IMG/VR virus record: IMGVR_UViG_3300026078_000023
Location: 1 to 64,000 of that record
Direction: 5' to 3' (one strand)
Origin: a virus
Length of the DNA: 64,000 bases
Shown here: positions 1 through 64,000 of the stretch, in pieces
Position numbering within the stretch: the first letter of the stretch is position 1
How the letters are laid out: each line of letters opens with the position of its first letter
Made by a program: the position numbers and the translations under genes
Notes under the pieces: generated by a model
Databases searched by the model: none
Told to the model about the DNA's origin: nothing
What the model saw: only the letters and a program-made list of their open reading frames with translations

Positions 1-26
1 CTCGGTGTAGCGCCGCGCGCAGCAAG

Positions 27-188
27 CTACCCGGCGAGCTGGCGCCAGGCCCAGCGCAGGAGGCGCGCCAGCCAGCCGGCGCGGGGCGGGGGCGCGAGCT
101 CGGCCGGGTCCACCACCTGGAGGTGCTCCTCGCCGCCCGACCACCCGGCGGTGGACGCGCGGAGCGGGACCTCCACCGGGTCGCTCAC
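27..188 (-). CDS. small hypothetical protein (53 aa)
   Basis: Not recognised. The GTG start at 188 overlaps the stop of the preceding gene by 4 bases (GTGA), so it is probably translated by coupling. The C-terminal half is rich in Trp, Arg and Leu (WLARLLRWAWRQLAG) and could form an amphipathic helix. It is the last complete gene before the left edge; the remaining 26 bases show no clear start. Confidence 0.5.
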   Translation of the reverse strand: MSDPVEVPLRASTAGWSGGEEHLQVVDPAELAPPPRAGWLARLLRWAWRQLAG

Positions 189-646
189 GGGCGTGCGAGC
201 GCGATCCGGCGCTCGGCCTTGGCCACGCCGCGCGCCTGCAGCCGGCGGGCGAGCGCCTCCTTGCGCAGGTGCTCCTCCAGCGCGCCCGGGCCGGAGAACC
301 CTCCGGTCAGGTCGCCGGGGGTGAAGGCCATGCGCCACTTGCGGCTGCGCCACTGGCCCTCGACCGCGGGCGCCGCCTCGCCGGGGAGCACGACCATCGA
401 CGTCCCGGACAGCGCCGCCTGGCGCGCCACCACGACCGGCGGGTACCAGCGGAACCCGTGGCGCTCGAGGACCTGGGCGAAGCCGCCGACGTCCTTGCCG
501 TCCGCCGCCTGGCGCTCCTGGTCGGCGCGCTCCCTCGGGTCGAACTTCGGCCTCATGGGGCGCTGGCCGACGTCCAGGTTGTCGCGGATGCGCGCGAGGC
601 CCTCGCGCAGGCGGGCCGGGTCGAACTTGTGGAAGATCTTCGCCAT
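185..646 (-). CDS. hypothetical protein (153 aa)
   Basis: Unknown function. Starts at ATG 646, two bases after the stop of the upstream gene, with a GGAGCAGG-like ribosome binding site inside that gene. The protein is basic and soluble, with no membrane segment; the middle contains an RHGFRWYPPVVVARQ stretch and the C-terminal 40 residues are Arg/Ala-rich and helical. It lies three genes downstream of the terminase nuclease block, so a head or packaging role is possible but unsupported by any motif. Confidence 0.6.
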   Translation of the reverse strand: MAKIFHKFDPARLREGLARIRDNLDVGQRPMRPKFDPRERADQERQAADGKDVGGFAQVLERHGFRWYPPVVVARQAALSGTSMVVLPGEAAPAVEGQWRSRKWRMAFTPGDLTGGFSGPGALEEHLRKEALARRLQARGVAKAERRIALARP

Positions 647-648
647 GG

Positions 649-1008
649 TCAGACCTGCTCCAGGAGGCCGAGCACGCCGCGCGGCTGGCCCAGGCGCTTC
701 AGCTCCTCGTGGGCGCGGTCGATGAGGCGGACCTGGGTCCTGGCCTTCCGCAGGCACTCCTCCCACGCCTGGGCCTCCGTGCGCCGGTCGGCGAAGCTGC
801 CGCCGGCGACGACCGTCAGCACCGCCTCGCGCAGCTGGTCGACCGTCATCGGCTCGATCACCGCGGCGCCGCCCGACAGGTCGACCGAGAGCCCCAGCTC
901 GGGCGCCGGCTGGCGGCGGGCGCCGAGGTCGCCGCGGAGCCGGCGCCGCCGCTCGGACAGCTCGTCGGCCAGGGCGGCGAGGGCCGCCGTCTCGGTGGAC
1001 CGGCTCAC
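649..1008 (-). CDS. hypothetical protein (119 aa)
   Basis: Unknown. GTG start overlapping the stop of the preceding 38-aa gene by 3 bases. The sequence is largely helical (Leu/Ala/Arg/Glu heptad-like stretches at both ends) around a short hydrophobic centre, as in many small phage scaffolding-like or adaptor-like proteins. No catalytic motif is visible. Confidence 0.6.
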   Translation of the reverse strand: MSRSTETAALAALADELSERRRRLRGDLGARRQPAPELGLSVDLSGGAAVIEPMTVDQLREAVLTVVAGGSFADRRTEAQAWEECLRKARTQVRLIDRAHEELKRLGQPRGVLGLLEQV

Positions 1009-1121
1009 TTCTTCGGGCCCTTGACCGGCTTCGTCGCCTCGGGCTGGGGGGCCGGCTGGGGCGGCGGCGCCAGCGGTTGGATCGCGCCGGTGTTCGGGTC
1101 AACGGGCACCTGGCCGCTCAT
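1005..1121 (-). CDS. small proline-rich protein (38 aa)
   Basis: Very short gene: ATG at 1121 overlaps the upstream stop (ATGA) and its own TGA overlaps the next GTG start (GTGA). This perfect double coupling is the main reason to call it. The product reads MSGQVPVDPNTGAIQPLAP followed by a Pro/Gln linker and a KPVKGPKK tail. No domain; possibly a linker-like accessory peptide. Confidence 0.55.
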   Translation of the reverse strand: MSGQVPVDPNTGAIQPLAPPPQPAPQPEATKPVKGPKK

Positions 1122-1453
1122 CGGTAGCGCACCTTCGAGAGGTCCTGCCTGTGGGACGGCTGCATGGCCGCCTGCCGGGCGCGCAGCTCCGGGTCGGACA
1201 TGACCCCGGGGGGCATCACGAACATGAACCGCCAGCCGGGCGCCTCGGCCTTGGCCTTCTCCACGTCGTCGTGCAGCTGGGCGCCGAGCGGTCCGTCGGC
1301 CTCCACCGGAACCCGGCGGAACGCGTCCGAGGGCGCGTCGTGCGGGGCGACGTCGCTCTTGATGAGCACGACGTCGAAGCGCTCCGTGCGGGCAGGGTAC
1401 CTACCCTGCGGACTTGACTGGCTCGGGGATCCCAGGGGCGGCTGCTGCGACAT
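1118..1453 (-). CDS. hypothetical protein (111 aa)
   Basis: Unknown. ATG start at 1453 lies inside the 3' end of the upstream gene (53-base overlap). A flexible Gln/Ser/Pro N-terminus is followed by a compact region with the hydrophobic core FDVVLIKSD and GWRFMFVMPPGV. The overlap is longer than usual for this genome, so the true start could be further downstream. Confidence 0.6.
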   Translation of the reverse strand: MSQQPPLGSPSQSSPQGRYPARTERFDVVLIKSDVAPHDAPSDAFRRVPVEADGPLGAQLHDDVEKAKAEAPGWRFMFVMPPGVMSDPELRARQAAMQPSHRQDLSKVRYR

Positions 1454-1754
1454 GAGGAGCAGTATCCACCGAGAGCTTGACTTCGTAAACCTCGAGCTCG
1501 GCCTGGGGCTGCACGACGAGCAGCGTCGAGCTGTGCGGGTGGACCAGGTTGCCGAGCACCTGGGCCATCTGCTCCAGCTTCATCTGCGAGAGCTTGAGGC
1601 GGTCGGCGTGGCGGATGGCGAACACGAACGCGCGCCTGCCCGGCGCCACCTCGATCGAGTAGCGGCGCACCGGCGCGTCGAGCGGGAGCACGTCGTTCGG
1701 GACCTCCTCGAGGCGGAGCTGGCGTCCCGGTCTGCGTCGCCTGCGCTTCGCCAC
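1401..1754 (-). CDS. hypothetical protein (117 aa)
   Basis: Unknown. Starts with ATG at 1754, almost directly after the previous gene. The N-terminus is strongly basic (MAKRRRRRPGRQ), then comes a beta-rich segment (YSIEVAPGRRAFVFAI) and a helical region. The basic N-terminus could bind nucleic acid; nothing more specific is visible. Confidence 0.6.
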   Translation of the reverse strand: MAKRRRRRPGRQLRLEEVPNDVLPLDAPVRRYSIEVAPGRRAFVFAIRHADRLKLSQMKLEQMAQVLGNLVHPHSSTLLVVQPQAELEVYEVKLSVDTAPHVAAAAPGIPEPVKSAG

Positions 1755-1755
1755 C

Positions 1756-2010
1756 TCAGCCGACTCCGATCGCTTCGGCCGTCAGCATCGCGCCGGCGAA
1801 CGCCAGGTCCGCCCGGTTGGTGTCTCCGAACGAGTCGATGATCGTCGACTGCTCCGCGTCCTCGGCGAGGCGGACGATGACGATCCCGCGCAACCCGCCC
1901 CCGGAAGCGACCTCGTTGATGAACGCGATCGCATCGTCGATGCTCCGGTTCGCCTTCCGGATCGCCCTCACGTCTCCGCGCTTGACTTCCGTCGGGGGGA
2001 CTTCGCTCAC
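1756..2010 (-). CDS. hypothetical protein (84 aa)
   Basis: Small acidic protein of unknown function with an alternating hydrophobic core (GGLRGIVIVRLAED) suggesting a compact alpha/beta fold. GTG start at 2010 without a strong ribosome binding site. The 34 bases upstream hold no other gene. Confidence 0.55.
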   Translation of the reverse strand: MSEVPPTEVKRGDVRAIRKANRSIDDAIAFINEVASGGGLRGIVIVRLAEDAEQSTIIDSFGDTNRADLAFAGAMLTAEAIGVG

Positions 2011-2044
2011 CCCACTGAGAGAAACACGGCGGGTGGGGTCTCGT

Positions 2045-2194
2045 CTACCGGCGCTTGAAGTACTCGACCTGGCGCTCGTGGTTCTCGGCCGCGGCGCGCG
2101 ACGAGAACGTGCCCAGGTTCTTGTGCTTGCCGGTCCTCGGGTCGACCTTCTTCGACACGAGGCGGTACTTCCCCGATTTCAGTTTCTGGATCAT
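2045..2194 (-). CDS. small basic phage protein (49 aa)
   Basis: ATG at 2194 follows an AGGA element; stop TAG at 2045-2047. The product begins MIQKLKSGKYRLVSKKVDP and continues with TGKHKNLGTF and AAAENHERQVEYFK. From memory this pattern is very common in phages of many hosts. The family has no firmly assigned function; its size and charge suggest a nucleic-acid or virion-associated role. Confidence 0.75.
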   Translation of the reverse strand: MIQKLKSGKYRLVSKKVDPRTGKHKNLGTFSSRAAAENHERQVEYFKRR

Positions 2195-2203
2195 GGCGCC
2201 ATC

Positions 2204-2986
2204 CTACCGGACGTTGTGGTCGCGCCGCGCCGACTTGCTCTGGGGCGGGCGGTAGAAGCGGTCGATCGCCGCCTTGGCGAACCACATGCTCATGAGGCCG
2301 TCCGAGGTGCTGTACTTCGGGTACAGGCGGATCTCCCGCTCGAGGACGCACCAGGCGCAGTCGTGACCCGTGCCGTGCCCCTCCCACTCGCCCGAGGCGA
2401 AGGCCCAGGCCCGGTTGGCGAACTCGACCTCGATGCCGGGGAGGCCGAACTGCGGGTCGGCCTTGTTGCGGCCGGTGGTGTGGGCCTCGATCTTGGGCCA
2501 CCACGGGAACGCCGACTTGCCCTTGCGGACCCACTCGATGAGCGACTCCTGGTAGGCGTTGTTCTCGACCATCACGTACTGCAGGTTCGCCACGGTCGCG
2601 CACACGTCGCTGAGGACCTCGGCCGTCTCCGGCGACGTCCAGTTGCCGTTGCGGGCGACCACCGGGACGCGCAGGCCGGTCAGCGGGTTCACGGCGACGG
2701 CCGTGATGAAGTTGCCCGGGCGGTTGGCGGAGCTGAGGTCGACCCCCACGTAGGTCGGCCAGGCCCGCCGGATGACGTCGGTCAGGACCAGGGCCGGCTG
2801 CCAGCACGCCTCGAAGCTGGGGAACTTGCGGTCGCCCGGCTTCATGACCTGCATGCGGAACCCCTGGTGCCACATGGCGGAGCCGCCGATCTCCCGCCCG
2901 CTGGCCTTCTTCTGCAGGACGTCGAGCGGGAACTTCTCCTCCCACCGGGGGAGCTCAGGGAGCTGGAGCTTGGAGACGGCGCGCAT
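2204..2986 (-). CDS. terminase large subunit, nuclease domain only
   Basis: This 260-aa protein looks like the C-terminal RNase H-fold nuclease of TerL, which cuts concatemeric DNA during packaging. Acidic residues sit where the family needs them: Asp83 in YVGVDLSS, Glu141 in YVMVENNAYQ and Asp229 in TSDGLMSMWFA. There is no Walker A or B motif, and the protein is about half normal TerL length. The matching ATPase half is a separate gene about 17 kb away at 19802-20623. The first 75 residues may replace the linker. The nuclease identity is an inference from motif spacing and context; a stand-alone RNase H-like nuclease is the alternative. Confidence 0.7.
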   Translation of the reverse strand: MRAVSKLQLPELPRWEEKFPLDVLQKKASGREIGGSAMWHQGFRMQVMKPGDRKFPSFEACWQPALVLTDVIRRAWPTYVGVDLSSANRPGNFITAVAVNPLTGLRVPVVARNGNWTSPETAEVLSDVCATVANLQYVMVENNAYQESLIEWVRKGKSAFPWWPKIEAHTTGRNKADPQFGLPGIEVEFANRAWAFASGEWEGHGTGHDCAWCVLEREIRLYPKYSTSDGLMSMWFAKAAIDRFYRPPQSKSARRDHNVR

Positions 2987-2990
2987 CGGC

Positions 2991-3197
2991 TCACAGTCTA
3001 CCGAACACCAGCCACCGGTTCGGGTCGTCCTCCCGGACGGCCTCCCTGGCGCACGGGCCGCGCCACCAGTACCGGTTGCACGCGAGGCAGCAGGCGACCC
3101 AGCACGGCGAGGCGTGGAGGCACCCGGGCGGGCCGACCAGCGCGTCCATCGCGGCGCCGCACCGGCACCGGCGCTCGTCGGGGCCCAGGCGCTCCAC
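2991..3197 (-). CDS. Cys-rich zinc-ribbon-like protein (68 aa)
   Basis: GTG start chosen at 3197 because codons further upstream read through the preceding gene. Contains CRCG near the N-terminus and a later CCLACNRYW, spaced like paired zinc ligands. Probably a small zinc-binding protein of unknown role. It lies 4 bases upstream of the terminase nuclease gene and is probably in the same transcript. Confidence 0.5.
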   Translation of the reverse strand: MERLGPDERRCRCGAAMDALVGPPGCLHASPCWVACCLACNRYWWRGPCAREAVREDDPNRWLVFGRL

Positions 3198-3214
3198 GAC
3201 CGGGGATGGTAGCG

Positions 3215-3370
3215 CTACAGGCGCAGCACGCGCCCGGCGAGCTGCCACAGCGTGACGAGCAGGCCGCAGGCGTAAGCGATCCGCCCGAGCTCCTGCACCT
3301 TGCCGTTCGACGCCAGCGCGTACACGAGGACGCCCACCACGCACACGAGGACCGGGATGATGATCAGCAT
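3215..3370 (-). CDS. small membrane protein, two helices (51 aa)
   Basis: Starts MLIIIPVLVCVVGVLVYALA and carries a second hydrophobic helix (GRIAYACGLLVTLWQLAG) after a short polar turn (SNGKVQELG). This two-helix pattern recurs in small phage membrane proteins from memory. A holin-type role is possible, but no lysis enzyme is adjacent, so the call stays structural. Confidence 0.55.
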   Translation of the reverse strand: MLIIIPVLVCVVGVLVYALASNGKVQELGRIAYACGLLVTLWQLAGRVLRL

Positions 3371-3446
3371 CCGGGCAGCATGGGGCCGCTGAACACCTTT
3401 AGCCAGCTGCGGATCTGGCCCCGATTTCTTTAATTTAGGTACCCGT

Positions 3447-3653
3447 TCAATCCAGGACCCATTCCCAGTGCTCGTCACAGTAGGCGTCGTTCCACACCGC
3501 GCACCACCCGAGCTCGCACAGGTTGACGGCGACTTCGTCCGGGATCGGCGCGCGCACGCGCACCCGGATCCATTCGCTCTGGCACACGACGTCACCGTCT
3601 GTCGAGAACTGACGAAGCGCCTGCAAGCCACCGAGCAACGCAGATATCGTCAC
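3447..3653 (-). CDS. hypothetical protein (68 aa)
   Basis: Unknown acidic protein with several Cys and Trp residues (NLCELGWCAVWNDAYCDEHWEW). GTG start at 3653 overlaps the upstream stop. The 76 bases downstream, before the small membrane protein, are AT-richer (TAAATTAAAGAAA on the coding strand) and hold nothing I recognise. Confidence 0.6.
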   Translation of the reverse strand: MTISALLGGLQALRQFSTDGDVVCQSEWIRVRVRAPIPDEVAVNLCELGWCAVWNDAYCDEHWEWVLD

Positions 3654-4057
3654 TGGCCGACGTCCCCGGACGCGCGCCGCCGCGCCATGGCCTCGAGGCC
3701 CTGCTGCACCTGCAGCGCCTCGGCCTTGAGCATGGCCCTGCCGGCGACCGACGGGTCGGGGGTGAACCAGTCCGGGAAGGGCGCCACGGCGACCTCAAGG
3801 CACACCTCGCCGACCTTCACCGCGCCGGCGGCGTCGCCGCTGCGGACGGCCGCCAGGGCAGCGCACCACGGGCAGTGGGCGTCCGCGACGATGACCGCGC
3901 ACGCGAACTCCCCGGTGCTCATGTCGACGACTGAGCACCAGCAGTGGCTGCGCTCGGCCGCCGCCTGGTGCTCCGGGGTGACGAGCTCGGCCGTCAGCTC
4001 CCGGACGTGGTCCTCGCCGCGGTGCAGGTGCAGGAACCGGCGCTCTTTCACGGGCAC
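3650..4057 (-). CDS. hypothetical protein with Cys pairs (135 aa)
   Basis: Unknown. GTG start at 4057 overlaps the end of the lipoprotein-like gene by 10 bases. HCWC near residue 38 and ADAHCPWCAALAAV near residue 60 look like metal- or redox-type CxxC/CxC pairs. The first 50 residues are helical and charged. Confidence 0.6.
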   Translation of the reverse strand: MPVKERRFLHLHRGEDHVRELTAELVTPEHQAAAERSHCWCSVVDMSTGEFACAVIVADAHCPWCAALAAVRSGDAAGAVKVGEVCLEVAVAPFPDWFTPDPSVAGRAMLKAEALQVQQGLEAMARRRASGDVGQ

Positions 4058-4401
4058 GGGATCTCCTGCCCCTGGTCCCCGAAGCAGTGGCTGACCGCCG
4101 CCGCCCCGCCGGCACCACCCCTGGCGCCGCCGTTCGCGCTGGGCGGGGCGTTCTCGCCGGCCTGGCCCGACGCCCCGCCCCCGCCGTCAGCGCCCGCCGT
4201 GGCCCCTCCTGCTTCGCCGTCCCCGGCGCCCCGGACCCTGGCCAGGGGTTCGCCCCCGCCCTCGCCGCCGAACCCGCCGCCGAACGGAGCCGCGTCCGCG
4301 CCGCACCCCGCCAGGGCCAGGCCGACGATGAGGGCCGCCACCAGCAGGGCGGCGACCTTCCAGGCCCAGTCCACCCAGCCGGTCATTTCGTTTCTCGCCA
4401 T
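4048..4401 (-). CDS. putative glycine-rich lipoprotein (117 aa)
   Basis: An N-terminal hydrophobic helix ends in a lipobox-like LALAGC (Cys about residue 33), preceded by a short polar N-terminus, as in lipoproteins or single-anchor membrane proteins. The rest is almost all Gly, Ala, Glu and Pro, i.e. low complexity. ATG at 4401 has a good GGGAGGT site, and a copy of the start-associated hairpin lies just upstream. It may act at the envelope during lysis or exclusion; no domain supports either. Confidence 0.55.
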   Translation of the reverse strand: MARNEMTGWVDWAWKVAALLVAALIVGLALAGCGADAAPFGGGFGGEGGGEPLARVRGAGDGEAGGATAGADGGGGASGQAGENAPPSANGGARGGAGGAAAVSHCFGDQGQEIPCP

Positions 4402-4403
4402 GG

Positions 4404-4592
4404 TCAGTTACCTCCCGCCCGGTATGTTGGCCGGGGGCGCCCGTTCAGTTCCAGGTTCGCGCGCCGGCGGGCCGCCCACCACCACTCCATGTGCCGCGAG
4501 AAGTCGCGGTAGTCGTCCGTCCGGTGCCACCGCCGCCACCTCCGCCGGGCGACCTGGAGCCGCTGTCCGACGCGCTCGGTGCGCCCGCTCAC
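4404..4592 (-). CDS. small basic Trp-rich protein (62 aa)
   Basis: GTG start overlaps the stop of the TrpF-like gene (GTGA). The product is Arg/Trp-rich (RRRWRRWHRTDDYRDF and HMEWWWAARRRANLEL), so probably nucleic-acid or membrane binding. The last codons run through a start-associated hairpin repeat, which therefore does double duty as coding and leader sequence. Confidence 0.5.
   Translation of the reverse strand: MSGRTERVGQRLQVARRRWRRWHRTDDYRDFSRHMEWWWAARRRANLELNGRPRPTYRAGGN
4417..4437 (-). repeat. start-associated hairpin repeat, copy 1
   Basis: Coding-strand core CCCGGCCAACATACCGGG, with 5 paired bases around a CAACA loop and one C/A mismatch. It lies 16 bases upstream of the ATG at 4401, with a normal Shine-Dalgarno in between. 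One of about ten copies sharing GGCCAACA. Confidence 0.7.
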
Positions 4593-5293
4593 CAGCTCCC
4601 CATCTCCGCGACCGCGCGGAGGACGGCGCCCGTCTTCCCGAGGTCGAGGGCGTCGCCCTCGCGGACCCCGGTCTCCATGTCCAGCCAGTACGGGCGCCCG
4701 TCCGACGCCGCCGACGCGTGCCGGACCGCGTCCTGGATGTTGTCGGGGCCGATGCCGCCGGCGTACCCGGCCGGGACGTCCGCGCCGGCGACGCGCATCG
4801 GGTGCGGCCACCTCGCCGGGGTGATGCCGCGCCCGCCGCTGGCGTCGAACAAGGTCGCCGCGTCCACGCCGGCGCCGAGCATGAACGCGGCCTCGAGCGA
4901 CTCCAGCTCGCGCACCTGCACGATGATCCGGCGCTGCGCCTCGGACAGCATCGCGCACCCGGCGCGCGTGACCGGCTCGTTCGTGTTCAGCTGCACGCGG
5001 TCTGCCATCTCGTACGTCCTGCCGAACGCGCGCAGCGTGAGCTCGCCGCGCACCGCCTGCTGCGCCCACTCTCCGCAGACGTGCACGGAGACGCGCACGT
5101 CCGTGAACTGCTGCTTCGCCCTCGCGAGCGCCATCCGCCACGGCGCTGACGGGAAGCGCGGCTGCCCCTCCCTGGTCCGCGACACGAGGACGCCCCATTC
5201 GAGGAACGGGTGCGCGATCGACAGGCCGACCATCTCCCTGACGCTCGTCCGGTCGTCCGCGCCGGTGATCGTCACCGTGTGCGGCACCGTCAC
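4589..5293 (-). CDS. TIM-barrel protein resembling phosphoribosylanthranilate isomerase (TrpF-like)
   Basis: The C-terminal half carries the series typical of TrpF barrels: FDASGGRG (residues 149-156), GYAGGIGPDN (176-185, phosphate-binding Gly loop) and WLDMETGVR (203-211), in the expected order and spacing. The N-terminal half has VSVHVCGEWAQQAV (about 68-81). Length is 234 aa against about 200 for TrpF. No tryptophan genes are nearby, so a classical isomerase role is unlikely; a nucleotide- or sugar-phosphate-binding role is inferred. Start: GTG at 5293 in a GTGA overlap. Confidence 0.55.
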   Translation of the reverse strand: MTVPHTVTITGADDRTSVREMVGLSIAHPFLEWGVLVSRTREGQPRFPSAPWRMALARAKQQFTDVRVSVHVCGEWAQQAVRGELTLRAFGRTYEMADRVQLNTNEPVTRAGCAMLSEAQRRIIVQVRELESLEAAFMLGAGVDAATLFDASGGRGITPARWPHPMRVAGADVPAGYAGGIGPDNIQDAVRHASAASDGRPYWLDMETGVREGDALDLGKTGAVLRAVAEMGSW

Positions 5294-5538
5294 GGCGACG
5301 CCCCGCAGTCGTCGGCGCACTCGACCTGGCGCGGCCCGGCCGTGCCGACGACCGTCAGCGCGCAGCCGTCCGGCACCGCGCTCGCCGGCGCCGTGGACAG
5401 GAGCGCACACCTGGCGCGCCCGTCCGCGCACAGGGCGACGAACCGCACCTCGCGCAGGGTGTCGCACGCCGGCAGGTCACCCTGCTGTCCGCCGCACCCG
5501 AACGCGAGCAGCACCAGGAGCGCGAGCGCCCGCGTCAC
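5290..5538 (-). CDS. putative Cys-rich lipoprotein (82 aa)
   Basis: A short N-terminus, hydrophobic core and LLAFGC form a plausible lipoprotein signal (Cys about residue 15). The mature part contains six further Cys, suggesting disulphides in an oxidising compartment. GTG start at 5538. Such small phage lipoproteins may be outer spanins or exclusion proteins; nothing specific is visible. Confidence 0.5.
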   Translation of the reverse strand: MTRALALLVLLAFGCGGQQGDLPACDTLREVRFVALCADGRARCALLSTAPASAVPDGCALTVVGTAGPRQVECADDCGASP

Positions 5539-5903
5539 CGGGACACCGTGGTTGCTCGTCGCCGCCTGTCCTCACACAGGACGCATATGCAATCGTCGCG
5601 GTGAGGCGCGACGAGCTCGGCAGCGCGCGCCTGGGAGGACATCCAGCCGTCGCCGCCCGCATCCGCCTGGGCGCTCGCCCTGGCGTCTTCGTCGTCCATC
5701 TCCAGCTTGCGCTGCAGCGACCAGACGGCCTCCTCGATGTCCTGCCGCGCGCTCTTGCCGCCGAGCCTCTTGCCCGTCACCAGCAGTTTCTTCACGGCGT
5801 GGGCGACGCACGGGTCGGTGACCTCGAAGGCGCGCAGGACGCGGTACACGTCGACCGTGCTGGTCGGCACGCGCTTGTGGTACACGCTCGACTTGACGCT
5901 CAC
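5535..5903 (-). CDS. conserved phage protein (122 aa)
   Basis: The central segment DVYRVLRAFEVTDPCVAHAVKKLL followed by ARQDIEEAVWSLQRKLEMDDED matches, from memory, a small conserved phage family of unknown function. The C-terminus has a CICVLCEDRRRR cluster that may bind zinc. ATG at 5903 overlaps the upstream stop (ATGA). Confidence 0.6.
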   Translation of the reverse strand: MSVKSSVYHKRVPTSTVDVYRVLRAFEVTDPCVAHAVKKLLVTGKRLGGKSARQDIEEAVWSLQRKLEMDDEDARASAQADAGGDGWMSSQARAAELVAPHRDDCICVLCEDRRRRATTVSR

Positions 5904-6802
5904 GGCTCATCTCCTAGCGGCGGCTGCTTCGCGTCCCTGGCGATCTCGCGGATCTCGATCAGCTCCTGGGTCAGGTAGCGCGTCGCCTCCCCCGTCTTGT
6001 CGACGAACGGCATCTTCACGGCCACGTGCGCCCGCTCCGCGATGCGCTCGAGCACCGTGGAGATGCCAGCGCCGAGGCCCGGGATCGTCGCCTGCCGGCG
6101 CTCCAGCTCGGCGACCCAGGCCTCCGAGCGCACCAGGCGCTCGTAGGCGTCGGCCAGCATGCCGTCCGGGTCGACCAGTTCTTCGAGGCTCTTTCCCTCG
6201 CGAAAGACGACTGCGGACTCATCCGCCGTCATCTTGATCTCGCGGAGCGTACTGACGTGGACGGTGGCGCCGACGCTCAGCGCTGCGCCGGCCATCCGCC
6301 CGATCTTCTCGAACGTCGCCGAGACGACGCTCGACGACTGCACCAGGTCGAAGGCCTGCTTCACGACGGCCATGTTCTTCTGGTTGCCCTCCTGGTAGAC
6401 GCCGATCCGCAGGTTCGCCAGGGCCAGCTCCTGCTCGGTCTCGGCGAGCTTCACCTCGGCGTGCGTCAGCCGCTCGAGCGCGTCGGCGAGCATCCCGTCA
6501 TCGTCGCGGACGTTTCGCAGGTTTCGCCTGATATAGCTGGCGTCGAACACCAACGCCTCGGGCGCCGCCCCCAGGAGCTCGCCGATGGCCTGCTGCTGCC
6601 CCCGGTGGTCCGCGACGAAGTCGTCGTCCGACGCGTAGCTACCGCTGGGGTCCAGGCGCTCGAGGAGCTTGCTCCTGCGGCCCCTGTGGCCGGCGCTCTC
6701 GGCGGCGACACCGGCCAGTTCCTGGACGGCCATCGCGACGTCCCTGACGTACCACAGGACAGACGCCAGCTTCCCCTTCGGCTTGTCTCTAACTTGTTCC
6801 AT
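5900..6802 (-). CDS. hypothetical helical protein (300 aa)
   Basis: Unknown. Almost entirely predicted helix with two related segments (DDDGMLADALERLTHAEVKL near residue 100 and DPDGMLADAYERLVRSEAWV near residue 215), which suggests an internal duplication. Its ATG directly abuts a start-associated hairpin repeat and has no ordinary Shine-Dalgarno. Confidence 0.6.
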   Translation of the reverse strand: MEQVRDKPKGKLASVLWYVRDVAMAVQELAGVAAESAGHRGRRSKLLERLDPSGSYASDDDFVADHRGQQQAIGELLGAAPEALVFDASYIRRNLRNVRDDDGMLADALERLTHAEVKLAETEQELALANLRIGVYQEGNQKNMAVVKQAFDLVQSSSVVSATFEKIGRMAGAALSVGATVHVSTLREIKMTADESAVVFREGKSLEELVDPDGMLADAYERLVRSEAWVAELERRQATIPGLGAGISTVLERIAERAHVAVKMPFVDKTGEATRYLTQELIEIREIARDAKQPPLGDEP

Positions 6803-6824
6803 GACCGGTGTGTTGGCCGGCGCC
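6803..6824 (-). repeat. start-associated hairpin repeat, copy 2
   Basis: Coding-strand CCGGCCAACACACCGG followed by TC and the ATG of the 300-aa gene. The CCGG arms flank the conserved CAACA loop. The repeat occupies the place where a ribosome binding site would normally be. The next 44 bases (to 6868) hold no gene. Confidence 0.7.
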
Positions 6825-6868
6825 TCGGGCGTCGGCGTCCGGGGCGCACCAGGGGAGCCGGGCGGGGC

Positions 6869-7063
6869 TCAGCGCGGGGCGAGCGCCAGGACCGCGCCGA
6901 CGACGGCCGCGAGCCCCATTGCGGCGGCCGCCAGCGCCACCAGGAGGTCGGCGCGGGCGCGCCGGCGGGCGGCGCACTCGCGCTCCTTGCGCTCCGACCA
7001 GGAGCCGCGCCTGGCGCGCCGGCGGCTCCGCATCTTCCGGGGCCACGTCACCGGGGTGGTCAC
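6869..7063 (-). CDS. small membrane protein with basic N-terminus (64 aa)
   Basis: GTG at 7063 overlaps the stop of the metallopeptidase gene. About 35 basic residues (RSRRRARRGSWSERKERE) precede one hydrophobic helix (LLVALAAAAMGLAAVVGAVLAL) at the C-terminus: a tail-anchored protein with its charged part in the cytoplasm. Last gene of the 7-deazaguanine operon; its role is unknown. Confidence 0.5.
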   Translation of the reverse strand: MTTPVTWPRKMRSRRRARRGSWSERKERECAARRRARADLLVALAAAAMGLAAVVGAVLALAPR

Positions 7064-8355
7064 GGCCTCCACCCCAGGAAGACGCCCTGCAGGCGCCTCT
7101 CGACCTCGCCCCAGTGCGCGCACCGCAGCTGGGCGGCGAGCCCCAGGTGCTTGCCCCCGAGGCCGTGGTCGGCGACGTAGGCGTGCTCGCGGCAGTCCAG
7201 GACCAGGACCGGCCAGACCGGCGGGAGGAGGTCGTCGTCGAGCGCCAGGGTCACCAGGCGCGGGGCGCCGCCGTCGCTGTCCACGGCCGCCACCGCCCAC
7301 GCCTGCGCGGCGAGTGCCGCTTGGCGGAGCTCCGCCAGCCACGCGGCCAGGCCCCCGCGGGCCTCGGTCGCCAGCTGGGTGACCGCCAGCCCAGGGACCT
7401 GGCCCGGCGGGGCCAGGTTGGCGAAGTGCAGGCCGTGCAGGCGGGCGGCGCCGAGCGCGGCCGGAAGCCGGCGGGCGGCGGCCAGGCGGGCGGCCGAGCC
7501 GGTGCGCTCGCCGAGGTAGTCGGAGACCGTCTCCGCGATCTGCTGGTACGGCTCGCGCCGGCCGGGGGCGGTCACCCTCTGGGGGCCGTAGAAGGCGCCG
7601 CGGTCCACCACCAGGCGGGCGACCAGCTCCAGCTTGCGCTGGGCGCCGGGCCCCTGGGTGGCCGGGTCCTCGCCTGAGAGCCAGAAGGCGAACGTCTCGG
7701 CCCAGTCCTCGTCGGCGTGCTTCTGCGCGTAGTGGGCCAGCTGGTTCGGGCCCGGGCGCCCCAGGTAGGTGACGAAGTCGGGGGCGGCGCCGGCGTCCGG
7801 CTCGTAGGCGTCGCGGTAGGGGGCGGAGAAGTCACCGAAGGCCTCGCGCCACCCGGGGAGCGCCCAGCCCTCGTAGGCGTAGAGCAGGGCGTGGCCGTAC
7901 TCGTGGCGCAGGACGCGCAGGACCTCCTCCTCCGTGAGGAGGTAGCGGCGCTCGGCGACCAGGGCCCAGGTCTCGGCGGACCCCAGGTACCAGGGGAGGT
8001 TGACGCTGGTGGCGCGGTCGGCGGTCCAGAAGTCGTCCGAACCCAGGTAGAAGCCGGGCCAGAACGTGAGGCCGCGGGAGGTGGTCTCGCCGCGCAGGCG
8101 GGCGAGGACGGCGGCCAGGCGCCCGCGCTCGAGGGAGAGCGGCAGGTCGCAGATGCGGGCGTCGAGGGTGCGGCGCAGGTCGCCGGGGGCGAGCGCCATG
8201 GCGGCGGCCGGGGGGGCGCCGGCGTCGACGGCCAGCTGCTGCTGGAGCGCCCCCAGCTCGCCGAGGCCGGCGGCGTGGAGCGCCAGGTGCTGGTCGAGGG
8301 CGCGGTCGGTGAACCCGGGGAGGCGGCCGCGCAGCGCGCTGGGGTCGAAGTTCAT
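7060..8355 (-). CDS. putative zinc metallopeptidase (zincin, HEYGH)
   Basis: 431 aa with a zincin motif HEYGH (residues 151-155) in VLRHEYGHALLYAYEGW and a downstream DEDWAETFAFWL (about 215-226) that could supply the third zinc ligand, as in putative zinc-binding metallopeptidases. No signal peptide is visible, so it probably acts in the cytoplasm. The ATG overlaps the stop of the queE-like gene (ATGA), so it is translated with the preQ0 pathway. The substrate is unknown. The C-terminal third has no recognised domain. Confidence 0.6.
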   Translation of the reverse strand: MNFDPSALRGRLPGFTDRALDQHLALHAAGLGELGALQQQLAVDAGAPPAAAMALAPGDLRRTLDARICDLPLSLERGRLAAVLARLRGETTSRGLTFWPGFYLGSDDFWTADRATSVNLPWYLGSAETWALVAERRYLLTEEEVLRVLRHEYGHALLYAYEGWALPGWREAFGDFSAPYRDAYEPDAGAAPDFVTYLGRPGPNQLAHYAQKHADEDWAETFAFWLSGEDPATQGPGAQRKLELVARLVVDRGAFYGPQRVTAPGRREPYQQIAETVSDYLGERTGSAARLAAARRLPAALGAARLHGLHFANLAPPGQVPGLAVTQLATEARGGLAAWLAELRQAALAAQAWAVAAVDSDGGAPRLVTLALDDDLLPPVWPVLVLDCREHAYVADHGLGGKHLGLAAQLRCAHWGEVERRLQGVFLGWRP

Positions 8356-9053
8356 CTGACCCCAATGTACTTGTGGACCTGGACGGACAGGTAGTAACCG
8401 CGGCTCATGCACCACGCGAGGCAGCGCGCCGTGGCGGCCGGGTGCTGGGACAGGGGTTGCAGCCACACCGGGGTGCCCGGCTGGTGCCAGCCGCGCGCGA
8501 GCAGCTCCTCGAGGTCGGCCAGGTGGCGCTCGGTCGACGTCGGGTGCTTGATCTCGTCGGCCCTGGCCACCACCTCCTCGAGGACCTCGAGGCCGCCGGC
8601 CTGGCGGATCTTCGGGCTGAGCGTCACCCAGGTCCCCGGGGCCACGCGGAGCGGGCTCGTCCCGCTGGTCTCCACCTGCACCGCGAACCCGTCGTCCTGG
8701 AGCAGGCGGGAGATCGGGCGCAGGTCGTGGTCGGCCGGCTCGCCGCCCGTCAGGACCACCAGGCGCGCGCCGCCGGCCACCCGCCGCACCTCCGCGGCGA
8801 GCTCGGCCGCCGAGAGCCTGGCGTGCGTCGGGGCGTCGGACGCCTTCTTGACCAGGCTCGAGAGCGGGACCAGGTCGGCCTCGTCGGTCCTCCAGGTGTG
8901 CTTCGTGTCGCAGAAGGCGCAGCCGACGCGGCAGCCCTGGAGGCGGACGAACACCGCCGGCCTGCCGGCGTTGGTGGCCTCGCCCTGGACGGTCGCGAAC
9001 ACCTCGTTGACGAGGTACTCGGCCGGGCCTACCGGAAGAACGCAGCCCGGCAC
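8352..9053 (-). CDS. queE: 7-carboxy-7-deazaguanine synthase (QueE)
   Basis: Radical-SAM enzyme that converts 6-carboxytetrahydropterin to 7-carboxy-7-deazaguanine. The Fe-S cluster cysteines are C41, C45 and C48 in RLQGCRVGCAFCDT, and VFATVQGE near the N-terminus and LTGGEP match the family. 233 aa, normal length. The only in-frame start ahead of the conserved region is GTG at 9053, so the gene overlaps queD by 25 bases. It works with the adjacent FolE, QueD and QueC to make preQ0. Confidence 0.9.
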   Translation of the reverse strand: MPGCVLPVGPAEYLVNEVFATVQGEATNAGRPAVFVRLQGCRVGCAFCDTKHTWRTDEADLVPLSSLVKKASDAPTHARLSAAELAAEVRRVAGGARLVVLTGGEPADHDLRPISRLLQDDGFAVQVETSGTSPLRVAPGTWVTLSPKIRQAGGLEVLEEVVARADEIKHPTSTERHLADLEELLARGWHQPGTPVWLQPLSQHPAATARCLAWCMSRGYYLSVQVHKYIGVR

Positions 9054-9448
9054 TTGCGGGTCTCCTCGACGACCACGGCCTGCAGGACGACGCCCGTGCC
9101 GCGCAGCTGCTGGGGCCCCACGACCTCCACCAGGTACTGGGCCACGTTCTCGGCCGTCGGGTTGAACGGGACGACGACGACGGTCTCGTCCAGATTAGTG
9201 AGGTGCTCGCGCAACGGGTCGTCGCCCCACACCAGGAACCGGTGATCCCAGTGGTCCTCGAGCCACTGGCAGAGCGCCGTCTTCACCACCGAGAAGTCGA
9301 GCACGCGCCCGACCTCGTCGAGGATCGCCGAGCCCACCGTGAAGCGGACGCGGTAGTTGTGCCCGTGCAGGTTGCGGCACTTGCCCTCGTGCCCGACCAC
9401 GCGGTGGCCGACCGAGATGTCGTGGTAGCGCTCGATCGCGTACCCCAT
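9029..9448 (-). CDS. queD: 6-carboxytetrahydropterin synthase (QueD)
   Basis: Pterin-synthase-fold enzyme acting after GTP cyclohydrolase. The zinc ligands H15, H28 and H30 and the catalytic-type Cys24 are seen in KCRNLHGHNY; NPTAENVAQYL is the usual C-terminal signature. 139 aa, normal size. ATG 9448 overlaps the folE stop (TGATG). Confidence 0.9.
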   Translation of the reverse strand: MGYAIERYHDISVGHRVVGHEGKCRNLHGHNYRVRFTVGSAILDEVGRVLDFSVVKTALCQWLEDHWDHRFLVWGDDPLREHLTNLDETVVVVPFNPTAENVAQYLVEVVGPQQLRGTGVVLQAVVVEETRKCRAAFFR

Positions 9449-10110
9449 CACCTGCCCCCGTTGACGATGGTCATGAACTCGGCCCTGGCCTCCGGCTTGT
9501 TGAGCATCACCCCGCGGAGCACGCTGGTGGTCATCTCCGTCTCGTTGTCGCAGACGCCGCGCCAGCTGGTGCACATGTGCCCGGCGCGCACCAGGACCGC
9601 CAGGCCGCGCGGCTCGATGAGCCGCTCGAGGAGGTCGGCGAGCTGGACGGTGGCCTCCTCCTGGATCTGCGGGCGGGCCATCACCCAGGCCGCCAGGCGG
9701 GCGAACTTCGACAGGCCGATCACCCGCTCGCCGGGGACCACGCCGAACCAGGCCCGGCCGACGATGGGGACCAGGTGGTGAGAGCACATGGACCTGACCG
9801 ACACCGGGCCCACCGCGTAGAGCTCGTCGAGCTTCCTGGCGTTCGGGAAATCGGTCACCTTCGGCTGCGGCTCGTACCGCCCGCGCATGGCCTCCCTGAC
9901 CAGCATCTTGGCCACCCGGCGGGGCGTGTCCTCGGTGTTGTGGTCCCGCCCGATGACCAGGGCGTCGAGCAGGCCCCGCACGGCGACCTCCACGCCGGCC
10001 TGCAGCCGGTCGAGGTCGCCGTCCACCAGGTGGGCGGCGATGCTGTCGTTCGCCCCGCACGGGGCGCCGGCCTCGGCCAGGCGCCCGCGGAGCTCGTCGG
10101 CGAACTTCAC
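9448..10110 (-). CDS. folE: GTP cyclohydrolase I (FolE)
   Basis: Converts GTP to dihydroneopterin triphosphate, the first step towards preQ0. Seen: NTEDTPRRVAKML, zinc and substrate residues in SMCSHHLVPIVG, GLSKFARL, QIQEEATVQLADLL and the second zinc Cys region in MCTSWRGVCDN. 220 aa, with a somewhat extended N-terminus of about 30 residues. GTG start at 10110 in a GTGA overlap with queC. Confidence 0.92.
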   Translation of the reverse strand: MKFADELRGRLAEAGAPCGANDSIAAHLVDGDLDRLQAGVEVAVRGLLDALVIGRDHNTEDTPRRVAKMLVREAMRGRYEPQPKVTDFPNARKLDELYAVGPVSVRSMCSHHLVPIVGRAWFGVVPGERVIGLSKFARLAAWVMARPQIQEEATVQLADLLERLIEPRGLAVLVRAGHMCTSWRGVCDNETEMTTSVLRGVMLNKPEARAEFMTIVNGGR

Positions 10111-10775
10111 GCTGCGTACGCCAGCGGGTCAATCCCCCCCGCGCGCTCGAAGGCCTCCAGGCGCTCGCGGCACGAGCCGCACTTCCCGCAGGCCAGCTGC
10201 CCGCCCTCGTAGCAGGTCCAGGTGCTGGCGAACGGGACGCCGATCTCAAGCCCGCGGGCGACGATCTGGACCTTGGTCATTTCGGAGAACGGCGCCAGGA
10301 GGGCCATGTTCTCCTTGCGGTGCCCGATGGTCCCGAGGCGGAGCGCCTTCTCGAGGCTGTTCACGTATTCGGGCCGGCAGTCCGGGTAGATGAAGTGGTC
10401 GCCGGCGTGGACGCCGAGCGCGACCGCGTCGCACATCTCCGAGCAGGCGACGCCCCAGGCGATGGACAGCATGATCGTGTTCCGGTTGGGGACGACCGTC
10501 TGCCGCATGGTCTCGGCCTCGTAGTGCCCGTGCGGGACGGCGACGGCCGCATCCGTGAGCGCCGATCCCTTGAGCAGCGCCCCCAGCCACGACACGTCCA
10601 CCACCTGGTGGGGCATCTTCAGCGCGCGCGCGATCGCCGCGGCCGCCACGAGCTCGCGCTTGTGGCGCTGGCCGTAATCGAACGAGAGGGCTGACAGCTG
10701 GTGCCCCTCCCCGGTCAGGTGGTAGGCGAGCGTTGCGCTGTCGGCGCCGCCCGAGAGAATCACCATGGTCTTCAT
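10107..10775 (-). CDS. queC: 7-cyano-7-deazaguanine (preQ0) synthase (QueC)
   Basis: ATP-dependent enzyme converting 7-carboxy-7-deazaguanine to preQ0. PP-loop SGGADSAT at residues 8-15, VPNRNTIMLSIAWG in the middle and the zinc site C-x7-C-x2-C-x2-C ending CGKCGSC near the C-terminus. 222 aa. ATG overlaps the stop of the DUF6884-like gene (ATGA). No fused amidotransferase domain, so the free product should be preQ0. Confidence 0.93.
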   Translation of the reverse strand: MKTMVILSGGADSATLAYHLTGEGHQLSALSFDYGQRHKRELVAAAAIARALKMPHQVVDVSWLGALLKGSALTDAAVAVPHGHYEAETMRQTVVPNRNTIMLSIAWGVACSEMCDAVALGVHAGDHFIYPDCRPEYVNSLEKALRLGTIGHRKENMALLAPFSEMTKVQIVARGLEIGVPFASTWTCYEGGQLACGKCGSCRERLEAFERAGGIDPLAYAA

Positions 10776-11259
10776 CGCGTCGTCCCCCTCTTAATTGCCG
10801 AGTCTAAACCCGTCGGCACCACGCCGTGGTTCCTCTTGAGCCAGTGCCGCTGCCAGCCGATGCCCCGCCCGGGGGTGTCCATGGCGCGGTTCAGCCACAG
10901 GAGGCCCGGGACGGCCTCGCGCAGGACGTCCGCGTAGGCCACGGGTCCGTAGAACACCACCAGGCCGGCGTCGACCAGGCCGAGCGCACGCGCCTGAGCG
11001 CGCACGCGGTCGAGGGTGACGGTGCCGCCCCCCCCCCCATGACCACGTCGTAGCGCCGGATGCGGTCTGTGCACCGGATCAGGCCGTATTTCGCGGACAG
11101 GATGAACACGCGGCCCTGCGGCGCCACCGACTTCGCCCACGCGAGCGACATGGTGAACATCGACCCCCGGTAGAGCTGCCACGCCGGCACCGGAGCCGGG
11201 CCAGGGAGCTTCTTCTTCCCGCAGGCCAGGACCACCGACACCGGCGCACCCTCAGGCAC
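10772..11259 (-). pseudogene. DUF6884/YaaA-like protein, frameshifted at an 11-G tract
   Basis: The N-terminal frame (10891-11259, GTG start) has VVLACGKKKL, PAWQLYRGSMFTMSLAWAKS and VFILSAKYGLI, the pattern of DUF6884/YaaA-like proteins. The rest of the domain (VFYGPVAYADVLREAVPGLL to HWLKRNHG) continues in another frame, ending at 10772. The switch falls at a run of 11 C on the plus strand, 11028-11038. One extra base would give one uninterrupted protein of about 162 aa. This could be an assembly error, phase variation or slippage during expression. Its place between DpdA and QueC suggests a role in base modification; that is inference. Confidence 0.65.
11028..11038. repeat. mononucleotide C11/G11 tract
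   Basis: Eleven consecutive C on the plus strand, G on the coding strand. It lies inside the DUF6884-like gene just after RRYDVVM and exactly where the reading frame changes. It is the longest homopolymer I noticed in the window. G tracts of this length are known to be slippage-prone. Confidence 0.95.
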
Positions 11260-12091
11260 GCCGCTCGTCCTCGTACCCGGCGAGCAGGAGCGTCAAGACG
11301 TCCTCGGACCCGGCCGCATTGAACATGAGGGTGCCGAGGTTGCTCGAGATCTGATCCGACAGGCGGACGGCGCTCCGCGCGCTGAGCGCGCGGGCCAGGC
11401 ACCGTTGCCCCGGCTGCCAGGCGGCCTCCTTGGCCAGGGCGCGCGGGTCGACGCCGTAGGATTCGATCGCGTCGTGCAGGGCCGCCGGGACCTTCTTCGC
11501 GAAGGTCTCCTTCTTGAACTGTCGGACGCGCCCGCGCCCGAGGTACAGGGTCAGGACGCAGTAGCGGGGGACGTTGTCCCACGTCGAGCTGTCGCACATG
11601 TACGGGCGGTAGTGCTTGAGGAACTCGACGTCGGTGAACCCCAGCCAGTGGACCCGGCGCTTGCCGACGTGCTTCATGATCCCGTTCACGAAGCCGCGGT
11701 TCCCTGGCGTCCCGACGAGCCCGCCCACGCCGACGACGTCGCTGGTCCGGTAGTAGTCCTCGAGGACCGACAGGTCCTCGCCGCGCGTGAAGATGGGGAC
11801 CGGCTTGAACCCGCGCTTGAGCATGAGCTCGTAGTTGCGGAGCGTCCCCTTCGGGTCGCCGACGACGTCGAGGGCGAAGTATCGCCAGGGCGGGAACGGC
11901 ATGCCCTCGATGAACCGGCAGTAGTCGTCGACGGCGATCTTCTTGCCGGCCTTCCAGGCGGTGAAGGCCCCCGAATCGAGGAGGAACCTGACCTTCTCTC
12001 GGTTGGCGGCGACCAACTCGGTCACCGCCTTGGTCATGTACGGGTAGGCGACCAGCAGGTTGAGGAGCGGGGCTGAATCCCGCTGGCTCAA
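11252..12091 (-). CDS. dpdA: DpdA-like DNA guanine transglycosylase
   Basis: 279-aa TIM-barrel protein of the tRNA-guanine-transglycosylase superfamily, phage DpdA type, which exchanges guanine in DNA for a 7-deazaguanine. Seen: DSGAF (residues 39-43), ALDVVGD (73-79), VGVGGLVG (120-127), HWLGFTD (148-154) and CDSSTW (166-171). No TGT-type zinc-binding Cys cluster, as expected for DpdA rather than tRNA enzymes. TTG start at 12091 overlaps the stop of the ParB-like gene (TTGA). It sits directly ahead of the preQ0 genes, so the substrate is probably preQ0. Confidence 0.8.
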   Translation of the reverse strand: MSQRDSAPLLNLLVAYPYMTKAVTELVAANREKVRFLLDSGAFTAWKAGKKIAVDDYCRFIEGMPFPPWRYFALDVVGDPKGTLRNYELMLKRGFKPVPIFTRGEDLSVLEDYYRTSDVVGVGGLVGTPGNRGFVNGIMKHVGKRRVHWLGFTDVEFLKHYRPYMCDSSTWDNVPRYCVLTLYLGRGRVRQFKKETFAKKVPAALHDAIESYGVDPRALAKEAAWQPGQRCLARALSARSAVRLSDQISSNLGTLMFNAAGSEDVLTLLLAGYEDERRA

Positions 12092-12735
12092 CCGACCCGC
12101 ACCTTCGGGAATTTCGCGACCGCCGCCTCGACCGCCTTCAGGACCTTGGCCTTGGCCGACTGGGGGCAGAACACGACGACCCGGGCGAGGATGCCGTCCG
12201 TGTTCGAACCGTGGCCCCGGATCGCCGTGATGTCGCTGTCCCAGCCGCGCGCCAGCGCCGCGGCGTCGTCCGCGCTCCAGCCGACCGCCAGCAGGGCGTC
12301 GTCCCCGCCCTTGGCGATCCCGGCCAGCATCGGACCCAGGACCGAGTCATCCCAGCCGCCGAGCTCGACCAGGCGGTTGTCGGCGAGCAGGTACGCCTCC
12401 GCCTCCTCTTCGCTGTCGAAGGCCATCCCGACCACGACCGGGATCTTCCACTCACCGTCAGGGTCGACGACGATCCCGCGGGGGACCTTACCCGGCGTCT
12501 CGGACTTGATGAGCTCGACGGCCTCCTTGCGGCCGTGGCCGGCGGCGATCCGGCCGGTGGCGGCGTCCTCGAGCGGCGGGGCCCGGAACCCCCACCGGCG
12601 GATGCTGGCCATGAGGGCGGGGACGTCGTGGAGCTTCGGGTTGCGCCTGGCCGGCTTGATGTCCGGAAGGCGCTTGTACTCGATCCTGGCCTGCTGGTCA
12701 GCCGCCGGAGCGGCCGCGGTCTTCGCCTTCGCCAT
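12088..12735 (-). CDS. ParB/Srx-fold protein
   Basis: 215-aa protein with the ParB-like nuclease/NTPase fold signature: IKPARRNPKLHD (27-38), GFRAPPLEDAATGRIAAGHGRKEAVELI (about 49-76) and EEAEAYLLADNRLVELGGWD later. ATG at 12735 is preferred; codons upstream overlap the preceding gene. Phage ParB-fold proteins of this kind often accompany DNA methyltransferases. Here it opens the DpdA operon, and the bacterial Dpd system also uses a ParB-related protein, DpdB. A role in recognising or activating the target base is inferred. Confidence 0.65.
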   Translation of the reverse strand: MAKAKTAAAPAADQQARIEYKRLPDIKPARRNPKLHDVPALMASIRRWGFRAPPLEDAATGRIAAGHGRKEAVELIKSETPGKVPRGIVVDPDGEWKIPVVVGMAFDSEEEAEAYLLADNRLVELGGWDDSVLGPMLAGIAKGGDDALLAVGWSADDAAALARGWDSDITAIRGHGSNTDGILARVVVFCPQSAKAKVLKAVEAAVAKFPKVRVG

Positions 12736-13009
12736 GGGATGAGACGGTATCACGACCTGACAGCTTCCCGCCGGTTCGGGCGGTGAACAGCACCGCGCCT
12801 CGTTCCGGAACATTCGCGATCGCCATCGAGACGTCGTAGTACCCGCCTTTCGCCGACTCCTGAACCTGAAACGTCAGCCGCCCACCTCCCTCGAGGTAGA
12901 TCTCCACGTCCTGGAGCGGCGCGCCTCCGGCGGACCGGCCGCCCGAGTGCAGGTCGACGCTGACGATCACCTGACCGTTCAAGATGTTCGAGACCTCGCG
13001 GCTGGTCAC
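12698..13009 (-). CDS. hypothetical protein (103 aa)
   Basis: Unknown; beta-rich core (QVIVSVDLHSGGR, VEIYLEGGGRLTFQVQ). GTG at 13009 overlaps the upstream stop. The 3' end overlaps the probable start of the ParB-like gene by 38 bases. Confidence 0.55.
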   Translation of the reverse strand: MTSREVSNILNGQVIVSVDLHSGGRSAGGAPLQDVEIYLEGGGRLTFQVQESAKGGYYDVSMAIANVPERGAVLFTARTGGKLSGRDTVSSHGEGEDRGRSGG

Positions 13010-13335
13010 GTCGCCCTCGCCACGCGCACGGCCAGGTGGTACAGGCGATGGTGACCGAAGTCGCCGACGTCGCACTCGCTGGCGTGTTTCCCGCGGATGT
13101 CGAGGCGCGCGTCGACCAGCTCGCCGGCCACGAGCTCGCTCCCGCTGACCTTCACGTCTTCCGCGCTGTTCACCCGGACGTGGACCCAGTATTCACCGTC
13201 GGTGGTGCGGACCACGTCGACGTCGCCGCCCGGGAAGGCGATCCGGACGTGCTCCGGCTCGGGGTTGCGCTTGTCTCCGCGCAGGCGGATCCCCTGGACC
13301 ACGTCACCCATGTGCTCGATCTTCAGCGTCTTCAT
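13006..13335 (-). CDS. hypothetical beta-rich protein (109 aa)
   Basis: Unknown. ATG at 13335 has a clear AGGAG site 10 bases upstream. The sequence alternates hydrophobic and polar residues (HVRIAFPGGDVDVVRTTDGEYWVHVRVN), as in small beta-sandwich proteins. No motif. Confidence 0.65.
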   Translation of the reverse strand: MKTLKIEHMGDVVQGIRLRGDKRNPEPEHVRIAFPGGDVDVVRTTDGEYWVHVRVNSAEDVKVSGSELVAGELVDARLDIRGKHASECDVGDFGHHRLYHLAVRVARAT

Positions 13336-13345
13336 TGGTTGGCTC

Positions 13346-13972
13346 CTAAAAGGGGATGTCCCCGAGGTCGTCGTCGATCCCGTTGCTCGGATCAGGGTCC
13401 GGGACATCGCGCTTGTTGTCCTGGGCGAACGACTCGTAGTCGACGGCGTCGCCGCGGTACCCGGAGCGCGCGTCGTCCCCGATCCTGGGGCCGCGCTCTC
13501 GCCCCGCCGGCGCCCGAGCGGCGTCCTGCCTGCCTCCGACGCGCTCGCCAGACCAGCCCTTGGCCTCGGCGATCCACTTGCGCAACCACAGGTCGCCGCG
13601 GTCGCCGTCGCCCTGGACCGGGCTGCCCGGGGCGATCCCGCGCAGCGGCACCCACTCCACCTTGCCGTCTGGCAGGCGCACCTGGATCGCCTTGGCGCTC
13701 GACCGGAGGACGACGGCGTCGCGCATGACGACGTGCTCCTCCGCAGGTTCCGACGCCCACCTGTCGGCGAGCCAGGCGGTGATCTCGAGGGTGAACGGCG
13801 TCTCGTCGTCTGGGAAGTCCTGCCAGGGCGGCACCTGCTGCCGGCTGACGAACTTCTCGCGCCCGTCCGGCAGGCGGCAGAGCACGCTGACCTCCTGCTT
13901 CTCCAGCGGGCGCTTGTCGATGGCGACCACGCCCTCGAACGTCACCAGCTCGTCTCCGTCTCGGTATGCCAT
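13346..13972 (-). CDS. acidic-tailed protein, possible ssDNA-metabolism partner (208 aa)
   Basis: No full domain recognised. The last residues, NGIDDDLGDIPF, resemble the C-terminal tip of bacterial SSB proteins (DDDIPF), which docks helicases, nucleases and repair enzymes. A disordered Arg/Gly/Ala linker (about residues 140-195) precedes it, also as in SSB. The N-terminal 120 residues are beta-rich (FEGVVAIDK, VSVLCRLPDG, IQVRLPDGKVEWV) and could be an OB-like fold. A divergent SSB or SSB mimic is inferred. ATG start at 13972. Confidence 0.5.
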   Translation of the reverse strand: MAYRDGDELVTFEGVVAIDKRPLEKQEVSVLCRLPDGREKFVSRQQVPPWQDFPDDETPFTLEITAWLADRWASEPAEEHVVMRDAVVLRSSAKAIQVRLPDGKVEWVPLRGIAPGSPVQGDGDRGDLWLRKWIAEAKGWSGERVGGRQDAARAPAGRERGPRIGDDARSGYRGDAVDYESFAQDNKRDVPDPDPSNGIDDDLGDIPF

Positions 13973-13979
13973 CTGTCGT

Positions 13980-14216
13980 TCACCTCGTGAGTGCGATCTT
14001 GCGCAGGACAGCCCGGCGCGCGCGGCCGCGGCAGTCGCCGCAGGCCCACGTCATGCCGAGGAAGGAGACAGGGTCGGCTGCCCGGTGCTCTGGGTCCTCG
14101 ACACCGCAGGCGGCGATCCCGGAGAACACGAAAGGCGTCCAGTGCGCCCGCGGCTGCTCGGACGGAGGCGGGGGCGGCGGCGCGCGCCGGAACAGCTTCT
14201 TGAGCCAGGCGACCAC
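13980..14216 (-). CDS. hypothetical protein (78 aa)
   Basis: GTG at 14216, one base after the upstream stop. Starts VVAWLKKLFRRAPPPPPP and later has GMTWACGDCRGRARR, so an amphipathic N-terminal helix, a proline run and a CxxC pair. Function unknown. Confidence 0.5.
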   Translation of the reverse strand: MVAWLKKLFRRAPPPPPPSEQPRAHWTPFVFSGIAACGVEDPEHRAADPVSFLGMTWACGDCRGRARRAVLRKIALTR

Positions 14217-14217
14217 G

Positions 14218-14487
14218 TCACCTCTCCGTCGTGACGAGCACGTGCCCGCACTTGCAGCTGTAGCCGGTGATGAACACGTCGCCGGTGTCGCCGACGTACG
14301 CGCCGTTTTCCCCCAGGTCGACGTCGTCACCCGAGAACGTCACGAGCTGCATCGCGCCGATGACCTCGTGCTCGCGCAGCGTGGTCTGGTTGCCGGCGCC
14401 GCCGATCTTCCCCTCGCACCCTGGGCACTCCCCCGGCAGGTCGACCTCGACCTCCTCGAAGACCAACTTCTCGATTTTGACCTTCAT
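14218..14487 (-). CDS. zinc-ribbon-like protein (89 aa)
   Basis: Two Cys pairs, GECPGCEGKIGG (about residues 20-31) and YSCKCGHVLV (near the C-terminus), give a treble-clef or zinc-ribbon pattern. The ATG directly follows a start-associated repeat. Unknown role; small zinc ribbons in phages often bind nucleic acid or RNA polymerase. Confidence 0.6.
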   Translation of the reverse strand: MKVKIEKLVFEEVEVDLPGECPGCEGKIGGAGNQTTLREHEVIGAMQLVTFSGDDVDLGENGAYVGDTGDVFITGYSCKCGHVLVTTER

Positions 14488-14506
14488 GACCTACGTGTTG
14501 GCCGGC
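14488..14506 (-). repeat. start-associated repeat, copy 3
   Basis: Coding-strand CCGGCCAACACGTAGGTC directly before ATG 14487. The hairpin arms are weak here but the GGCCAACAC core is intact. The core also encodes the last residues and stop (ANT, TAG) of the upstream gene. Confidence 0.6.
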
Positions 14507-14805
14507 GGGAGCGGCTCCCCGGTCGCGGCCACCTCCTCGACGACGTACTCGCCGCCGAGCGGCGGGATGCTCTGCCGGCGCCAGTCCCCGTTGTAGTGCA
14601 GCTTGTGCTCGTCGTGCCAGCGCTTGTAGACCGCTTCCGCGGTGTCTCCGGGCGACACCCAGATCATGATCGCGTTCCACAGGAACAAGACGCGTCCGCC
14701 GGTCCGACTGGCCACCCGCACGACCACGTCGCACTGGAGATCGAGCGTGTGGAAGCTGGTCGGTTCGTAGATGGGTACGCGGTGGAGATCGCCTTCTTTT
14801 TCCAT
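14491..14805 (-). CDS. hypothetical protein (104 aa)
   Basis: Unknown. ATG at 14805 after a GAGGGGG element. Seen: DVVVRVASRTGGRVLFLWNAIMIWVSPGD (beta-rich core) and VYKRWHDEHKLHYNGDWR. Its stop lies inside the start-associated repeat of the next gene. Confidence 0.6.
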   Translation of the reverse strand: MEKEGDLHRVPIYEPTSFHTLDLQCDVVVRVASRTGGRVLFLWNAIMIWVSPGDTAEAVYKRWHDEHKLHYNGDWRRQSIPPLGGEYVVEEVAATGEPLPPANT

Positions 14806-14820
14806 GGATGCCCCCTCGGG

Positions 14821-14835
14821 TGGGTGTTGGCCGGT
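14821..14835 (-). repeat. start-associated repeat, copy 4 (core only)
   Basis: Coding-strand ACCGGCCAACACCC, 17 bases upstream of ATG 14805. The core is conserved and the hairpin arm on one side is lost. It lies immediately after the stop of the methyltransferase-like gene. Confidence 0.55.
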
Positions 14836-15497
14836 CAGTCGAACAGGCTGGTCTGTGCCGGCAGGAGCAGGGGCCCCCTCTGCAGCCACTTGCGCGACCG
14901 CTCCTCCTTGGGGGTCGACGCGAGGATGTAGTTGTCTCCGCGCGTCCGCTCGCCTGGGTGCCAGACCATCCAGGCGTTCCCCTCGCTGTCGCCGTTGCCG
15001 GCGTAGAACGACACCCGGTTGGGGATGACGTAGACGTCCGGGACGTGCCTGTACATGAAGTCCCAGCGCTTGTCGGACGCCATGAACCCGAGCTGCATCA
15101 GGAACGCGACCTGCGCCATCGGGTAGAGCTCGCGCGCGCGCACCAAGATCTCGAACGCCTCGTCGTACGCAGGGTTCCCCAGGACCAGGCCGACGTCGTG
15201 GCGCGGCTGGAGCAGCCACTCGTCCAGGAAGTCCCCGATCACCACCTCGGCGCCGGTGGCCTCCAGGCTCTCGCGCTCCTCGCCGCGGACCTCCACCGCC
15301 AGCCACCGGTAGCCCGGGAGGTACGGCTGGGCCGCGCGGATGATCATCCCGCGGCCGGCGCCGGGCTCGACGATGAGCCCCTGCTGCGGCGTGCACGCCG
15401 GCCGGTACACCTCGAGGAACCGGTCGACGGTCCACTTCGGCGATTCGTAGAAGTCCTCCGGGCCGCCGAGGCGTGGTCCGCGTCCGGTCGCGCTCAC
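14835..15497 (-). CDS. SAM-dependent DNA methyltransferase-like protein
   Basis: 220 aa with a Rossmann methyltransferase motif I (VEPGAGRG, residues 43-50) and an NPPY-like motif IV (GNPAY, 107-111), the pattern of N6-adenine or N4-cytosine DNA methyltransferases. No target-recognition domain is visible and NPAY replaces the usual NPPY, so activity on DNA is not certain; it may be non-specific or act on another substrate. GTG start overlaps the J-domain gene stop. Confidence 0.6.
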   Translation of the reverse strand: MSATGRGPRLGGPEDFYESPKWTVDRFLEVYRPACTPQQGLIVEPGAGRGMIIRAAQPYLPGYRWLAVEVRGEERESLEATGAEVVIGDFLDEWLLQPRHDVGLVLGNPAYDEAFEILVRARELYPMAQVAFLMQLGFMASDKRWDFMYRHVPDVYVIPNRVSFYAGNGDSEGNAWMVWHPGERTRGDNYILASTPKEERSRKWLQRGPLLLPAQTSLFD

Positions 15498-16483
15498 GCG
15501 TCCAGTCCGATCGTGAACTTGATCCGGTCGACGGCCACGTTCACGGCCTTGAGGACCTCGACGTCGCCGCCGCGGTCCGGGTGATTCTCCAGCGCGATCC
15601 GCCGGTGGGCCGCTTTCACCGCCTCGAACGAGGCCCCCGGCTGGAGGCCGAGCTTCGCGTAATCAGCCGCCGACGCCACCTCCTGGCGGACCCGCCTCGC
15701 CTGCCGCGGCTCCTCACCCCTGAAGTCGAAGCGGAACCCGGGGGCGAACCCGCCGCCCTTTGTGAAGCGGACCCGGTGGGCGCGGAAGAAATCCTCGAAC
15801 CCATTGAACCGTGGCCCGGGGGGCTCCTGGACCGGGTTGCGCGGGCACCCGTCGGCGTGCTGGTTCTTGTCGCGCCGCCACTGCTCGCACTTGCACCTCA
15901 GGGCGCACTTCGGCTCGCACGGCTCGGTCCGCGGCTTCAGGCACCCCTGGCACGCCCAGCCCCCGAATACGCGGGCGGCGTACGCGTACCTGGGGCAGGC
16001 TCCGCGGTGGACCATGCCCGGGGACCACTCCCCGCACGCGCACGCCGGGGGGTCGAACTGCGGCCGCGGGACCGCGCCGTTTGCCCCAGGCGCGGCGTTC
16101 TCTCCCCGGCCGGAAGACGGTCCCGCCGCCGGCGCCCGCGCCCCGCCTGGGGCGTCTCCTGCGGCGTGGGGGCCTGGTCCGCCGAAGGTCTTCGGCCAGG
16201 CGGTCCCGACGCCGGTCCGCCAGGCGTCGGCGATCCGGCGCCCGAGGGCGGCGTCCCGGCGGACCTGGACGACGTGCCCCCCGGACGACGTCTCCAGGCG
16301 GGCGACCAGCTCGTCGACCTTGTTCGACTCGACGAACCAGACCTTCAGCTCCTTGTCCCACCAGCGCGCCCGCGCCGGCTGCGTGGCCTTGATCTCGGCG
16401 ACCAGGCCGGGGTTGTAGTCGAAGGAGAACGCGCCGGCCGTGACGCCGTTGCGCCGGACCAGGGACAGCCTGACGGTGACCAT
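15494..16483 (-). CDS. J-domain protein with Cys-rich centre
   Basis: The C-terminal 57 residues form a J domain: ADYAKLGLQPGASFEAVKAAHRR and the essential HPD at about 301-303. The centre has about 14 Cys in short spacings (ACACGEW, ACQGCLKPRTEPCEPKC, RCKCEQW), probably binding zinc. The N-terminal 80 residues (FSFDYNPGLVAEIKATQPARARWW) look like a small separate domain. J domains stimulate Hsp70 ATPase, so this protein may recruit host DnaK. Unlike DnaJ, the J domain is C-terminal. ATG 16483 in a TGATG overlap. Confidence 0.7.
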   Translation of the reverse strand: MVTVRLSLVRRNGVTAGAFSFDYNPGLVAEIKATQPARARWWDKELKVWFVESNKVDELVARLETSSGGHVVQVRRDAALGRRIADAWRTGVGTAWPKTFGGPGPHAAGDAPGGARAPAAGPSSGRGENAAPGANGAVPRPQFDPPACACGEWSPGMVHRGACPRYAYAARVFGGWACQGCLKPRTEPCEPKCALRCKCEQWRRDKNQHADGCPRNPVQEPPGPRFNGFEDFFRAHRVRFTKGGGFAPGFRFDFRGEEPRQARRVRQEVASAADYAKLGLQPGASFEAVKAAHRRIALENHPDRGGDVEVLKAVNVAVDRIKFTIGLDA

Positions 16484-16947
16484 CACCCGACCGCTGCCGC
16501 GCGCACGAGCCGCTCGAACCGGTGCCGGTCGGTCTCGACCAGGCGCCAGGCGCGGTCCGACACGAGGACCATGGCCCCGACCGCGTCGGCCGTGAGGCCG
16601 CGCCGGGCGCACAGCTCGGCCAGGGACTGGAAGTCGACCAGCACCGCCTCGTCCTCGTCGGTCGGGCACTGCTCGAGCTCGTGGTCCACCAGGGACGTGG
16701 CGGTGGCGTCGTCCAGGGCGGTCGCCACCAGGACGCCGGCCCGGAAGGCGCGCAGGACGTGGTCTCTCCCGCAGCGCACCGTGACGCCGCGGTAGGTGAC
16801 GCGCTCGCCCGGCATCAGCGCGGACGACGGCGCCGGCGGGGTCTCCGGGGCGCCCATTTCGGCCGCGACGTGCAACTCGGCGCGTTCGACCGCGCGCTGC
16901 GCGTCGGCGTTGTCCTCGGCGATCCGGTCGCGGTCCCAGGGGTTCAC
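16483..16947 (-). CDS. hypothetical protein (154 aa)
   Basis: Unknown. GTG at 16947 overlaps the stop of the 29-aa gene. Soluble and acidic, with beta-rich GERVTYRGVTVRCGRDHVLRAF and a helical C-terminus (RAWRLVETDRHRFERLVRAA). Confidence 0.6.
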   Translation of the reverse strand: MNPWDRDRIAEDNADAQRAVERAELHVAAEMGAPETPPAPSSALMPGERVTYRGVTVRCGRDHVLRAFRAGVLVATALDDATATSLVDHELEQCPTDEDEAVLVDFQSLAELCARRGLTADAVGAMVLVSDRAWRLVETDRHRFERLVRAAAVG

Positions 16948-17033
16948 GGCGAGCACCCGAAGATCCCGAGCGCCCCGGCCAGGAGCACGACGGCGGCCCA
17001 GATGAAGTTCGCTCTGCTGTCCTCTCGGAACAT
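16944..17033 (-). CDS. 29-aa single-helix membrane peptide
   Basis: Very short but well supported: ATG at 17033 has a strong GGGAGG site, and the stop overlaps the next start (GTGA). The product is a short polar N-terminus, one hydrophobic helix (FIWAAVVLLAGALGIFGC) and SP. Probably an inner-membrane micropeptide. It is preceded by a promoter-like element and a start-associated repeat core, so it probably heads a transcription unit. Confidence 0.6.
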   Translation of the reverse strand: MFREDSRANFIWAAVVLLAGALGIFGCSP

Positions 17034-17095
17034 GGTGGTCCTCCCTTGGTCTGTCGCGCCCCGGTAGTCGATCGAGCGCCGGGGCCCCGCCCGTG

Positions 17096-17110
17096 GGGTG
17101 TTGGCCTCCG
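17096..17110 (-). repeat. start-associated repeat, copy 5 (core only)
   Basis: Coding-strand CGGAGGCCAACACCCCA, 63 bases upstream of ATG 17033. The loop core GGCCAACAC is conserved, the hairpin is not. Confidence 0.5.
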
Positions 17111-17115
17111 GATCG

Positions 17116-17140
17116 TACCGTAACGAAACGCTGGCGCAAA
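17116..17140 (-). promoter_or_regulatory. conserved promoter-like element A
   Basis: Coding-strand ATTTGCG, 5 bases, then GTTTCGTTACGGTA. The same arrangement occurs at 43245-43270 and 44506-44536. All three lie in rare intergenic gaps on the coding strand, upstream of genes with strong ribosome binding sites. Probably a phage promoter or operator; the start site is unknown. Confidence 0.45.
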
Positions 17141-17323
17141 TTACCGCTTGGTCCGGCGGCCGGGAGCGCGGGGCGGGAACTCCTCGGCGACCAGCCGGTC
17201 GCGCTCCCTGGCCTCGGCGGCGGTCAACGGGCGGGCGAGCCGGCCGAGCTCGCGCAGGCGCCGCGCCCGCGGCGTCCCCAGGGACGACCTGGCGATCAGG
17301 TCGTCTATCGATCGCTCGGCCAC
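17141..17323 (-). CDS. hypothetical basic protein (60 aa)
   Basis: GTG at 17323 lies 19 bases inside the end of the DUF5131 gene. Helical and basic (ARSSLGTPRARRLRELGRLARPL, TAAEARERDRLVAEEF). Unknown role; stop TAA immediately precedes promoter-like element A. Confidence 0.5.
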   Translation of the reverse strand: MAERSIDDLIARSSLGTPRARRLRELGRLARPLTAAEARERDRLVAEEFPPRAPGRRTKR

Positions 17324-18252
17324 TCGTCCCCCGGGAACATCCGGATCCGCATCTCCTCGGGCCACTCGGCGAGGTCCCCGCCCTTCGGCTTGCGCAGGCG
17401 GAGTCGCACGAGCGCGCCCTGGTAATCATCGCGGACCCCGTCGACGTCGTGCTCGACGCGGTCGCCGTCAGCCACCCCCGGCCAGAACCCAGGCTCACCC
17501 TCGATCGTGAGGTTGTCGTCGTTGCGCGTGACGAGGTTGTCGCCCAGCTGCTTGATGAACACCGGGACGTGGGATTCCCGGCAATCGGCGATCAGGTCCC
17601 AGGCCCAGCGCGCGTTGAACCGGCGCGCGCCGTGGCCACTCTCGCCGCCGACGATCACCCAGTTGATCCCCTGCTGGATGCGCGCGTCCTGCGGGAGCAC
17701 GCCCCGGATGGACACCTCCTCGAGGAGGGGCTCCATCGACAAGAACAGGACCTTCGCCGGCACGCCGAGCAGGTGCTTGCCCCGGACGTCGCGCCGCCTG
17801 CGGTCCTCCACCGTCGTCCCCGCCCATGCGTTTTCGGGCCAGACGGAGCGCCAGCGCTCCGGAGCAAGGAACGTCATGTTCTCCGGGCGCTTGGTGAGGA
17901 GCTGCCAGTCAAGGTTTGGGGTCTCCTCGATGAGCTTGAACAGGCGCTCGCGCGGCTCGTCGAGGTCCTGGCGGGCCTCGAACACGTCGGCCATCGAGGC
18001 GCAGAACACCCGGCGCCGGACGCCGGCGGCGCGCGCGGCGGCTTCCCATTTGAGCGGCTCGGCCCAGTGCTTGTCGCCGAACAGGCGCCGCTCGGACTTG
18101 GCGCCCCAGATCGCCCCCTTCGTCGTCCCGAATCCCAGGCGCTTCGAGAACGTCTCGGCGTAGCAGTTTTCGCACCCCGGAGAGACGCGCTGACATCCCC
18201 ACCAGGGGTTGAACGTATGGTCCGTCCAGGCGATCTCTGTGCTCTCACCCAC
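17305..18252 (-). CDS. phage Gp37/Gp68 family protein (DUF5131)
   Basis: Clear family match: EIAWTDHTFNPWWGCQRVSPGCENCYAE at the N-terminus, with three conserved Cys (20, 27, 30; C-x6-C-x2-C), LLTKRPENM, GTTVEDRRRRD, LFLSMEPLL, NWVIVGGESGHGAR, VFIKQLGDN and the C-terminal FPGDEWPS. The family is radical-SAM-like and common in phages; its substrate is not known. 315 aa, GTG start. Confidence 0.85.
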   Translation of the reverse strand: MGESTEIAWTDHTFNPWWGCQRVSPGCENCYAETFSKRLGFGTTKGAIWGAKSERRLFGDKHWAEPLKWEAAARAAGVRRRVFCASMADVFEARQDLDEPRERLFKLIEETPNLDWQLLTKRPENMTFLAPERWRSVWPENAWAGTTVEDRRRRDVRGKHLLGVPAKVLFLSMEPLLEEVSIRGVLPQDARIQQGINWVIVGGESGHGARRFNARWAWDLIADCRESHVPVFIKQLGDNLVTRNDDNLTIEGEPGFWPGVADGDRVEHDVDGVRDDYQGALVRLRLRKPKGGDLAEWPEEMRIRMFPGDEWPSDR

Positions 18253-18460
18253 GGTCGACCTCCTCCGCTTTCATCGCCGCCGCGTGCGCCTCCTCGGCCA
18301 CGCGCTCCACCGCGCCCACCAGATCCAGGAGCTGGCTACGGCGCGGGTTCGACAGACCTCTGGCGATGGACATGGCGACGTCGCTGACCCCGCGCATCCA
18401 CGCGCCGACGTCGGCGACCGTAGCGCCGCCCACGTCGATCACCAGCGACGTCACCGCCAT
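18245..18460 (-). CDS. hypothetical protein (71 aa)
   Basis: ATG at 18460, two bases after the upstream stop, in a TGACCATGGC arrangement also seen at 646. Helical (ATVADVGAWMRGVSDVAMSIARG and LLDLVGAVERVAEEAHAAAMKAEEV). Overlaps the DUF5131 start by 8 bases. Function unknown. Confidence 0.55.
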   Translation of the reverse strand: MAVTSLVIDVGGATVADVGAWMRGVSDVAMSIARGLSNPRRSQLLDLVGAVERVAEEAHAAAMKAEEVDRG

Positions 18461-18462
18461 GG

Positions 18463-18918
18463 TCAGACCCCGTCCTCGAGCGCGTCGTCCTTTTTGCGGG
18501 AGGCGCGCTTCTTCGCCTTCTCGGGCTTGTGGTCGGTCACGCGCGACTCGCCGCCGTTGACGACGGAGATCATCTCCTGGCGCTCCTCCGGGGACATGGG
18601 GCGCGTCGACTCGACCTCCTCGGTGTCGAGGCGGATCACGCGCACCTCGTTGCGCTTGAAGTGCTTCTCCTCGACGCACTTGACCTCGCGCATGTCGCCG
18701 CCGGCGTCCAGGTCGTCGAGCACGGCGTCGAGGCGGCCCTGCGCGTCCGTCAGCTCCTCCTTGAATTCGTCCTTCGCCGCCTTCTGCTTCGCCTTGATCT
18801 CCTGGACCTTCTTCTTCAGGTGCCCGGCGAGCTTGCCCTTCTTGCGCGCCTCGTCGTCGCTCATCGGCACGCGGAGCTTCTGCTTGAACTCTTTACCTCG
18901 GACCACGTCTTCGCCCAT
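18463..18918 (-). CDS. hypothetical coiled-coil protein (151 aa)
   Basis: Strongly charged Lys/Glu protein with a long probable coiled coil (about residues 20-75, LAGHLKKKVQEIKAKQKAAK) and a Lys-rich C-terminus. From memory, similar small helical proteins accompany recombination or replication genes in phages. ATG at 18918 with GGGAGA upstream. Confidence 0.6.
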   Translation of the reverse strand: MGEDVVRGKEFKQKLRVPMSDDEARKKGKLAGHLKKKVQEIKAKQKAAKDEFKEELTDAQGRLDAVLDDLDAGGDMREVKCVEEKHFKRNEVRVIRLDTEEVESTRPMSPEERQEMISVVNGGESRVTDHKPEKAKKRASRKKDDALEDGV

Positions 18919-18940
18919 CTGCGTCTCCCTTCGGTTGTGA

Positions 18941-19411
18941 CTACGTTCTGCTGCTCGGCACGGTCGCAGTCTCGCCCGCGGCGAGCCACTCGTCGATGTG
19001 CAGGAGCCATTTCAGGACCATGGCGCCGCACTGGACCAACTCCTTGCGCAGGTCAGCGAGCGACCGCGCGTCGAGCGCCTCCGCGACCTCCTCCTCGAAC
19101 ACGTCGGCGTGCGTGAGGATCCCTTCTCGGTCCGCGCGGTCACACCAGGACTGCGCCATCTTCCGGTACGTCTCGCGCGAGTGCGACGTGGCGACCCCGT
19201 CCGGGAGGCGCATGCTGTTCGGGTGCAGCCCCTTGGCCCGATCGAGCTCCGCGACGATGTCCCGGACGATCTCGGCCTGGGAGGTGGTCACCATGGAGCG
19301 ACCGTTGCGGCCGCCGGCCCCGCAGATGACGTCCCCCGTCCCCTCTTCGACCATCACCCAGTGCTGCCCAGCTGGGCCACCGCAGCCGGCGCAGACATCT
19401 CCGCCGCTCAC
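18941..19411 (-). CDS. MazG/NTP-pyrophosphohydrolase-like protein (tentative)
   Basis: The C-terminal half (LPDGVATSHSRETYRKMAQSWCD, then VFEEEVAEALDARSLADLRKELVQCGAMVLKWL) resembles the all-alpha NTP-pyrophosphohydrolase fold, with EEEVAEAL as a possible metal-binding E-x-x-E. The usual EELGD second site is RKELVQ, so catalysis is uncertain. The N-terminal 40 residues hold CAGCGG and a later Cys, a possible zinc site. ATG at 19411. Confidence 0.4.
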   Translation of the reverse strand: MSGGDVCAGCGGPAGQHWVMVEEGTGDVICGAGGRNGRSMVTTSQAEIVRDIVAELDRAKGLHPNSMRLPDGVATSHSRETYRKMAQSWCDRADREGILTHADVFEEEVAEALDARSLADLRKELVQCGAMVLKWLLHIDEWLAAGETATVPSSRT

Positions 19412-19773
19412 GACAGCGTCGCCTTCGCGGCCGCCTCGACCGCCTTCTGGACGTTCTCCGCCATGCGCTCGGTGGCGTAGTCGCCGACCAGCTTGCCGGC
19501 CCTGAACAGGCGCCCGCGGATGTCCTCGTCCACGTGCCCCTCGCAGATGGCCGCGAGCGCCCCCTGGACCATCACCGACGCGACCGCCGACGCGTCCAGG
19601 CTGCGCTTCTGGATCTTGAAGTGCTCCTCCGTCTCCTTGGTCAGCTCCATGGCCTGGTGCAGGACCGGGTCGATGAAGGCTCGGACCTGCTCCTCGGTCA
19701 ACTCGGGCAGCAGCTTCCCGACATCCTGGGCCAGGCGGTGCGCCCGCTCGGCCCTCGTCTCTTGTTCTCCCAT
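19408..19773 (-). CDS. hypothetical helical protein (121 aa)
   Basis: Unknown all-helical protein (MGEQETRAERAHRLAQDVG, ELTEEQVRAFIDPVLHQAME). Its ATG abuts a start-associated hairpin; there is no separate Shine-Dalgarno. Confidence 0.6.
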   Translation of the reverse strand: MGEQETRAERAHRLAQDVGKLLPELTEEQVRAFIDPVLHQAMELTKETEEHFKIQKRSLDASAVASVMVQGALAAICEGHVDEDIRGRLFRAGKLVGDYATERMAENVQKAVEAAAKATLS

Positions 19774-19793
19774 GCCCGACGTGTTGGCCGGGC
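19774..19793 (-). repeat. start-associated hairpin repeat, copy 6
   Basis: Coding-strand CCCGGCCAACACGTCGGG followed by C and ATG. Six pairs (one G-U as RNA) close a CAACAC loop. Identical to copy 9. It fills the gap after the terminase ATPase gene. Confidence 0.75.
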
Positions 19794-19801
19794 CCCCGAC
19801 C

Positions 19802-20623
19802 TCAGGGGTCGGCCAGCATCTCGGCCACGTCCCGGGAGCACTCCTCGAGGTAGTCCCGGCCGACGTTGTGGGCGTCCTGCTCGTACCCCGAGAGGTCCTC
19901 CTTGACCCGCTGCTCGAGCCAGCAGAAGTCGGGCCGGGCGCGCATCTTGTAGGAGGCGTCGTCGCCGTCCCATGGGGTGGCGATCCAGACCACCTTCCCG
20001 CCGGGCTCGAGGCGGCTGAGCCACTTCACCTCGACCAGCCAGGTGGTGTGGTTGCGCTTCTCCTCGGTGGTGCTGTTCTCGGCGTCGACCACGTCGTCGA
20101 AGATCATCGTGGTCGCGCGCGATCCGGTGCCCATCGTCTTCACGCCGCGCGCCTCGACGGTCGGGTCTACGGCGTGCCCGACGCGCTCGACGAGCAGCTT
20201 GTGGTCGGTCCACAGGTTGCCCGGGACCACCTCCGGGAACACGAGGTTGTAGAGCGGCGACTCCATCACCCGCTTCGAGGCCTGCATGCGCAGCTTCGCC
20301 GCGTCATCACCGGAGCAGATCACCTTGATGCGCTCCTGCTGGTTGATGCCGGTCAGGTACGCGGCGAGGGGGACGATGAGCGAGGACGTCTTGCCGTGAC
20401 CGAACGGAGCGAAGATCCCCGCGTGCATGCCGCGCGACCAGGCGTAGTTGATGTGAGCGATCCACCACAGGTGCACGTGGTGGTAGCGCATCGGGTTACC
20501 GACGTCGTCGCGCACGGCGAACGCGCCGAACTTGTGGAAGTGCTCGCGCGCGCCGCGGACGAGCCTCTCGCGCGCGGCCCACAGGACGCGCTCCTGGCTG
20601 ACGACTGCGGCTTGGGCGCCCAC
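19802..20623 (-). CDS. terminase large subunit, ATPase domain only
   Basis: 273 aa covering just the TerL motor: PMRYHHVHLWWIAHINYAW (substrate-adenine side), Walker A FGHGKTSS (74-81), Walker B TTMIFDDV (171-178) and the coupling-motif-like VVWIATPWDGDD (211-222). The protein ends where the nuclease domain would begin. The nuclease-like half is at 2204-2986. The motor would power DNA packaging into the prohead. GTG start at 20623, 4 bases after the lysozyme-like gene. Confidence 0.8.
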   Translation of the reverse strand: MGAQAAVVSQERVLWAARERLVRGAREHFHKFGAFAVRDDVGNPMRYHHVHLWWIAHINYAWSRGMHAGIFAPFGHGKTSSLIVPLAAYLTGINQQERIKVICSGDDAAKLRMQASKRVMESPLYNLVFPEVVPGNLWTDHKLLVERVGHAVDPTVEARGVKTMGTGSRATTMIFDDVVDAENSTTEEKRNHTTWLVEVKWLSRLEPGGKVVWIATPWDGDDASYKMRARPDFCWLEQRVKEDLSGYEQDAHNVGRDYLEECSRDVAEMLADP

Positions 20624-20627
20624 GGCG

Positions 20628-21269
20628 TCAGGTGGTGACCGGCGGCGCGCCGGCCTCGATCATCCCGGCCGCCCACGCGTTGCGCAGGCGGGCGTGCTCG
20701 GTGGTCTGCACCCGGTGCGAGGCCAGGGCCGCCAGCTTGTAGTCCGGCGGGGTCGCCGCCAGCGCCGCGCGCAGGTTGCGGAAGGCCCGGATCCCCCTGC
20801 CCTTGTCGTCGCCGACCGGGTCGCGCCCGATCCCCACGTTCCAGGCGACGTCGACCAGGCCGCGCCGGACGGCCAGCGGTAACGACCCCCAGGCCGGGAA
20901 CACCCGGCGCAGGGCCGGCAGGAACTCCGCCTCGAGGAGGCGCCGGGCGGCGGCCTCGGCCTCCCCGTCCAGCAGTTCGACGATGGGCGCCGAGCCGCCG
21001 CCGGTGTTCCGGTACCAGCCGGCCTGGTGCCCCTGGGCCAGCGCCTGTACGCGCCGGAACTCGGCCGCCACCTCCTCGCGCTGGGCCATCCGGCCGGCGG
21101 TGTAGTTCCAGAAGGCGAGCGGGATGGCGGCGTCGGGCGAGTCGAGCTTCACCCCGATCCCGCAGGTGACGTACCCGGCCGGCGCCGAGTCGCGGTACAT
21201 GTGCTTGGTCATGCCCTCGGACCGCGGGTCCGCCAGGTCGGCCACGTACTGCGCGACGTCGTCGTCCAT
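20628..21269 (-). CDS. lysozyme-like peptidoglycan hydrolase (GH24-like)
   Basis: 213 aa. A T4-lysozyme-like arrangement is visible: Glu18 in SEGMTKHMYRD, Asp27 and Thr35 in GYVTCGIGVKL, then RRGLVDVAWNVGIG near residue 145, like the GH24 core. The Asp-Thr spacing is two residues longer than in T4 lysozyme. No signal peptide, so release would need a holin. Two small membrane proteins lie just upstream. It could instead be a virion-associated hydrolase. ATG at 21269. Confidence 0.6.
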   Translation of the reverse strand: MDDDVAQYVADLADPRSEGMTKHMYRDSAPAGYVTCGIGVKLDSPDAAIPLAFWNYTAGRMAQREEVAAEFRRVQALAQGHQAGWYRNTGGGSAPIVELLDGEAEAAARRLLEAEFLPALRRVFPAWGSLPLAVRRGLVDVAWNVGIGRDPVGDDKGRGIRAFRNLRAALAATPPDYKLAALASHRVQTTEHARLRNAWAAGMIEAGAPPVTT

Positions 21270-21282
21270 GCTGGAGACGATA

Positions 21283-21576
21283 TCAGAGCGGGCGCTTGGT
21301 CGTCCTCGGTATGGACCCGGGGGACTCGGGGCCGGGTGGCGGACCGGCCACGGCGGGCGGCAGCTCGGGCGGCTCCTCGTCCGGGCACTCCTGGCAGAAG
21401 TAGGCGCCGCCGACCGCGGCCTCCTCGACGGCGGCGTGGAACGTCTCGAGGCCGATGTCTTTGACATCGCGCTGCGACGAGAGCTCGTGGCCGCAGTGCA
21501 GGACCTTCGTGACGTGGGCGACCCTCAGGCCGCCCGTGTAGTGGACTCGCACCGACCGGCAGGCGCGGACCCTCAC
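21283..21576 (-). CDS. Cys-containing hypothetical protein (97 aa)
   Basis: VTKVLHCGHELSSQ and GAYFCQECPDEEPPE supply a C-G-H and CxxC pair, probably one zinc site. The C-terminus is a proline-rich tail. GTG at 21576 overlaps the upstream stop. Confidence 0.55.
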   Translation of the reverse strand: MRVRACRSVRVHYTGGLRVAHVTKVLHCGHELSSQRDVKDIGLETFHAAVEEAAVGGAYFCQECPDEEPPELPPAVAGPPPGPESPGSIPRTTKRPL

Positions 21577-21719
21577 CGGCGCGCCTCCCTGCAGGCGTCC
21601 TCGAGGCGGCGCATCGCGCGCCCATCGATCGCCGCGGACCCGCGGATGACCAACCATTCGCCAGCCAGGAGACCGGCGGCGGCCACGATCCAGAACCCGA
21701 TGACCACGCGCTTACGCAT
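21573..21719 (-). CDS. small membrane protein, holin candidate (48 aa)
   Basis: MRKRVV then one hydrophobic helix (IGFWIVAAAGLLAGEWLVI) and a charged C-terminus. ATG 21719 has a GAGGAGGGGG site and overlaps the upstream stop (TGATG). It lies two genes ahead of the lysozyme-like gene, so a holin or anti-holin role is possible; another holin candidate is at 47989. Confidence 0.5.
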   Translation of the reverse strand: MRKRVVIGFWIVAAAGLLAGEWLVIRGSAAIDGRAMRRLEDACREARR

Positions 21720-21826
21720 CACCACCCCCTCCTCGCGGCCCACCGGTCCAGGCGGTCGAGGAGCGGCCCCAGGGCCAGCCCGACGACCACCCCGGTGAGG
21801 CCGCTCATCGCGCACCAGAAGGTCAC
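21719..21826 (-). CDS. 35-aa membrane peptide
   Basis: GTG at 21826 (GTGA overlap) to TGA at 21719. VTFWCAMSGLTGVVVGLALG forms one membrane helix, followed by PLLDRLDRWAARRGW. Tight coupling on both sides supports the gene. It may act together with the next membrane protein in lysis. Confidence 0.5.
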   Translation of the reverse strand: MTFWCAMSGLTGVVVGLALGPLLDRLDRWAARRGW

Positions 21827-22134
21827 CCCTCCCCCGATCCGACGGCGATCTTGAGGGGCCAGTAGACGCCGAGCAGGTCGCCCTCGCGGACGACGATCAC
21901 GTCCGGATTCGCGCGCATGAAGCGCTTGGTCGCGCACGCGCAGGCCACCCGCCCGACCACGCCGCGGCCGCCGCACTTGCCGTGCCCAGAGAGCGCGTAG
22001 GCCTGCACCTCGGAGACCGTGACGTCGCGGCCGCGGGGGACGTGCGCGTTGCGCTCGGTCAGCTCGGCGGCGCGCGCCTTCTCGGCCGCGGTGGCGCGGG
22101 CCCGGTTCCTGGTCTTGTAGTCCGACCGGCTCAC
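21823..22134 (-). CDS. zinc-finger-like phage protein (103 aa)
   Basis: The centre, SGHGKCGGRGVVGRVACACATKRF, resembles the CxxCxGxG-type zinc fingers of small phage proteins. Basic N-terminus (SRSDYKTRNRARATAAEKAR). GTG at 22134 overlaps the stop of the HerA-like gene. Confidence 0.55.
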   Translation of the reverse strand: MSRSDYKTRNRARATAAEKARAAELTERNAHVPRGRDVTVSEVQAYALSGHGKCGGRGVVGRVACACATKRFMRANPDVIVVREGDLLGVYWPLKIAVGSGEG

Positions 22135-23672
22135 TTGACGCGCCTGATGTTCTTCTTCATGCCGGGGACGGCGAGGTACCCGTCGCCCTCCCTGGTGAGG
22201 AACCCCATGGCGGCGAGGTTACCGCACTCGGTGTAGACGTTCGGCTTCGACGTCTTGAACGCCACCCGCTGGAGCTCCACGAACGCGGCGTACGCCTTCT
22301 TGTGGGTGTCGAAGAACCCGTCCGCGATCAGCATGGCCAGGCGACCGCGCAGCGTGTCGCCGTCGACGTCGACGGCGACCTCGTGGACGGTCACGTCGAT
22401 CCGCGGCTCCCTCGCGAGGACCTTCATCAGCGTCGCCCTGTCGTCCACCAGGAGCCGCCTCTTGATCTCCTGGTACAGCGCCTCGACGTCAGTCGGTGCA
22501 GCCGACCCTGAGGTGACAGGGGCCGGCTCGCGCGGGACGGTGTTCTCCGCCGCGGCGCGGGCCACGCGCAGGAGCTGGTCCAGCTTGCCGTCGATCAGGT
22601 CCAGTCTCTCTTTGCTCACGTCGTCCTCCTCTTGGTTCAGCTCCTGCTCCACCGCCTCGGTTACCGGCGCCATGACTTCCAGCGCCCGGGCGAGCATGGC
22701 GCCCTCCGGGGACGCCTGACCGCACGCCACCGCCTGCGCGTCCTCCTCGCTCATCCACGCCGGCTGGACGTACACCTTGACCACGTGGCGGTCCCAGCAG
22801 GCCCAGAACTCGCCGCGCTGGAGCGACGCCACTTCGTCGGCGCGCGGCTTCTTGATGCCCGCCGGGATGTGCGCCAGCGCGCGCTTGACCTCGTTCACCT
22901 CGCGCTGCACGCCGAGCAGCCACACGCGCGCCTGGCGGACGGCGTCCTTGGCGACGCCGGCGAGGTCCTGACTGTCCAGCCAGGCGAAGTTCCCGACCGC
23001 GGCGCCCTTGCGCACCAGGGCCTGGACGGCGAGCTTCACGGGCGACCCGCGGCTCTCCGGCACGAATTCCCACGCCTCCGGGACCACGACGATGACGCCG
23101 CTCTCGCGGTCGTTGACCCAGTCGATCGTCGACTGGATCACCAGCATCTGGAGCTCGAGCGGGAGCGCGGTCAGGTCCATGGCGTGCGTGCCTGTGCGGC
23201 GCAGGTCGACGCTGGTCGCGAAATCCGCCGCCTCGATCGCCGGGACGACGCGGAGGAGATACTCGCCGAGCATCATGTAGATGTCGGCGTCCATCCCACG
23301 CGTCGCCTTCGCCTGCATCTTGCGCACGTTCGCGAGCACGTCCGCCAGCGATTTCGCCCCCTTCACCGCGCGCATCACCCACGCGCGCTCGAAGCGCATC
23401 TTCTGGCGCATCGTCGACTCGAGCACCGACTCGACGAACTCCCAGTCGGCGCGCTCGCGGAAGAACGGGCGGATGCGGCGCGCGTTCTTGAACGCGCCCT
23501 CGCCGCGCTTCGTGATGAACGTCAGCGCGCGGGCGCCGCTGCGGTGCAGGAGCGCCTCCATGGTGGTCGTCTTGCCGGCGCGCTGCGACTGCCCGGCGAC
23601 CACCATGTGGCCGATCGGGATCTCCACCCGCAGGCCGCGCGGGACCTCGAACCCGAGTAGGACGTCGCTCAC
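22131..23672 (-). CDS. HerA/FtsK-like ATPase
   Basis: 513 aa. Walker A GQSQRAGKTT (27-36), then FITKRGEGAF, a helical insertion, Walker B SGVIVVVPEAWEFVP (191-205) and DSQDLAGVAKDAVRQARVWLLG (sensor-like, near 240). This is the layout of HerA/DUF87 and conjugation-type DNA pumps rather than of TerL. The C-terminal 130 residues (LYQEIKRRLL to GDGYLAVPGM) look like a winged-helix DNA-binding module. It lies between the probable small terminase and the TerL motor, so a DNA translocation role is plausible. GTG start in a GTGA overlap. Confidence 0.7.
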   Translation of the reverse strand: MSDVLLGFEVPRGLRVEIPIGHMVVAGQSQRAGKTTTMEALLHRSGARALTFITKRGEGAFKNARRIRPFFRERADWEFVESVLESTMRQKMRFERAWVMRAVKGAKSLADVLANVRKMQAKATRGMDADIYMMLGEYLLRVVPAIEAADFATSVDLRRTGTHAMDLTALPLELQMLVIQSTIDWVNDRESGVIVVVPEAWEFVPESRGSPVKLAVQALVRKGAAVGNFAWLDSQDLAGVAKDAVRQARVWLLGVQREVNEVKRALAHIPAGIKKPRADEVASLQRGEFWACWDRHVVKVYVQPAWMSEEDAQAVACGQASPEGAMLARALEVMAPVTEAVEQELNQEEDDVSKERLDLIDGKLDQLLRVARAAAENTVPREPAPVTSGSAAPTDVEALYQEIKRRLLVDDRATLMKVLAREPRIDVTVHEVAVDVDGDTLRGRLAMLIADGFFDTHKKAYAAFVELQRVAFKTSKPNVYTECGNLAAMGFLTREGDGYLAVPGMKKNIRRVK

Positions 23673-23878
23673 TCCGGCACCGGGCCGATCCCCGGGTCGC
23701 CGGCCAGCGGCGCCAGGTCCAGGCCCTGGGAGGCGAGGTTCCCGATCTGCGCCAGGTCGTCCGCCATCGGCTGGTCCGTCACCTCGGTCGCGATGCGCTC
23801 GATCTTCCGGAGCGCCGCGCGCAGGTGCACCGACTCCGGGCACGAGCACTTTTCGATCTTCGGCTTCTTCTTCCCCAT
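23669..23878 (-). CDS. hypothetical protein (69 aa)
   Basis: MGKKKPKIEKCSCPESVHLR followed by a helix and an acidic Pro/Gly tail. ATG abuts a perfect copy of the start-associated hairpin. Function unknown. Confidence 0.6.
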   Translation of the reverse strand: MGKKKPKIEKCSCPESVHLRAALRKIERIATEVTDQPMADDLAQIGNLASQGLDLAPLAGDPGIGPVPE

Positions 23879-23898
23879 GCCCGGTATGTTGACCGGGC
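23879..23898 (-). repeat. start-associated hairpin repeat, copy 7 (perfect stem)
   Basis: Coding-strand CCCGGTCAACATACCGGG, a perfect 6-bp inverted repeat around CAACAT, followed by C and ATG 23878. Compared with other copies the stem base changes from C to T and is paired with A, so the stem is kept although the sequence differs. Confidence 0.8.
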
Positions 23899-23899
23899 C

Positions 23900-24643
23900 T
23901 CAGAGCTCGCCGAGCATCTCCGGCGTCACGCCCGGCGGGAGGCGCCCACCGTTGGCCAGGATGAACGCGACCTGTTCATCGGAGACGCGCTGCCTCTTCC
24001 CCCCGGTGTCACCCGGCGGCTTGGCCATGAGCTGCCCGAGCTCGCCCTCGCCGATGCGCTGGAGCGCGCCGGACATCTGGTTGAGGGCCTGGGCCACGTC
24101 GAACACGGACGGCATCACCTGGACGTCGACCGTGATGGTCCTGGGGATCCGCCGGATCACCTTCCCCTTGGCGTCCATGACCTCCTCGTAGTGGACCTGG
24201 CGCTGGGGGCGGACCGTGGTGGCGACCGAGCGGTCGATGTTCGCGTTCAAGACGGTGAGGGCCCGCGCGAGGCCGGCGCGGACGCCGCCGGCGATGAGCA
24301 GGTAGTCGCGCCTCATCTCGAGCCAGGAGCGCGCCCGCTCGGCGCGCGCCGGGTCGGCCGTGTTCGCCTCGTGCTGGCGGGCCCGGTCGTGGAGCTGGGC
24401 GCGGTCCTTGAGGGGGGGCCAGTGGTGCTCTGGCCATCCGACCTCGATCGCCTTCTTGGCCGTCTTCCAGCTGATGGACACCCCGTACTGCTTCCTCAGC
24501 GCGGCGACCACGCCTCGGATCGTGCGGGCCCCGGCGAAGTAGGCGTTCGCCATCTGCTCGTAGCGCTCGTGGGTGGTGGGCGCCTGGATGGGCTTCTTCC
24601 CGCCGACCACGTGCAGGTCCGGGGGGTCCTTCTCGTCTGCCAT
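23900..24643 (-). CDS. probable terminase small subunit
   Basis: 247 aa. An N-terminal helix-turn-helix region (THERYEQMANAYFAGARTIRGVVAAL, YGVSISWKTAKKAIEVGW) is followed by a long helical middle and a C-terminal tail, the usual plan of small terminase or related DNA-recognition subunits. Order on the transcript: this gene, a small gene, the HerA-like ATPase, then membrane and lysozyme genes and the TerL motor. ATG 24643 without a strong Shine-Dalgarno, at the edge of a divergent region. Confidence 0.5.
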   Translation of the reverse strand: MADEKDPPDLHVVGGKKPIQAPTTHERYEQMANAYFAGARTIRGVVAALRKQYGVSISWKTAKKAIEVGWPEHHWPPLKDRAQLHDRARQHEANTADPARAERARSWLEMRRDYLLIAGGVRAGLARALTVLNANIDRSVATTVRPQRQVHYEEVMDAKGKVIRRIPRTITVDVQVMPSVFDVAQALNQMSGALQRIGEGELGQLMAKPPGDTGGKRQRVSDEQVAFILANGGRLPPGVTPEMLGEL

Positions 24644-24774
24644 CGTGGCGATCGAGTGTACACCGCGCGTTTCAGACCGGTGCCGAGCGTGCCGTCCGCG
24701 TAACCGATCGCGCGCGGAAGGCCTGAATTCATGGGGTCCGCGATGCGGCACCGACATTGCGTCCCAAAGTGGGC
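24644..24774. promoter_or_regulatory. divergent intergenic region
   Basis: 131 bases between the starts of the only plus-strand gene and of the small-terminase-like gene. It must carry initiation signals for both directions, or none for one. It contains GAATTC and a relatively AT-rich tGCGTCCCAAAGtG stretch before the plus-strand ATG. I see no clean -35/-10 pair. Confidence 0.3.
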
Positions 24775-24978
24775 ATGCCCCACCAGAAGACACGAACAGC
24801 CTTGTTTCGCCCGCGCCCGAGCGATCGGCCGCTCTACCCCGTCATGCTGGTCCGGGACTCGGACGACAAGCCGCCCTCCGAGGTGGTCCGGTACGGCGGG
24901 ATCCCGTTCGTCAAGACCGACGACGGCTGGGCCATGGTCGACTCTCCCGACCTGCGCGGCGTGGTCGAACTCGACTAG
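24775..24978 (+). CDS. only plus-strand gene, hypothetical (67 aa)
   Basis: Product starts MPHQKTRTALFRPRPSDRPL and ends DGWAMVDSPDLRGVVELD. Codon third positions are overwhelmingly G or C, as in neighbouring genes, and no minus-strand gene covers the region. Its TAG shares the CTAG with the TAG of the convergent minus-strand gene. ATG 24775 is chosen; TTG 24757 is an alternative. No motif; an antisense-oriented regulator or late-acquired gene is possible. Confidence 0.6.
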   Translation: MPHQKTRTALFRPRPSDRPLYPVMLVRDSDDKPPSEVVRYGGIPFVKTDDGWAMVDSPDLRGVVELD

Positions 24979-25619
24979 GCGAAGTCGGCGTCGTCCGGGA
25001 ACACGCACCGGAACGCTGGCGAAACCTGCCCGCGGTGCCACAGGTTCGTCGTGACCACCCGGCGCCCGTCGCGCCAGACGATTTCGAACCGACGTCCGCC
25101 GTGACCGAGCCCACTCCGTTCGGAGCCCGGAGCCGGCTCCGGTCCGACCTGGTACACGCACCCCTTCACCACGGCGAAGATCCCAGGAGACGCCGCGCGC
25201 TGCGCCACGACGCGGCGCCAGAAGTCGCACTCGTGGCACGACTGCTCGGAGCGCAGCCGGAGGCCATCCAGTTGGTGCCACCCGTCTCCCGTGAGGCACC
25301 CGCAGGTCCTGCACCGGTACCAGTCGCGCAGCGCCCCGAACAGGTGGTCCTCCACGAACTCCTCGGCGACCTCCCGGCTGGTGAGACCGCCGCCGGCGTT
25401 GCTGGTGCTCTGGCCCCCCGAGGTCTCGTTGCGGACCAGGACCCCCCAGAATTCCTCGCTGGCGAACAAGTCGTCCGTGGACCGGCGCCGGTAGATCCTG
25501 GCCACCACCTGGCCGAGACCGATCGTCCCGACGGACACGCACGCGCCGTCGTAGGTGAAGTTCCACCGGTCCCCCGGGGTGGGGTCGGACCACGAGAACC
25601 CGAGCGCTGTCTCTTCCAT
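24975..25619 (-). CDS. hypothetical zinc-binding protein (214 aa)
   Basis: Unknown. The centre has RTCGCLTGDGWHQL and SCHECDFWRR, two CxxC-type pairs forming a plausible zinc site. The N-terminal half is beta-rich with RNETSGGQSTSNAGGGL as a flexible stretch. ATG 25619 overlaps the DUF4326 gene stop (TGATG). The stop meets the plus-strand gene tail to tail. Confidence 0.55.
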   Translation of the reverse strand: MEETALGFSWSDPTPGDRWNFTYDGACVSVGTIGLGQVVARIYRRRSTDDLFASEEFWGVLVRNETSGGQSTSNAGGGLTSREVAEEFVEDHLFGALRDWYRCRTCGCLTGDGWHQLDGLRLRSEQSCHECDFWRRVVAQRAASPGIFAVVKGCVYQVGPEPAPGSERSGLGHGGRRFEIVWRDGRRVVTTNLWHRGQVSPAFRCVFPDDADFA

Positions 25620-26215
25620 CACGTCCCCTCTCCTTCGTGGTCGATGCACCACCGGCAGTCGCACGGGACACCCCGGGGCCGGCGCGGCGGGTTGCTGTCG
25701 GAGTGCGGCCAGGAGAGTTGCCACCGCTCGGCGGCCTCGGCCGCCCGCACGCCGCGCGCCACGCAGCAGCAGGCGCCGCCGGACGGGCCCGGGCGGATCG
25801 GGCAGACCTTCGCCCCGCAACCCGAGACCGCCCCCCCCAGCGCAGCCAGGGCCGCCAGGAGCGCTATCGGGTGGGCCGGCTCGGCGGCGTTCGCCACGGC
25901 GAGCAGGGTGGCGGCGTGGCACCGGTCCGGCTGGCCTTCCGGGGGCAGGGGGCACCAGCAGGCCAGGTTGTAGCCGCGGAGGTGGACCACCGCGGCCCCG
26001 CGCCGCAGGTACGCCTGCGGGGTGTCCATCGTCAACCAGTGCCGGTGGGCGGACCACGCCTTGCGCAGGTCGCCCTGCCCCGCCGGCCGGAACGGGTTCC
26101 CCCACCTGGTGGTCCGGTCGACTTTGAGAGCCGGCAGGCCGTTCGTCATGCGGCTCGTGCGCTGCATGTCGGCCCCGCGGGTGCGGCGCAGCTGGAGCCG
26201 GACCGGCCTAACCAC
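25619..26215 (-). CDS. DUF4326-domain protein
   Basis: The N-terminal 105 residues match DUF4326: VDRTTRWGNPFRP, YLRRGAAVVHLRGYNLACWCPL and DRCHAATLLAVAN. The domain is widespread in phages and bacteria, function unknown. An extra Cys-rich C-terminal half (ACCCVARG, VPCDCRWCIDH) is unusual. GTG at 26215 overlaps the Rad50-like stop. Confidence 0.75.
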   Translation of the reverse strand: MVRPVRLQLRRTRGADMQRTSRMTNGLPALKVDRTTRWGNPFRPAGQGDLRKAWSAHRHWLTMDTPQAYLRRGAAVVHLRGYNLACWCPLPPEGQPDRCHAATLLAVANAAEPAHPIALLAALAALGGAVSGCGAKVCPIRPGPSGGACCCVARGVRAAEAAERWQLSWPHSDSNPPRRPRGVPCDCRWCIDHEGEGT

Positions 26216-27866
26216 CGGCCGCCACCGAGGACGCGCCGCCCTGCTTCGAGACGCGCCAGGTGAGGGCGGCCGGGAGGATCGCCCGCAGCCGCTCGTTGTG
26301 GGTGGTGACGATGACCTGGCGGTCCTTGGCCATGTCCTGGAGCAGCTCGGCGACGCGCTCCACCCCCTCGTCGTCCAGCGGGTCGAACACCTCGTCGAAC
26401 ACCAGGACGCCGCGGGCGCCGGCGACCCGGGCCAGGCCGAGCAAGATCGCCACGTCGATCCGGGCGCGCTCGCCGTCGGACGCCCCCAGGTACCGGCCGG
26501 CCCCGGCCCCCTCGACCTCGACCGACACCTCGTCGGACTCCTCCCCCGACGCGTTGGTCTTGGTGCCGGTGATCCGGACGCGGATGCCTAGCCCGAGCTT
26601 GGCCAGGACCTGGGCGACCTCCGCGTTGATGGCGCCCATGGCGCGAGAGAACACGCGCAGGCGGGCCCCCCGCGGCCCCAGGGCCTCGCACGCCGCCTCG
26701 ACGACCCGCAGGTCCCGGTTCGCCTTGGCGAGCTCCAGCTGCGTCCTGTCGACGCGCTTCGTGTCGACCTCCACCATGCGCCGGGCCCGCTCCTCCTGCT
26801 CGGCCACGCCCTCGGCCCGGGCGATCTCCTTCTCGATCCCGGAGCGCTCGGACCTGTAGTCGCTGCCCGGGGCCGACCGCTCCTCCTTGAGGACGCGGAG
26901 CACGTCCTCCTGCTCCAGGAGCTCCTCCTTCGCGGACTCCATGATCTCCTCGTCGCGCCGGGCCGCGAACATCACCTTCTCGGCGCGCTCGGCCTGGGCG
27001 ACGTTGGCGGCCTCCACCACCTGCGGCGTCAGCGGGCGCTCGCACGTCGGGCACGGCCCGCCGGCGACGAGTGACCTGCGTCCGTCCCGGGCCTGCTGGC
27101 GGGAGGCCTCCGCCTTGGCCTTGGCCGCCACCCACGACTCGCGGGCCGACCTGACGACGGCCTCCATGCGCTCGATCTTGGCGGCGAGCGCCGCCGCGCT
27201 GTCGGTGGCGGCCTTCTCCCGGACCCCGATCCGCTCCAGCTCCCGCCGGAGCGCGGCGACGTCCACCTGGGGCGCGGCGTTGGCGGCGGCCTGCTGGGAC
27301 CTCTCGAGCGCGGCGCGTGCCTCGCGCACCTGGCCCTCGGCGACCAGCGCCGCCGACCTGCGCAGCGCCAGCGCGCCGCGGGCGAACTTCTCCGACCGCG
27401 TGAACCGCTCCAGGCCGAGCACCGACTCGAGGAGCTTGCCGCGGTCCCGGTTGGCGGCGTTCGAGAACCTGGACAGCAGGGCGCGCGAGAACACGCGGGT
27501 GGACGAGAACAGGCGCCAGTCGCCGACCAGGGCGTCGATCTTGGCCTGGGTCTCGGTGTGCGTCTGGCCGTTGGTGGCGACCCCGTCGACGGCCAGGGCC
27601 AACCCCGCGAGCCGGTTGCCGGACCGGCTGCGCCGGACGGAGACCGATCGCCCGCCGTTCAGCACCGTCATGGATGCGTCCCCGTCCGGCACCGGGTCGG
27701 CGCCGCGCGCGGTCTTCCCCCACAGGACCCAGCACACCACCTCGACCGCCAGCGCCGTCTTCCCCGACCCGTTGGGGCCGACCAGCATCGTCAGGCCCTC
27801 GTCGAAGTCGACCTTCGCGCCCTTGAACGTGAAGAAGTCCGGCAGGTCTGCGCCGACGAAGATCAT
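26208..27866 (-). CDS. Rad50/SbcC/gp46-like recombination ATPase
   Basis: 552 aa ABC-type SMC ATPase: Walker A GPNGSGKT (30-37), two coiled-coil arms around a zinc hook CPTC (272-275), ABC signature ASDGERAR (462-469) and Walker B VLVFDEV (487-493), then VTTHNERL. Shorter arms than bacterial SbcC, as in T4 gp46. It pairs with the Mre11-like nuclease at 28227 to process DNA ends during recombination-dependent replication. ATG in an ATGA overlap. Confidence 0.88.
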   Translation of the reverse strand: MIFVGADLPDFFTFKGAKVDFDEGLTMLVGPNGSGKTALAVEVVCWVLWGKTARGADPVPDGDASMTVLNGGRSVSVRRSRSGNRLAGLALAVDGVATNGQTHTETQAKIDALVGDWRLFSSTRVFSRALLSRFSNAANRDRGKLLESVLGLERFTRSEKFARGALALRRSAALVAEGQVREARAALERSQQAAANAAPQVDVAALRRELERIGVREKAATDSAAALAAKIERMEAVVRSARESWVAAKAKAEASRQQARDGRRSLVAGGPCPTCERPLTPQVVEAANVAQAERAEKVMFAARRDEEIMESAKEELLEQEDVLRVLKEERSAPGSDYRSERSGIEKEIARAEGVAEQEERARRMVEVDTKRVDRTQLELAKANRDLRVVEAACEALGPRGARLRVFSRAMGAINAEVAQVLAKLGLGIRVRITGTKTNASGEESDEVSVEVEGAGAGRYLGASDGERARIDVAILLGLARVAGARGVLVFDEVFDPLDDEGVERVAELLQDMAKDRQVIVTTHNERLRAILPAALTWRVSKQGGASSVAAGG

Positions 27867-28225
27867 CGCCGCCCCCCCGGGTAGCAGGCGGCGCAATTGA
27901 ACCCGCGCCCGTGCGGGCACTGCGGAGGACTACCAGGGCCAGCAGCGCGAGCCCGCAGGCGCTTGGCCACCTCGGGGACGATGCGGCGGACCATGGCGTC
28001 GTCGTACGTCCCGTGTCGCGGGAACATATTCTTCGCGTAGTGCTCGGCGACGTGCGCCAGCGCCTCGTCGTCAAGCGCCGGGATGATCGCCTCCCAGTCG
28101 GCCGTCGACCCGCTCAAGGACTGGTACTCGGCGACGGTCACATTGCCGCGGGCGATCAGCGCCTGGAACTCCGGCTTGACCGGCGGCGGCGGGTTCTTCA
28201 TCAGCTTCCTGAAGTCGATCGACAT
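27863..28225 (-). CDS. hypothetical protein with C-terminal Cys cluster (120 aa)
   Basis: Lies between the two Rad50/Mre11 genes. N-terminus MSIDFRKLMKNPPPPVKPEF; helical centre; C-terminus CPHGRGFNCAACYPGGRR, a possible zinc knuckle. It may be an accessory of the nuclease pair. ATG at 28225, one base after the upstream stop. Confidence 0.6.
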   Translation of the reverse strand: MSIDFRKLMKNPPPPVKPEFQALIARGNVTVAEYQSLSGSTADWEAIIPALDDEALAHVAEHYAKNMFPRHGTYDDAMVRRIVPEVAKRLRARAAGPGSPPQCPHGRGFNCAACYPGGRR

Positions 28226-28226
28226 C

Positions 28227-29369
28227 TCAGGCCCCCTTCTTCCAACAGTCGGCGACGAAGGCGGCGACGGCGCCGCGCTCGACGTCCTCCGGCAGGTTCA
28301 TCTGCTCGACGTAGGCGGCGAGCTCCGCCGCCGGATCGCTGCCGGCCACCGCCGACGCGGCGCCGGCGGCGCCGGCAACCTCCGTGACCTCGGGTCCGAC
28401 GTGGTCGACACCGCCCAGCTTGGAGACCAGGCCGAGCGGGATCTCCACCTCGCGCGAGACGCGGACGAACGTCCGCTCGAGCAGCCGGTCGCTCATCGAC
28501 GACAGATCGGCGACCTGCCGCGGGGTCTCGATGTCCAGGAACCTCGGCCCCGGGACGGTGACGAACGAGACGCCGCCGTTCTGGTAGATCGCCATCAGGC
28601 CGCGGTCCACGGTGCCGGTCTCCGAGAACGAGACCGGGCACAGGGCCCCGACCTGGAAGACCCGCCGGACTCCGTTTTCGACGTCGGTCCACCGGTGGTG
28701 GTCGTGGTAGTTGCCGACGAACGCGGTCTCGATCCCGGCGTCCTCGATGAGCCCCAGGAGGAAGCCGGCCTCGATCGCGTCCTTGGCTCGCTTCTGCCAC
28801 GGGGTGGCCGACAGGAGGTCGTAGACGCCCACGTGCGTGATGAGCAAGCTCGGCTTGCCTTCGCCGTCGAACTCCTTCGGCTCCTTGTGACCGTAGGCGG
28901 ACAGGACTTCGCCGAGGTGCTGGGACATGGGGGCGCGGGATTGGAACGGGACCACCAAGACCGGGTAGCCGCCGATCCGCCACCACCCCTCGTGGTCCGG
29001 GACCTGGGCCACCTGCCACAGCGGCGCGCAGGTCGTGTTGCCACCGGACGCGTCGGCGTCGAGCAGGTCGTGGTTGCCGGGGACGGCCACCACCACCAGG
29101 CCGCGCTCTCGCGCATCGGCGAACACGTGCTGAACGGCGGCCACGACCGCCGGCTCCGGGCGCCGGTTGTCGAACAGGTCTCCGGCCACCACGAAGTGCT
29201 CGCACCCGCGGAGGTCGGCGATGGTGACGGCCTCCCGGAGCGCCTCGATCGTGAACCGGCCGCGCGCGTTGAGGCCGTCCTCCTCGCGCCCGCCGAACCT
29301 CGCGTGGTTGGCCACGTGGACGTCCGCCACCACGGCGAACCCTGACCGCTGCTTCTTCTTGGCCGCCAT
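28227..29369 (-). CDS. Mre11/SbcD/gp47-like nuclease
   Basis: 380 aa metallophosphoesterase with ADVHV (15-19), GDLFDNR (63-69), GNHD (98-101), LLITHVGVYD and FVGNYHDHH, the ordered metal-binding motifs of Mre11 family nucleases. Partner of the Rad50-like ATPase. ATG 29369 is chosen over GTG 29375 because AAGGAG is well placed before it. Upstream is the RecA-like gene. Confidence 0.88.
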   Translation of the reverse strand: MAAKKKQRSGFAVVADVHVANHARFGGREEDGLNARGRFTIEALREAVTIADLRGCEHFVVAGDLFDNRRPEPAVVAAVQHVFADARERGLVVVAVPGNHDLLDADASGGNTTCAPLWQVAQVPDHEGWWRIGGYPVLVVPFQSRAPMSQHLGEVLSAYGHKEPKEFDGEGKPSLLITHVGVYDLLSATPWQKRAKDAIEAGFLLGLIEDAGIETAFVGNYHDHHRWTDVENGVRRVFQVGALCPVSFSETGTVDRGLMAIYQNGGVSFVTVPGPRFLDIETPRQVADLSSMSDRLLERTFVRVSREVEIPLGLVSKLGGVDHVGPEVTEVAGAAGAASAVAGSDPAAELAAYVEQMNLPEDVERGAVAAFVADCWKKGA

Positions 29370-29371
29370 GG

Positions 29372-30400
29372 TCACTCCTTCTCCGGTTCTTCACCGAGGT
29401 CCACCTGGACGTCGGGGGCGTCCGGGTTCACCTCCCACCCGAGCGCTACCCGGGCCTCCTTGAGGGACCGGCACCCCTTGTCGACGCACCCGACCTCGCG
29501 GGCGAACCGCATGGTCGACCGCTGGTCGTCCCACCCGCGCTCGAAGTCGAGCAGGGCGTGCGCGCTGTTGTTGCCCGAGATGAGGTGGTTCTTGTTCGCG
29601 CGGAATTTGACCCACTTGCCGACGGTGGCCTTGCCGCTCTTGAAGGGGCCGCCGTGCGTGAGGCCGATCCGCAGGGACGCGTACTGCTTGATGGCGCGCC
29701 CGCCGGCCGTCTCCTCGGTGGGCCCGTACATGACCCCGATCTTCGACCGGAGCTGGTTGACCAGGATGACGATCGCCAGGCGCTCGGACACTAGCTTGTT
29801 CACCCGGCGCAGGCCGCGCGACCAGCTGGACGCCATCGCCCCGGGGATCTCCGAGTCGCGCAGGTCCTCGTCGAGGGCCTTCTTCGGGGTCGTGCTCGGG
29901 ACCGAGTCGAGGATGAACACCAGCTTGTTGCGCGCGCCGAACTTGGTCAGCGTCAGCGCCACCGAGGAGAGCCACTCCTCGACCGTGTTGCTGGGCAGCA
30001 GGAGGACGTCGTCCCGCTTCACCTGGAACACATCGACCCAGTTCGGTTGGACCTTCCGTTCGCTGTCTCCGAGCGACGCCGTGGCGCCGTCGCGCTGGGC
30101 GGCGGCGATCAGGCCGTTGACGAACGACGACTTACCGGCGTCCTCGAGCCCGGAGATCTCGACGACGCGCCCGTAGGGCAGGCCGCCGATCCCGAAGACG
30201 TGGCGGTCGAGCACCTCGATCCCGGTGGGCAGGACCTCCTTGACCGCCGAGTAGCCGCCCGTGCCGAGCGTGTCGGCGGCGTGCTCGTCCTTGAAGTGCG
30301 CCCGCACCGTGTCGCGCATCTTCTCGGTGAGGGTGCGGTTGTCCTGCTTCTTCTGGCGCGGCTTCGCCGGCGCCCGCTTCCGCTTCGTGTTCTTGGGCAT
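29372..30400 (-). CDS. RecA/UvsX-like recombinase
   Basis: 342 aa. Basic N-terminus, PTGIEVLDRHVFGIGGLPYGRVVEISG, Walker A GLEDAGKS (84-91), Walker B LVFILDSV (160-167) and an L2-like segment after VILVNQLRSKIGVMYGP. Catalyses strand exchange in phage recombination and repair. ATG 30400 has AGGA 8 bases upstream. The 149 bases upstream (30401-30549) hold no gene I can support. Confidence 0.88.
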   Translation of the reverse strand: MPKNTKRKRAPAKPRQKKQDNRTLTEKMRDTVRAHFKDEHAADTLGTGGYSAVKEVLPTGIEVLDRHVFGIGGLPYGRVVEISGLEDAGKSSFVNGLIAAAQRDGATASLGDSERKVQPNWVDVFQVKRDDVLLLPSNTVEEWLSSVALTLTKFGARNKLVFILDSVPSTTPKKALDEDLRDSEIPGAMASSWSRGLRRVNKLVSERLAIVILVNQLRSKIGVMYGPTEETAGGRAIKQYASLRIGLTHGGPFKSGKATVGKWVKFRANKNHLISGNNSAHALLDFERGWDDQRSTMRFAREVGCVDKGCRSLKEARVALGWEVNPDAPDVQVDLGEEPEKE

Positions 30401-30549
30401 CAGGAGTTTCCTAAAAATTTCCCGACCAGGCGCGCGCCACCCCCTGGGGCGAACCGCGGAGATCGCCCGGACCATGGCTTGGGAGGCAGGGATTGGGGCG
30501 ACCCCCGGGACGACCCGGCGGTGGCGCGCGCGCTGAGCGGAAAGCTAGG

Positions 30550-31659
30550 TCAGACCCGGCGCCCCGCGGCGCGGTGGTCGCGCCGGTAGCCCCACACCCC
30601 GTCCACCTCGATCCAGTCCTCCTCTTTGCCGCCGGAGGCGGGCGGGAGCTGGCGGTTGGCAGGCGCGGCGGCGTACGGGTCGTTCGGACCGTCGACGGCC
30701 GGGCGCTCGCCGGAGCCCTCGACGATGCCGCGCATGGCGGTGTCGTCGGGCATGTCACGGAATTTGGTCAGGTCGTGCATCTGCTTCAGCCAGCCCATGT
30801 TGGCGAGCTTGGTCCGGGCGCGACCGGGGGAGACCTCGTAGGTGGTCTTGTCGACCATCTTGTCCCCGATCTTGACCTTGTTCTTCTGGTCGACGGTGCG
30901 GTCGATCACCAGGTTGAAGCCGGTCTCCGGGTGGGAGAAGTCGCCGCCGAGCTGCTCGTCGGTCTCCGGCTGGGCGAATATCCGGTTGATCTTCTCGAAC
31001 AGGGTCATCGTCACCTGGAGCCCGCGCGGGCCGCGCTCCATCTCCTCGGGCTTGTCCAGACGAACCGCGTTCATGAAGATCTCCTCCTTGGAGGAGAGGT
31101 CCTTGGCGATGAACTCCGCCGATTTCAGCGCCGCGGACGCGCGGGCGATCTTGAACAGGACCGACACGAGCTTGCACGTGAAGCAAGGCTCGTCGTTCAT
31201 CTTCGACAGGCACACCGTCGCCTTGAACCCCTTGCCGAGGCTCGAGGCCTCGATGTCCATCACGCCGAGCTCGTCGGAGATCTGCTTCTTGGCGTCCTCA
31301 GGCAGGGCGGCGAGGATCCGGGTGGCGTCGTTCAGGCGCTCGTTGTTCACGCTGTGCGTCCACACGCGGTACCACAGGCGCCGGGTGCCCCGGATGGGGG
31401 GCAGCACGCGCCAGGTGGACTTGCCCTCCGGCGGCTTGACGACGGCGCCGGCGCGGCGCCGCTCCTCGGCGTCCTCCTCGTACTGGCCGTAGTCCTCGCG
31501 GACCCAATCCGGGTCGGCAGGTTCCCAGTCGGTCTCGCCAGTCGTCTCGACCGCGCCCTGGGCCTCCTGCTGGGCCCGGGCGACGTCCTTCGTCTCCCCG
31601 GCCCCCGCCGCCGCCGTCCCCTGCTCGGTCTCCGCTGCCTTCGTTCCCTTGCGTGCCAT
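30550..31659 (-). CDS. single-stranded DNA-binding protein, gp32-like
   Basis: 369 aa. STWRVLPPIRGTRRLWYRVWTH near residue 80 and the CLSKMNDEPCFTCKL cluster near 150 match the pattern of T4 gp32-type SSBs, in which Cys/His residues bind zinc within an OB fold; aromatic residues are frequent. Acidic N-terminus and linker-rich C-terminus. Adjacent to the RecA-like gene, as expected. It follows a CA-rich unstructured leader and a start-associated repeat core. Confidence 0.6.
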   Translation of the reverse strand: MARKGTKAAETEQGTAAAGAGETKDVARAQQEAQGAVETTGETDWEPADPDWVREDYGQYEEDAEERRRAGAVVKPPEGKSTWRVLPPIRGTRRLWYRVWTHSVNNERLNDATRILAALPEDAKKQISDELGVMDIEASSLGKGFKATVCLSKMNDEPCFTCKLVSVLFKIARASAALKSAEFIAKDLSSKEEIFMNAVRLDKPEEMERGPRGLQVTMTLFEKINRIFAQPETDEQLGGDFSHPETGFNLVIDRTVDQKNKVKIGDKMVDKTTYEVSPGRARTKLANMGWLKQMHDLTKFRDMPDDTAMRGIVEGSGERPAVDGPNDPYAAAPANRQLPPASGGKEEDWIEVDGVWGYRRDHRAAGRRV

Positions 31660-31710
31660 GTGCTTGTCTCCGTTCGCGTGGTTGGTGAGGTGGTGTCTTC
31701 GTGTCGTTCG

Positions 31711-31724
31711 TGTGTTGGCCGGAG
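31711..31724 (-). repeat. start-associated repeat, copy 8 (core only)
   Basis: Coding-strand CTCCGGCCAACACACG, 51 bases upstream of ATG 31659. Core conserved, hairpin lost. The leader between it and the ATG is C/A-rich (CACGAACGACACGAAGACAC) with almost no potential to fold. Confidence 0.5.
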
Positions 31725-31727
31725 GTT

Positions 31728-32207
31728 CTACCTCGGCCGCCGGTCTCGGATCGACGGGTCGTTCTCGGCCTGCACCCGGAGGTCGGCCCCCAGGGAGACC
31801 AGCATCTCGCGCTTGGCGTTCACGGCGTCGACCATGTCCTGGGCCCGGGACTTGTTCGCCGCCACCTCCGCCACCTTCCGGCGAGCCCCCTGGTACTCCT
31901 CGTCGAGCACCAAGGCGTCGGCCGCCTGGTCCTCGGTCAGCGGCTTGATCTTCGTCCCGGCGCCGGCCGTTTCGATCTCCTCGAGCCGGGCCTTGCGGAC
32001 GGCGGTCTTCACCCGCGCCTCCACCACCTCGAGGTCGAGCTCGGCGACCCGGAGCGCGAAGGCCGCCTCCGTGCGCTCGCTCAGCCAGCGGTGCAGCGTG
32101 GACGGGAGCTGGACGTACTCCTCCTGGATGGCCCCCGGCCGGATGGAGACGGCCCGCCGGATCTCCGCGGCGGTCTCTTGCCCCTGGGGCTTGACTGGCG
32201 CCGCCAT
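31728..32207 (-). CDS. hypothetical helical protein (159 aa)
   Basis: Mostly helical, with long Glu/Lys/Ala stretches (VAELDLEVVEARVKTAVRKARLEE). From memory, similar proteins sit beside phage recombination genes; role unknown. ATG shares a base with the upstream stop. Confidence 0.6.
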   Translation of the reverse strand: MAAPVKPQGQETAAEIRRAVSIRPGAIQEEYVQLPSTLHRWLSERTEAAFALRVAELDLEVVEARVKTAVRKARLEEIETAGAGTKIKPLTEDQAADALVLDEEYQGARRKVAEVAANKSRAQDMVDAVNAKREMLVSLGADLRVQAENDPSIRDRRPR

Positions 32208-32758
32208 CAGCGCGCCAGCGCCTGCTTGAGGGCCTCGGTGAGTTTGCCGGCCAAGACGGCGTCGACCTGCGCCTTGACCGAGGTGCGCGCCTCGTCGACG
32301 ACCTTGGTCATTTCCCTGGAGAACACCTCCTGCACGGCGGTGTGGATCATGCTCTGGAGCAGCGTCTTGTTGCTGCTCCGGTCGCCGCTCGGTGAGTTGA
32401 GGGACGTCACCACCAGCTCGGCGATGGTCCTGCGCTTCAGCTCCTTGCCCGAGTACACCTCGTGCTCGGGGATGCCCTCGGCGATCACGCGCGCCACCTC
32501 GGCGCCGACCAGGTCGCGCACGACCTCCGGGGTGATGGTGTTGACCGCCTCCTGAGCGCGCCGCTGGATCTCCTTCTGCGCCTGCTCCTTCCAGCCGCGC
32601 GCCACGATGATGCTCTCGAGCGCGCCGGTCATGACGTGCTCGAGCGCCGACACTGGGATCCCGCCGATCATCACGGTCGTCGCCTGCGACGCCGCCTGGT
32701 TCGCGCGCGCCTCCTCGTACTCCCGCTCGTCTGGTTCTTCCGATCCGAATTCGCTCAT
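32207..32758 (-). CDS. hypothetical helical protein (183 aa)
   Basis: Unknown; acidic N-terminus then helix-rich (ALEHVMTGALESIIVARGWK, VVDEARTSVKAQVDAVLAGKL). ATG at 32758 with GGAGAT upstream. Conserved position between SSB-side and helicase-side genes suggests a replication accessory. Confidence 0.6.
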   Translation of the reverse strand: MSEFGSEEPDEREYEEARANQAASQATTVMIGGIPVSALEHVMTGALESIIVARGWKEQAQKEIQRRAQEAVNTITPEVVRDLVGAEVARVIAEGIPEHEVYSGKELKRRTIAELVVTSLNSPSGDRSSNKTLLQSMIHTAVQEVFSREMTKVVDEARTSVKAQVDAVLAGKLTEALKQALAR

Positions 32759-32789
32759 CTCGATCTCCTCTCGCGTTCGTCGTCTTCGT

Positions 32790-33365
32790 TCAGAGCAGGT
32801 CCTCGCAGGTGGCCTCGACGCGCTCGCGGAGCACGTCGGGCGGGACCACCTCGAGCACCGGGACGGCTCCGGCTGCCTGGAGCTGGGCGCAGGCGCGGTA
32901 GGCCTCCTCGGCCGTCTCGCACCCCTGCCGGCGGAGGGCCAGGACGAGCTGGCGCATGGTCTTCACCTTCGCGAGCGCCCCGACGTCCAGCCCCGATCCA
33001 CCAGCAGGAGCGGCACCTCCGGCGGGTCCCGGCGGAACAGCGGCGACAGGTCCACCTGCCCGCCGTGGGACAGGGCCAGGAGCATCCGGTCCTGAACCGG
33101 CAGTACCACCAGTGGCGGCAGGGACGGGACCACCATCGGTGGCCGCGCCCGCTCCGCCTCGAACCACCTCCGGAGTTTCCGCCGGCCGAGCCGGTTGAGA
33201 CGCCCCCGGTGCACCAGGAGCACCTGCTTTCGCCGCCGAGCCCTTCGCTTCGATGCCATGCGCTTCCCCCTCCTTCGCCGGACCCAGTGCGTTGCGGAAC
33301 GCGAGGAGCGTGTCCAGGAACACCTGCTCCGACGAGTCACCTTCGATCTCGATCTTGATCCTCAT
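32790..33365 (-). CDS. hypothetical protein with long Ala/Gly/Pro linker (191 aa)
   Basis: A short N-terminal beta segment (MRIKIEIEGDSSEQVFLDTLLAF), about 90 residues of Ala/Gly/Pro low complexity, then a C-terminal helical domain (MRQLVLALRRQGCETAEEAYRA). ATG 33365 is preferred because it abuts a start-associated hairpin; an upstream in-frame start would run through the repeat. Confidence 0.55.
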   Translation of the reverse strand: MRIKIEIEGDSSEQVFLDTLLAFRNALGPAKEGEAHGIEAKGSAAKAGAPGAPGASQPARPAETPEVVRGGAGAATDGGPVPAATGGTAGSGPDAPGPVPRRAGGPVAAVPPGPAGGAAPAGGSGLDVGALAKVKTMRQLVLALRRQGCETAEEAYRACAQLQAAGAVPVLEVVPPDVLRERVEATCEDLL

Positions 33366-33661
33366 GCCCGACGTGTTGGCCGGGGCAGGACGGTCCCGCA
33401 CTCGCGGCACACGTGGACCACGTCTCCGAGGCCGATCCCGATGGTCGAGCAGACCACATCGAGGACGCTCATCCGGACGCGCAGCCGCCTCCCTCGCTCC
33501 AACCTGGACACGAACATGACGCTCCTGCCGAGTGCGGCGGCGACGTCTTCCTGCCTGACGCCGATTCGCTCGCGGGCCAATCTCAGCGCCGCGCCGATCC
33601 CGGGCGTCGCCGACACCCAGACCTCCTTCTTCGCCCGCGGCCTGCGGAGGTCAGGCATCAC
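33362..33661 (-). CDS. XRE-family helix-turn-helix regulator (99 aa)
   Basis: Classic helix-turn-helix of the XRE/Cro type: LRLARERIGVRQEDVAAALGRSVMFVSRLERGRRL (about 27-61), followed by HVCRECGTVL, a CxxC pair. Probably a transcriptional regulator of this phage. It lies between DnaB and recombination genes. Its last codons pass through a start-associated hairpin. Confidence 0.8.
   Translation of the reverse strand: MMPDLRRPRAKKEVWVSATPGIGAALRLARERIGVRQEDVAAALGRSVMFVSRLERGRRLRVRMSVLDVVCSTIGIGLGDVVHVCRECGTVLPRPTRRA
33366..33386 (-). repeat. start-associated hairpin repeat, copy 9
   Basis: Coding-strand CCCGGCCAACACGTCGGG then C and ATG 33365. Identical to copy 6 over 18 bases, although 13.6 kb away and in a different coding context (it encodes the end of the XRE regulator). 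Confidence 0.75.
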
Positions 33662-35040
33662 GGACCCGGGTCGTCTGGGGCGTCATAAAAGGCGGTGTAG
33701 CGCCCGTCCCACTGGACCGGGACCTGGCCCTCCACGTCGTCGCGGAACTTCGCGACGATGAGGGTCGCGTCCACCGGACCGCCGTTCCCCCGGTCGGCCT
33801 GGTCGCGCCACGGGAACATGACCACGTCGGCGTCCTGCTCGAGGGCGCCCGACTCGCGGAGGTCTGAGATGCGCGGGGGGCGCGGCTTCTTGTCCTTGGT
33901 CGCTTCGCGCGACAGGTGGACGATGAGGACGATCGTGATGCCGGTCGACTCGGCCAGCTTCTTGAGCGTCCTGGACATCATGTCGACGTCGGCCTTGCGG
34001 TCGCGCCCCGGATCCTCGGGGACCGTGAGGGACATCGAGTCGATCGCGACGACCTTCTTCGGCACCTCCCCCTCGCCGCGCGCAGCCGCGGCGCTGTTCA
34101 CCGCGTAGGCCCACCGCCTGATCTCGGCGATCATGAGCTCGAACGTCAGGTCGTTCCGGTCGTCGATGGTGAGCGGAGCGGGGTCGAGCCTCTTGCCGGC
34201 CTCGTTGATCTGCCACCACTCGTCCTTGTTGAGCCGCGCGTGCTTGATCTTGCGCGCCTCCACCTTCGCGATGAACGAGATCATCTTCTCGACGATGCGC
34301 TGCTCGCCCATCTCCTGGCTGAAGAACAGCGAGTGGGCGGCGTCCGAGAGCGCGACCCGGACGAGCGTCGTGAGCACGTAGCTCGTCTTCGCGGCGCCGG
34401 GGCGACCGGCGACGATCACGTAGCCGCCGACCGGCCACCCGCCGAACTTGTCGTCGAAGGCGCGGATGCCGGTCGGGATCGCCACCGCGTGCTTCTTGCC
34501 CTCGCGCGCCTCCACCCGCTCGAGCACGCGCCCGACCACCTTGCCGACGCGCCGGGGTCCGTTCTCGCGCGCGTACGATCCGATCTGCTCGAGGTGACGC
34601 AGGTACTCGCCGGCCAGCTCCTCGGCGCTGGCGGCGGCGCCGTACGCGCGCCCGACCATCTCGCTTCCGTACGCGATCAGCTTCCGGAGCTCGGATTTCT
34701 CGCGCACGATGCGCGCGTAGTGCATCACAGCCTCCGACGTCGGGACGATGTTCGAGAGCTTGAGCAGGTACATCTCCCCGTCGGGGAGCCCTGACATCCG
34801 GTGCTTGTCGCGCAGGCGAGACGCGATCGTGATGACGTCGACCGAACTGCCGGACGCCTCCACCTCCTCGATCGCCTCCCAGATCTCCCGGTGCATCGGG
34901 AGCAGGAAGTCCTCCGTGCCGACCACCGCGCGCACGGCTGCCAGCCGCCCGGGCGCCTGTAGGATCGCGCCCAGCACCGCCATCTCGGCGTTCGGGTCAC
35001 CGGGCGTCTTCCGCGTCCGGCCGTCAGTGGGCAGCGCCAT
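33658..35040 (-). CDS. dnaB: replicative DNA helicase, DnaB-like
   Basis: 460 aa with the N-terminal DnaB domain (NAEMAVLGAILQ, FLLPMHREIWEAI, VDVITIASRL) and the RecA-fold motor: PTGIRAFDDKFGGWPVGGYVIVAG, Walker A AGRPGAAKTS (211-220), LFFSQEMGEQRIVEKM, VAIDSMSLTV and LSREATKDKKPRPPRISDLRESGALEQDADVVMF (H4/sensor region). Hexameric 5'-3' fork helicase, with its loader encoded at 35722. ATG directly follows the upstream TAG. Confidence 0.93.
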   Translation of the reverse strand: MALPTDGRTRKTPGDPNAEMAVLGAILQAPGRLAAVRAVVGTEDFLLPMHREIWEAIEEVEASGSSVDVITIASRLRDKHRMSGLPDGEMYLLKLSNIVPTSEAVMHYARIVREKSELRKLIAYGSEMVGRAYGAAASAEELAGEYLRHLEQIGSYARENGPRRVGKVVGRVLERVEAREGKKHAVAIPTGIRAFDDKFGGWPVGGYVIVAGRPGAAKTSYVLTTLVRVALSDAAHSLFFSQEMGEQRIVEKMISFIAKVEARKIKHARLNKDEWWQINEAGKRLDPAPLTIDDRNDLTFELMIAEIRRWAYAVNSAAAARGEGEVPKKVVAIDSMSLTVPEDPGRDRKADVDMMSRTLKKLAESTGITIVLIVHLSREATKDKKPRPPRISDLRESGALEQDADVVMFPWRDQADRGNGGPVDATLIVAKFRDDVEGQVPVQWDGRYTAFYDAPDDPGP

Positions 35041-35520
35041 CTACCGCACCAGGCGCTGATCGCACGCGATGGCGTCGAGGACGATCCGCGGGCGCGGAAG
35101 GATGCAGACCACCCCGGGCGGCAGTCCGTTCGTCACCTGGATGAGGACGCCCTCGCCGCCGTTCACCTTGGCGCGCGGGTTCCGGCACGCGAGGCCGGCG
35201 CGGTGCTCGCACGGGCCGCAGAGCCGCGGGAAGGAGCCGGGGACCCCGGTCTCCCGCGCGTAGAGGCGCGGGTGCGCCGTCACCGCCCGGGAGCACCGCT
35301 CGTGGTCGCGCGCCACGAACACTAACGCCGCGTCGCCGGCGATCGGCCAATCACGCTCGTCGTGCTCGCGGAAGACCACCAGGTCCTCCGGGCTTCCGGG
35401 CGGGAGACCGCACAGGTTGCAGGCGGAGAGCGGGTCGCTCGGCCTTCGCGGGTGCCGGCTGAGCGGGACCGACTGCTGGATCGCCTTCGGGTCGTACTTC
35501 GGCTGGGGAGCTCGTCGCAT
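35041..35520 (-). CDS. hypothetical zinc-finger-like protein (159 aa)
   Basis: Cys pairs SACNLCGLP (about 33-41) and FPRLCGPCEHRAGLACRN (about 98-115) suggest zinc. Function unknown. ATG 35520 lies 170 bases inside the previous gene, in another frame, and is preceded by a GGCCAACAT core. It is next to the helicase gene, so it may be a replication accessory. Confidence 0.6.
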   Translation of the reverse strand: MRRAPQPKYDPKAIQQSVPLSRHPRRPSDPLSACNLCGLPPGSPEDLVVFREHDERDWPIAGDAALVFVARDHERCSRAVTAHPRLYARETGVPGSFPRLCGPCEHRAGLACRNPRAKVNGGEGVLIQVTNGLPPGVVCILPRPRIVLDAIACDQRLVR

Positions 35521-35725
35521 GCTTGAACCTCGCCTCGATGTTGGCCTGACGCTCCGGGTGCGCCGTGAACCGCATGCAGGGTTGCTCGACGGCTGGCTGG
35601 TTCTTGGCCAATTTGACCTGCCACCCGCGGCGCCGGAACCGGGTGACGCACGCCGCGCACATGATCTCGTGGCTGTCCCACTCGCGCTTGATCTCGTAGA
35701 CCAGCCCGCGCGCCAGCGCGCTCAC
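35351..35725 (-). CDS. hypothetical Cys-containing protein overlapping the next gene (124 aa)
   Basis: GTG 35725 in a GTGA overlap with the loader gene. The N-terminal 60 residues look like a real small domain (GLVYEIKREWDSHEIMCAACVTRFRRRGWQ, with CxxC). The last 55 residues overlap the zinc-finger-like gene and are Pro/Arg-rich, perhaps simply read-through to the first available stop. Confidence 0.5.
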   Translation of the reverse strand: MSALARGLVYEIKREWDSHEIMCAACVTRFRRRGWQVKLAKNQPAVEQPCMRFTAHPERQANIEARFKHATSSPAEVRPEGDPAVGPAQPAPAKAERPALRLQPVRSPARKPGGPGGLPRARRA

Positions 35726-36387
35726 GAGACGCGCCGCCCGCGCAGGCTCTCGCCTTCGAATTGGATGAAGGCGCCGAGGGAGCGGACGCGCTCGGCCACC
35801 CGCTCGAAGCGGTACCGCGCCCGCACGTCGTCGACGAGGAGGTTCGTCGTCACGATCGTCAGGCGATGGTCCTCTGCGCGGCTGACGGTGACCTCCTCGA
35901 ACAGCGTCCAGAACGACCCGCGCTCGTCGTTGAACTCGCTGCCCAGGTCGTCGACCACCAGCACCTGCGGCGAGAGCAGCCGGTCCACCTCGTCGGCGTC
36001 GTAGCGGTTCCAGCGCGCCAGCTGCATCGAGCGCACGAACAGCGCGCTCGAGACCCCCGGCCGCGTCGCCGCCCAGCACGCCGCCACCGACTTCCCGGTC
36101 CCGACCCTCCCGGCCAAGAACACCAGGCTCTCGTGCGGGGCGAGCGAGCGCACCGCCGCCATCGGTTCCGTCAGGGTCGTCCCGGACTCCGCGAGCAGGA
36201 CGTCCGCGATCACCCGCGGGACCCCGACCTCGTCCCGCATCCACCGCGCCTCCGCCGCGCGCCGCTCGGCTGCCTCCTCCCGCTCGGCCGCCGCCGCCGC
36301 CGCGATACCCTCGTCCGTCTTCGACCACGCCTCGAGGCGCGGCAGGTAGTCGCCGAACGTCTCGCCCTTCGCGCGCACCGGCTTCAC
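35722..36387 (-). CDS. DnaC-like helicase loader ATPase
   Basis: 221 aa AAA+ protein: Walker A GRVGTGKS in FLAGRVGTGKSVAACW, Walker B LVVDDLG in QVLVVDDLGSEF, sensor-like TIVTTNLLVDD and the arginine-finger region RYRFERVAERVRSLG. This is the DnaC/DnaI-type loader plan. GTG 36387 overlaps the stop of the DnaD-like gene; the DnaB gene follows two genes later. Confidence 0.85.
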   Translation of the reverse strand: MKPVRAKGETFGDYLPRLEAWSKTDEGIAAAAAAEREEAAERRAAEARWMRDEVGVPRVIADVLLAESGTTLTEPMAAVRSLAPHESLVFLAGRVGTGKSVAACWAATRPGVSSALFVRSMQLARWNRYDADEVDRLLSPQVLVVDDLGSEFNDERGSFWTLFEEVTVSRAEDHRLTIVTTNLLVDDVRARYRFERVAERVRSLGAFIQFEGESLRGRRVS

Positions 36388-37298
36388 AGCCCGACCCTCC
36401 CGGCCTTGAACGCGCCGCTCGAGACACCCGCGTAGCCGACGCCGTTCGACCTGGCCGCCCCGTTCCGCGGCCTGGCAGGCAGCCACTCCTGGTTGTGGCA
36501 CTTGCCGTTGAACCACGTGGACAGGTCCTTCACGAACCCGGCCGCCGGCCGGTCCGAGAGCATGTACGCCGACCAGCTGGCGGCGACCAGGTCGAGCGGC
36601 GGCCGGCCGACCTTCACCCACGCGCGGTGGGCGGCGTCCTTCCCACCGCGCCGGCCGGTGACCGCCCAGATCGCCTCGAAGACCTCCGTGTAGCGCGGGG
36701 GGCGCGGCGGCGCGGCGGCGGCGCGCGGAACCTCCGGGTCTGCCTCTCCCGGAAGAGGCACAGAGACCAGACCAGGGATCACCGCTTGGTTCCCGGGGTT
36801 AGTTTTCGTTTTCGGCTCGGGCACATTTGTTTGTTCCGATCCGAAGGATCGGATGGAGGGAACGGGAAGGGGGGGAGAGGAGGGGAGAGGAAGGGAAGGG
36901 GGTTTCGCTTCGGTTTCCGTCCGCTTAACCGACCGGTTTACCGGTAGGTTTTCAGGTTCGGAAATCGCAGGCTTTTTTGGCCTACCCTTGCTTTTCGCAC
37001 CGTTCGCGCGCTTGGACTCGACCAGGCGCTGGCCGTGGTAGTCGTAGGCCTCGACGAAGAGGCCCCCGTCGACCCACTTGCAGAGGGACGCCTCGGTCGC
37101 CGCCTCGACGTCTTCTTGGGTCACGCCGGCGCACAGCATCAGCGCCCGGGCGCTGGACAGGCGAGTGAGCGGGAGCGTGTCCGTCTCGGCCTTCGCCGCG
37201 GCCGCCGCCAGCCTGAGCCAGACCCCGACGGCCGCGTGGGGGGCGTCGGCGAAGGGTGGGCGGTTGAGGACCTCCTGGTAGACCGCCGCGAACTTCAC
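36384..37298 (-). CDS. DnaD-like replisome organiser / replication initiation protein
   Basis: 304 aa. The N-terminal region (VWLRLAAAAAKAETDTLPLTRLS, MLCAGVTQEDVEAATEASLCKWVDGGLFVEAYDYHG) is a winged-helix-like DNA-binding domain as in phage replisome organisers. A disordered Pro/Lys linker (about 105-205) leads to a C-terminal helical part (FVKDLSTWFNGKCHNQEW). It precedes the loader and helicase, the usual order. Codon bias in the linker is less GC-rich than around. GTG start at 37298. Confidence 0.65.
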   Translation of the reverse strand: MKFAAVYQEVLNRPPFADAPHAAVGVWLRLAAAAAKAETDTLPLTRLSSARALMLCAGVTQEDVEAATEASLCKWVDGGLFVEAYDYHGQRLVESKRANGAKSKGRPKKPAISEPENLPVNRSVKRTETEAKPPSLPLPSSPPLPVPSIRSFGSEQTNVPEPKTKTNPGNQAVIPGLVSVPLPGEADPEVPRAAAAPPRPPRYTEVFEAIWAVTGRRGGKDAAHRAWVKVGRPPLDLVAASWSAYMLSDRPAAGFVKDLSTWFNGKCHNQEWLPARPRNGAARSNGVGYAGVSSGAFKAGRVGL

Positions 37299-37429
37299 CG
37301 GCGACCCCCGCGTGTCGCCTGAACAACCCGTCCCGTCTCGCGGAGCCCCCCCGGTGACCCTTGCCTAGGGGGCCACATGGTTGGACGAGCGCAACGGGTT
37401 GACCAGGGGACACGCGAGGATGTCGCCAT
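37295..37429 (-). CDS. possible short leader ORF (44 aa)
   Basis: ATG at 37429 has AAGGAG 9 bases upstream, and the TGA overlaps the GTG of the DnaD-like gene (GTGA), which suggests coupling. The product is basic (MATSSRVPWSTRCARP, ending TRGGRR). Third positions are only moderately GC, so coding is not assured. It may serve to couple translation of the initiation gene. Confidence 0.35.
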   Translation of the reverse strand: MATSSRVPWSTRCARPTMWPPRQGSPGGLRETGRVVQATRGGRR

Positions 37430-37523
37430 CGGGGGAAGCTCCTTAGTTTTGGGGACCGGAAGAGGAACCCGGGTCGGCGATTTTCGCCGGCACGGTAGGC
37501 AGGCGGAACGATACCCGATTTTG
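37430..37523. promoter_or_regulatory. intergenic region with hairpin ahead of replication genes
   Basis: Holds a 6-bp perfect hairpin with 3-base loop (CGGCGA/TCGCCG, 37475-37489) and the AT-richer stretch GTAACAAAATCGGGTATCG on the coding strand (about 37504-37523). Probably the leader or promoter of the replication operon, possibly part of an origin. No iteron repeats were seen. Confidence 0.35.
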
Positions 37524-38099
37524 TTACAGACCGGAAACGCGACCCTCCCGGCCGACCAGGCGGGCGACCGCGGCGCGGGCGCGTTCGTACGCGCCTGGTT
37601 CGTTCCAGGCGCGGCAGAGGCCGCTCGGGTGGGGCAGGGACACGTACGGGACCGAGATCGCCTCGCCTTGCGCGAACCAGACCCCTTCCGCGAAGGGTTC
37701 GTATGGCACCCGGAACGCCTGGGCGACCCTGGCGCCCAGGAAGACCATGGGCAGCCGGCACGCCCGGAGGGCCTCGAGGCCGACCTCGGCGGCCCGCTCC
37801 CTGGCCTCCGCCAGGCGCCACGTCCGGCGGCACAGGTTCACCCGGCGGAAGTCCCGCACGTAGGTGCGGACGTCGACCCCCAGTACCAGCCGGCACAGGC
37901 GGTCCCCGGACGACCCGGCCGGCTTCGGGAAGAGGGCCATCTCCGGGCGGCCGCCGTAGGGGTTCGCCTCGCCGACCAGGACGGCGATGCGGGCGTCCTC
38001 GAGCAGCGGGTCGCGCCACCGGTGGCTCGGCAGGACGATCGCCGCCGCGATGTTGTCGACCAGGGCCTGGTCGATTTTGACCTTGGGTTTGTTTTTCAC
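37524..38099 (-). CDS. uracil-DNA glycosylase superfamily protein
   Basis: 191 aa with GEANPYGG (43-50, the water-activating/phosphate loop of family 4/5-like enzymes) and SLPHPSGL (154-161, DNA-intercalating loop), the two hallmark motifs in correct order. LFPKP and GDRLCRLVLG lie between. No Fe-S cysteine set is evident. It could excise uracil or another base, or act as a base-recognition protein in a phage with modified DNA. GTG start overlaps the helicase stop. Confidence 0.75.
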   Translation of the reverse strand: MKNKPKVKIDQALVDNIAAAIVLPSHRWRDPLLEDARIAVLVGEANPYGGRPEMALFPKPAGSSGDRLCRLVLGVDVRTYVRDFRRVNLCRRTWRLAEARERAAEVGLEALRACRLPMVFLGARVAQAFRVPYEPFAEGVWFAQGEAISVPYVSLPHPSGLCRAWNEPGAYERARAAVARLVGREGRVSGL

Positions 38100-39511
38100 G
38101 TCACCCTCCCGATTGTCGCCGGTTCGACGATGCGGACGGTGTACCCGCGCGACCGCCAGGCCTCGACCCGGGCCCTGGCGTGGGCCTCGAGCCACTTGTT
38201 CCCCTGGTCGTAGATGTCCAGGAACGTCACCGTGCGCGGCTTGCCCTCGCAGACGCGCATGATGCGGCCGACCTTCTGGAGGGCGTCGATCCGGCTGGCG
38301 CCGGCGCCGGCGTTGACGGCGCCCTCGACCTCCGGGATGTCGATCCCCTTGTTGAACACCTTGCTCGTCACGAGGACATCGCGGAGGCCGACCTTGAGCT
38401 CGTGGATCGCGCGGTTGCGCTTGGCGGTGTTGCTGGCGCCCTCCACGAACGTCGTGCGGACGTACCCGTCGAGCATCCGCGTCAGCGCGCGCCCGTGCGG
38501 CAGCTTCGAGAAGAACACCATCGACGGGCGCGGGCACAGCTGGCGGTTGATGACCAGGCTCCGGACCAGCGCGTTCCTGGCCTCATTCAGCGTCACGCCG
38601 GCCTCGTACACGACCGGGAACGAGCCGGTCATCTTCCCGTGGCGGTGGCGCACGCAGAAGATCTGAGGGTCGCACAGCCACCCGGCGTCGATGAGCGGTC
38701 GCGGCTGCACGTCGTGGATGAGCGGCCCCAAGATCCCCACCGCGCGGTAGTCGGCCTCGTCAGACCGCTCGAACGGCGTCGCCGAGAACCCGAGCCGCCA
38801 CCAGGCGCGCTCGCAGGCCATGGCCACCTTCGAGAACTCGTCGGCCGACAGGACCTGCACCTCGTCCCCGATCACCCCTTCGGTCTCCTCGAGGAGCTGC
38901 CGGACGCGCGGTTCACCCATGTTCTTGTGCAGCGTCTGCAGGGTGGCGACCGTGTAGCGGCGCGGGTTCCACTCCCCGTCACCCGCCAGGCCGGCGACCT
39001 CGCCGGTGCACTGGTAGAACCGGTCCGCCGCCTGGTGCATGAGGTCCTTCGTGTCCACCAGGACGAGCCACCGGCACCGGACCGCGCTTCCGATCGCCGA
39101 GAAGCACTGGGTCTTCCCGCTGCCGGTCGGCATCGACACCACGCCGCGCCCGCGGCGGAGGATCGCCTCCACGGCGACGTGCTGGTAGTCGCGGAGCCAC
39201 CCGAACCCGGCAGCCCGCGCCATCGCCGCGTCCCGGTCCCCGCCCGGCGCCGGCGGGCGAGCGTCGACGAAATCGAGGGCGACCCCCGCCTCCCGCGCGC
39301 GCCCGGCCACCATGCGCGACAGGCCGGCCAGGAACCGGCTCTGCTTGCGCGAGAACAGGTGGACCGTCCCGTCCCACACCCCGGCCTCGTACGCCTCTGA
39401 GTACTCGGCGCCGGGGGGTTCGACCGTCAGGTAGCCGTCCAGCCAGTCGAGCTCGGCCGGCGTGGCGCCCTCGACGCGCGCCCACGTGTTGTCAGCGACG
39501 ACGCGCATCAC
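38096..39511 (-). CDS. SF2 DNA helicase (UvsW/DEAD-box type)
   Basis: 471 aa. Q-motif-like region GWLRDYQHVAVEAIL, Walker A MPTGSGKT (128-135), DEVQ (216-219) as motif II, SATP (243-246) as motif III, and motif VI region ALQKVGRIMRVCEGKPR. The N-terminal 80 residues may be a DNA-binding domain like that of T4 UvsW. Probable branch-migration or fork-reversal helicase. Start at GTG 39511 or ATG 39508. Confidence 0.85.
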   Translation of the reverse strand: MMRVVADNTWARVEGATPAELDWLDGYLTVEPPGAEYSEAYEAGVWDGTVHLFSRKQSRFLAGLSRMVAGRAREAGVALDFVDARPPAPGGDRDAAMARAAGFGWLRDYQHVAVEAILRRGRGVVSMPTGSGKTQCFSAIGSAVRCRWLVLVDTKDLMHQAADRFYQCTGEVAGLAGDGEWNPRRYTVATLQTLHKNMGEPRVRQLLEETEGVIGDEVQVLSADEFSKVAMACERAWWRLGFSATPFERSDEADYRAVGILGPLIHDVQPRPLIDAGWLCDPQIFCVRHRHGKMTGSFPVVYEAGVTLNEARNALVRSLVINRQLCPRPSMVFFSKLPHGRALTRMLDGYVRTTFVEGASNTAKRNRAIHELKVGLRDVLVTSKVFNKGIDIPEVEGAVNAGAGASRIDALQKVGRIMRVCEGKPRTVTFLDIYDQGNKWLEAHARARVEAWRSRGYTVRIVEPATIGRVT

Positions 39512-39786
39512 GCAAATTTCTTACGGAGTCCCAGGTCGATGAGGAGCTTCTCGACCTGACGCCCGTCCATCACCAGCAGCGTGCCGGTCACCTCGAACGA
39601 CACGCCGCGCTCGTCGACGTCGTCCACCTTCCACCCGTCCGGGAGCGGGTGCAGGAGGTCGTTCTCGTCGATCGCCTCGAGCTTGGCCGCCAGCTCCGGT
39701 CCAGGGTCGGCGTGGATCTCGAACTCGACCACCAGGTGGTCCCACGGCGTCCCCGGTTCGCCGTACTTGTTCCGCCTCACGGTCAC
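39508..39786 (-). CDS. hypothetical protein (92 aa)
   Basis: Unknown acidic alpha/beta protein (VRRNKYGEPGTPWDHLVVEFEI, GTLLVMDGRQVEKLLIDLGL). GTG 39786 in a GTGA overlap with the upstream DNA-binding gene. Confidence 0.6.
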   Translation of the reverse strand: MTVRRNKYGEPGTPWDHLVVEFEIHADPGPELAAKLEAIDENDLLHPLPDGWKVDDVDERGVSFEVTGTLLVMDGRQVEKLLIDLGLRKKFA

Positions 39787-40094
39787 GCCGCCCTGCGCTT
39801 CCTGGGCCGCTGGGCCGGCGCCGGCTGCTTCTTCGGCTGCCCCTGGAACGCCTCCGGGACCTTGCGCTTCAGGTCCGCCAGGCTCGCGTAGACGCTCATC
39901 CGCCCGGCCCCCCATTTCCGCTTGCGGACCTCCCCCAGGCGGATCCAGTGGTAGATGTTCGACCGGACGACCTTCGCAAGCTCGGCCGCCTCTTCGATGG
40001 GGACGAACGGCCCGCCGTCCGCCGCGGGGACCGAGTACATCACGGCGTTCCTGGCCTCGAGCATCGCCTTCTTCTTCGGGTCTTGGATCTTCAC
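39783..40094 (-). CDS. helix-turn-helix (MerR/excisionase-like) protein (103 aa)
   Basis: FVPIEEAAELAKVVRSNIYHWIRLGEVRKRKWGAGRMSVYASLADLKRK is the winged-helix pattern of MerR/excisionase-type proteins (turn, W-I-R-x-G, wing, then a residue set for promoter or DNA contact). The tail is Pro/Lys/Arg-rich. Probably a DNA-binding regulator. GTG 40094 after GAGAGGC. Confidence 0.7.
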   Translation of the reverse strand: MKIQDPKKKAMLEARNAVMYSVPAADGGPFVPIEEAAELAKVVRSNIYHWIRLGEVRKRKWGAGRMSVYASLADLKRKVPEAFQGQPKKQPAPAQRPRKRRAA

Positions 40095-40267
40095 GGTTGC
40101 CTCTCGTGTTGGGGGTTGTTGGTCATCGAGGCGCGCACCTTCTCGAGCGCCTCGAGGAACGTCGGGATCTTGGCCGTCTCCATCAGCTCGGCCGCCAGCT
40201 CGCGCTCCAGCTCCTCGCGGGTCAGGCCCGGCCGCGTCGTCTCCTGGTCGAACCCGTCGCTCGTCAC
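40091..40267 (-). CDS. hypothetical protein (58 aa)
   Basis: Short helical protein (TREELERELAAELMETAKIPTFL). GTG 40267 in a GTGA overlap with the sigma-like gene; stop overlaps the next GTG. Function unknown. Confidence 0.55.
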   Translation of the reverse strand: MTSDGFDQETTRPGLTREELERELAAELMETAKIPTFLEALEKVRASMTNNPQHERQP

Positions 40268-40890
40268 GGCAGGACCGCCTCGGCCTCCTGCAGGGCCTCC
40301 CACAGCACGCCGGCGCGGGACGACGAGAGCGCGTGCCGAACGCGGAGGGCGGCGCGCTGCACCTGGTCCCGCCACAGGCCGGTCGCCTTGACGATCTCGG
40401 TGGTGTCCATCGCCGGCCCCTCGAGGCCGACCATGAGCGCGCCCACCTGCCGCGCGTCGTTCGGGAGCCGGCGGAGCGCCCGCTCCACCTCGCGCCGCCA
40501 GCGCACCCGCGCCGCCGCCGCCTTCAGGCGCGCCTCCGGGAGGCCCTCCACCTCGAGGGCGGCGTCCTCCGGGCTCTCCACCGGGAAGATGACCTTCTCG
40601 GCCGGGACGCGGATCTGCAGCCGGCCGGCGAGCCCGGCCTTGGCCACGGCGCGGGAGATCGAGGTCGCGCTCAGCCACTTGTGCACGAGCGCCCCGACCG
40701 CGGTGACCATGCCGCGGTAGTAGTACGGCTCGGCCCTGCCGCGGCTGGGCTTGTAGTAGTTGGCCATCTCGAGGCCGACGAGCAGGGACTCCTGCAGGAT
40801 GTCGTCGCGCATGTGGGGTGGGAAGTGCTGGCCGAGGTGGCGGGTTACGGCCTGGGCGGCGCGCTCGATGGGGGCGTGGTCGACGGACAT
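40264..40890 (-). CDS. sigma-70/ECF-like transcription factor
   Basis: 208 aa. The N-terminal half (RDDILQESLLVGLEMANYYKPSRGRAEPYYYRGM) resembles sigma region 2 and the C-terminal half (VERALRRLPNDARQVGALMVGLEG, then IVKATGLWRDQVQRAALRVRHAL) region 4 with a helix-turn-helix. A phage-coded sigma-like factor could redirect host RNA polymerase to phage promoters. Strong AGGAGGATCCC site before ATG 40890. Divergent, so a HTH regulator is the alternative. Confidence 0.6.
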   Translation of the reverse strand: MSVDHAPIERAAQAVTRHLGQHFPPHMRDDILQESLLVGLEMANYYKPSRGRAEPYYYRGMVTAVGALVHKWLSATSISRAVAKAGLAGRLQIRVPAEKVIFPVESPEDAALEVEGLPEARLKAAAARVRWRREVERALRRLPNDARQVGALMVGLEGPAMDTTEIVKATGLWRDQVQRAALRVRHALSSSRAGVLWEALQEAEAVLP

Positions 40891-41024
40891 GGGATCCTCC
40901 TGGTTGATTCTGACGTGGGGTATCGGAGCCTTGACGATTGGCTGCTTGGGTCTCACTCTGTCGGGAGCAGGCGCGTTCCTCCCTGGTTCGTGCCGTGGGG
41001 CTAGGCGGCCTCCCCGGGTCCAGG
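40891..41024. promoter_or_regulatory. intergenic leader of the sigma-like gene
   Basis: 134 bases between two minus-strand genes with no supported ORF. The part nearest the ATG is C/A-rich (CGATACCCCACGTCAGAATC), like the leaders at 31660, 41885 and 43173. No terminator seen. Confidence 0.3.
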
Positions 41025-41318
41025 TCAAGCGTCACTGGACCCGGGGGGCATCCTCAGCGGGTTCCGGTGAGTAAGCTCGCGGCGCACCACCCGGAGGACG
41101 ACGCCGTCGCCAGCCACCCGGAGTTCACCTTCCTTGGTCTCCGCCAGGCGCTGGCCGTAGGCCATCAGGAGCTCGTAGGGGTCCACCACGACCTCGACCG
41201 TTAGGTCCTCGATCCCGGTCACGACAGGACTCAGGAACCCCTTTCCGTCCGGCGCTAACACGGGCGCCTTGATCGCGTGGCGGATCCGCCCGGCGGGCAT
41301 GGTGAGTTTGACGCTCAC
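41025..41318 (-). CDS. hypothetical protein (97 aa)
   Basis: Unknown beta-rich protein (VSVKLTMPAGRIRHAIKAP, DLTVEVVVDPYELLMAYGQRL). GTG 41318 in a GTGA overlap with the preceding gene. Confidence 0.6.
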   Translation of the reverse strand: MSVKLTMPAGRIRHAIKAPVLAPDGKGFLSPVVTGIEDLTVEVVVDPYELLMAYGQRLAETKEGELRVAGDGVVLRVVRRELTHRNPLRMPPGSSDA

Positions 41319-41884
41319 CGCGCCTCCAGGTGCTTGCCGTAACGGACGTGGAGCGACTCGGAGCCCTCGGGGTCGCGGCACAGGTACTCGCGGCCGCTGG
41401 GGGCGATCTTGTCGACCACCAACTCGGACAGGAACGCGGCGGCGTACAGGCCGGACCCGGTGTACTTGGGGAGGAACTTTTTGGCGACGCGGACGGCGTC
41501 GCCGACCTTGAAGCGCGGCGCCTTCGGAGGCCGCCCGGCGGGGACGCGCTCCGAGTCGATGACCTGCAGGTGCGGGACCGCGCCGGTGAACGATGCCGAC
41601 CCCAGCGCGCCCCTCGCGGCGAGGAGGGCGACCGAGGCGTCCGAACCCGGCTTCGCGCTCTCGTTCGCGATCGCAGCGGCCACCACAGCGACGGCCTTCT
41701 GGCGGACCACCTCGGCACGCTCGAGGGCGCGGGCGAATTTGTACCAGGCGGACGGTTTGCCGGAGCGGCGCGCGGCCCTGGGTTCGGCGGGTTTCTTCGC
41801 GCTCGCGGCAGCGAGCGCGGCGCCGCGGAGGGCGGGCGTGACGGAGGCGGTGTCGTTCGTCGACGGCTTCGTGGGCTTGGCCAT
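41315..41884 (-). CDS. hypothetical basic protein (189 aa)
   Basis: ATG 41884 with AGGAGACC upstream is preferred over ATG 41911. Ala/Lys-rich N-terminus, then a helical segment (WYKFARALERAEVVRQKAVAVV) and a C-terminal KOW/Tudor-like beta region (PRFKVGDAVRVAKKFLPKYTG). Function unknown; may bind nucleic acid. Confidence 0.55.
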   Translation of the reverse strand: MAKPTKPSTNDTASVTPALRGAALAAASAKKPAEPRAARRSGKPSAWYKFARALERAEVVRQKAVAVVAAAIANESAKPGSDASVALLAARGALGSASFTGAVPHLQVIDSERVPAGRPPKAPRFKVGDAVRVAKKFLPKYTGSGLYAAAFLSELVVDKIAPSGREYLCRDPEGSESLHVRYGKHLEAR

Positions 41885-42074
41885 GGTGGTCTCCTGGTTC
41901 GGTGGTTTCATGGGTTCGTGGGTTCGTGGTTGGCACCGCTGGCACGTGCGAGTCCGCCGCGGTGTCGTCCGGTTGCCTTTCCGGGGCGCCGCTGCAGCGG
42001 CGTTGTCCCGGCCCTCGCTTGCTGAACGGACCGTGCGAGCCCGGAGGCGACCCTCCGGGCCCGAGGCGGTCAGC
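41885..42074. promoter_or_regulatory. intergenic leader with GC-rich hairpin and ACGAACC repeats
   Basis: 190 bases without a gene. Next to the upstream gene's stop is a perfect 8-bp hairpin with 4-base loop (CCCGGAGG/CCTCCGGG, 42040-42059) but no U-tract. Near the ATG is a CA-rich repeat (CCACGAACCCACGAACCC). The hairpin may end or stabilise the DUF932-like mRNA; the CA-rich part should be unstructured. Confidence 0.5.
42040..42059 (-). terminator. GC-rich hairpin, possible terminator without U-tract
   Basis: Perfect 8-bp inverted repeat (CCCGGAGG, loop GTCG, CCTCCGGG) 15 bases after the stop of the DUF932-like gene. No run of T follows on the minus strand, so intrinsic termination would be weak. 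Confidence 0.4.
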
Positions 42075-43172
42075 TCAGGCCGCCTTGAGTACGTCGCCGG
42101 CCAGCCGCTCGAGCTCCAGCTTCTTCTCGGGCTCGGCGGTGTTGCGGGCGACCAGGCTGATGGCGTTCGAGAAGCGCCACATGGTGTTCCCCGGGGGGAG
42201 CTCGACGACGTCGGGGGAGTTGAAGGCCTCGGCGATCTTCTCGGCGTCGCCCACCAGGACCTTCTTCTTCAGGCCGGCGAGGGTGACCTTGGGGTCGATG
42301 CCCTGGGCGTGGGCCGCGGTGATCTTCCCGGCGGTCTCGGCGATCTTGGCGTCGGACAAGAGCGCCCGGGCGGTGTCGCGCGCGGCCAGCGTGGCGACCC
42401 GGGTGTCGGCCTCGAGCGTCTGCCGCGACCACTGGATGTCCTCGGAGAGGGCGCGGCCGAGGTGGACCTGGCGGAGGTTCTGCTCCATGGTGGCGCCGTT
42501 GAAACAGGCCAGCCGGAAGGCGAAGGTGCGCAGGCTGTTGGCGCCGGCGCCGAAGTCGCTGTTCGACCAGGCGAACCCGAACACCATGAACTCGCCGGGC
42601 GCCGGCTCGATGATGCGGGGGACGATGAACTTCATCTCGCACCGGATGTCGGACATGACGCCGTCGACCACCACGGCGCCGACCCGCTGGGCCTCGCCGA
42701 CCAGGACGTCGAGGATGGGCCGCGCGTCGATGCGGCGGAACTTGTCGCTGAGGACCGCGCGGACGTTGCCGCCGGCCGCGCGCACCAGGTAGCGCGCCTT
42801 CGCGTTCCCGAAGTGCAGGCCGTCGGTCAGGTTGCGGGCCACCAGCTCGCGGCCCCACTCGCCCTGGCCGAGGAGGTGGTCGACGTACGCCATCGGCATG
42901 GACGCCTGAGAGGCGACGTTGCCGAGCGCGTGGCGGTGGAGCGGAGCCGCCACCGCGGTCCGCCCGTCCGCGGTGCCGACGTTGAGCACCAGGCGCCCGC
43001 CGTCAGCGTCAGAGACGGTCATCCGCGTGGCGGGCGAGATGTAGTCGGCCGGGACCTCGCGGGCCACGCGCTCCATGGTGGCGACGGCCCGGACCTGGCC
43101 CTCTTGGATGTAGCGGTCGAGGCGGCCGGTGGCGATGGACTTCTGCTCCGGGGTCGATGCGATCAGCGTCAT
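42075..43172 (-). CDS. DUF932-like phage/plasmid protein
   Basis: 365 aa. Order and content resemble DUF932 proteins: LNVGTADGRTAV, DHLLGQGEWGRELVARNL, FRRIDARPILDVLV, FIVPRIIEPAPGEFMVFGFAWSNSDFGAGANSL and FRLACFNGATM. The family is common in phages, often highly expressed, with unknown function. ATG 43172 has AAGGAG; it follows a terminator and promoter-like element B, so it starts its own transcript. Confidence 0.7.
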   Translation of the reverse strand: MTLIASTPEQKSIATGRLDRYIQEGQVRAVATMERVAREVPADYISPATRMTVSDADGGRLVLNVGTADGRTAVAAPLHRHALGNVASQASMPMAYVDHLLGQGEWGRELVARNLTDGLHFGNAKARYLVRAAGGNVRAVLSDKFRRIDARPILDVLVGEAQRVGAVVVDGVMSDIRCEMKFIVPRIIEPAPGEFMVFGFAWSNSDFGAGANSLRTFAFRLACFNGATMEQNLRQVHLGRALSEDIQWSRQTLEADTRVATLAARDTARALLSDAKIAETAGKITAAHAQGIDPKVTLAGLKKKVLVGDAEKIAEAFNSPDVVELPPGNTMWRFSNAISLVARNTAEPEKKLELERLAGDVLKAA

Positions 43173-43244
43173 TTGTGGCTCCTTCGTTCGTGCGTTTGTG
43201 GGTTTGTGGCGCCGGGCCCAACCGCTGCCCGACGCAGACATGAT

Positions 43245-43270
43245 TACCGTAATGAAAAACCGTTCGCAAA
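43245..43270 (-). promoter_or_regulatory. conserved promoter-like element B
   Basis: Coding-strand ATTTGCG, then TTTTTCATTACGGTAAT. The ATTAC-G-GTAAT part is a near-palindrome here. It lies directly after a bidirectional terminator and 73 bases upstream of the DUF932-like ATG. Same pattern as 17116 and 44506. Confidence 0.55.
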
Positions 43271-43272
43271 TG

Positions 43273-43300
43273 AAAAGAGCCTGGGTCGGCTCTTTTTTTT
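43273..43300. terminator. bidirectional rho-independent terminator
   Basis: Stem AAAAGAGCC/GGCTCTTTT with loop of 6 bases, followed by T-runs on both strands (8 T on plus, 4 T on minus). It would stop minus-strand transcripts coming from the 44 kb genes. Confidence 0.85.
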
Positions 43301-43312
43301 ACGGTGGGGCGA

Positions 43313-43906
43313 TCAGGCCTCGCCCGCGCGCTCGGCGGGGCGGACCTCGCGCAGGAGGTCGTAGATGCGGACGATCGGGGACGTGCCGAGGAGGGCTCCC
43401 CCGGTGGCGTACTGGGATTCAACGGCGGCGGCGGCGATCCCGGACGCCTTGGTAGCGGCCTCGACGATTCGCCGCAGGCGGGTGATCTCAGCCACGACCT
43501 GCTCGTGCTTCGCGCCCGGCATGCCGGCGGCGGCGGCCACCTCCACGGCCCGGGAGCCGGAGACCGAGTCCGACAGCATGGCGATGTCCGACAGCATGGC
43601 GATCTTGTCCTGCATGACCCGGGCGACCTGCTGGACGAGCGCCCGGGGGTCCACGGCGCGCGGGACGGCTGAGTCGTCCGGCAGGGTGACGAATCCCGGT
43701 AGGCCCGCCTGTTCGGCGTGCCACTGGGCGGCGTGCGCGTGGCAGGCGCCGTCCCCGTCGCAGGCGTCCTCGCACCCGATCGGGTCGAGGCACTCGTCGA
43801 CCGCGGCGCACAAGCCGGGGCACTTCTCGCCCGCCGGGGCGCCGTCGCGGTGGAAATCGCACCGGCCCTCGGTCGTGCAGATCAGGACCCCCTGCCCGGT
43901 GGTCAC
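43313..43906 (-). CDS. Cys/His-rich hypothetical protein (197 aa)
   Basis: The N-terminal 60 residues hold 8 Cys and several His (GRCDFHRDGAPAGEKCPGLC, ECLDPIGCEDACDGDGACHAH), probably zinc-binding. The middle contains a tandem 6-residue repeat IAMLSD made by an exact 18-bp duplication. Helical C-terminus. GTG 43906 overlaps the upstream stop. Unknown role. Confidence 0.6.
   Translation of the reverse strand: MTTGQGVLICTTEGRCDFHRDGAPAGEKCPGLCAAVDECLDPIGCEDACDGDGACHAHAAQWHAEQAGLPGFVTLPDDSAVPRAVDPRALVQQVARVMQDKIAMLSDIAMLSDSVSGSRAVEVAAAAGMPGAKHEQVVAEITRLRRIVEAATKASGIAAAAVESQYATGGALLGTSPIVRIYDLLREVRPAERAGEA
43568..43603. repeat. tandem 18-bp direct repeat
   Basis: Two exact copies of GTCCGACAGCATGGCGAT in a row (plus strand), adding IAMLSD twice in frame. 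Probably a recent slippage or duplication. Confidence 0.9.
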
Positions 43907-44163
43907 GCGCGCACCGCCGTGATCCGAAGGACGGTGTCGTACAGGGTGTGGACGACGGACTGGAGGTCCTCGCCGGTGCGCGTGACCGACCACTTCGACG
44001 CGTGCTCGCCGAGGTCGTCGCTGTAGCTGTGAACCACCTTCCACGACACGTGAACGTGCCACTTTCCGAACACGCGGTACGTCTCCAGCACCGCGCTCGA
44101 TTTGTCCATCCACGCGACGAAATCGAGGACCTTGCGCGTAATGATCATCCCGTCGGGAGTCAC
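43903..44163 (-). CDS. hypothetical protein (86 aa)
   Basis: Unknown beta-rich protein (IITRKVLDFVAWMDKSSAVLE, GKWHVHVSWKVVHSYSDDLG). GTG 44163 in a GTGA overlap. Confidence 0.6.
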   Translation of the reverse strand: MTPDGMIITRKVLDFVAWMDKSSAVLETYRVFGKWHVHVSWKVVHSYSDDLGEHASKWSVTRTGEDLQSVVHTLYDTVLRITAVRA

Positions 44164-44435
44164 GCCGGCACCTGGCCGCTGCAGGAGGTGCATGTGGCGT
44201 CGACCACGCCGTTGAAGCCCTCGCACCCGTACGGGCACGCGTCGAAGCCGCGGTCCACCGCCACGGCCCCGGTGTCGTTGCAGACGCACGGGCCGGAGGC
44301 GAACTTGGCCAGGACCTCGCGCGCCACCCGGCGCGCCTCGTCCAGGTCCTGGGTGTCGGGGCGGGTGTACGGGGTGACGAGCTCGGCGATGACGGCTGAG
44401 ATCGGCGCGTCGGAACAGCTGGCGGTCTTTTCCAT
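44160..44435 (-). CDS. zinc-binding hypothetical protein (91 aa)
   Basis: C-terminal half CVCNDTGAVAVDRGFDACPYGCEGF plus CTSCSG gives a DnaJ-type or zinc-ribbon Cys pattern. ATG 44435 has a strong AGGGAGGT site. First gene after terminator 44530-44560 and promoter-like element C. Confidence 0.65.
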   Translation of the reverse strand: MEKTASCSDAPISAVIAELVTPYTRPDTQDLDEARRVAREVLAKFASGPCVCNDTGAVAVDRGFDACPYGCEGFNGVVDATCTSCSGQVPA

Positions 44436-44505
44436 CTGGCTACCTCCCTGGGTTTCTGGCGGCGGGTCCCGTGGGGCGGGAACCCATCACCAATTCAGAT
44501 CGGTA

Positions 44506-44536
44506 TACCGTAACGAAAACTTAAACGCCAAATAAA
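44506..44536 (-). promoter_or_regulatory. conserved promoter-like element C
   Basis: Coding-strand ATTTGGCG, then AGTTTTCGTTACGGTATAC. It begins where the upstream terminator's T-tract ends and lies about 71 bases before the ATG at 44435. Third copy of the element. Confidence 0.55.
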
Positions 44537-44560
44537 AATAGTCGCCCGACGGTGGCGGGC
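44530..44560 (-). terminator. rho-independent terminator for minus-strand transcripts
   Basis: On the coding strand GCCCG, 7-base loop, CGGGC, then GACTATTTTTATTT. It follows the gene ending at 44576 by 16 bases. Confidence 0.8.
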
Positions 44561-44575
44561 GGGCCGGATCGGGAT

Positions 44576-44980
44576 CTACCGGCGGGAGGCCAGGGCGCGC
44601 AGGAACTCGGACCGGATGCGCCCCCGGAGCCACCGGTGGTGGGCGTAGTAGGCATCGATCAGCTCGTACCTCCGGGCGCGCATCTCTTCCAGGCGGAGGC
44701 GCTCCTCCTCGAGGTCGCGCTCCTCCGACCCGACGTCGCGCGCCTTGCGGCGCGGGAGCGACACGCCGCGCGCCGGATCGACGTCCACGAACCAGGTCAC
44801 GGCGTCGAACACGGTGCGCGCGTACACGAGCACGCGCCGCGTCTTCTTGGTGCACACGATGAAGGCGGGCGATCCGTCGATCCACATGGAGGACACGATG
44901 GTCCTGCGCCCGACCACCTCGCGCCCGCGGATCGCGTCGGCGCACAGCGCATGCACGCGCGCGGCGCGCGACTCGCTCAC
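44576..44980 (-). CDS. hypothetical protein (134 aa)
   Basis: Unknown. Beta-rich N-terminal half (TIVSSMWIDGSPAFIVCTKK, VLVYARTVFDAVTWFVDVD) then a charged coiled-coil-like C-terminus (EERDLEEERLRLEEMRARRYELI). GTG 44980 in a GTGA overlap. Last gene before a terminator. Confidence 0.6.
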   Translation of the reverse strand: MSESRAARVHALCADAIRGREVVGRRTIVSSMWIDGSPAFIVCTKKTRRVLVYARTVFDAVTWFVDVDPARGVSLPRRKARDVGSEERDLEEERLRLEEMRARRYELIDAYYAHHRWLRGRIRSEFLRALASRR

Positions 44981-45219
44981 GAGCTGCCACGCGGCTTCTC
45001 GTCGTGCGCGTGGCGGATCGTCGCGGTGCCTTCGTTCAATTGGTTCGCGACGTTCGCGCACAGGTTAGCCACCACCAGCGCGCTCGGAGCGTGCGATCCC
45101 GTGACGACGGCGTCGACGCCGTCCCACGCGATGACGACTACGGCGGTGAAGCCGAATTTCTCGGCGGCCTCCTGCGCGATCATTCGAACCGCCACCCCGA
45201 CCTCAGTGGTGATGATCAC
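44977..45219 (-). CDS. hypothetical protein (80 aa)
   Basis: Compact alpha/beta protein (VIITTEVGVAVRMIAQEAAEKF, VVVIAWDGVDAVVTGSHAP). GTG 45219 overlaps the resolvase stop. Unknown. Confidence 0.55.
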   Translation of the reverse strand: MIITTEVGVAVRMIAQEAAEKFGFTAVVVIAWDGVDAVVTGSHAPSALVVANLCANVANQLNEGTATIRHAHDEKPRGSS

Positions 45220-45797
45220 CGGAGCCCCAGCTTGCCGAAGTGCGCGAGCAAGAGCGCGTCGGCGCGGTCGATGAGCAGCGCGCCCTTCGGCCCGCGCAAC
45301 ATGCCGGCGGCCTTCGGATAGAGGCGCTGCGCGAACGGGATCACCGCCTCCTTCGTCTTTGGCTCTCCGTGCATCAGGACCGATTTCCAATGCGACGAAT
45401 GGACCGCCTGGTAGGTCGACGTTCGCTCGCCTTCGACGCTGCAGACGGCGAGCAGCATCTGCCACAGGCCCCAGCCCTCACCGGACGCGAACGCGTAGAC
45501 CGCGCCCTGTCTCACCATACCGCCGCGGATCGCCGGCATCGGTTGCACCTTCTCGATCGTGAAGTGGTCGACGCGCGCGTCGCGGACCATGCGCAGCATC
45601 TCGATCGGTAGGTACACCCGGTGCTGTTTCTTGTTCCCGGCCTTCGTCTTGGTGGTCTTCTCCACCCAGGCCGTCGGGACGTCGTGGAACTCGACGTCGC
45701 CGCTGGGCCTGATGACGGCGAGGCACCCGTCCTTCCCGGGGTCGATCCCCCCGAACGAGCGCTGGTCTTGGGCCCCCGGTGCGGTCTGATTTTCCAT
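45216..45797 (-). CDS. RuvC-like Holliday-junction resolvase
   Basis: 193 aa. RNase H-fold acidic motifs in order: FGGIDPGKDGCLAVI (Asp19), FTIEKVQPMP (Glu82) and LIDRADALLLAHF (Asp177/Asp180). Length and layout match phage RuvC-like nucleases, which resolve branched DNA before packaging. The ATG abuts a start-associated hairpin. Confidence 0.8.
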   Translation of the reverse strand: MENQTAPGAQDQRSFGGIDPGKDGCLAVIRPSGDVEFHDVPTAWVEKTTKTKAGNKKQHRVYLPIEMLRMVRDARVDHFTIEKVQPMPAIRGGMVRQGAVYAFASGEGWGLWQMLLAVCSVEGERTSTYQAVHSSHWKSVLMHGEPKTKEAVIPFAQRLYPKAAGMLRGPKGALLIDRADALLLAHFGKLGLR

Positions 45798-45818
45798 GCC
45801 CCGGATGTTGGCCGGGGA
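45798..45818 (-). repeat. start-associated hairpin repeat, copy 11
   Basis: Coding-strand CCCCGGCCAACATCCGGGG, a perfect 6-bp stem around CCAACAT, one base before ATG 45797. The stem is kept by different bases than in copies 6 and 7. Confidence 0.8.
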
Positions 45819-45830
45819 CGGCCGCGGCTG

Positions 45831-46109
45831 CTACCAGCAGGAGGCGGTGACGATGCCGTTCGAGCCGGTGACCATGCGGAACCACACCTTCTGGTACCGA
45901 GACCCCGGGCGCGAGGTCGACTTGAAGTTCGCGCTGTCGAGTCGGCCGTGGTCGTTCTTGCCGTCGAAGGAGAACGCGATCACGACCGTCGCCGTGGGGG
46001 TGAACATCTCGAGGCCGTTCCGGGGGACATACCCGAAGTCCACCTCCGGGGTGGCCGCGTAGGTGGTCGTGGACGTGATCGCCGCGGTGGTGACGCTGGA
46101 GGCAGCCAT
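45831..46109 (-). CDS. possible small virion protein (92 aa)
   Basis: Thr/Ser-rich beta protein (VTTAAITSTTTYAATPEVDF, TATVVIAFSFDGKNDHG, YQKVWFRMVTGSNGIVTASCW). Together with the next gene it resembles small beta-sandwich virion proteins. No firm identity. Confidence 0.5.
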   Translation of the reverse strand: MAASSVTTAAITSTTTYAATPEVDFGYVPRNGLEMFTPTATVVIAFSFDGKNDHGRLDSANFKSTSRPGSRYQKVWFRMVTGSNGIVTASCW

Positions 46110-46148
46110 GCGGACAGCCTACGCGCCAGCGCGCGCGGCAGTCAAAGC

Positions 46149-46523
46149 TCAGTCCCCGGCGATCACGTACTCGATGCGGCCGGCGCCCGCCAGGCTGACC
46201 GAGGTGAGCGGGTCGCCGGCGCCGGGGGCGTGCAGGACGAGCAGGTCCGAGAACGGGATCCGCTGGTTCGCCCCGCCCGTCGCGCTGCTGACCACCGCCA
46301 CCATGGCCTGCCCGTCGAGGGCCCGGACCGCCAGGAAGCGGATCGCCGTCACGGCCCCGGGGGACAGCTGGGTCGTCCCGGAGACCGAGAACGCGCCGCC
46401 GTCCTGGGCGGCGTAGTTCCGGCCGGACACGTCCAGCGCGACCGTTGCGTGAGCTCCACCTGACCCGGTGGGCGACGACGGGGACAGCGTGACCTCACCG
46501 GAGACGACGAGCTTGCTGGACAT
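46149..46523 (-). CDS. possible small virion protein (124 aa)
   Basis: Entirely beta-like and Gly/Ser/Ala-rich (LVVSGEVTLSPSSPTGSGG, TAIRFLAVRALDGQAMVAV, RIPFSDLLVLHAPG). Probable structural or decoration protein. ATG 46523. Confidence 0.5.
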   Translation of the reverse strand: MSSKLVVSGEVTLSPSSPTGSGGAHATVALDVSGRNYAAQDGGAFSVSGTTQLSPGAVTAIRFLAVRALDGQAMVAVVSSATGGANQRIPFSDLLVLHAPGAGDPLTSVSLAGAGRIEYVIAGD

Positions 46524-46532
46524 CGGGCCATC

Positions 46533-46910
46533 TTAGCGGCGGCCGCGCGCCGGCGTCGACTCGCGCGCCGAGGCCCTGCGGTCGGCGAACACGGCCTGGA
46601 TCCCCTCCCCGGGTAGGCCGAGGTACCCGACCGGGGCCTGGAGGACCGTGGGTTCGCGGCAGACGAACCACCTGGCGTTGCCGCGGCACCTGCCCGGGCC
46701 CTGCCCGCCGGCCGGCCCCAGGAACTCGCCGTAGCTGCCGGGCGGGTCGATGCTCTCGTCCACCAGGTCGATCGGCCCCGTGCACCCTGGGCACAGGCTC
46801 TTGACGACGGTGGGGACGTCGTCGAATGGCGCCGCGTCGATGTCTACCGACGGCGGGGTCGGCACCAGCCGCCTGGCGACCGCGGGGACCGGTGGCGGCA
46901 GCTTGGCCAT
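46533..46910 (-). CDS. zinc-site hypothetical protein (125 aa)
   Basis: VKSLCPGCTGPIDLVD and later RCRGNARWFVC contain Cys pairs. Pro-rich N-terminus. Function unknown. Confidence 0.55.
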   Translation of the reverse strand: MAKLPPPVPAVARRLVPTPPSVDIDAAPFDDVPTVVKSLCPGCTGPIDLVDESIDPPGSYGEFLGPAGGQGPGRCRGNARWFVCREPTVLQAPVGYLGLPGEGIQAVFADRRASARESTPARGRR

Positions 46911-46915
46911 TGACC

Positions 46916-47311
46916 TTAGGACCTGCTCTTGCGGCCCGGCGACGAGCCGTCCCCGCGCTCGCGGATCAGGCGCCGGCGGGTCTCGCTCGTCTCCCCGGGC
47001 GCCGACGAGGCCGCGGGCGCCGCCATGGCCCGCTCGATCTCGCGCGCTTCGACGAGCGCGAGGTCGCCCTGTCGCAGCAGTTCCGGCGCGAATTCCCTTA
47101 CTGCGTCGTTGAAAAGCCGGAGAGCCTGGCTTTTGTGGACTCCGACAGCTCCGACAGCTCCTCCTTGAATCTCGAGTAGAGTGTCGAGAGCTCTCCGGAG
47201 TCGACGCCAGTGACGACGGCTCTCCTGGTCCTCCCGGAGACGACGGTTTGCTTCTTCGACACGCGCTGCCCTACCCACCCCCGCACTGCCGTTGCGATGT
47301 TCATCGGACAT
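46916..47311 (-). CDS. hypothetical basic protein, overlaps another frame (131 aa)
   Basis: ATG 47311. The N-terminal 70 residues overlap the 47098-47304 gene in a different frame and there have lower third-position GC than usual. The C-terminal 60 residues (LLRQGDLALVEAREIERAMAAP) have normal bias. It may be one long gene with an embedded second gene, or the true start may be later. Confidence 0.45.
   Translation of the reverse strand: MSDEHRNGSAGVGRAARVEEANRRLREDQESRRHWRRLRRALDTLLEIQGGAVGAVGVHKSQALRLFNDAVREFAPELLRQGDLALVEAREIERAMAAPAASSAPGETSETRRRLIRERGDGSSPGRKSRS
47098..47304 (-). CDS. hypothetical protein encoded within another frame (68 aa)
   Basis: ATG 47304, 7 bases after the other start, sharing one GGGGG site. 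Third-position GC is high throughout, supporting coding. C-terminal helix LYSRFKEELSELSESTKARL. It could be the primary gene here. Confidence 0.5.
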   Translation of the reverse strand: MNIATAVRGWVGQRVSKKQTVVSGRTRRAVVTGVDSGELSTLYSRFKEELSELSESTKARLSGFSTTQ

Positions 47312-47344
47312 GTCCCCCGTCCATGTTGATGGGTGAAACGTAGA

Positions 47345-47992
47345 TCACTTGCCAGACGCTCCGCCGGAATTCGTCTGTGGCTGTTGAGGCGCCGGTGTCG
47401 GTGGAACTGGCACCACCTCGGGCGGCTTCGGCGGCGGTGCCGGCGGCGCTTCCTGGTTCTTCGGCGGCAGCGGCGGCGGCTCGAGCGGGATCGGCTTGAT
47501 GATCGCCGCCGGCCGCTTCACGCGCGCCGCGAGCTCGGCGGCGTTCTTCGCGGCATTCTCCTTGACCGCCTTCACCAGCCCCGGGTCGATGCGCCGCCGA
47601 GCTGGGCGACCCTCCACGACGAAGTCCTGGGCGACGATCACCGCGCTCTGCGCCTTCTGGGTCTTCTCGATGGCGGCCAGGCGATCGTCCATCGCCTTGA
47701 TGACCGGGCCCATCTTGTTCACGTCCTCGGCCAGGCTCATCCACCGCAGCCTGACCGCGCTCTCCGTCTCCTTCGTGACCTCGGCCGCCTTCTCGTCGAC
47801 CTTGGCCGTCGTCTTGAGGTGCGCGAAGGCCCCGCCCGCGAGCAACGTCAGCAGCGGCCACAGGCCGCGCTCGAGGAAGAGGTGGAACCCCTTGCTTTCG
47901 CGCAGCTGCGCCAGCCAGCCGTCGGAGCCGTCGTCCTCGACTGCGCGCGCCCGCATGGGGGACGGCGGGGTCTGGCGATCGTCGGTGTTCAC
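47345..47992 (-). CDS. single-TM protein with proline-rich tail (215 aa)
   Basis: One membrane helix (LWPLLTLLAGGAFAHL, about residues 44-59), then a coiled-coil stretch (KVDEKAAEVTKETES to AAIEKTQKAQ) and a C-terminal Pro-rich tail (PPPLPPKNQEAPPAPPPKPP). This anchor, coil and Pro tail resemble spanin or Rz-type proteins, but that is inference. ATG overlaps the holin-like gene stop. Confidence 0.5.
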   Translation of the reverse strand: MNTDDRQTPPSPMRARAVEDDGSDGWLAQLRESKGFHLFLERGLWPLLTLLAGGAFAHLKTTAKVDEKAAEVTKETESAVRLRWMSLAEDVNKMGPVIKAMDDRLAAIEKTQKAQSAVIVAQDFVVEGRPARRRIDPGLVKAVKENAAKNAAELAARVKRPAAIIKPIPLEPPPLPPKNQEAPPAPPPKPPEVVPVPPTPAPQQPQTNSGGASGK

Positions 47993-48450
47993 GTGCTACC
48001 GGCGACGGGCGCCACGGGGACCGCGTTGGCAGCAGCCACGCGCGCCAGCTTCATCTGGTCGTAGGCCGATTCGATCTTGGCCAGCAGGTCAGACGTCACC
48101 GCCGCCGCGGTCATCGCCTTGAGCTTCTGCATGTCGTCGACGTCCTTGGCGGCGACCTGCCGGAGCTTCGCCAGGGCCGTGCTGCGCAGGGCCTCCTGGT
48201 CGGCGGAGTCGATCTTCCCGTCGCCGGCCCTGGCGGCGAGCTCCTTGTAGGTCGTCGCGGCCACCTCGCGGACGATCTCGGCGGCCGAGTCGGTCACGCG
48301 GTCGAGCACGCCCCGGAGCTGCTCGTTCTTCGTCTTCGCGGCGACCAGCTTCTTCACCTCGAGCACGATGAGCGGCATCAGGATGCCCATGACCGCGCCG
48401 AGCGCCGGGATGACCACCTCGACGATGAACTTCAAGACGGCCTGGTTCAT
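47989..48450 (-). CDS. LLH-type holin candidate (153 aa)
   Basis: One N-terminal membrane helix (VLKFIVEVVIPALGAVMGILMPLIVLEV) then a charged helical domain (KKLVAAKTKNEQLRGVLDRV, VREVAATTYKELAARAGDGKIDSADQ), the layout of LLH-family phage holins. It would form membrane holes for lysis; the neighbouring membrane proteins, lipoprotein and protease fit a lysis group. Confidence 0.55.
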   Translation of the reverse strand: MNQAVLKFIVEVVIPALGAVMGILMPLIVLEVKKLVAAKTKNEQLRGVLDRVTDSAAEIVREVAATTYKELAARAGDGKIDSADQEALRSTALAKLRQVAAKDVDDMQKLKAMTAAAVTSDLLAKIESAYDQMKLARVAAANAVPVAPVAGST

Positions 48451-48497
48451 TCGCCCGATGATGGAGCACGCGGCCTGCGCCGCGCAAATTTCGCCGA

Positions 48498-48758
48498 CTA
48501 CTGCTGGCAGGCGTCCCACTGCGCGCAAGTCCGCGCCGCGGTGAGGCATCCGACGGGGTAAGTGAACACGCCGGAGGCGACCACGTTCTCGCACGCCTGG
48601 TCGCAGAGCGGGCCGACGTCCGGGCAGTGCATCGACTGGGCGTTCTGGCACGCGGTCGCGCACGTGGCGCCCTCGACGGGCGGGGGGAGCGGAGTCGGCG
48701 GCGGGACGACGGTGGCGCAGCCGGCGGCGAGGAAGACGAGGACGAGTAGCTTCGGCAT
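48498..48758 (-). CDS. putative small lipoprotein (86 aa)
   Basis: MPKLLVLVFLAAGC is a textbook lipoprotein signal (Cys14), followed by a Pro-rich stretch (TVVPPPTPLPPPVEG) and a Cys-rich body with about eight Cys. An outer-spanin-like or envelope role is possible. ATG 48758 follows directly on the protease gene. Confidence 0.6.
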   Translation of the reverse strand: MPKLLVLVFLAAGCATVVPPPTPLPPPVEGATCATACQNAQSMHCPDVGPLCDQACENVVASGVFTYPVGCLTAARTCAQWDACQQ

Positions 48759-49568
48759 CTAGAACCCCCTGTAACGCGGGACGCTGTACGCGACCCACAG
48801 GTCATCGGTCCGGTCGTCCTCGACGTAGTCCCAGCTCATGTCGAAGTACCCGCCCTGGAACACGCCGGGGCCCCAGGACGTCAGGGTCCGGACGGCCTCC
48901 GGGCTGTGCCCGCACCAGACCATGGCGTGGCCGCCGGCGATCTTGTCGGACGGTCCGGGCGGCTCGGCGATCCCGGACTTCCCCAGCTCGCCACCGCAGA
49001 ACGCCTCCGACACGTCGGTCCCGAACACCACCAGGTGGCCGGCGCCGAGGGAGCGCTTGACGTCGTCGACGCGCTGGCCGCCGGTGCTCAAGATCCGACG
49101 GTAGTCGACCTCCGGCCGCGGCCCATCGGCCACGCTCTGGGGGAAGGCCGCCTCCATGACCTGCAGCGGCGGGCGGCGCCTCCACCGGTCGTCGTCCGTC
49201 GTGTACGGCCACGCCGTCTCGGGGGCGAACCCGAACGTGTTCATCCCCTGGAACGCCAGGTGAATGAAGGCGCCGGCGTCCTCGTCCTGCTCGCCGGCGA
49301 TGGCGCGGGCGAGCCAGTAGATCGCCCACCGCGACGGCAGCGGCGTCGAGGCCGGCGCGCCGGCGACGAGCTGGCCGCCGCGGATCAGGTTGGCGGAGGA
49401 GTTGCCGACGCAGGACGAGTAGGGGCCCTGGTCGACGACCTCGGTCAGGGAAACCAGGGTGGACCGCTCGGGGACCTCCCCGCCGTTGAGCCTGTGCGCG
49501 GCGAAGGGCCGCGTCCTGTCCCCGCCGTTCGGCGGGCGCTTGTACCCGGTCTGTCGGATCGTCGTCAC
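48759..49568 (-). CDS. papain-like cysteine protease (C1-type fold)
   Basis: 269 aa. Catalytic Cys53 in QGPYSSCVGNSSAN, His214 in AGGHAMVWCGH and SWGPGVFQGGYF near 231, which aligns with the NSWG segment but has Ser where Asn is usual. No propeptide or signal peptide is visible. It could cleave peptidoglycan cross-links, act as an endolysin-like enzyme, or process phage proteins; position near holin and lipoprotein genes favours lysis. Confidence 0.7.
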   Translation of the reverse strand: MTTIRQTGYKRPPNGGDRTRPFAAHRLNGGEVPERSTLVSLTEVVDQGPYSSCVGNSSANLIRGGQLVAGAPASTPLPSRWAIYWLARAIAGEQDEDAGAFIHLAFQGMNTFGFAPETAWPYTTDDDRWRRRPPLQVMEAAFPQSVADGPRPEVDYRRILSTGGQRVDDVKRSLGAGHLVVFGTDVSEAFCGGELGKSGIAEPPGPSDKIAGGHAMVWCGHSPEAVRTLTSWGPGVFQGGYFDMSWDYVEDDRTDDLWVAYSVPRYRGF

Positions 49569-49897
49569 GCGGACCCCCTCGCTGCCACGACCAGCTCGGC
49601 CGCGACGGTTGGTTCGATCTCGAATCGGAGCGCGGTCATCGCGACGGCCTCCGCCGCGTGCATGCGGGCGTGGGTCGCGACGGAGGCGCGCGCTGATGCC
49701 TCCCCGGCGGCCTCGGCGATCCGCCGCTGGACGAGGATCCGATTGGCCCCGCCGAGGAACACGTCGAACCCGAGCTCGACCAGGAGCTGGGCGCCGGCGG
49801 CCGTGAGCGACACGGCGGGGATCCCGAGGTGCTTGGCCACCTCGAGCGCGTCCTCGATCACCTTCTGGACGACGCGTGGGTCAGCCACCGGGGGCAC
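49565..49897 (-). CDS. hypothetical protein (110 aa)
   Basis: Unknown helical protein (PRVVQKVIEDALEVAKHLGI, AAEAVAMTALRFEIEPTVAAEL). GTG 49897 lies 17 bases inside the previous small gene. Confidence 0.6.
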   Translation of the reverse strand: MPPVADPRVVQKVIEDALEVAKHLGIPAVSLTAAGAQLLVELGFDVFLGGANRILVQRRIAEAAGEASARASVATHARMHAAEAVAMTALRFEIEPTVAAELVVAARGSA

Positions 49898-50048
49898 CGG
49901 TGGTCTTCCAGATCACGAATCCCGTCCCGATGACGAACGCCACGAACGCGACCAACAGGACCACCTCGAACATGACCTGCGCGCGCGGGCTGACCCCGCA
50001 CTCGTGGTCAGGGGGGGACGAGACGTCGTAGTCGCGGTCGACGGGCAC
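49881..50048 (-). CDS. small membrane protein (55 aa)
   Basis: GTG 50048 to TGA 49881. N-terminal VPVDRDYDVSSPPDHECG, then one helix (FEVVLLVAFVAFVIGTGFVIW) near the C-terminus. Supported by tight spacing on both sides. Confidence 0.5.
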   Translation of the reverse strand: MPVDRDYDVSSPPDHECGVSPRAQVMFEVVLLVAFVAFVIGTGFVIWKTTGAPGG

Positions 50049-50052
50049 CTGG

Positions 50053-50526
50053 TCAGGCCCCGAAGACGAGCGGCTCGGGGACCACGAACCCGCCTGACGG
50101 TGCGGCCCCGGCCCTGCCCCCGGGCGTGGCGCGCCTGACGCCGTACGGTCCCAAGATCGCGAGGGCGTCGTTGTAGAGCCCCTTGAAGTCGCCGAACGCC
50201 AGGTCGACCTGGGCCCGCGTCAGCTCGGTGATCCCGTCGCACGTCCGGACGGCAGCGTCGATCGCCACCTTCGTCTTGGCGAACAGGGCGTCCAGGTCCT
50301 TTCGCTTGGCGGGGTCCAGGTTGATGGTCTGAGAGACCGACTCGAGCACGCCGACCACGAGGAGCGCGTCCTGGGCGTACTTCTGGACGTCGACCTTCGC
50401 GATGACGTCGGTCACCGGCTTGACAGTCGCGCAGCCGGGACTCGAGACGATCGAGGCGGTGCCGGCGACGGCGGCCATGGTGCCGATGATTGCGGCGGCG
50501 ATGACGGGGAAGCGCGGTGGTCTCAT
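50053..50526 (-). CDS. signal-anchored protein (157 aa)
   Basis: Hydrophobic N-terminus (FPVIAAAIIGTMAAVAGTASIV) ending in SSPGC, perhaps a lipoprotein or membrane anchor. The rest is helical (DVIAKVDVQKYAQDALLVVGVL). Likely outside the cytoplasmic membrane; possible lysis-region member. Confidence 0.55.
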   Translation of the reverse strand: MRPPRFPVIAAAIIGTMAAVAGTASIVSSPGCATVKPVTDVIAKVDVQKYAQDALLVVGVLESVSQTINLDPAKRKDLDALFAKTKVAIDAAVRTCDGITELTRAQVDLAFGDFKGLYNDALAILGPYGVRRATPGGRAGAAPSGGFVVPEPLVFGA

Positions 50527-50578
50527 GCCGACGATGCTGCGCCGGCCGAGGCGCAGCTGTCAACGTCCGGCCGCGGCG

Positions 50579-51055
50579 CTACTCGTCGCCGGCCGGCTTG
50601 GAGTCGGACTTGCGGGCCTCGAGCACCTCGTCGATCGGGGGCAGTTCCTGCTGCTCGGAGGCCTTGGACGCGGCCACCTCGGCGGCTCGAGCGGCGGCTT
50701 GCTCGGCGTCCCTGGCGGCGGCGGCGATCTCGGCGTCGCGGGCGGCGACGGCGGCCGCGCGGGCGACGTCACCGGGGTGGTTGACGAGCTCGACGATCTC
50801 CCACTCCTTGGACTCGAACTCCGGCGCGGTGGCGTGCCAGTCGTGGAGCCGGTGGCCGGTGTCCGTGAAGACGCCGATCGTGTCGGCCCCGGCGGCGCCG
50901 GCGATCCCGACGTACCCCATTGCGATCGGGCCCGAGTACTGGCCGGCGGGCGTCTGCACGTTCGGGGCGGTCCAGTTGGCGTGCCGGGCGAACTTCCCGT
51001 TCTTGATTGCCTCCTGGACCTGCTTCCAGCCCTTGCCCTTCGCGATCGTCTTCAT
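50579..51055 (-). CDS. DUF2829-like protein with helical tail (158 aa)
   Basis: N-terminal 80 residues (GWKQVQEAIKNGKFARHANW, APEFESKEWEIVELV) resemble the small DUF2829 fold seen in phages. The C-terminal 70 residues are an Ala/Glu-rich helix (AARDAEIAAAARDAEQAAAR). Role unknown. ATG 51055. Confidence 0.5.
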   Translation of the reverse strand: MKTIAKGKGWKQVQEAIKNGKFARHANWTAPNVQTPAGQYSGPIAMGYVGIAGAAGADTIGVFTDTGHRLHDWHATAPEFESKEWEIVELVNHPGDVARAAAVAARDAEIAAAARDAEQAAARAAEVAASKASEQQELPPIDEVLEARKSDSKPAGDE

Positions 51056-51094
51056 GGCAACGGAGTGTAGTACAGGACCGGGCCCGCCGGATAT

Positions 51095-51763
51095 TCAGGC
51101 GAACGCCCGGCCGCCGCCCGCGGCCGGATCGTGGTCCTCGCGCCAGGAGCGCGACACGCGCCCCTCGAGACCCCCGTTGCCCACCGCGCTCGCGGCGCCG
51201 ACGTGCTGCACGAGGGAGGGCACCACGATCGCGTAGGACAGGCCCAGCGTCGCGCCCAGCAGGGCGAGCTGGTTGTCCGAGCCAACCCGGTCGAATGACG
51301 TGCAGCCCATGTAGCGCATGAGCCCGCACGTCCGCAGCGGGAACTTGATGGCCTGCGCGTAGACGAAGCCCTCCGGCCGCCGCGAGACCCACAGGCCGTG
51401 GGGCATCTCCCACGTGCTGCCGATGTCAAAGAGGCTCACCCAGGCGACGTCATGCGGGACCTGCAGTATCTCCGCGCAGCGCGCACCGTTGCGGCACCAG
51501 CGCACGTCGTCCTCGACGGCGATCAGATCTTCGCCGGCCTCGTAGGCGAGGCTGGCGGCGCGCCAGAGCGTCCACCGGTTGTCCGGCGTGGCGGTGGCCG
51601 GCCGCTCGAAGGCGTCGAGGGTCCAGCCCTTGGGCAGCTCGCCAACGGGGGACAGCGAGTCGCTCACGACCACGCGGCGGCCCTCGGCCGAGGCGTCCGT
51701 CGAGGCGAGCGTGGCTGCGAGGTACGAGGCTCCCGGGCGCGGGTGGGTGAGGACGGCGATCAC
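51095..51763 (-). CDS. glycosyltransferase-like protein (222 aa)
   Basis: GT-A-like layout: PRPGASYLAATLASTDAS at the start, DNRWTLWRAASLAYEAGEDLIAVEDDVRWC with an ED-D motif like the metal-binding DxD, and SDNQLALLG later. From memory this matches small phage/bacterial glycosyltransferases. It lies directly downstream of tail-fibre genes, so it may glycosylate a tail or host structure; unproven. Confidence 0.6.
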   Translation of the reverse strand: MIAVLTHPRPGASYLAATLASTDASAEGRRVVVSDSLSPVGELPKGWTLDAFERPATATPDNRWTLWRAASLAYEAGEDLIAVEDDVRWCRNGARCAEILQVPHDVAWVSLFDIGSTWEMPHGLWVSRRPEGFVYAQAIKFPLRTCGLMRYMGCTSFDRVGSDNQLALLGATLGLSYAIVVPSLVQHVGAASAVGNGGLEGRVSRSWREDHDPAAGGGRAFA

Positions 51764-53304
51764 TCCTGGAACCTCCCCGTGATGTACAGGCCGATGGCGC
51801 CGCTGTTGATCGTTCCGGAGGCGACGGAGATGCGGATCCCCACGATGTCGCCCGCGGAAAAGACTTGCGTCGACGTGGCAGTACCCCCCGCGGTCGAGCC
51901 GGCGAAGAACGTCCCCAGGGTAATGACGGGCGTTCCGTTGAGGACGACTTGGACGCTGTACGTGGGCGAGCCGGTGCCCGCCAGCGTGTTCAGCATGATG
52001 TCGAACGCCCAGTCCTGCGCGGTGCTGTCGTTGGGGACGCGGAAACCGAAGAACGACGTCGCAAACTCAGTGATGTAACCGACGCCGATGTAGAACGACG
52101 AGCTCGCAAGCGTGGTTCCGGGGAAGCCGCTGCGGCAGCCCCAGGTCAGGCTGTACTGCTTCCCCACCTTGAAGGTCGACGCCGAGAATTTCGCCGGCCC
52201 GGAGACGGTCAACTCCTGTATGGTCCCCGGACCGAGACTTCCGCTACCGAGCAGGACGTTCGCCGAGCTGGTCGTTTGGATCTTGGTGTAACTGACGGTG
52301 TTGTTGCCATACGCCCCCGTGGCCAATTGGCCGAACCCGAGGAAGCCACCGCTCTCGCGCAGCGCGAAACTTGTGCTCGAGCTCGTCGCGATGTCCGCCC
52401 TCGCGCCCGTTGAGCCGCCTGCCACGCCGAGCACGGAGAGGGCGGACCCGTTGGCGACGGCCACCGTGGGGTTCGCGGCGGTGCCACCGATGGTGATCTG
52501 AGAGCCCCCCGTCACCGACAGGACGCCGGTGTTGTTCACGACGGGGTTGGTCCCCGTGCCCGTGATCGAGATGCCGGTACCGGCCGTCACCGACGCCACG
52601 CCGGCCCCGGAGGTGAAGTCGACGAAGGCCGCGGTCCCGTTGTCGACGAGGGTGAACTTGTTCGAGAACTGCAGGTTCGTGTGGTGGGTGATCGGCGTCC
52701 CGGACGAGTCCCTGGTGTTGACCACGCCGCCGTTGATCACGACGGGCGACGCCGGGGATCCGGTGATCGAGATGCCGGACCCGGCGTTGACCAGCAGGAC
52801 GCCGGTGTTGTTGACGACCGGGTTGGTCCCCGTGCCCGTGATGCTGATGCCGGTACCGGCCGTCACCGACGCCACGCCTGTCGTCCCTGGGACTGCCGGG
52901 TAGTTCACCATCACCCAGGCCCCGGACGCCCCCAGCGAGGTGTCGTACCGGAACGTGTAGATCGTGTTCGCGGTCGTGGTGACGTTGGCGCCGCCGATGA
53001 GGAGCATCGGCCGCTCGCTGCCCGACGGGGCTGAGTTGTGGGTGAGGACCTTCGGGGCCTCGGTCAGGAAGTCGACGTGCTGACCGTCCGAGACGCCGCC
53101 GGCGTCGATCCGGAAGATCGTCGTCAGGCCGGCGCCCGTGATGTGGAAGTAGTCGCCCGGGTAGGACGGGATCAGCGCCGCCGACGCGGCGATGTCCGGG
53201 CCGCGCCGGAACTCGCCCTGGATGGTGAAGTCGGTCAAGGACTGCGACTTGGCGGTGTTGTTCTCGCCGTGCAGCCGGAGTCCCTGTGTCGTGATGAATC
53301 CCAT
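51760..53304 (-). CDS. tail fibre/appendage protein with GTGTN-type repeats (514 aa)
   Basis: Contains at least three repeats of the form VTAGTGISITGTGTNPVVNNTG, typical of trimeric fibre shafts, alternating with linker stretches. The C-terminal 170 residues (TFKVGKQYSLTWGCRSGFPG, IVGIRISVASGTINSG) look like a beta-sandwich tip. Probably receptor binding. Two near-identical 79-bp DNA repeats lie inside (52522-52600, 52798-52876). ATG 53304. Confidence 0.7.
   Translation of the reverse strand: MGFITTQGLRLHGENNTAKSQSLTDFTIQGEFRRGPDIAASAALIPSYPGDYFHITGAGLTTIFRIDAGGVSDGQHVDFLTEAPKVLTHNSAPSGSERPMLLIGGANVTTTANTIYTFRYDTSLGASGAWVMVNYPAVPGTTGVASVTAGTGISITGTGTNPVVNNTGVLLVNAGSGISITGSPASPVVINGGVVNTRDSSGTPITHHTNLQFSNKFTLVDNGTAAFVDFTSGAGVASVTAGTGISITGTGTNPVVNNTGVLSVTGGSQITIGGTAANPTVAVANGSALSVLGVAGGSTGARADIATSSSTSFALRESGGFLGFGQLATGAYGNNTVSYTKIQTTSSANVLLGSGSLGPGTIQELTVSGPAKFSASTFKVGKQYSLTWGCRSGFPGTTLASSSFYIGVGYITEFATSFFGFRVPNDSTAQDWAFDIMLNTLAGTGSPTYSVQVVLNGTPVITLGTFFAGSTAGGTATSTQVFSAGDIVGIRISVASGTINSGAIGLYITGRFQE
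52522..52600. repeat. about 79-bp repeat unit 1 in the fibre gene
   Basis: Near-identical to 52798-52876 (encodes VASVTAGTGISITGTGTNPVVNNTGV). Related, more diverged units occur at about 54730-54850 in the next fibre gene. Confidence 0.8.
52798..52876. repeat. about 79-bp repeat unit 2 in the fibre gene
   Basis: Second copy of the unit at 52522-52600 with only a few changes. It offers a site for recombination that adds or removes fibre repeats. Confidence 0.8.
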
Positions 53305-53311
53305 CGTCTAC

Positions 53312-55366
53312 TCAGTAGGAGGAGAACCCGGCGTTCTTGCCGACCTGCCAGATCGGCAGGTCCGACCAGTTGTAGTTGGTGCCCGTGACGAGGAGCTGAC
53401 TCGCGGCCGACGTCGTCGCCGTGAACGCGGTCGACGGCGAGGGATTCGACGACGAGAGCTTGGACCCCGGGTCGAGGATGTTCACGATGAAACCGGTGTT
53501 GCTGGACCCGAAGATCCCGTCCACCGACGCCTGCGCGCCGCCGATCACCTGGATCGCCGAGGCCGAGCAGTCGAACACGTAGAGCGTCCCCAGGCGACCG
53601 TTGCAGCCGACCAGGAGCTGGCAGCTGCCGGTCTTCGCGATCAGGTTAGTGTTCACCTGGAGGTTGCCGGTCCATGCCGACATGAACGCCGACGAGAGCC
53701 ACAGGCAACGGTTCGGGGCGGTGGTCCCGGAGAAGGTGAAGCTCCCGACGTTCACGCAGCCCTGGACCACGCAGCCGGACGGGACCGAGGCGCCCGACGC
53801 GCGCCACCCGCAGTGCCGGATCTGGGCCTGGCCGCCGGCGACCTTGTCCAGGTCCAGCAGGACCAGGTGGCAGTTCAGGGTCGTGACCCCAGCGTTGGAG
53901 ACCGGGAGGATGACGGACGGGAACTTCGGGAGCGAGAGGACCTCGTAGTTGTCCCCGCTCACGAACGACGCAGAGGCCGTGCCGGCGGCGGTCGTCGCCG
54001 GCCAGCCGTTCGTCGGGGAGATCTCCGCGGTCTTGGCCACGTTCTCGTAGCCCATCGCCGCGTACTTCAGCCCGTCCGTCCTCCTGATGATCCGCGACCC
54101 GGAAGAGGTGGACAGGCACCCGGACGCCGACCAGGACGTCGGCAGGGACGAGTCGGAGACGGTCCACGGCGCGTCGGCCGCGCCGGTCAGCGTCCCTGAC
54201 CGGACCACCGTCGGGACGCCCACGAACAGCAGGGGGTTCGCCGTGTATGACCCGACCTGTGTCCCGTGCATGATGGGGGTCAGGTTCAAGGAGGCGTGCG
54301 CCGTGTCGCTCATCCACCGGACGGTGGTGGCCTGGGCCAGGGCCACCCCTTTCACGCGGCGCACGAACTCGTCGGCGGTCCGGAGCGGGTGGGTGTCGTC
54401 GACCCCGGTCTGCTCGTCGGTGGCGACGCCCGAGACGTTGGCCTCGTCGATGCTCCACGTCGCCTGGGTCTGCCAGATCTGGCTCGGGAACCCGAGCCGG
54501 ATCCACCGGCCCAGGGCACCACCGTCTGCCAGGACCGTGATGCCGTCGACGATCGCCGACGAGCCGGGGACGAACACGAAGAAGTCGTGCAGCGTCAGGA
54601 CCTCGCAGATGTGGCAGTCGCTCGTCAGGAAGACCGACGTGTCGATCGCCACCATCCCGGTCAGGTTGGTGCGCCGGAACAGCGTGTTCGCTGCGCCGCC
54701 GCCACCGCCGCCGCTCGAGTTGATGATCGGGTTCTGGGCGGTGCCCGTGATGCTAATGTTCGTTCCGGCGCTGATGGTCAGGACGCCGGCGTTGTTGATG
54801 ACCGGGTTCGTCACGGTCCCGGTGACTGAGATCCCCGTGCCGGCCGTGACGGTGTCGACGCCGCCCCCGCCCCCGGCGTTCTGGCGGAAGTACTCCAGCC
54901 ACCGGATCGCCTGGGTCTTCCACCCCTGGCTGATGTTCGCCTTCTCGGTGTCCTCGGTGGACTCGAAGCCGCCCATCTTCCGGAGCGGCAGCGGCGTCCC
55001 GCCCGGACCCGTCACGAACAGGCCCGACAGGCGCGCCAGGAGCACCACCCGGCGGGTCTCGCCGGGAGACCCCGGGTTGATGACCGCCTCGAGGACGTAC
55101 GTCCCGTCCGTGTGGTAGACGCCGTCGTTCGCGTCGACCGTGAACGAGCACGACGAGGCGTAGGCCAGGGTGATCGGCTCCGGGCCGGCGCCGCCGACCA
55201 CCGACCCCTCGGGCCGACCCTTCAGGACCCACTTGACCGTGCTGACGCCGACCATCGAGGTCAGCGAGGCGGTCACCACGTCGCCGGCGGCGAGGTCCTC
55301 GCGGTACCCGATGACGGCGGGGCCGCCGTTCCTGGTGCTCTGTACCTGTACCGACTCGAAGGCCAT
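53312..55366 (-). CDS. large tail fibre/appendage protein (684 aa)
   Basis: N-terminal half has Ig-like beta segments and the shaft repeats TVTAGTGISVTGTVTNPVIN and TISAGTNISITGTAQNPIIN shared with the neighbour. The C-terminal 350 residues (from about 330) are a Ser/Thr/Gly/Asn-rich beta-helix-like region, as in phage spikes that bind or cut polysaccharide; no active site was identified. ATG 55366. Confidence 0.65.
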   Translation of the reverse strand: MAFESVQVQSTRNGGPAVIGYREDLAAGDVVTASLTSMVGVSTVKWVLKGRPEGSVVGGAGPEPITLAYASSCSFTVDANDGVYHTDGTYVLEAVINPGSPGETRRVVLLARLSGLFVTGPGGTPLPLRKMGGFESTEDTEKANISQGWKTQAIRWLEYFRQNAGGGGGVDTVTAGTGISVTGTVTNPVINNAGVLTISAGTNISITGTAQNPIINSSGGGGGGAANTLFRRTNLTGMVAIDTSVFLTSDCHICEVLTLHDFFVFVPGSSAIVDGITVLADGGALGRWIRLGFPSQIWQTQATWSIDEANVSGVATDEQTGVDDTHPLRTADEFVRRVKGVALAQATTVRWMSDTAHASLNLTPIMHGTQVGSYTANPLLFVGVPTVVRSGTLTGAADAPWTVSDSSLPTSWSASGCLSTSSGSRIIRRTDGLKYAAMGYENVAKTAEISPTNGWPATTAAGTASASFVSGDNYEVLSLPKFPSVILPVSNAGVTTLNCHLVLLDLDKVAGGQAQIRHCGWRASGASVPSGCVVQGCVNVGSFTFSGTTAPNRCLWLSSAFMSAWTGNLQVNTNLIAKTGSCQLLVGCNGRLGTLYVFDCSASAIQVIGGAQASVDGIFGSSNTGFIVNILDPGSKLSSSNPSPSTAFTATTSAASQLLVTGTNYNWSDLPIWQVGKNAGFSSY

Positions 55367-55372
55367 CGCCGC

Positions 55373-56833
55373 TCAGACGAGGCCGCGGACCCCGTGTCCG
55401 TACGCCTTCACGTAGAGGTTGATGAGGGGGGACCCGGACGGAGTGTTCTGGATGATCACGTAGGCGAGGCCGTTCGACAGGTCGTCGAGGGGGACCGCCG
55501 CGGTGCCGCCGATGATGACCCCGCCCGTGCCGGCCGTGACCGCCAGGGAGGCGCAGGCGTCGTTGAAGCCGTTCGGCGGGCCCATCGACGACGGGTTGAG
55601 GTGCATGCTGATGTTCAGCGGCGACCCGGTGACCGATCCCGGGGACATGGTCACGACGACCTCGCGCTTGATGAGCGGCATCGACGCCAGGACGGCGGGG
55701 GACGCCGCGACCGTGAGCTGCTGCTCGAGGCCCCACTTGCCGTACGTGCGCTCGGCCGTCATCACGCAGGGCTGCCGGTTCGTGGTCCCCTTGTAGACGA
55801 ACCCGAGGCCGATGTAGAGGGCGCTGGTGCGCGCCACGCCGCGCGGGGTGTTGATGCTGGCGTTCGGGTGGCCCTCGCTGTCGGGCGGGGTCGTGCTCTC
55901 CACGATGACCGCGGGGATCCAGAACGGCGTCCCCAGGATGGTCTGGATCGACCCCTGCCCCTGGTCCGGCCGCCCGGCCACCAGGTAGATGTAGTAGGGC
56001 CTGGAGGAATTCGCCGGGGCAGCCGTCGCGAACGGGTTGGCCCCGGCGTCCTGGTACACCTGCGGCGACCCGGTGAACTCGATCAGCTCGCCGTTGATCA
56101 GCACGCGGTGCTTAACGCCGTTCAGGGTCAGGTCAGACGAGGCCGTCGTCGGGTCGGTGGCGTTCGACCACAGCAGCCGGCACCCGGCCAGGATGCGGCT
56201 CTCGAGCGCGCCGGGGGCGACCGTCTTGCGCCACAGCCGGCGCCGGAAGGTGAAGGCCCCGGCGTTCGCCGACGCCGCCGGCACGAACACCTCGTAGAGC
56301 GCGCACTTGTGCGCGGGGACCGCCGGCGGGACGGGCGTCGAGGACGGCGTCCCCGTGACCACCGAGAGCGTCGTGCTGGGATTCGTCGTCTTGTAGACGT
56401 TCTCCGGCGTGGTGTTGCGGGTCTGCGGGTCGAGCAGGATGTTCCGGCTCTGGAGGTCGGTGTCGACCGACGACGGATCGCCGACGATGAGGTCTACCCG
56501 GTGGTTCGTGAGGTCGGGGTTGCTGAACGACAGCGGCGTCGCCGGCCAGCGCATGACGATGTTCGAGCTGTCGTCGGCCGTCAGGTTCGGCATCGTCGGG
56601 TCCCAGAAGAAGCCGGAGCCCTTCGGGATCGTGGCCGTGTACCCGCTCGTGTCGCCGAACACGTCGTGGATCTCGATCGCCCCGGAGATCGGCGAGTCGT
56701 CGTCCGCGGTGCCACCCATGTAGGCGACCATGTCCTGCAGCTCGCGCGAGGACAGGCGCTGCAGGCGGTTCAGGTCGCCGGAGAGGAGCTGCTCGCGGGC
56801 GGCGAACCCGACGCGAGAGAAGCCTGCTGCCAT
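55373..56833 (-). CDS. tail/baseplate-associated structural protein (486 aa)
   Basis: N-terminal segment GFAAREQLLSGDLNRLQRLSSRELQDM recalls fibre- or baseplate-anchoring proteins, followed by long beta-rich sequence. Near the C-terminus SLAVTAGTGGVIIGGTA resembles the neighbouring shaft motif. Position between the fibres and the baseplate wedge suggests a connector. ATG 56833. Confidence 0.6.
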   Translation of the reverse strand: MAAGFSRVGFAAREQLLSGDLNRLQRLSSRELQDMVAYMGGTADDDSPISGAIEIHDVFGDTSGYTATIPKGSGFFWDPTMPNLTADDSSNIVMRWPATPLSFSNPDLTNHRVDLIVGDPSSVDTDLQSRNILLDPQTRNTTPENVYKTTNPSTTLSVVTGTPSSTPVPPAVPAHKCALYEVFVPAASANAGAFTFRRRLWRKTVAPGALESRILAGCRLLWSNATDPTTASSDLTLNGVKHRVLINGELIEFTGSPQVYQDAGANPFATAAPANSSRPYYIYLVAGRPDQGQGSIQTILGTPFWIPAVIVESTTPPDSEGHPNASINTPRGVARTSALYIGLGFVYKGTTNRQPCVMTAERTYGKWGLEQQLTVAASPAVLASMPLIKREVVVTMSPGSVTGSPLNISMHLNPSSMGPPNGFNDACASLAVTAGTGGVIIGGTAAVPLDDLSNGLAYVIIQNTPSGSPLINLYVKAYGHGVRGLV

Positions 56834-56873
56834 GTCGGCGAAGTTACACGAGCGCCGGAGGCGCTGTCAGTTT
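56834..56873. terminator. short intergenic gap with hairpin
   Basis: Hairpin AGCGCC-GGA-GGCGCT followed on the plus strand by GTCAGTTTTT. It would terminate plus-strand transcription better than minus-strand; its role is unclear because flanking genes are on the minus strand. Confidence 0.4.
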
Positions 56874-58283
56874 TTACGGCCAGGGCTGGATCAGGTGGAC
56901 CCACACCGTCCCCACGACGTTCAGGAAGTTCGTCCCGTCCGACCGGCCGCGCCCGTGGATCACCGTGACCGGGATCTGCGGGACCTTGACCGCGACCGTG
57001 TCGCGCGCGCTGCGCTCCGGGGTGTCGATGACCTGGCTGTCCCAGGTGACGAACCGCATGTGGCAGGTGGACCCGGGGATCGGGTTCGCGGAGGACATCC
57101 CCACCGTGCAGCCGACGATCATCCAGGCCGTGTTCGGAGGCGCCGAGATGACCCAGGCGTCGTTGTCCCCGGCCGACGTCGTCAGGCCCATCTCCGCGAT
57201 CACCGTCGGGCGCTGGAGGAACAGGTCGAAGTTGACCCCGCCCGCCTTGGCCTGCGAGACGTGCTGGTACACCGAGAGCAGCCCGGCCAGGACCCCCGGG
57301 GGGAGCGTCAGCCAGGCGTCCAGGTACCCCATCATGGGGTCGTCGGCGAAGCCTTCGTCCAGGAACATCGCCTGCGCTTCCCGGTCGCTCACGTAGTCCC
57401 CGGCCTGCACCTCGAAGTAGGCGCGGGCGACGCGCCGGTCGGAGAGCGTCGTCACCTCGTCGTCCAGGAAGTCGCCCCCCAGGCCGGGGACGTCCGTGGT
57501 CCCGGCGATCGCCGTGAACGAGTAGAGCCCGTCCGCCGCCTTCTTGGACGGGGTGGCGAGGTCCTGGAAGGGCTCGCCCACCAGGAACGGCGGCAGGCCG
57601 GTCCTCTGGGCGATGGACCTGACCAGCGCCGAGATCGCCTCGGGTGACACCAGATCGGCGATATTGCGGACCCGGGCCCGGAACTCGTCCTCCTGCTCCC
57701 CCGGCTGCTGCAGGAGCCCGCGCTCCCCGCCGTGCACCGCCAGCCAGTTCGCCGCCCCGCCCGTGATGAGCGTGCTCGAGGCGACCACGAACGTGTCATC
57801 GCCGTTCCCGGTCGTCCCGGCGGGGGCGATCAGGTTCTGCACGCCGGCCACGACCGGGGCGTCGGGGGCGACTTGGAACACGGCCTCGTCCTCCGTGTTC
57901 ACGAGCTCGGACCGGCGGTCCGTCTCCACCGGCACGGAGACTGTGATGGTCCCGGCCGAGACCGGCACGTCCGTCTGAGACCGGGCGAGGACGCCGCGCT
58001 CGTCGAGGAACCGGTAGCCGCGCGGGATGACCCCGCCGTAGAGCGCGGTGGTCCGGGTCAGGGTGATGACCGCCACCCCGCGCTGCCCGGCCGAGCTCGC
58101 CGAGATCGTCAGGGCGTCCCGGTTGTGGACGATGGCGGTCCCCAGGCGCGCCATCTGGGCCACCGTCGCCATGACGATCGCCGCCGAGTCCGGGTCGTCG
58201 AGGAGCGGCTGCAGCCACCCCCACTCGTCCGTGTTCGCGCGGAGCAGCTCGAGCAGCGTCTCCTGGGTCTCGGGCGTCGCCAC
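56874..58283 (-). CDS. probable baseplate wedge/tail protein (469 aa)
   Basis: Helical N-terminus (ETLLELLRANTDEWGWLQPLL, IVMATVAQMARLGTAIVHNRD), then a beta-rich middle with PRGYRFLDERGVLARSQTDVPVSAGTITVSVPV and EDEFRARVRNIADLVSPEAISALVRSI, similar in layout to baseplate J-type proteins. A second J-like protein is at 58646. ATG 58283. Confidence 0.55.
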   Translation of the reverse strand: MATPETQETLLELLRANTDEWGWLQPLLDDPDSAAIVMATVAQMARLGTAIVHNRDALTISASSAGQRGVAVITLTRTTALYGGVIPRGYRFLDERGVLARSQTDVPVSAGTITVSVPVETDRRSELVNTEDEAVFQVAPDAPVVAGVQNLIAPAGTTGNGDDTFVVASSTLITGGAANWLAVHGGERGLLQQPGEQEDEFRARVRNIADLVSPEAISALVRSIAQRTGLPPFLVGEPFQDLATPSKKAADGLYSFTAIAGTTDVPGLGGDFLDDEVTTLSDRRVARAYFEVQAGDYVSDREAQAMFLDEGFADDPMMGYLDAWLTLPPGVLAGLLSVYQHVSQAKAGGVNFDLFLQRPTVIAEMGLTTSAGDNDAWVISAPPNTAWMIVGCTVGMSSANPIPGSTCHMRFVTWDSQVIDTPERSARDTVAVKVPQIPVTVIHGRGRSDGTNFLNVVGTVWVHLIQPWP

Positions 58284-58286
58284 GGG

Positions 58287-58649
58287 TTACGTCACCACGC
58301 CGTTCGTGACGTGACCGTGCCAGCACCCGACGTCGATAGACGGGGACAGGGTCAGGTCGTGGAACCCGGTCCCGGACACCACCCACCTGGACGGCTTGCC
58401 GACCCGACCCTGGGACCCGGCGTCGTCCGGCACCGGCGCGCAGCCGCGCGGGTTCGCGAACGACACGCGCACGGCGTGCGGGCGACCGCCGTCGAGCGGG
58501 AACTCCGGCTTCCCGTACCCGCACGGGCACCAGAACTGGACGCCGTCGGCACCATCGATCGAGTCCGTGTAGGTGCAGCCGCGCGCGGTCGTGTCCTTCA
58601 CGAACTTGGCCTCGAACCACGGGTCATCAAAGCGAGCGATCATGTTCAC
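58287..58649 (-). CDS. DUF6527-like protein (120 aa)
   Basis: VQFWCPCGYGKPEFPL and the C-terminal LTLSPSIDVGCWHGHVTNGVVT match, from memory, a small conserved phage family; Cys/His residues suggest zinc. GTG 58649 or ATG 58643; overlaps the J-like gene stop. Confidence 0.6.
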   Translation of the reverse strand: MNMIARFDDPWFEAKFVKDTTARGCTYTDSIDGADGVQFWCPCGYGKPEFPLDGGRPHAVRVSFANPRGCAPVPDDAGSQGRVGKPSRWVVSGTGFHDLTLSPSIDVGCWHGHVTNGVVT

Positions 58650-59752
58650 TCGAAGCTGACGTCCTCCGCGCGGACGCGGATGATCGTCTGGTTGTCAGGG
58701 GGGACCACGTCGCCGGCCGGCTCCTGGACCGATGCCTCGGTGGCGATGACGCCCGGGACTGCGCGCGCGGCCGCGTAGACGTCCGAGCGCAACAGGGACT
58801 GGCCGGGGCGCAGGAACTGCGTCATGGCCACGATCGTCGAGCGGACCTCGTTGGTGGCCCGGACGGTGTCGATGCCGGTCGAGAACGACAGGCGGTACCG
58901 GACGTCCTCGAATGCCACCTGACCGCCTGACAGGAAGACGGGGATCCCGCAGGCCCGGAACTCGAGCAGGACGTCGCGCACGGCCTGGAGCACGAGGGAC
59001 GTCGCGTTGCCGTCTTCGTCCCCGACGATGAGCTCCACCGCGCCGGCCGGCAGCGCGGTCCCCGGGTTCACGATCTCGTAGGCGGTGGACACGGCCACGC
59101 CCGGGACGGTGGTCGCGGCGTACTGGATCGCGCCCAGCGTCGCCCGCCGCAGGGTGAGGAAGTAGGACCGGATCCGCCCGCGGAAGGCCGGGTCCGTCTC
59201 CTGGTTCGACCCGCCCGCCGCCGGGGTCGTGTTCGAGACGATGATCGTCGTGTCGAACGGGGCGTCCTGGAACGTCCACAGCGTGCCGGCGGTGACGTTC
59301 TGCTCCGGGCCCACCAGCTGGGCCACGCCGGTCGCCTTCAGCATCAGGTCCGAGGGGCCGAACACGACGTCCGTCTTGAGGGCGAAGACGTTCCCCCCCG
59401 GCGTGGAGATCCGAGTCCCGGCGTCGACCGTGCCGCCGCCGGCCGCCGCGGTCGGGCGCTGCATGAACCAGTCGACGGTCGCCGCCGCCGCCGGCTTGCG
59501 CGTGATGCCGAACCGGTCGAAGGCGATCCGGTCGAGCTCGGCGCCGCGCGCGCTGTCGACGAACATGGCGCGCATGCAGTTGGCCCAGCCGGCGGAGAGC
59601 GCTTCGCCCATGAGGGCGGACTGCCCGACCACCAGGTTGACGTCCGAGCCCTCGACGTCGACCACCTTCGGGTTGATGCGCGTGCCCGACGCCGTGACGA
59701 TGTACCGGCGCCCGACGCGGAACAGGGCGTCCCTGGTCAGCAAGTCAGCCAA
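58646..59752 (-). CDS. baseplate J-like protein (368 aa)
   Basis: Good match to the Baseplate_J plan: VGQSALMGEALSAGWANCMRAMFVDSARGAELDRIAFDRFGITR, TVDAGTRISTPGGNVFAL, QETDPAFRGRIRSYFLTLRRATLGAIQYAATTVPGVAV and LVLQAVRDVLLEFRACGIPV. Forms the baseplate wedge around the tail tip. Points to a contractile or J-type baseplate. Confidence 0.8.
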   Translation of the reverse strand: MADLLTRDALFRVGRRYIVTASGTRINPKVVDVEGSDVNLVVGQSALMGEALSAGWANCMRAMFVDSARGAELDRIAFDRFGITRKPAAAATVDWFMQRPTAAAGGGTVDAGTRISTPGGNVFALKTDVVFGPSDLMLKATGVAQLVGPEQNVTAGTLWTFQDAPFDTTIIVSNTTPAAGGSNQETDPAFRGRIRSYFLTLRRATLGAIQYAATTVPGVAVSTAYEIVNPGTALPAGAVELIVGDEDGNATSLVLQAVRDVLLEFRACGIPVFLSGGQVAFEDVRYRLSFSTGIDTVRATNEVRSTIVAMTQFLRPGQSLLRSDVYAAARAVPGVIATEASVQEPAGDVVPPDNQTIIRVRAEDVSFE

Positions 59753-60644
59753 GGCTCACCACCTCTCCGTTCTGGTCGACGACGAGCTTGGCCGGGACGG
59801 TCCCCGACCGGCGCGTCTTGATGCGGGCGTCCACCGTGGTCAGCCCCCCGCCGGTCACCGAGACCTTCGTCTCCACCGCCCTGGCCTCCGGTTCGCGCAG
59901 GAGCTGCGGCCGGGCCTCGTCGCGGAGCTGGGACATCTTGGCCGTGGTCGCCAGGCCCTTGAGCGGGATCGACAGGCCGTAGTCCGGCAGCCACGAGAAG
60001 GCCGCCTTCTGCGTCCCCAGGCGCCGGAGCGCGCGCTTGCGGATGCCCACGTCGGCCACCTTGGACTGCGGCGGCTCGGGGGCGATGTCCCCGCCGTCGA
60101 ACACCCACCGGCCCTCCCGGTTCCAGAAGTCGGTCAGGTCCTGGCTGCGCTCGGGACGCTTGGTCTCCTGGATCAGGGTGACCCCCGAGAGGTCGGCCGA
60201 GTACGGAGCGCCCAGGTCGCCGCCCGCCGCGGACACGAGCGCCTTGACGGTCACTCGGTACCTCACCCCCGCCACCAGCGCCCGGTCGACGTGGACGTCC
60301 ACGCCGCGCTCGTCGGACTGGATGTACAGGAAGTTCCCGCCCTCGTCGTAGACCGGGACCCCCCCGTTGCCGACGCCGTAGGCCGGCCAGGCGAGCGAGT
60401 CGTGGTCGACGCCCACGGGCACCGGGGCCTCAGCCACGCCGTCCACCACCGAGAACAGGTAGTTCGCGACGTTCAGGGCGTCGCGCGTGCCCGCCGGGGA
60501 CCAGCGCTGGGGGTCCTCCGTGAACACGACGCGGACCACCTGTCCGGCCACGGCCAGGGCCCGGACGACGGAGATCGGCCCGCCGGATCCGAATGGGTCG
60601 CCGTACGCCTCCGCGCCGAAGCCGCCGGGCTTGGTCTGTGGCAC
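59745..60644 (-). CDS. baseplate protein with gp25-like C-terminus (299 aa)
   Basis: The C-terminal 100 residues (SWLPDYGLSIPLKGLATTAKM, LREPEARAVETKVSVTGGGLTTVDARI) follow the gp25/GPW pattern of baseplate wedge proteins. The N-terminal 190 residues are beta-rich. Overlaps the J-like gene by 8 bases. Start 60644. Confidence 0.6.
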   Translation of the reverse strand: MPQTKPGGFGAEAYGDPFGSGGPISVVRALAVAGQVVRVVFTEDPQRWSPAGTRDALNVANYLFSVVDGVAEAPVPVGVDHDSLAWPAYGVGNGGVPVYDEGGNFLYIQSDERGVDVHVDRALVAGVRYRVTVKALVSAAGGDLGAPYSADLSGVTLIQETKRPERSQDLTDFWNREGRWVFDGGDIAPEPPQSKVADVGIRKRALRRLGTQKAAFSWLPDYGLSIPLKGLATTAKMSQLRDEARPQLLREPEARAVETKVSVTGGGLTTVDARIKTRRSGTVPAKLVVDQNGEVVSLG

Positions 60645-60653
60645 GAGACCAGA

Positions 60654-61433
60654 CTACTCGCCGTTGATGACGTTCGACAAGAACGCGGCCGACTGGGCCT
60701 CGAACGCCTGGACGGCGAGCAGGGCGGCGTTGAGCCCCGGCGACAAGAGCGGCAGCGGCGTCACCGTGGCCGCCGCTATCAGCAACTGGAGCGCGGCCTC
60801 GAGCTGCTGGTGGAACTGCTGCTGCGCCTGGCGGTAGGTGGAGCCCTTCAGGTACGCCTCCGCCGCGCCGGCGCCGTGCAGGCGGACGGTGCCGTCCGGA
60901 TCGATCCGGACGGTCCCGCTGCCGTTCATGATCTGGACCCCGCCGTCCGCGTCGAGGAGGGCGCGCGCCCCGCCGTCCGTCCTGACGTCCACCGGGACCC
61001 CGCGGGCGTGCACGAGTAGCCGGTCGTTCTGGAACACCGGCAGGCCGTCGTCCCCCACCGGCAGCGGCCCGGACGCACCCGACACCGCCGCCAGGACCTG
61101 GGGGACCATCGAGGCGTCCCCGTCCGGGAAGCCCAAGATCACCTGGTCGCCGGGCTCGAGCGGGCAGTGCGCGGAGACGCGCCCGCCGCCCCAGCCCCAC
61201 CGCGCCGTCATCGGCTGCATGCTGGGCTCGAGGACGACGTCGACCTCCGCCCCGCTCGGGGTGATGACCACCGCGTTCCGGTTGCTGAAGTCCGGCTTGC
61301 CGGTCTCGTCGTCGACCACGGCCACGGTCGCGTAGGACATCCAGAAGCGCAGGTCCACGCCGGCGGTGCGGAGCCCCTGCGCGAACCTGGTCATGTCCAG
61401 CGCGCGCCGCGACGCCATCGACCTGGCCCTCAC
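60654..61433 (-). CDS. tail spike/puncturing protein, gpV/gp45-like (259 aa)
   Basis: Order as in phage baseplate spikes: an OB-fold-like N-terminal part (RWGWGGGRVSAHCPLEPGDQVILGFPDGD), then a short repeat region with GGVQIMNGSGTVRIDPDGTVRLHGAG (beta-helix-like) and a helical C-terminus. Follows the hub gene, the normal order. GTG 61433 in a GTGA overlap. Confidence 0.7.
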   Translation of the reverse strand: MRARSMASRRALDMTRFAQGLRTAGVDLRFWMSYATVAVVDDETGKPDFSNRNAVVITPSGAEVDVVLEPSMQPMTARWGWGGGRVSAHCPLEPGDQVILGFPDGDASMVPQVLAAVSGASGPLPVGDDGLPVFQNDRLLVHARGVPVDVRTDGGARALLDADGGVQIMNGSGTVRIDPDGTVRLHGAGAAEAYLKGSTYRQAQQQFHQQLEAALQLLIAAATVTPLPLLSPGLNAALLAVQAFEAQSAAFLSNVINGE

Positions 61434-63601
61434 CCGCCACCTCCCGCCGCCCGCTCGGCCAGGCTCAGGAGGAGCGCGTCCTGGTTCGCCTGGAGGGCGG
61501 CCGCCCGCGCGTCCGGCTTCTTCCCGCTCACCTTCGCCTTGTAGTGGTCGTCGGCCGCCTTGTCCTGCGCGGAGAGCGACGCCGGGTTGTTCCGCGCCTC
61601 CTGGTACCCGGCCACCTCGACCGTCACCTGGAAGCCCTCCTGGGCGTCCCAGCGGTAGCAGACGGAGCGCACGTAGAACCAGTCGGTCAGCTTGGCCGAC
61701 TGGTAGGCGGCGTCGATCTTGGCCATGATGCGGTCGAGCTGGTCGCGCTTGCCGGCGGCCACCAGCGCCCGGGACGCCGGGTTCTCGAGCAGGGCCTTCC
61801 GGATGAACGCCGGGTTCGCGCGCCGGTCCATCAGCTGGGACAGGTTGTCGGTAGCCACGTCGTTCGAGGCCGGGTCCTCCACTTGGCGGGCGACCATGAT
61901 CCGGACGCATGCCCCCGGGCGCAGGCGCAGGAGGTCGGGGTTCTCGTTGTGGGTCTCGGGGCGGGTGGGGTCGAGGTAGCTCGACAGCTCGTCCGTCTCG
62001 ATGGTGGCGGTCACCTCGTGCTGGCTGATCGTGTGGTACAGGGCGACGGCGACCCGCTCCAGCTCGGCCTGGGTCCGCACCTCGCGGATCACGCGGACCA
62101 CCTCCTCCTCGATCGGTTGGTGGCCGCGCGCCGATCCGGCAGGCCCGGTGCCGGCGGCGCTGACGATGGTCGCGCGCGGCGTCTTGGGGAACACGGCCTC
62201 TAGGGTCCGCTCCCCCGGCCGGCCGTCGGGGTTGTGGGCGAGGACGCGCACGCGCGGGACGCGCTTCGTCCGGCCGTACTTGCGGGACACCTTGTACTTG
62301 CGGATGTTCTTCCCCCACACCAGCAGGCGGACCTGGGTGGTGATCTCGCGCGACCCGCCGATGGTCACCGTCCGCTCGAAGCCGTCCGCCGGCCCGCCGG
62401 GGATCGTGGTCCCGCCCTGGGGCGTCTCCTTCAGGTTCTGCGGCGGCACGATCAGGATGTTGTTCGCGCCGATCGGGTTGATGCGGCCGTCGGGCTCGCG
62501 CACGACCACGCTCGGGTCGTAGACCGGGATCATCCCGGCCAGGAGGCACGCGCGGGTGACCAGGTCCCACACCGTCACCTCGACCTGGGGGGCGATCGAC
62601 GGCATGCCCACGCCCGCCGGCACGCCGCCGCCCGGGTCGGCCGCCGGGTCGAGTCCCGGGGGGACGCCGGAGGCCTGGACCTGCCCGCCGGCCGCCGCGC
62701 GCGAGGACGCCGTCTGGAGCGAGCGCTTGAGGCGCTTGGCGTCGATCCGGGGGGCCTTGGCCGGGTCGACGTTGGGGAAGTACCGGACGCCGATGGCGTC
62801 GCCCAGGGTGCCGTTGAACTCCGGCACGGCGGCGATGATCTTGCGGACGTAGTCGGCCAGGTCCTCGCCCCCTTTCGCCACCCGGCGCGTCGGCGCGAAC
62901 GGGTCGAACTTCGCGTCGATGAGGCGCTTCTCCAGGCTGTACGCCTCGATCGTCAGGCGCAGGTCGTCGTCGGACGCCTCCAGGCTCTCCTCATCGGCGT
63001 AGCCGCGGAACACCGGCGCCGAGTGCATGACCTGGGGCACCCACACGCCTGGGTCCTGGTAGTCGTCGACCGCGACGGTCCCCCAGAACACCTCGACGAG
63101 CAGGGCCCGGACCACGTCCGGCAGGACTGGGAAGTCGGCGAGCGGCACCTCGACGGTGACCTTGTCGGCGGTCTTGAAGCCGTTGAGGTCGGCGCTGAGC
63201 CCCGTCGGGATCACCGCGATCTGCACCGTGAGGCCGTCCCCCGGCTTCCCGAGCGGCGCCGCCTCGTCGACGGCCCCCTTGCGGTCGCTGCGGCCGCGGC
63301 CCGCCCGCGCGCGCCCGGCGACCACCGCCGTGTCGGCTGCCAGGTCCCGCTCCCCGGAGGCCCGGCGGACTGCCTGGAGGTGGGCGTCGAACGCGGCGGT
63401 GGCGGCGGCGCGCGCGGCCGCCGTCTTGGCCGGGCGGCCCTCCTGCAGCGCGTCCGGCCCGTCGTCGTTCGAGAAGTCCTCGAGGCGGACGGTGAGCCGG
63501 ACGACCACCGCCGGCCGGTAGGTGTACTTCGCCGTCCGCGAGCGCACCAGGCGCTGCGCGGAGGCCACGCCGACCGGGGCTATCAGGTCGGAGATGCCCA
63601 C
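61430..63601 (-). CDS. tail hub protein, gpD/gp27/VgrG-like (723 aa)
   Basis: Large hub protein. DFPVLPDVVRALLVEVFWGTVAVDD, QVMHSAPVFRGYADEESLEASDDDLRLTIEAYSLEKRLIDAKFDP and a long middle resemble phage late-control gpD/gp27 proteins. A Pro/Gly linker (about 310-345) interrupts it. GTG 63601. Makes the tail-tip ring on which the spike sits. Confidence 0.7.
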   Translation of the reverse strand: MGISDLIAPVGVASAQRLVRSRTAKYTYRPAVVVRLTVRLEDFSNDDGPDALQEGRPAKTAAARAAATAAFDAHLQAVRRASGERDLAADTAVVAGRARAGRGRSDRKGAVDEAAPLGKPGDGLTVQIAVIPTGLSADLNGFKTADKVTVEVPLADFPVLPDVVRALLVEVFWGTVAVDDYQDPGVWVPQVMHSAPVFRGYADEESLEASDDDLRLTIEAYSLEKRLIDAKFDPFAPTRRVAKGGEDLADYVRKIIAAVPEFNGTLGDAIGVRYFPNVDPAKAPRIDAKRLKRSLQTASSRAAAGGQVQASGVPPGLDPAADPGGGVPAGVGMPSIAPQVEVTVWDLVTRACLLAGMIPVYDPSVVVREPDGRINPIGANNILIVPPQNLKETPQGGTTIPGGPADGFERTVTIGGSREITTQVRLLVWGKNIRKYKVSRKYGRTKRVPRVRVLAHNPDGRPGERTLEAVFPKTPRATIVSAAGTGPAGSARGHQPIEEEVVRVIREVRTQAELERVAVALYHTISQHEVTATIETDELSSYLDPTRPETHNENPDLLRLRPGACVRIMVARQVEDPASNDVATDNLSQLMDRRANPAFIRKALLENPASRALVAAGKRDQLDRIMAKIDAAYQSAKLTDWFYVRSVCYRWDAQEGFQVTVEVAGYQEARNNPASLSAQDKAADDHYKAKVSGKKPDARAAALQANQDALLLSLAERAAGGGG

Positions 63602-63602
63602 G

Positions 63603-64000
63603 TCAGCCGGCGCTCCTCTCGCGCTGGCACGGAGGGCACTCGCACTCGGTCTGCAGGGCGACGTGCTGGTCCCATTCCGGTGGGTGGGGGGCCAGCACCG
63701 AGATCCTGACGTCGTCGATCAGGCCTGCGCGGCTCGGATGCGGGTCCCAGACCATCTTCCCGTGGCGGGCGACGACGATGTGCCTCTCGGCGGCGCCCAG
63801 CGTCCCCGTGCGCACCGTCGTCCCGCTCAGGAAGTGGTACCCCGGGTCGCGGAACGCGAACACCGACAGGATCGTCGACGGGAGCCTGTCGAAGTACGCG
63901 AGTCCGTGGTGCTTCCTCAAGTAGGCCTGCAGCAGGTTCTGGAAGTACGGCTCCTGCCGGCGCCCGTCAGGCCCGCGTCGATCGCACGCGGACTGATCCG
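63603..64000 (-). CDS. conserved phage protein, partial at the right edge
   Basis: The frame stays open to the end of the window, so the N-terminus is missing. Visible: LRKHHGLAYFDRLPSTILSVFAFRDPGYHFLSG, ERHIVVARHGKMVWDPHPSRAGL and a C-terminal ECECPPCQRERSAG. The HDPHPS-like phrase recurs in small phage tail-region proteins from memory; no function assigned. A TTG at 63920 is possible but the upstream frame also looks coding. Confidence 0.55.
   Translation of the reverse strand, partial: DQSACDRRGPDGRRQEPYFQNLLQAYLRKHHGLAYFDRLPSTILSVFAFRDPGYHFLSGTTVRTGTLGAAERHIVVARHGKMVWDPHPSRAGLIDDVRISVLAPHPPEWDQHVALQTECECPPCQRERSAG

Follow-up and report, generated by a model that had tools for sequence, protein, structure and literature searches.

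An operon with predicted roles in preQ0 synthesis and DNA transglycosylation

The stretch of DNA analysed, referred to below as the window, comprises positions 1–64,000 of the 93,289-base IMG/VR record IMGVR_UViG_3300026078_000023. The record has a GC content of approximately 71%, and no tRNA genes were found within the 64-kb window. Eight genes lie on the minus strand from position 12735 to 7060, in the order ParB-like, DpdA, DUF6884, QueC, FolE, QueD, QueE and metallopeptidase, and all features described here are on this strand. Neighbouring genes abut or overlap by a few bases, the largest overlap being the 25 bases shared by QueD and QueE, given a QueE start at 9053. Matches to Pfam, NCBIfam and PHROG families bear out the original prediction, made from the bare sequence, that FolE, QueD, QueE, QueC and DpdA are encoded together at 7060–12735.

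The preQ0 pathway is complete, each of its four enzymes being recognised by curated profiles: GTP cyclohydrolase I, FolE (9448–10110; PF01227, GTP_cyclohydroI, 3.6e-42); 6-carboxytetrahydropterin synthase, QueD (9029–9448; PF01242, 5.5e-26 and phrog_2389, 2.5e-50); an E. coli-type radical SAM 7-carboxy-7-deazaguanine synthase, QueE (8352–9053; TIGR04322, 2.9e-74); and 7-cyano-7-deazaguanine synthase, QueC (10107–10775, 222 aa; PF06508, 3e-65 and TIGR00364, 2.5e-59). Active-site motifs were identified by reading the sequences, namely SGGxDS and four cysteines in QueC, CX3CX2C in QueE, HGH in QueD and CSHH in FolE. It had also been proposed that QueF-, ArcS- and GAT-QueC-type genes are lacking. 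This holds for QueF, since the QueF model has no match across the whole 93,289-base record, and for GAT-QueC, since a QueC of only 222 aa has no fused GAT domain. The TGT model PF01702 likewise has no match across the record, but it also misses the operon's own DpdA and is therefore a weak test for ArcS.

DpdA is a 7-deazaguanine DNA transglycosylase of the DpdA type with a TTG start (11252–12091; phrog_887, 1.1e-29). D39 (in LDSGAF) and D167 (in CDSS) are invariant in an alignment with annotated phage homologues that took in proteins from Mycobacterium, Microbacterium, Rhizobium and Vibrio phages. Since comparison with PDB profiles gave chance matches only, assignment to the family rests on PHROGs and the phage homologues. 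Scans with DpdA yielded 30 loci from viruses and 10 from GTDB genomes, and its relatives number 34. Tandem pairs of DpdA genes were seen at two loci, L028 (7198–8846) and L015 (670–2543; Microbacterium phage Megan).

The related loci also vary in their preQ0 genes. Four of them (L034–L037) have preQ0 operons without QueC, and in two of these a Methyltransf_23 gene takes its place (L034, 1566–2144, and L036); the base inserted there may be a carboxy derivative. No QueC was found within the stretch read of Mycobacterium phage Cracklewink (L014), where the expected position is occupied by a protein of 141 aa that matches no Pfam model (2047–2472). A small phosphoribosyltransferase-like gene lies in or beside the preQ0 operon at L024 (2985–3371), L023 (10862–11284), L034 (3267–3650), L036 (3234–3617) and L038 (4634–4996), and perhaps salvages the guanine released by DpdA. 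Such a gene is absent from the phage studied here.

A ParB-like gene is a standard neighbour of this type of DpdA

The first gene of the operon (12088–12735, with a start at 12735 or 12813) encodes a protein of the ParB/Srx fold (phrog_620, 2.4e-23; PDB ParB/Noc profile, 5e-11). Its AlphaFold model has a pLDDT of 89 and finds CDP-bound ParB (6sdk) as its best PDB match in Foldseek (1e-5), and its CTP-binding motifs are, by reading, non-canonical. The ParB-fold gene had been singled out as an unusual partner. It is instead a standard one: of 35 related loci, named phages among them, 32 have it immediately upstream of DpdA, usually with QueC next, and it heads the Rosebush-type operon. The order ParB-DpdA-QueC recurs in dozens of loci. 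The protein is probably a helper in DNA binding. It is not a true DpdB, as it has no match to the DpdB/DndB profiles. An apparent ParB-DpdA fusion at another locus (L005) was traced to a frame shift near the end of ParB, the normal ParB tail (IEYEQ, then stop) being present in the other frame.

The DUF6884 gene is related to DpdC

Between DpdA and QueC lies a DUF6884 gene of approximately 150 aa that is spread over two reading frames. The N-terminal half (11039–11259, frame A) carries a C-x3-K motif and matches Pfam DUF6884 (3.5e-12) and, from this half alone, the PADLOC DpdC profile (8.9e-7). The C-terminal half (10772–11027) is in the other frame, can be aligned with the corresponding part of intact homologues and retains the motif PGxGIGWQR. 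DUF6884 is given as the Pfam domain of dpdC in a genome-mining paper of 2025 (PMC11888242). A paper of 2026 describes DpdC as the hydrolase acting on dPreQ0 to give dADG, with DpdB a ParB-like ATPase (PMC12839542).

Several comparisons indicate that DUF6884 is, by sequence, a remote homologue of DpdC. Intact phage homologues also match the PADLOC profile, and hhalign aligns them with two DpdC sequences over 93 columns at 94.5% probability. Within a small set, a profile built from phage DUF6884 finds two Burkholderiales DpdC genes (2e-5 to 5e-5), each adjoining a DpdB-like gene. In Myxococcus phage Mx4 (L011, 4980–6596), DUF6884 is fused to a full-length DpdB (3.6e-123) in a protein annotated only as hypothetical. 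The C-x3-K motif is common to every DUF6884 sequence seen and to both DpdC sequences read. Phage DUF6884 is shorter than half of the full DpdC (approximately 310 aa), the alignment covers only the core, and no PDB match to DUF6884 was found. We name the protein DpdC-like rather than DpdC because it is short and split over two frames.

Its position between DpdA and QueC is as first described, but it recurs in other preQ0 operons, and the description of three unusual partners holds only in part. Used as the only query, the DUF6884 half from the window retrieved five viral loci, all of them beside preQ0 genes, although these represent two independent lineages because four are near-identical in layout. 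Further copies are found in the preQ0 operons of L021, L030, L043, L044, L047 and L052, mostly just after QueC. DUF6884 is also present in many mycobacteriophages without this type of DpdA, and is wholly missing from the sister phage L002 and from most relatives.

The original prediction held that the final base would be dPreQ0 unless one of the partners modifies it. Its recurrence beside preQ0 genes and its kinship with DpdC make DUF6884 the partner in question, and it is the best candidate, on homology, for the step from dPreQ0 to dADG, with its invariant cysteine as the putative attacker of the nitrile. However, possession of the gene does not guarantee conversion of the base: it is carried by Rosebush-type phages (35 records, Rosebush itself not among them), yet Rosebush DNA has dPreQ0 at approximately 28% of G and dADG at only 0.003% (PMC6884629).

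The DUF6884 gene is broken, as assembled, at a G11 tract

The gene is not the single open frame that had been assumed. Together its two halves span the intact homologues, and the frame changes exactly at a G11 homopolymer (11028–11038; C11 on the plus strand). The homopolymer scan shows this to be the only homopolymer of more than 8 in the 64 kb, for which a first-order Markov model gives an expectation of 0.2 G/C runs of at least 11. GC3, calculated for each half in its own frame, is 0.92 before the tract and 0.89 after it, and because it is still high on both sides the second half does not appear to have decayed. The stop of this half overlaps the start of QueC. Possible origins of the break are a phase-variation tract, a recent mutation or an assembly error.

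At somewhat below even odds, the split arose through faulty sequencing or assembly of a long homopolymer, in which case the gene would be intact in the phage and its DNA would contain dADG. The break falls exactly within a kind of sequence that is error-prone, and the coding composition and conserved motifs of both halves, as well as the overlap with QueC, point the same way. Against this, all of the other operon genes are unbroken, and a second split DUF6884 is found in the preQ0 operon of a Pseudonocardiaceae MAG (L047, 9698–10110), where the split is at another site that has no homopolymer; breakage is thus not peculiar to G11. We consider it rather unlikely that DUF6884 is a dead gene and that the phage, like Rosebush, makes dPreQ0 only. 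The lack of the gene from the sister phage and most relatives and the near absence of dADG in Rosebush would fit such a loss, but GC3 and the conserved motifs past the tract show no sign of decay.

A phase-variation switch, whereby slippage at G11 toggles the DpdC-like gene and the population mixes dPreQ0 and dADG genomes, is improbable, even though the longest homopolymer of the 64 kb lies inside the candidate gene for finishing the base and the coding signal is intact on either side. DUF6884 is split at 2 of 18 loci compared with 2 of 262 for six other families (p ~0.02 by hand estimate), a count over all loci in which the window's split was entered by hand as its second half falls under the profile threshold. 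These numbers are small, intact DUF6884 homologues have no long G tracts, and the tract is present in one assembly only, an exact-flank scan of the collection contigs having found no second copy of the locus. Programmed frameshifting was rejected, since a hairpin downstream of G11 is no stronger than in shuffled sequences (z -1.26) and L047 shifts the opposite way.

A metallopeptidase nested within a superoxide dismutase

The last gene of the operon (7060–8355, 431 aa) had been described as a zinc metallopeptidase. The peptidase is indeed present (Peptidase_Mx, 9e-7), but the protein also matches Fe/Mn superoxide dismutase (SOD; Sod_Fe_C, 2.5e-4, and 2.5e-10 in the copy of the sister phage L002), with the SOD 1p7g matched at 3.5e-13. 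In order, the domains are an SOD helical hairpin at approximately residues 8–50, the peptidase at 63–290 (HEYGH at 151–155) and the remaining SOD at 297–430. Residues 63–290 resemble bacterial metallopeptidases of approximately 350–530 aa, and residues 297–430 ordinary Fe/Mn superoxide dismutases. The metal ligands H23, H307, D387 and H391 are all present in both copies, H23 being placed by a short alignment. The hairpin from L002 was compared with five SODs, and for two of them its score was above that of all 2000 shuffles; the window copy gave a weaker signal (best p 0.0015), and no signal came from the SOD that is most distant. Because the hairpin and the four ligands flank the peptidase part, the sequences indicate that the metallopeptidase is nested within an Fe/Mn superoxide dismutase domain. 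An AlphaFold model made with two sequences had a mean pLDDT of 43 and was unusable.

Among 299 bacterial genomes the metallopeptidase and SOD are separate genes, none of the named phages has the combined protein, and the only other copy found is that of L002. In the phage studied here as in L002, the start of this gene overlaps, by reading, the stop of QueE. A membrane protein had also been placed at the end of the operon; all that we find there is an ORF of 54 aa containing a single hydrophobic stretch (6869–7033), identified by reading and with low confidence, for which no counterpart was seen in L002.

Predicted DNA modification

Gene content, order and homology are firm here, as are the break in frame and the nested domains, and from these we infer the chemistry throughout, the role of ParB and the DUF6884 step. 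FolE, QueD, QueE and QueC would convert GTP to preQ0, and DpdA, probably aided by the ParB-fold protein, would exchange part of the guanine for preQ0 in replicated phage DNA, where it would act as a shield against host restriction enzymes. The replacement of guanine by preQ0, as originally predicted, is well supported by the full pathway, the conserved DpdA residues and the Rosebush-type gene order. DUF6884, as a short DpdC relative, could act next, perhaps via its invariant cysteine, and convert dPreQ0 to the amide dADG by hydration of the nitrile. Formation of dADG would require a tract of variable length, slippage by the ribosome or a break that exists only through misassembly; since DUF6884 is split at G11 as assembled, mainly dPreQ0 is expected in the sequenced genome. 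The most likely base is therefore dPreQ0, and an in-frame DUF6884 could also yield dADG. The SOD/metallopeptidase is predicted to be co-translated with QueE, and one guess is that it protects this oxygen-sensitive iron-sulphur enzyme.

We assign a probability of about 0.72 to this reading as a whole, that is, a phage 7-deazaguanine DNA-modification operon with the preQ0 pathway, ParB help, the DUF6884 step and the outcome of the split gene taken jointly. That the pathway instead supplies host tRNA queuosine synthesis, a role proposed for phages that have the pathway but no DpdA, is very improbable, as the same operon holds a DpdA that resembles phage DpdAs and not a tRNA TGT (no match to PF01702).

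A modified base can protect phage DNA from bacterial restriction enzymes. How phages form dADG has been an open question, the base having been detected in them with no enzyme known to account for it (PMC6884629). DUF6884, as a DpdC relative that recurs in preQ0 operons, offers a concrete and testable candidate. Were the G11 tract to vary, DNA modification in the phage would be switchable, and slippage might allow one lineage to meet hosts whose restriction systems read either dPreQ0 or dADG. The coupling of an SOD with an inserted metallopeptidase to a radical SAM enzyme is an arrangement found elsewhere only in L002.

Comparison with known systems

Among the closest known systems are the Rosebush/Godines-type mycobacteriophages (Bclasvirinae), which likewise have ParB first, followed by DpdA, QueC, QueD, QueE and FolE, with DUF6884 nearby; in Godines the order is ParB-DpdA-QueC-QueD-QueE-FolE-terminase. 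In these phages, however, FolE is last, DUF6884 is a separate, convergent and intact gene beyond the terminase, and there is no SOD/metallopeptidase within the stretch read. The bacterial dpd island (dpdA-dpdB-dpdC) similarly places a DpdA next to preQ0 genes together with a partner from the ParB superfamily and a relative of DpdC. The operon described here differs in its phage-type DpdA, in a ParB-like protein unmatched by DpdB profiles and in a DUF6884 that is both short and broken across frames, and no restriction genes were identified.

DpdA and the four preQ0 enzymes are shared with the systems of Escherichia phages 9g and CAjan, and in CAjan the modification is lost on deletion of dpdA (PMC6884629). 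In phage 9g, GAT-QueC makes dG+, whereas the operon described here adds ParB, DUF6884 and the SOD/metallopeptidase. As in group 2 of Hutinet et al., there are four preQ0 enzymes, the DpdA aspartates and no QueF/QueF-L or GAT-QueC, the test for ArcS being weak. The last gene resembles Fe/Mn superoxide dismutase in both SOD parts and in the four metal ligands, and differs in that approximately 230 residues of zinc metallopeptidase interrupt the domain. Overall, the operon is a variant of a known system, and its new parts are the recurrence and the break of the DpdC-like gene and the nested SOD.
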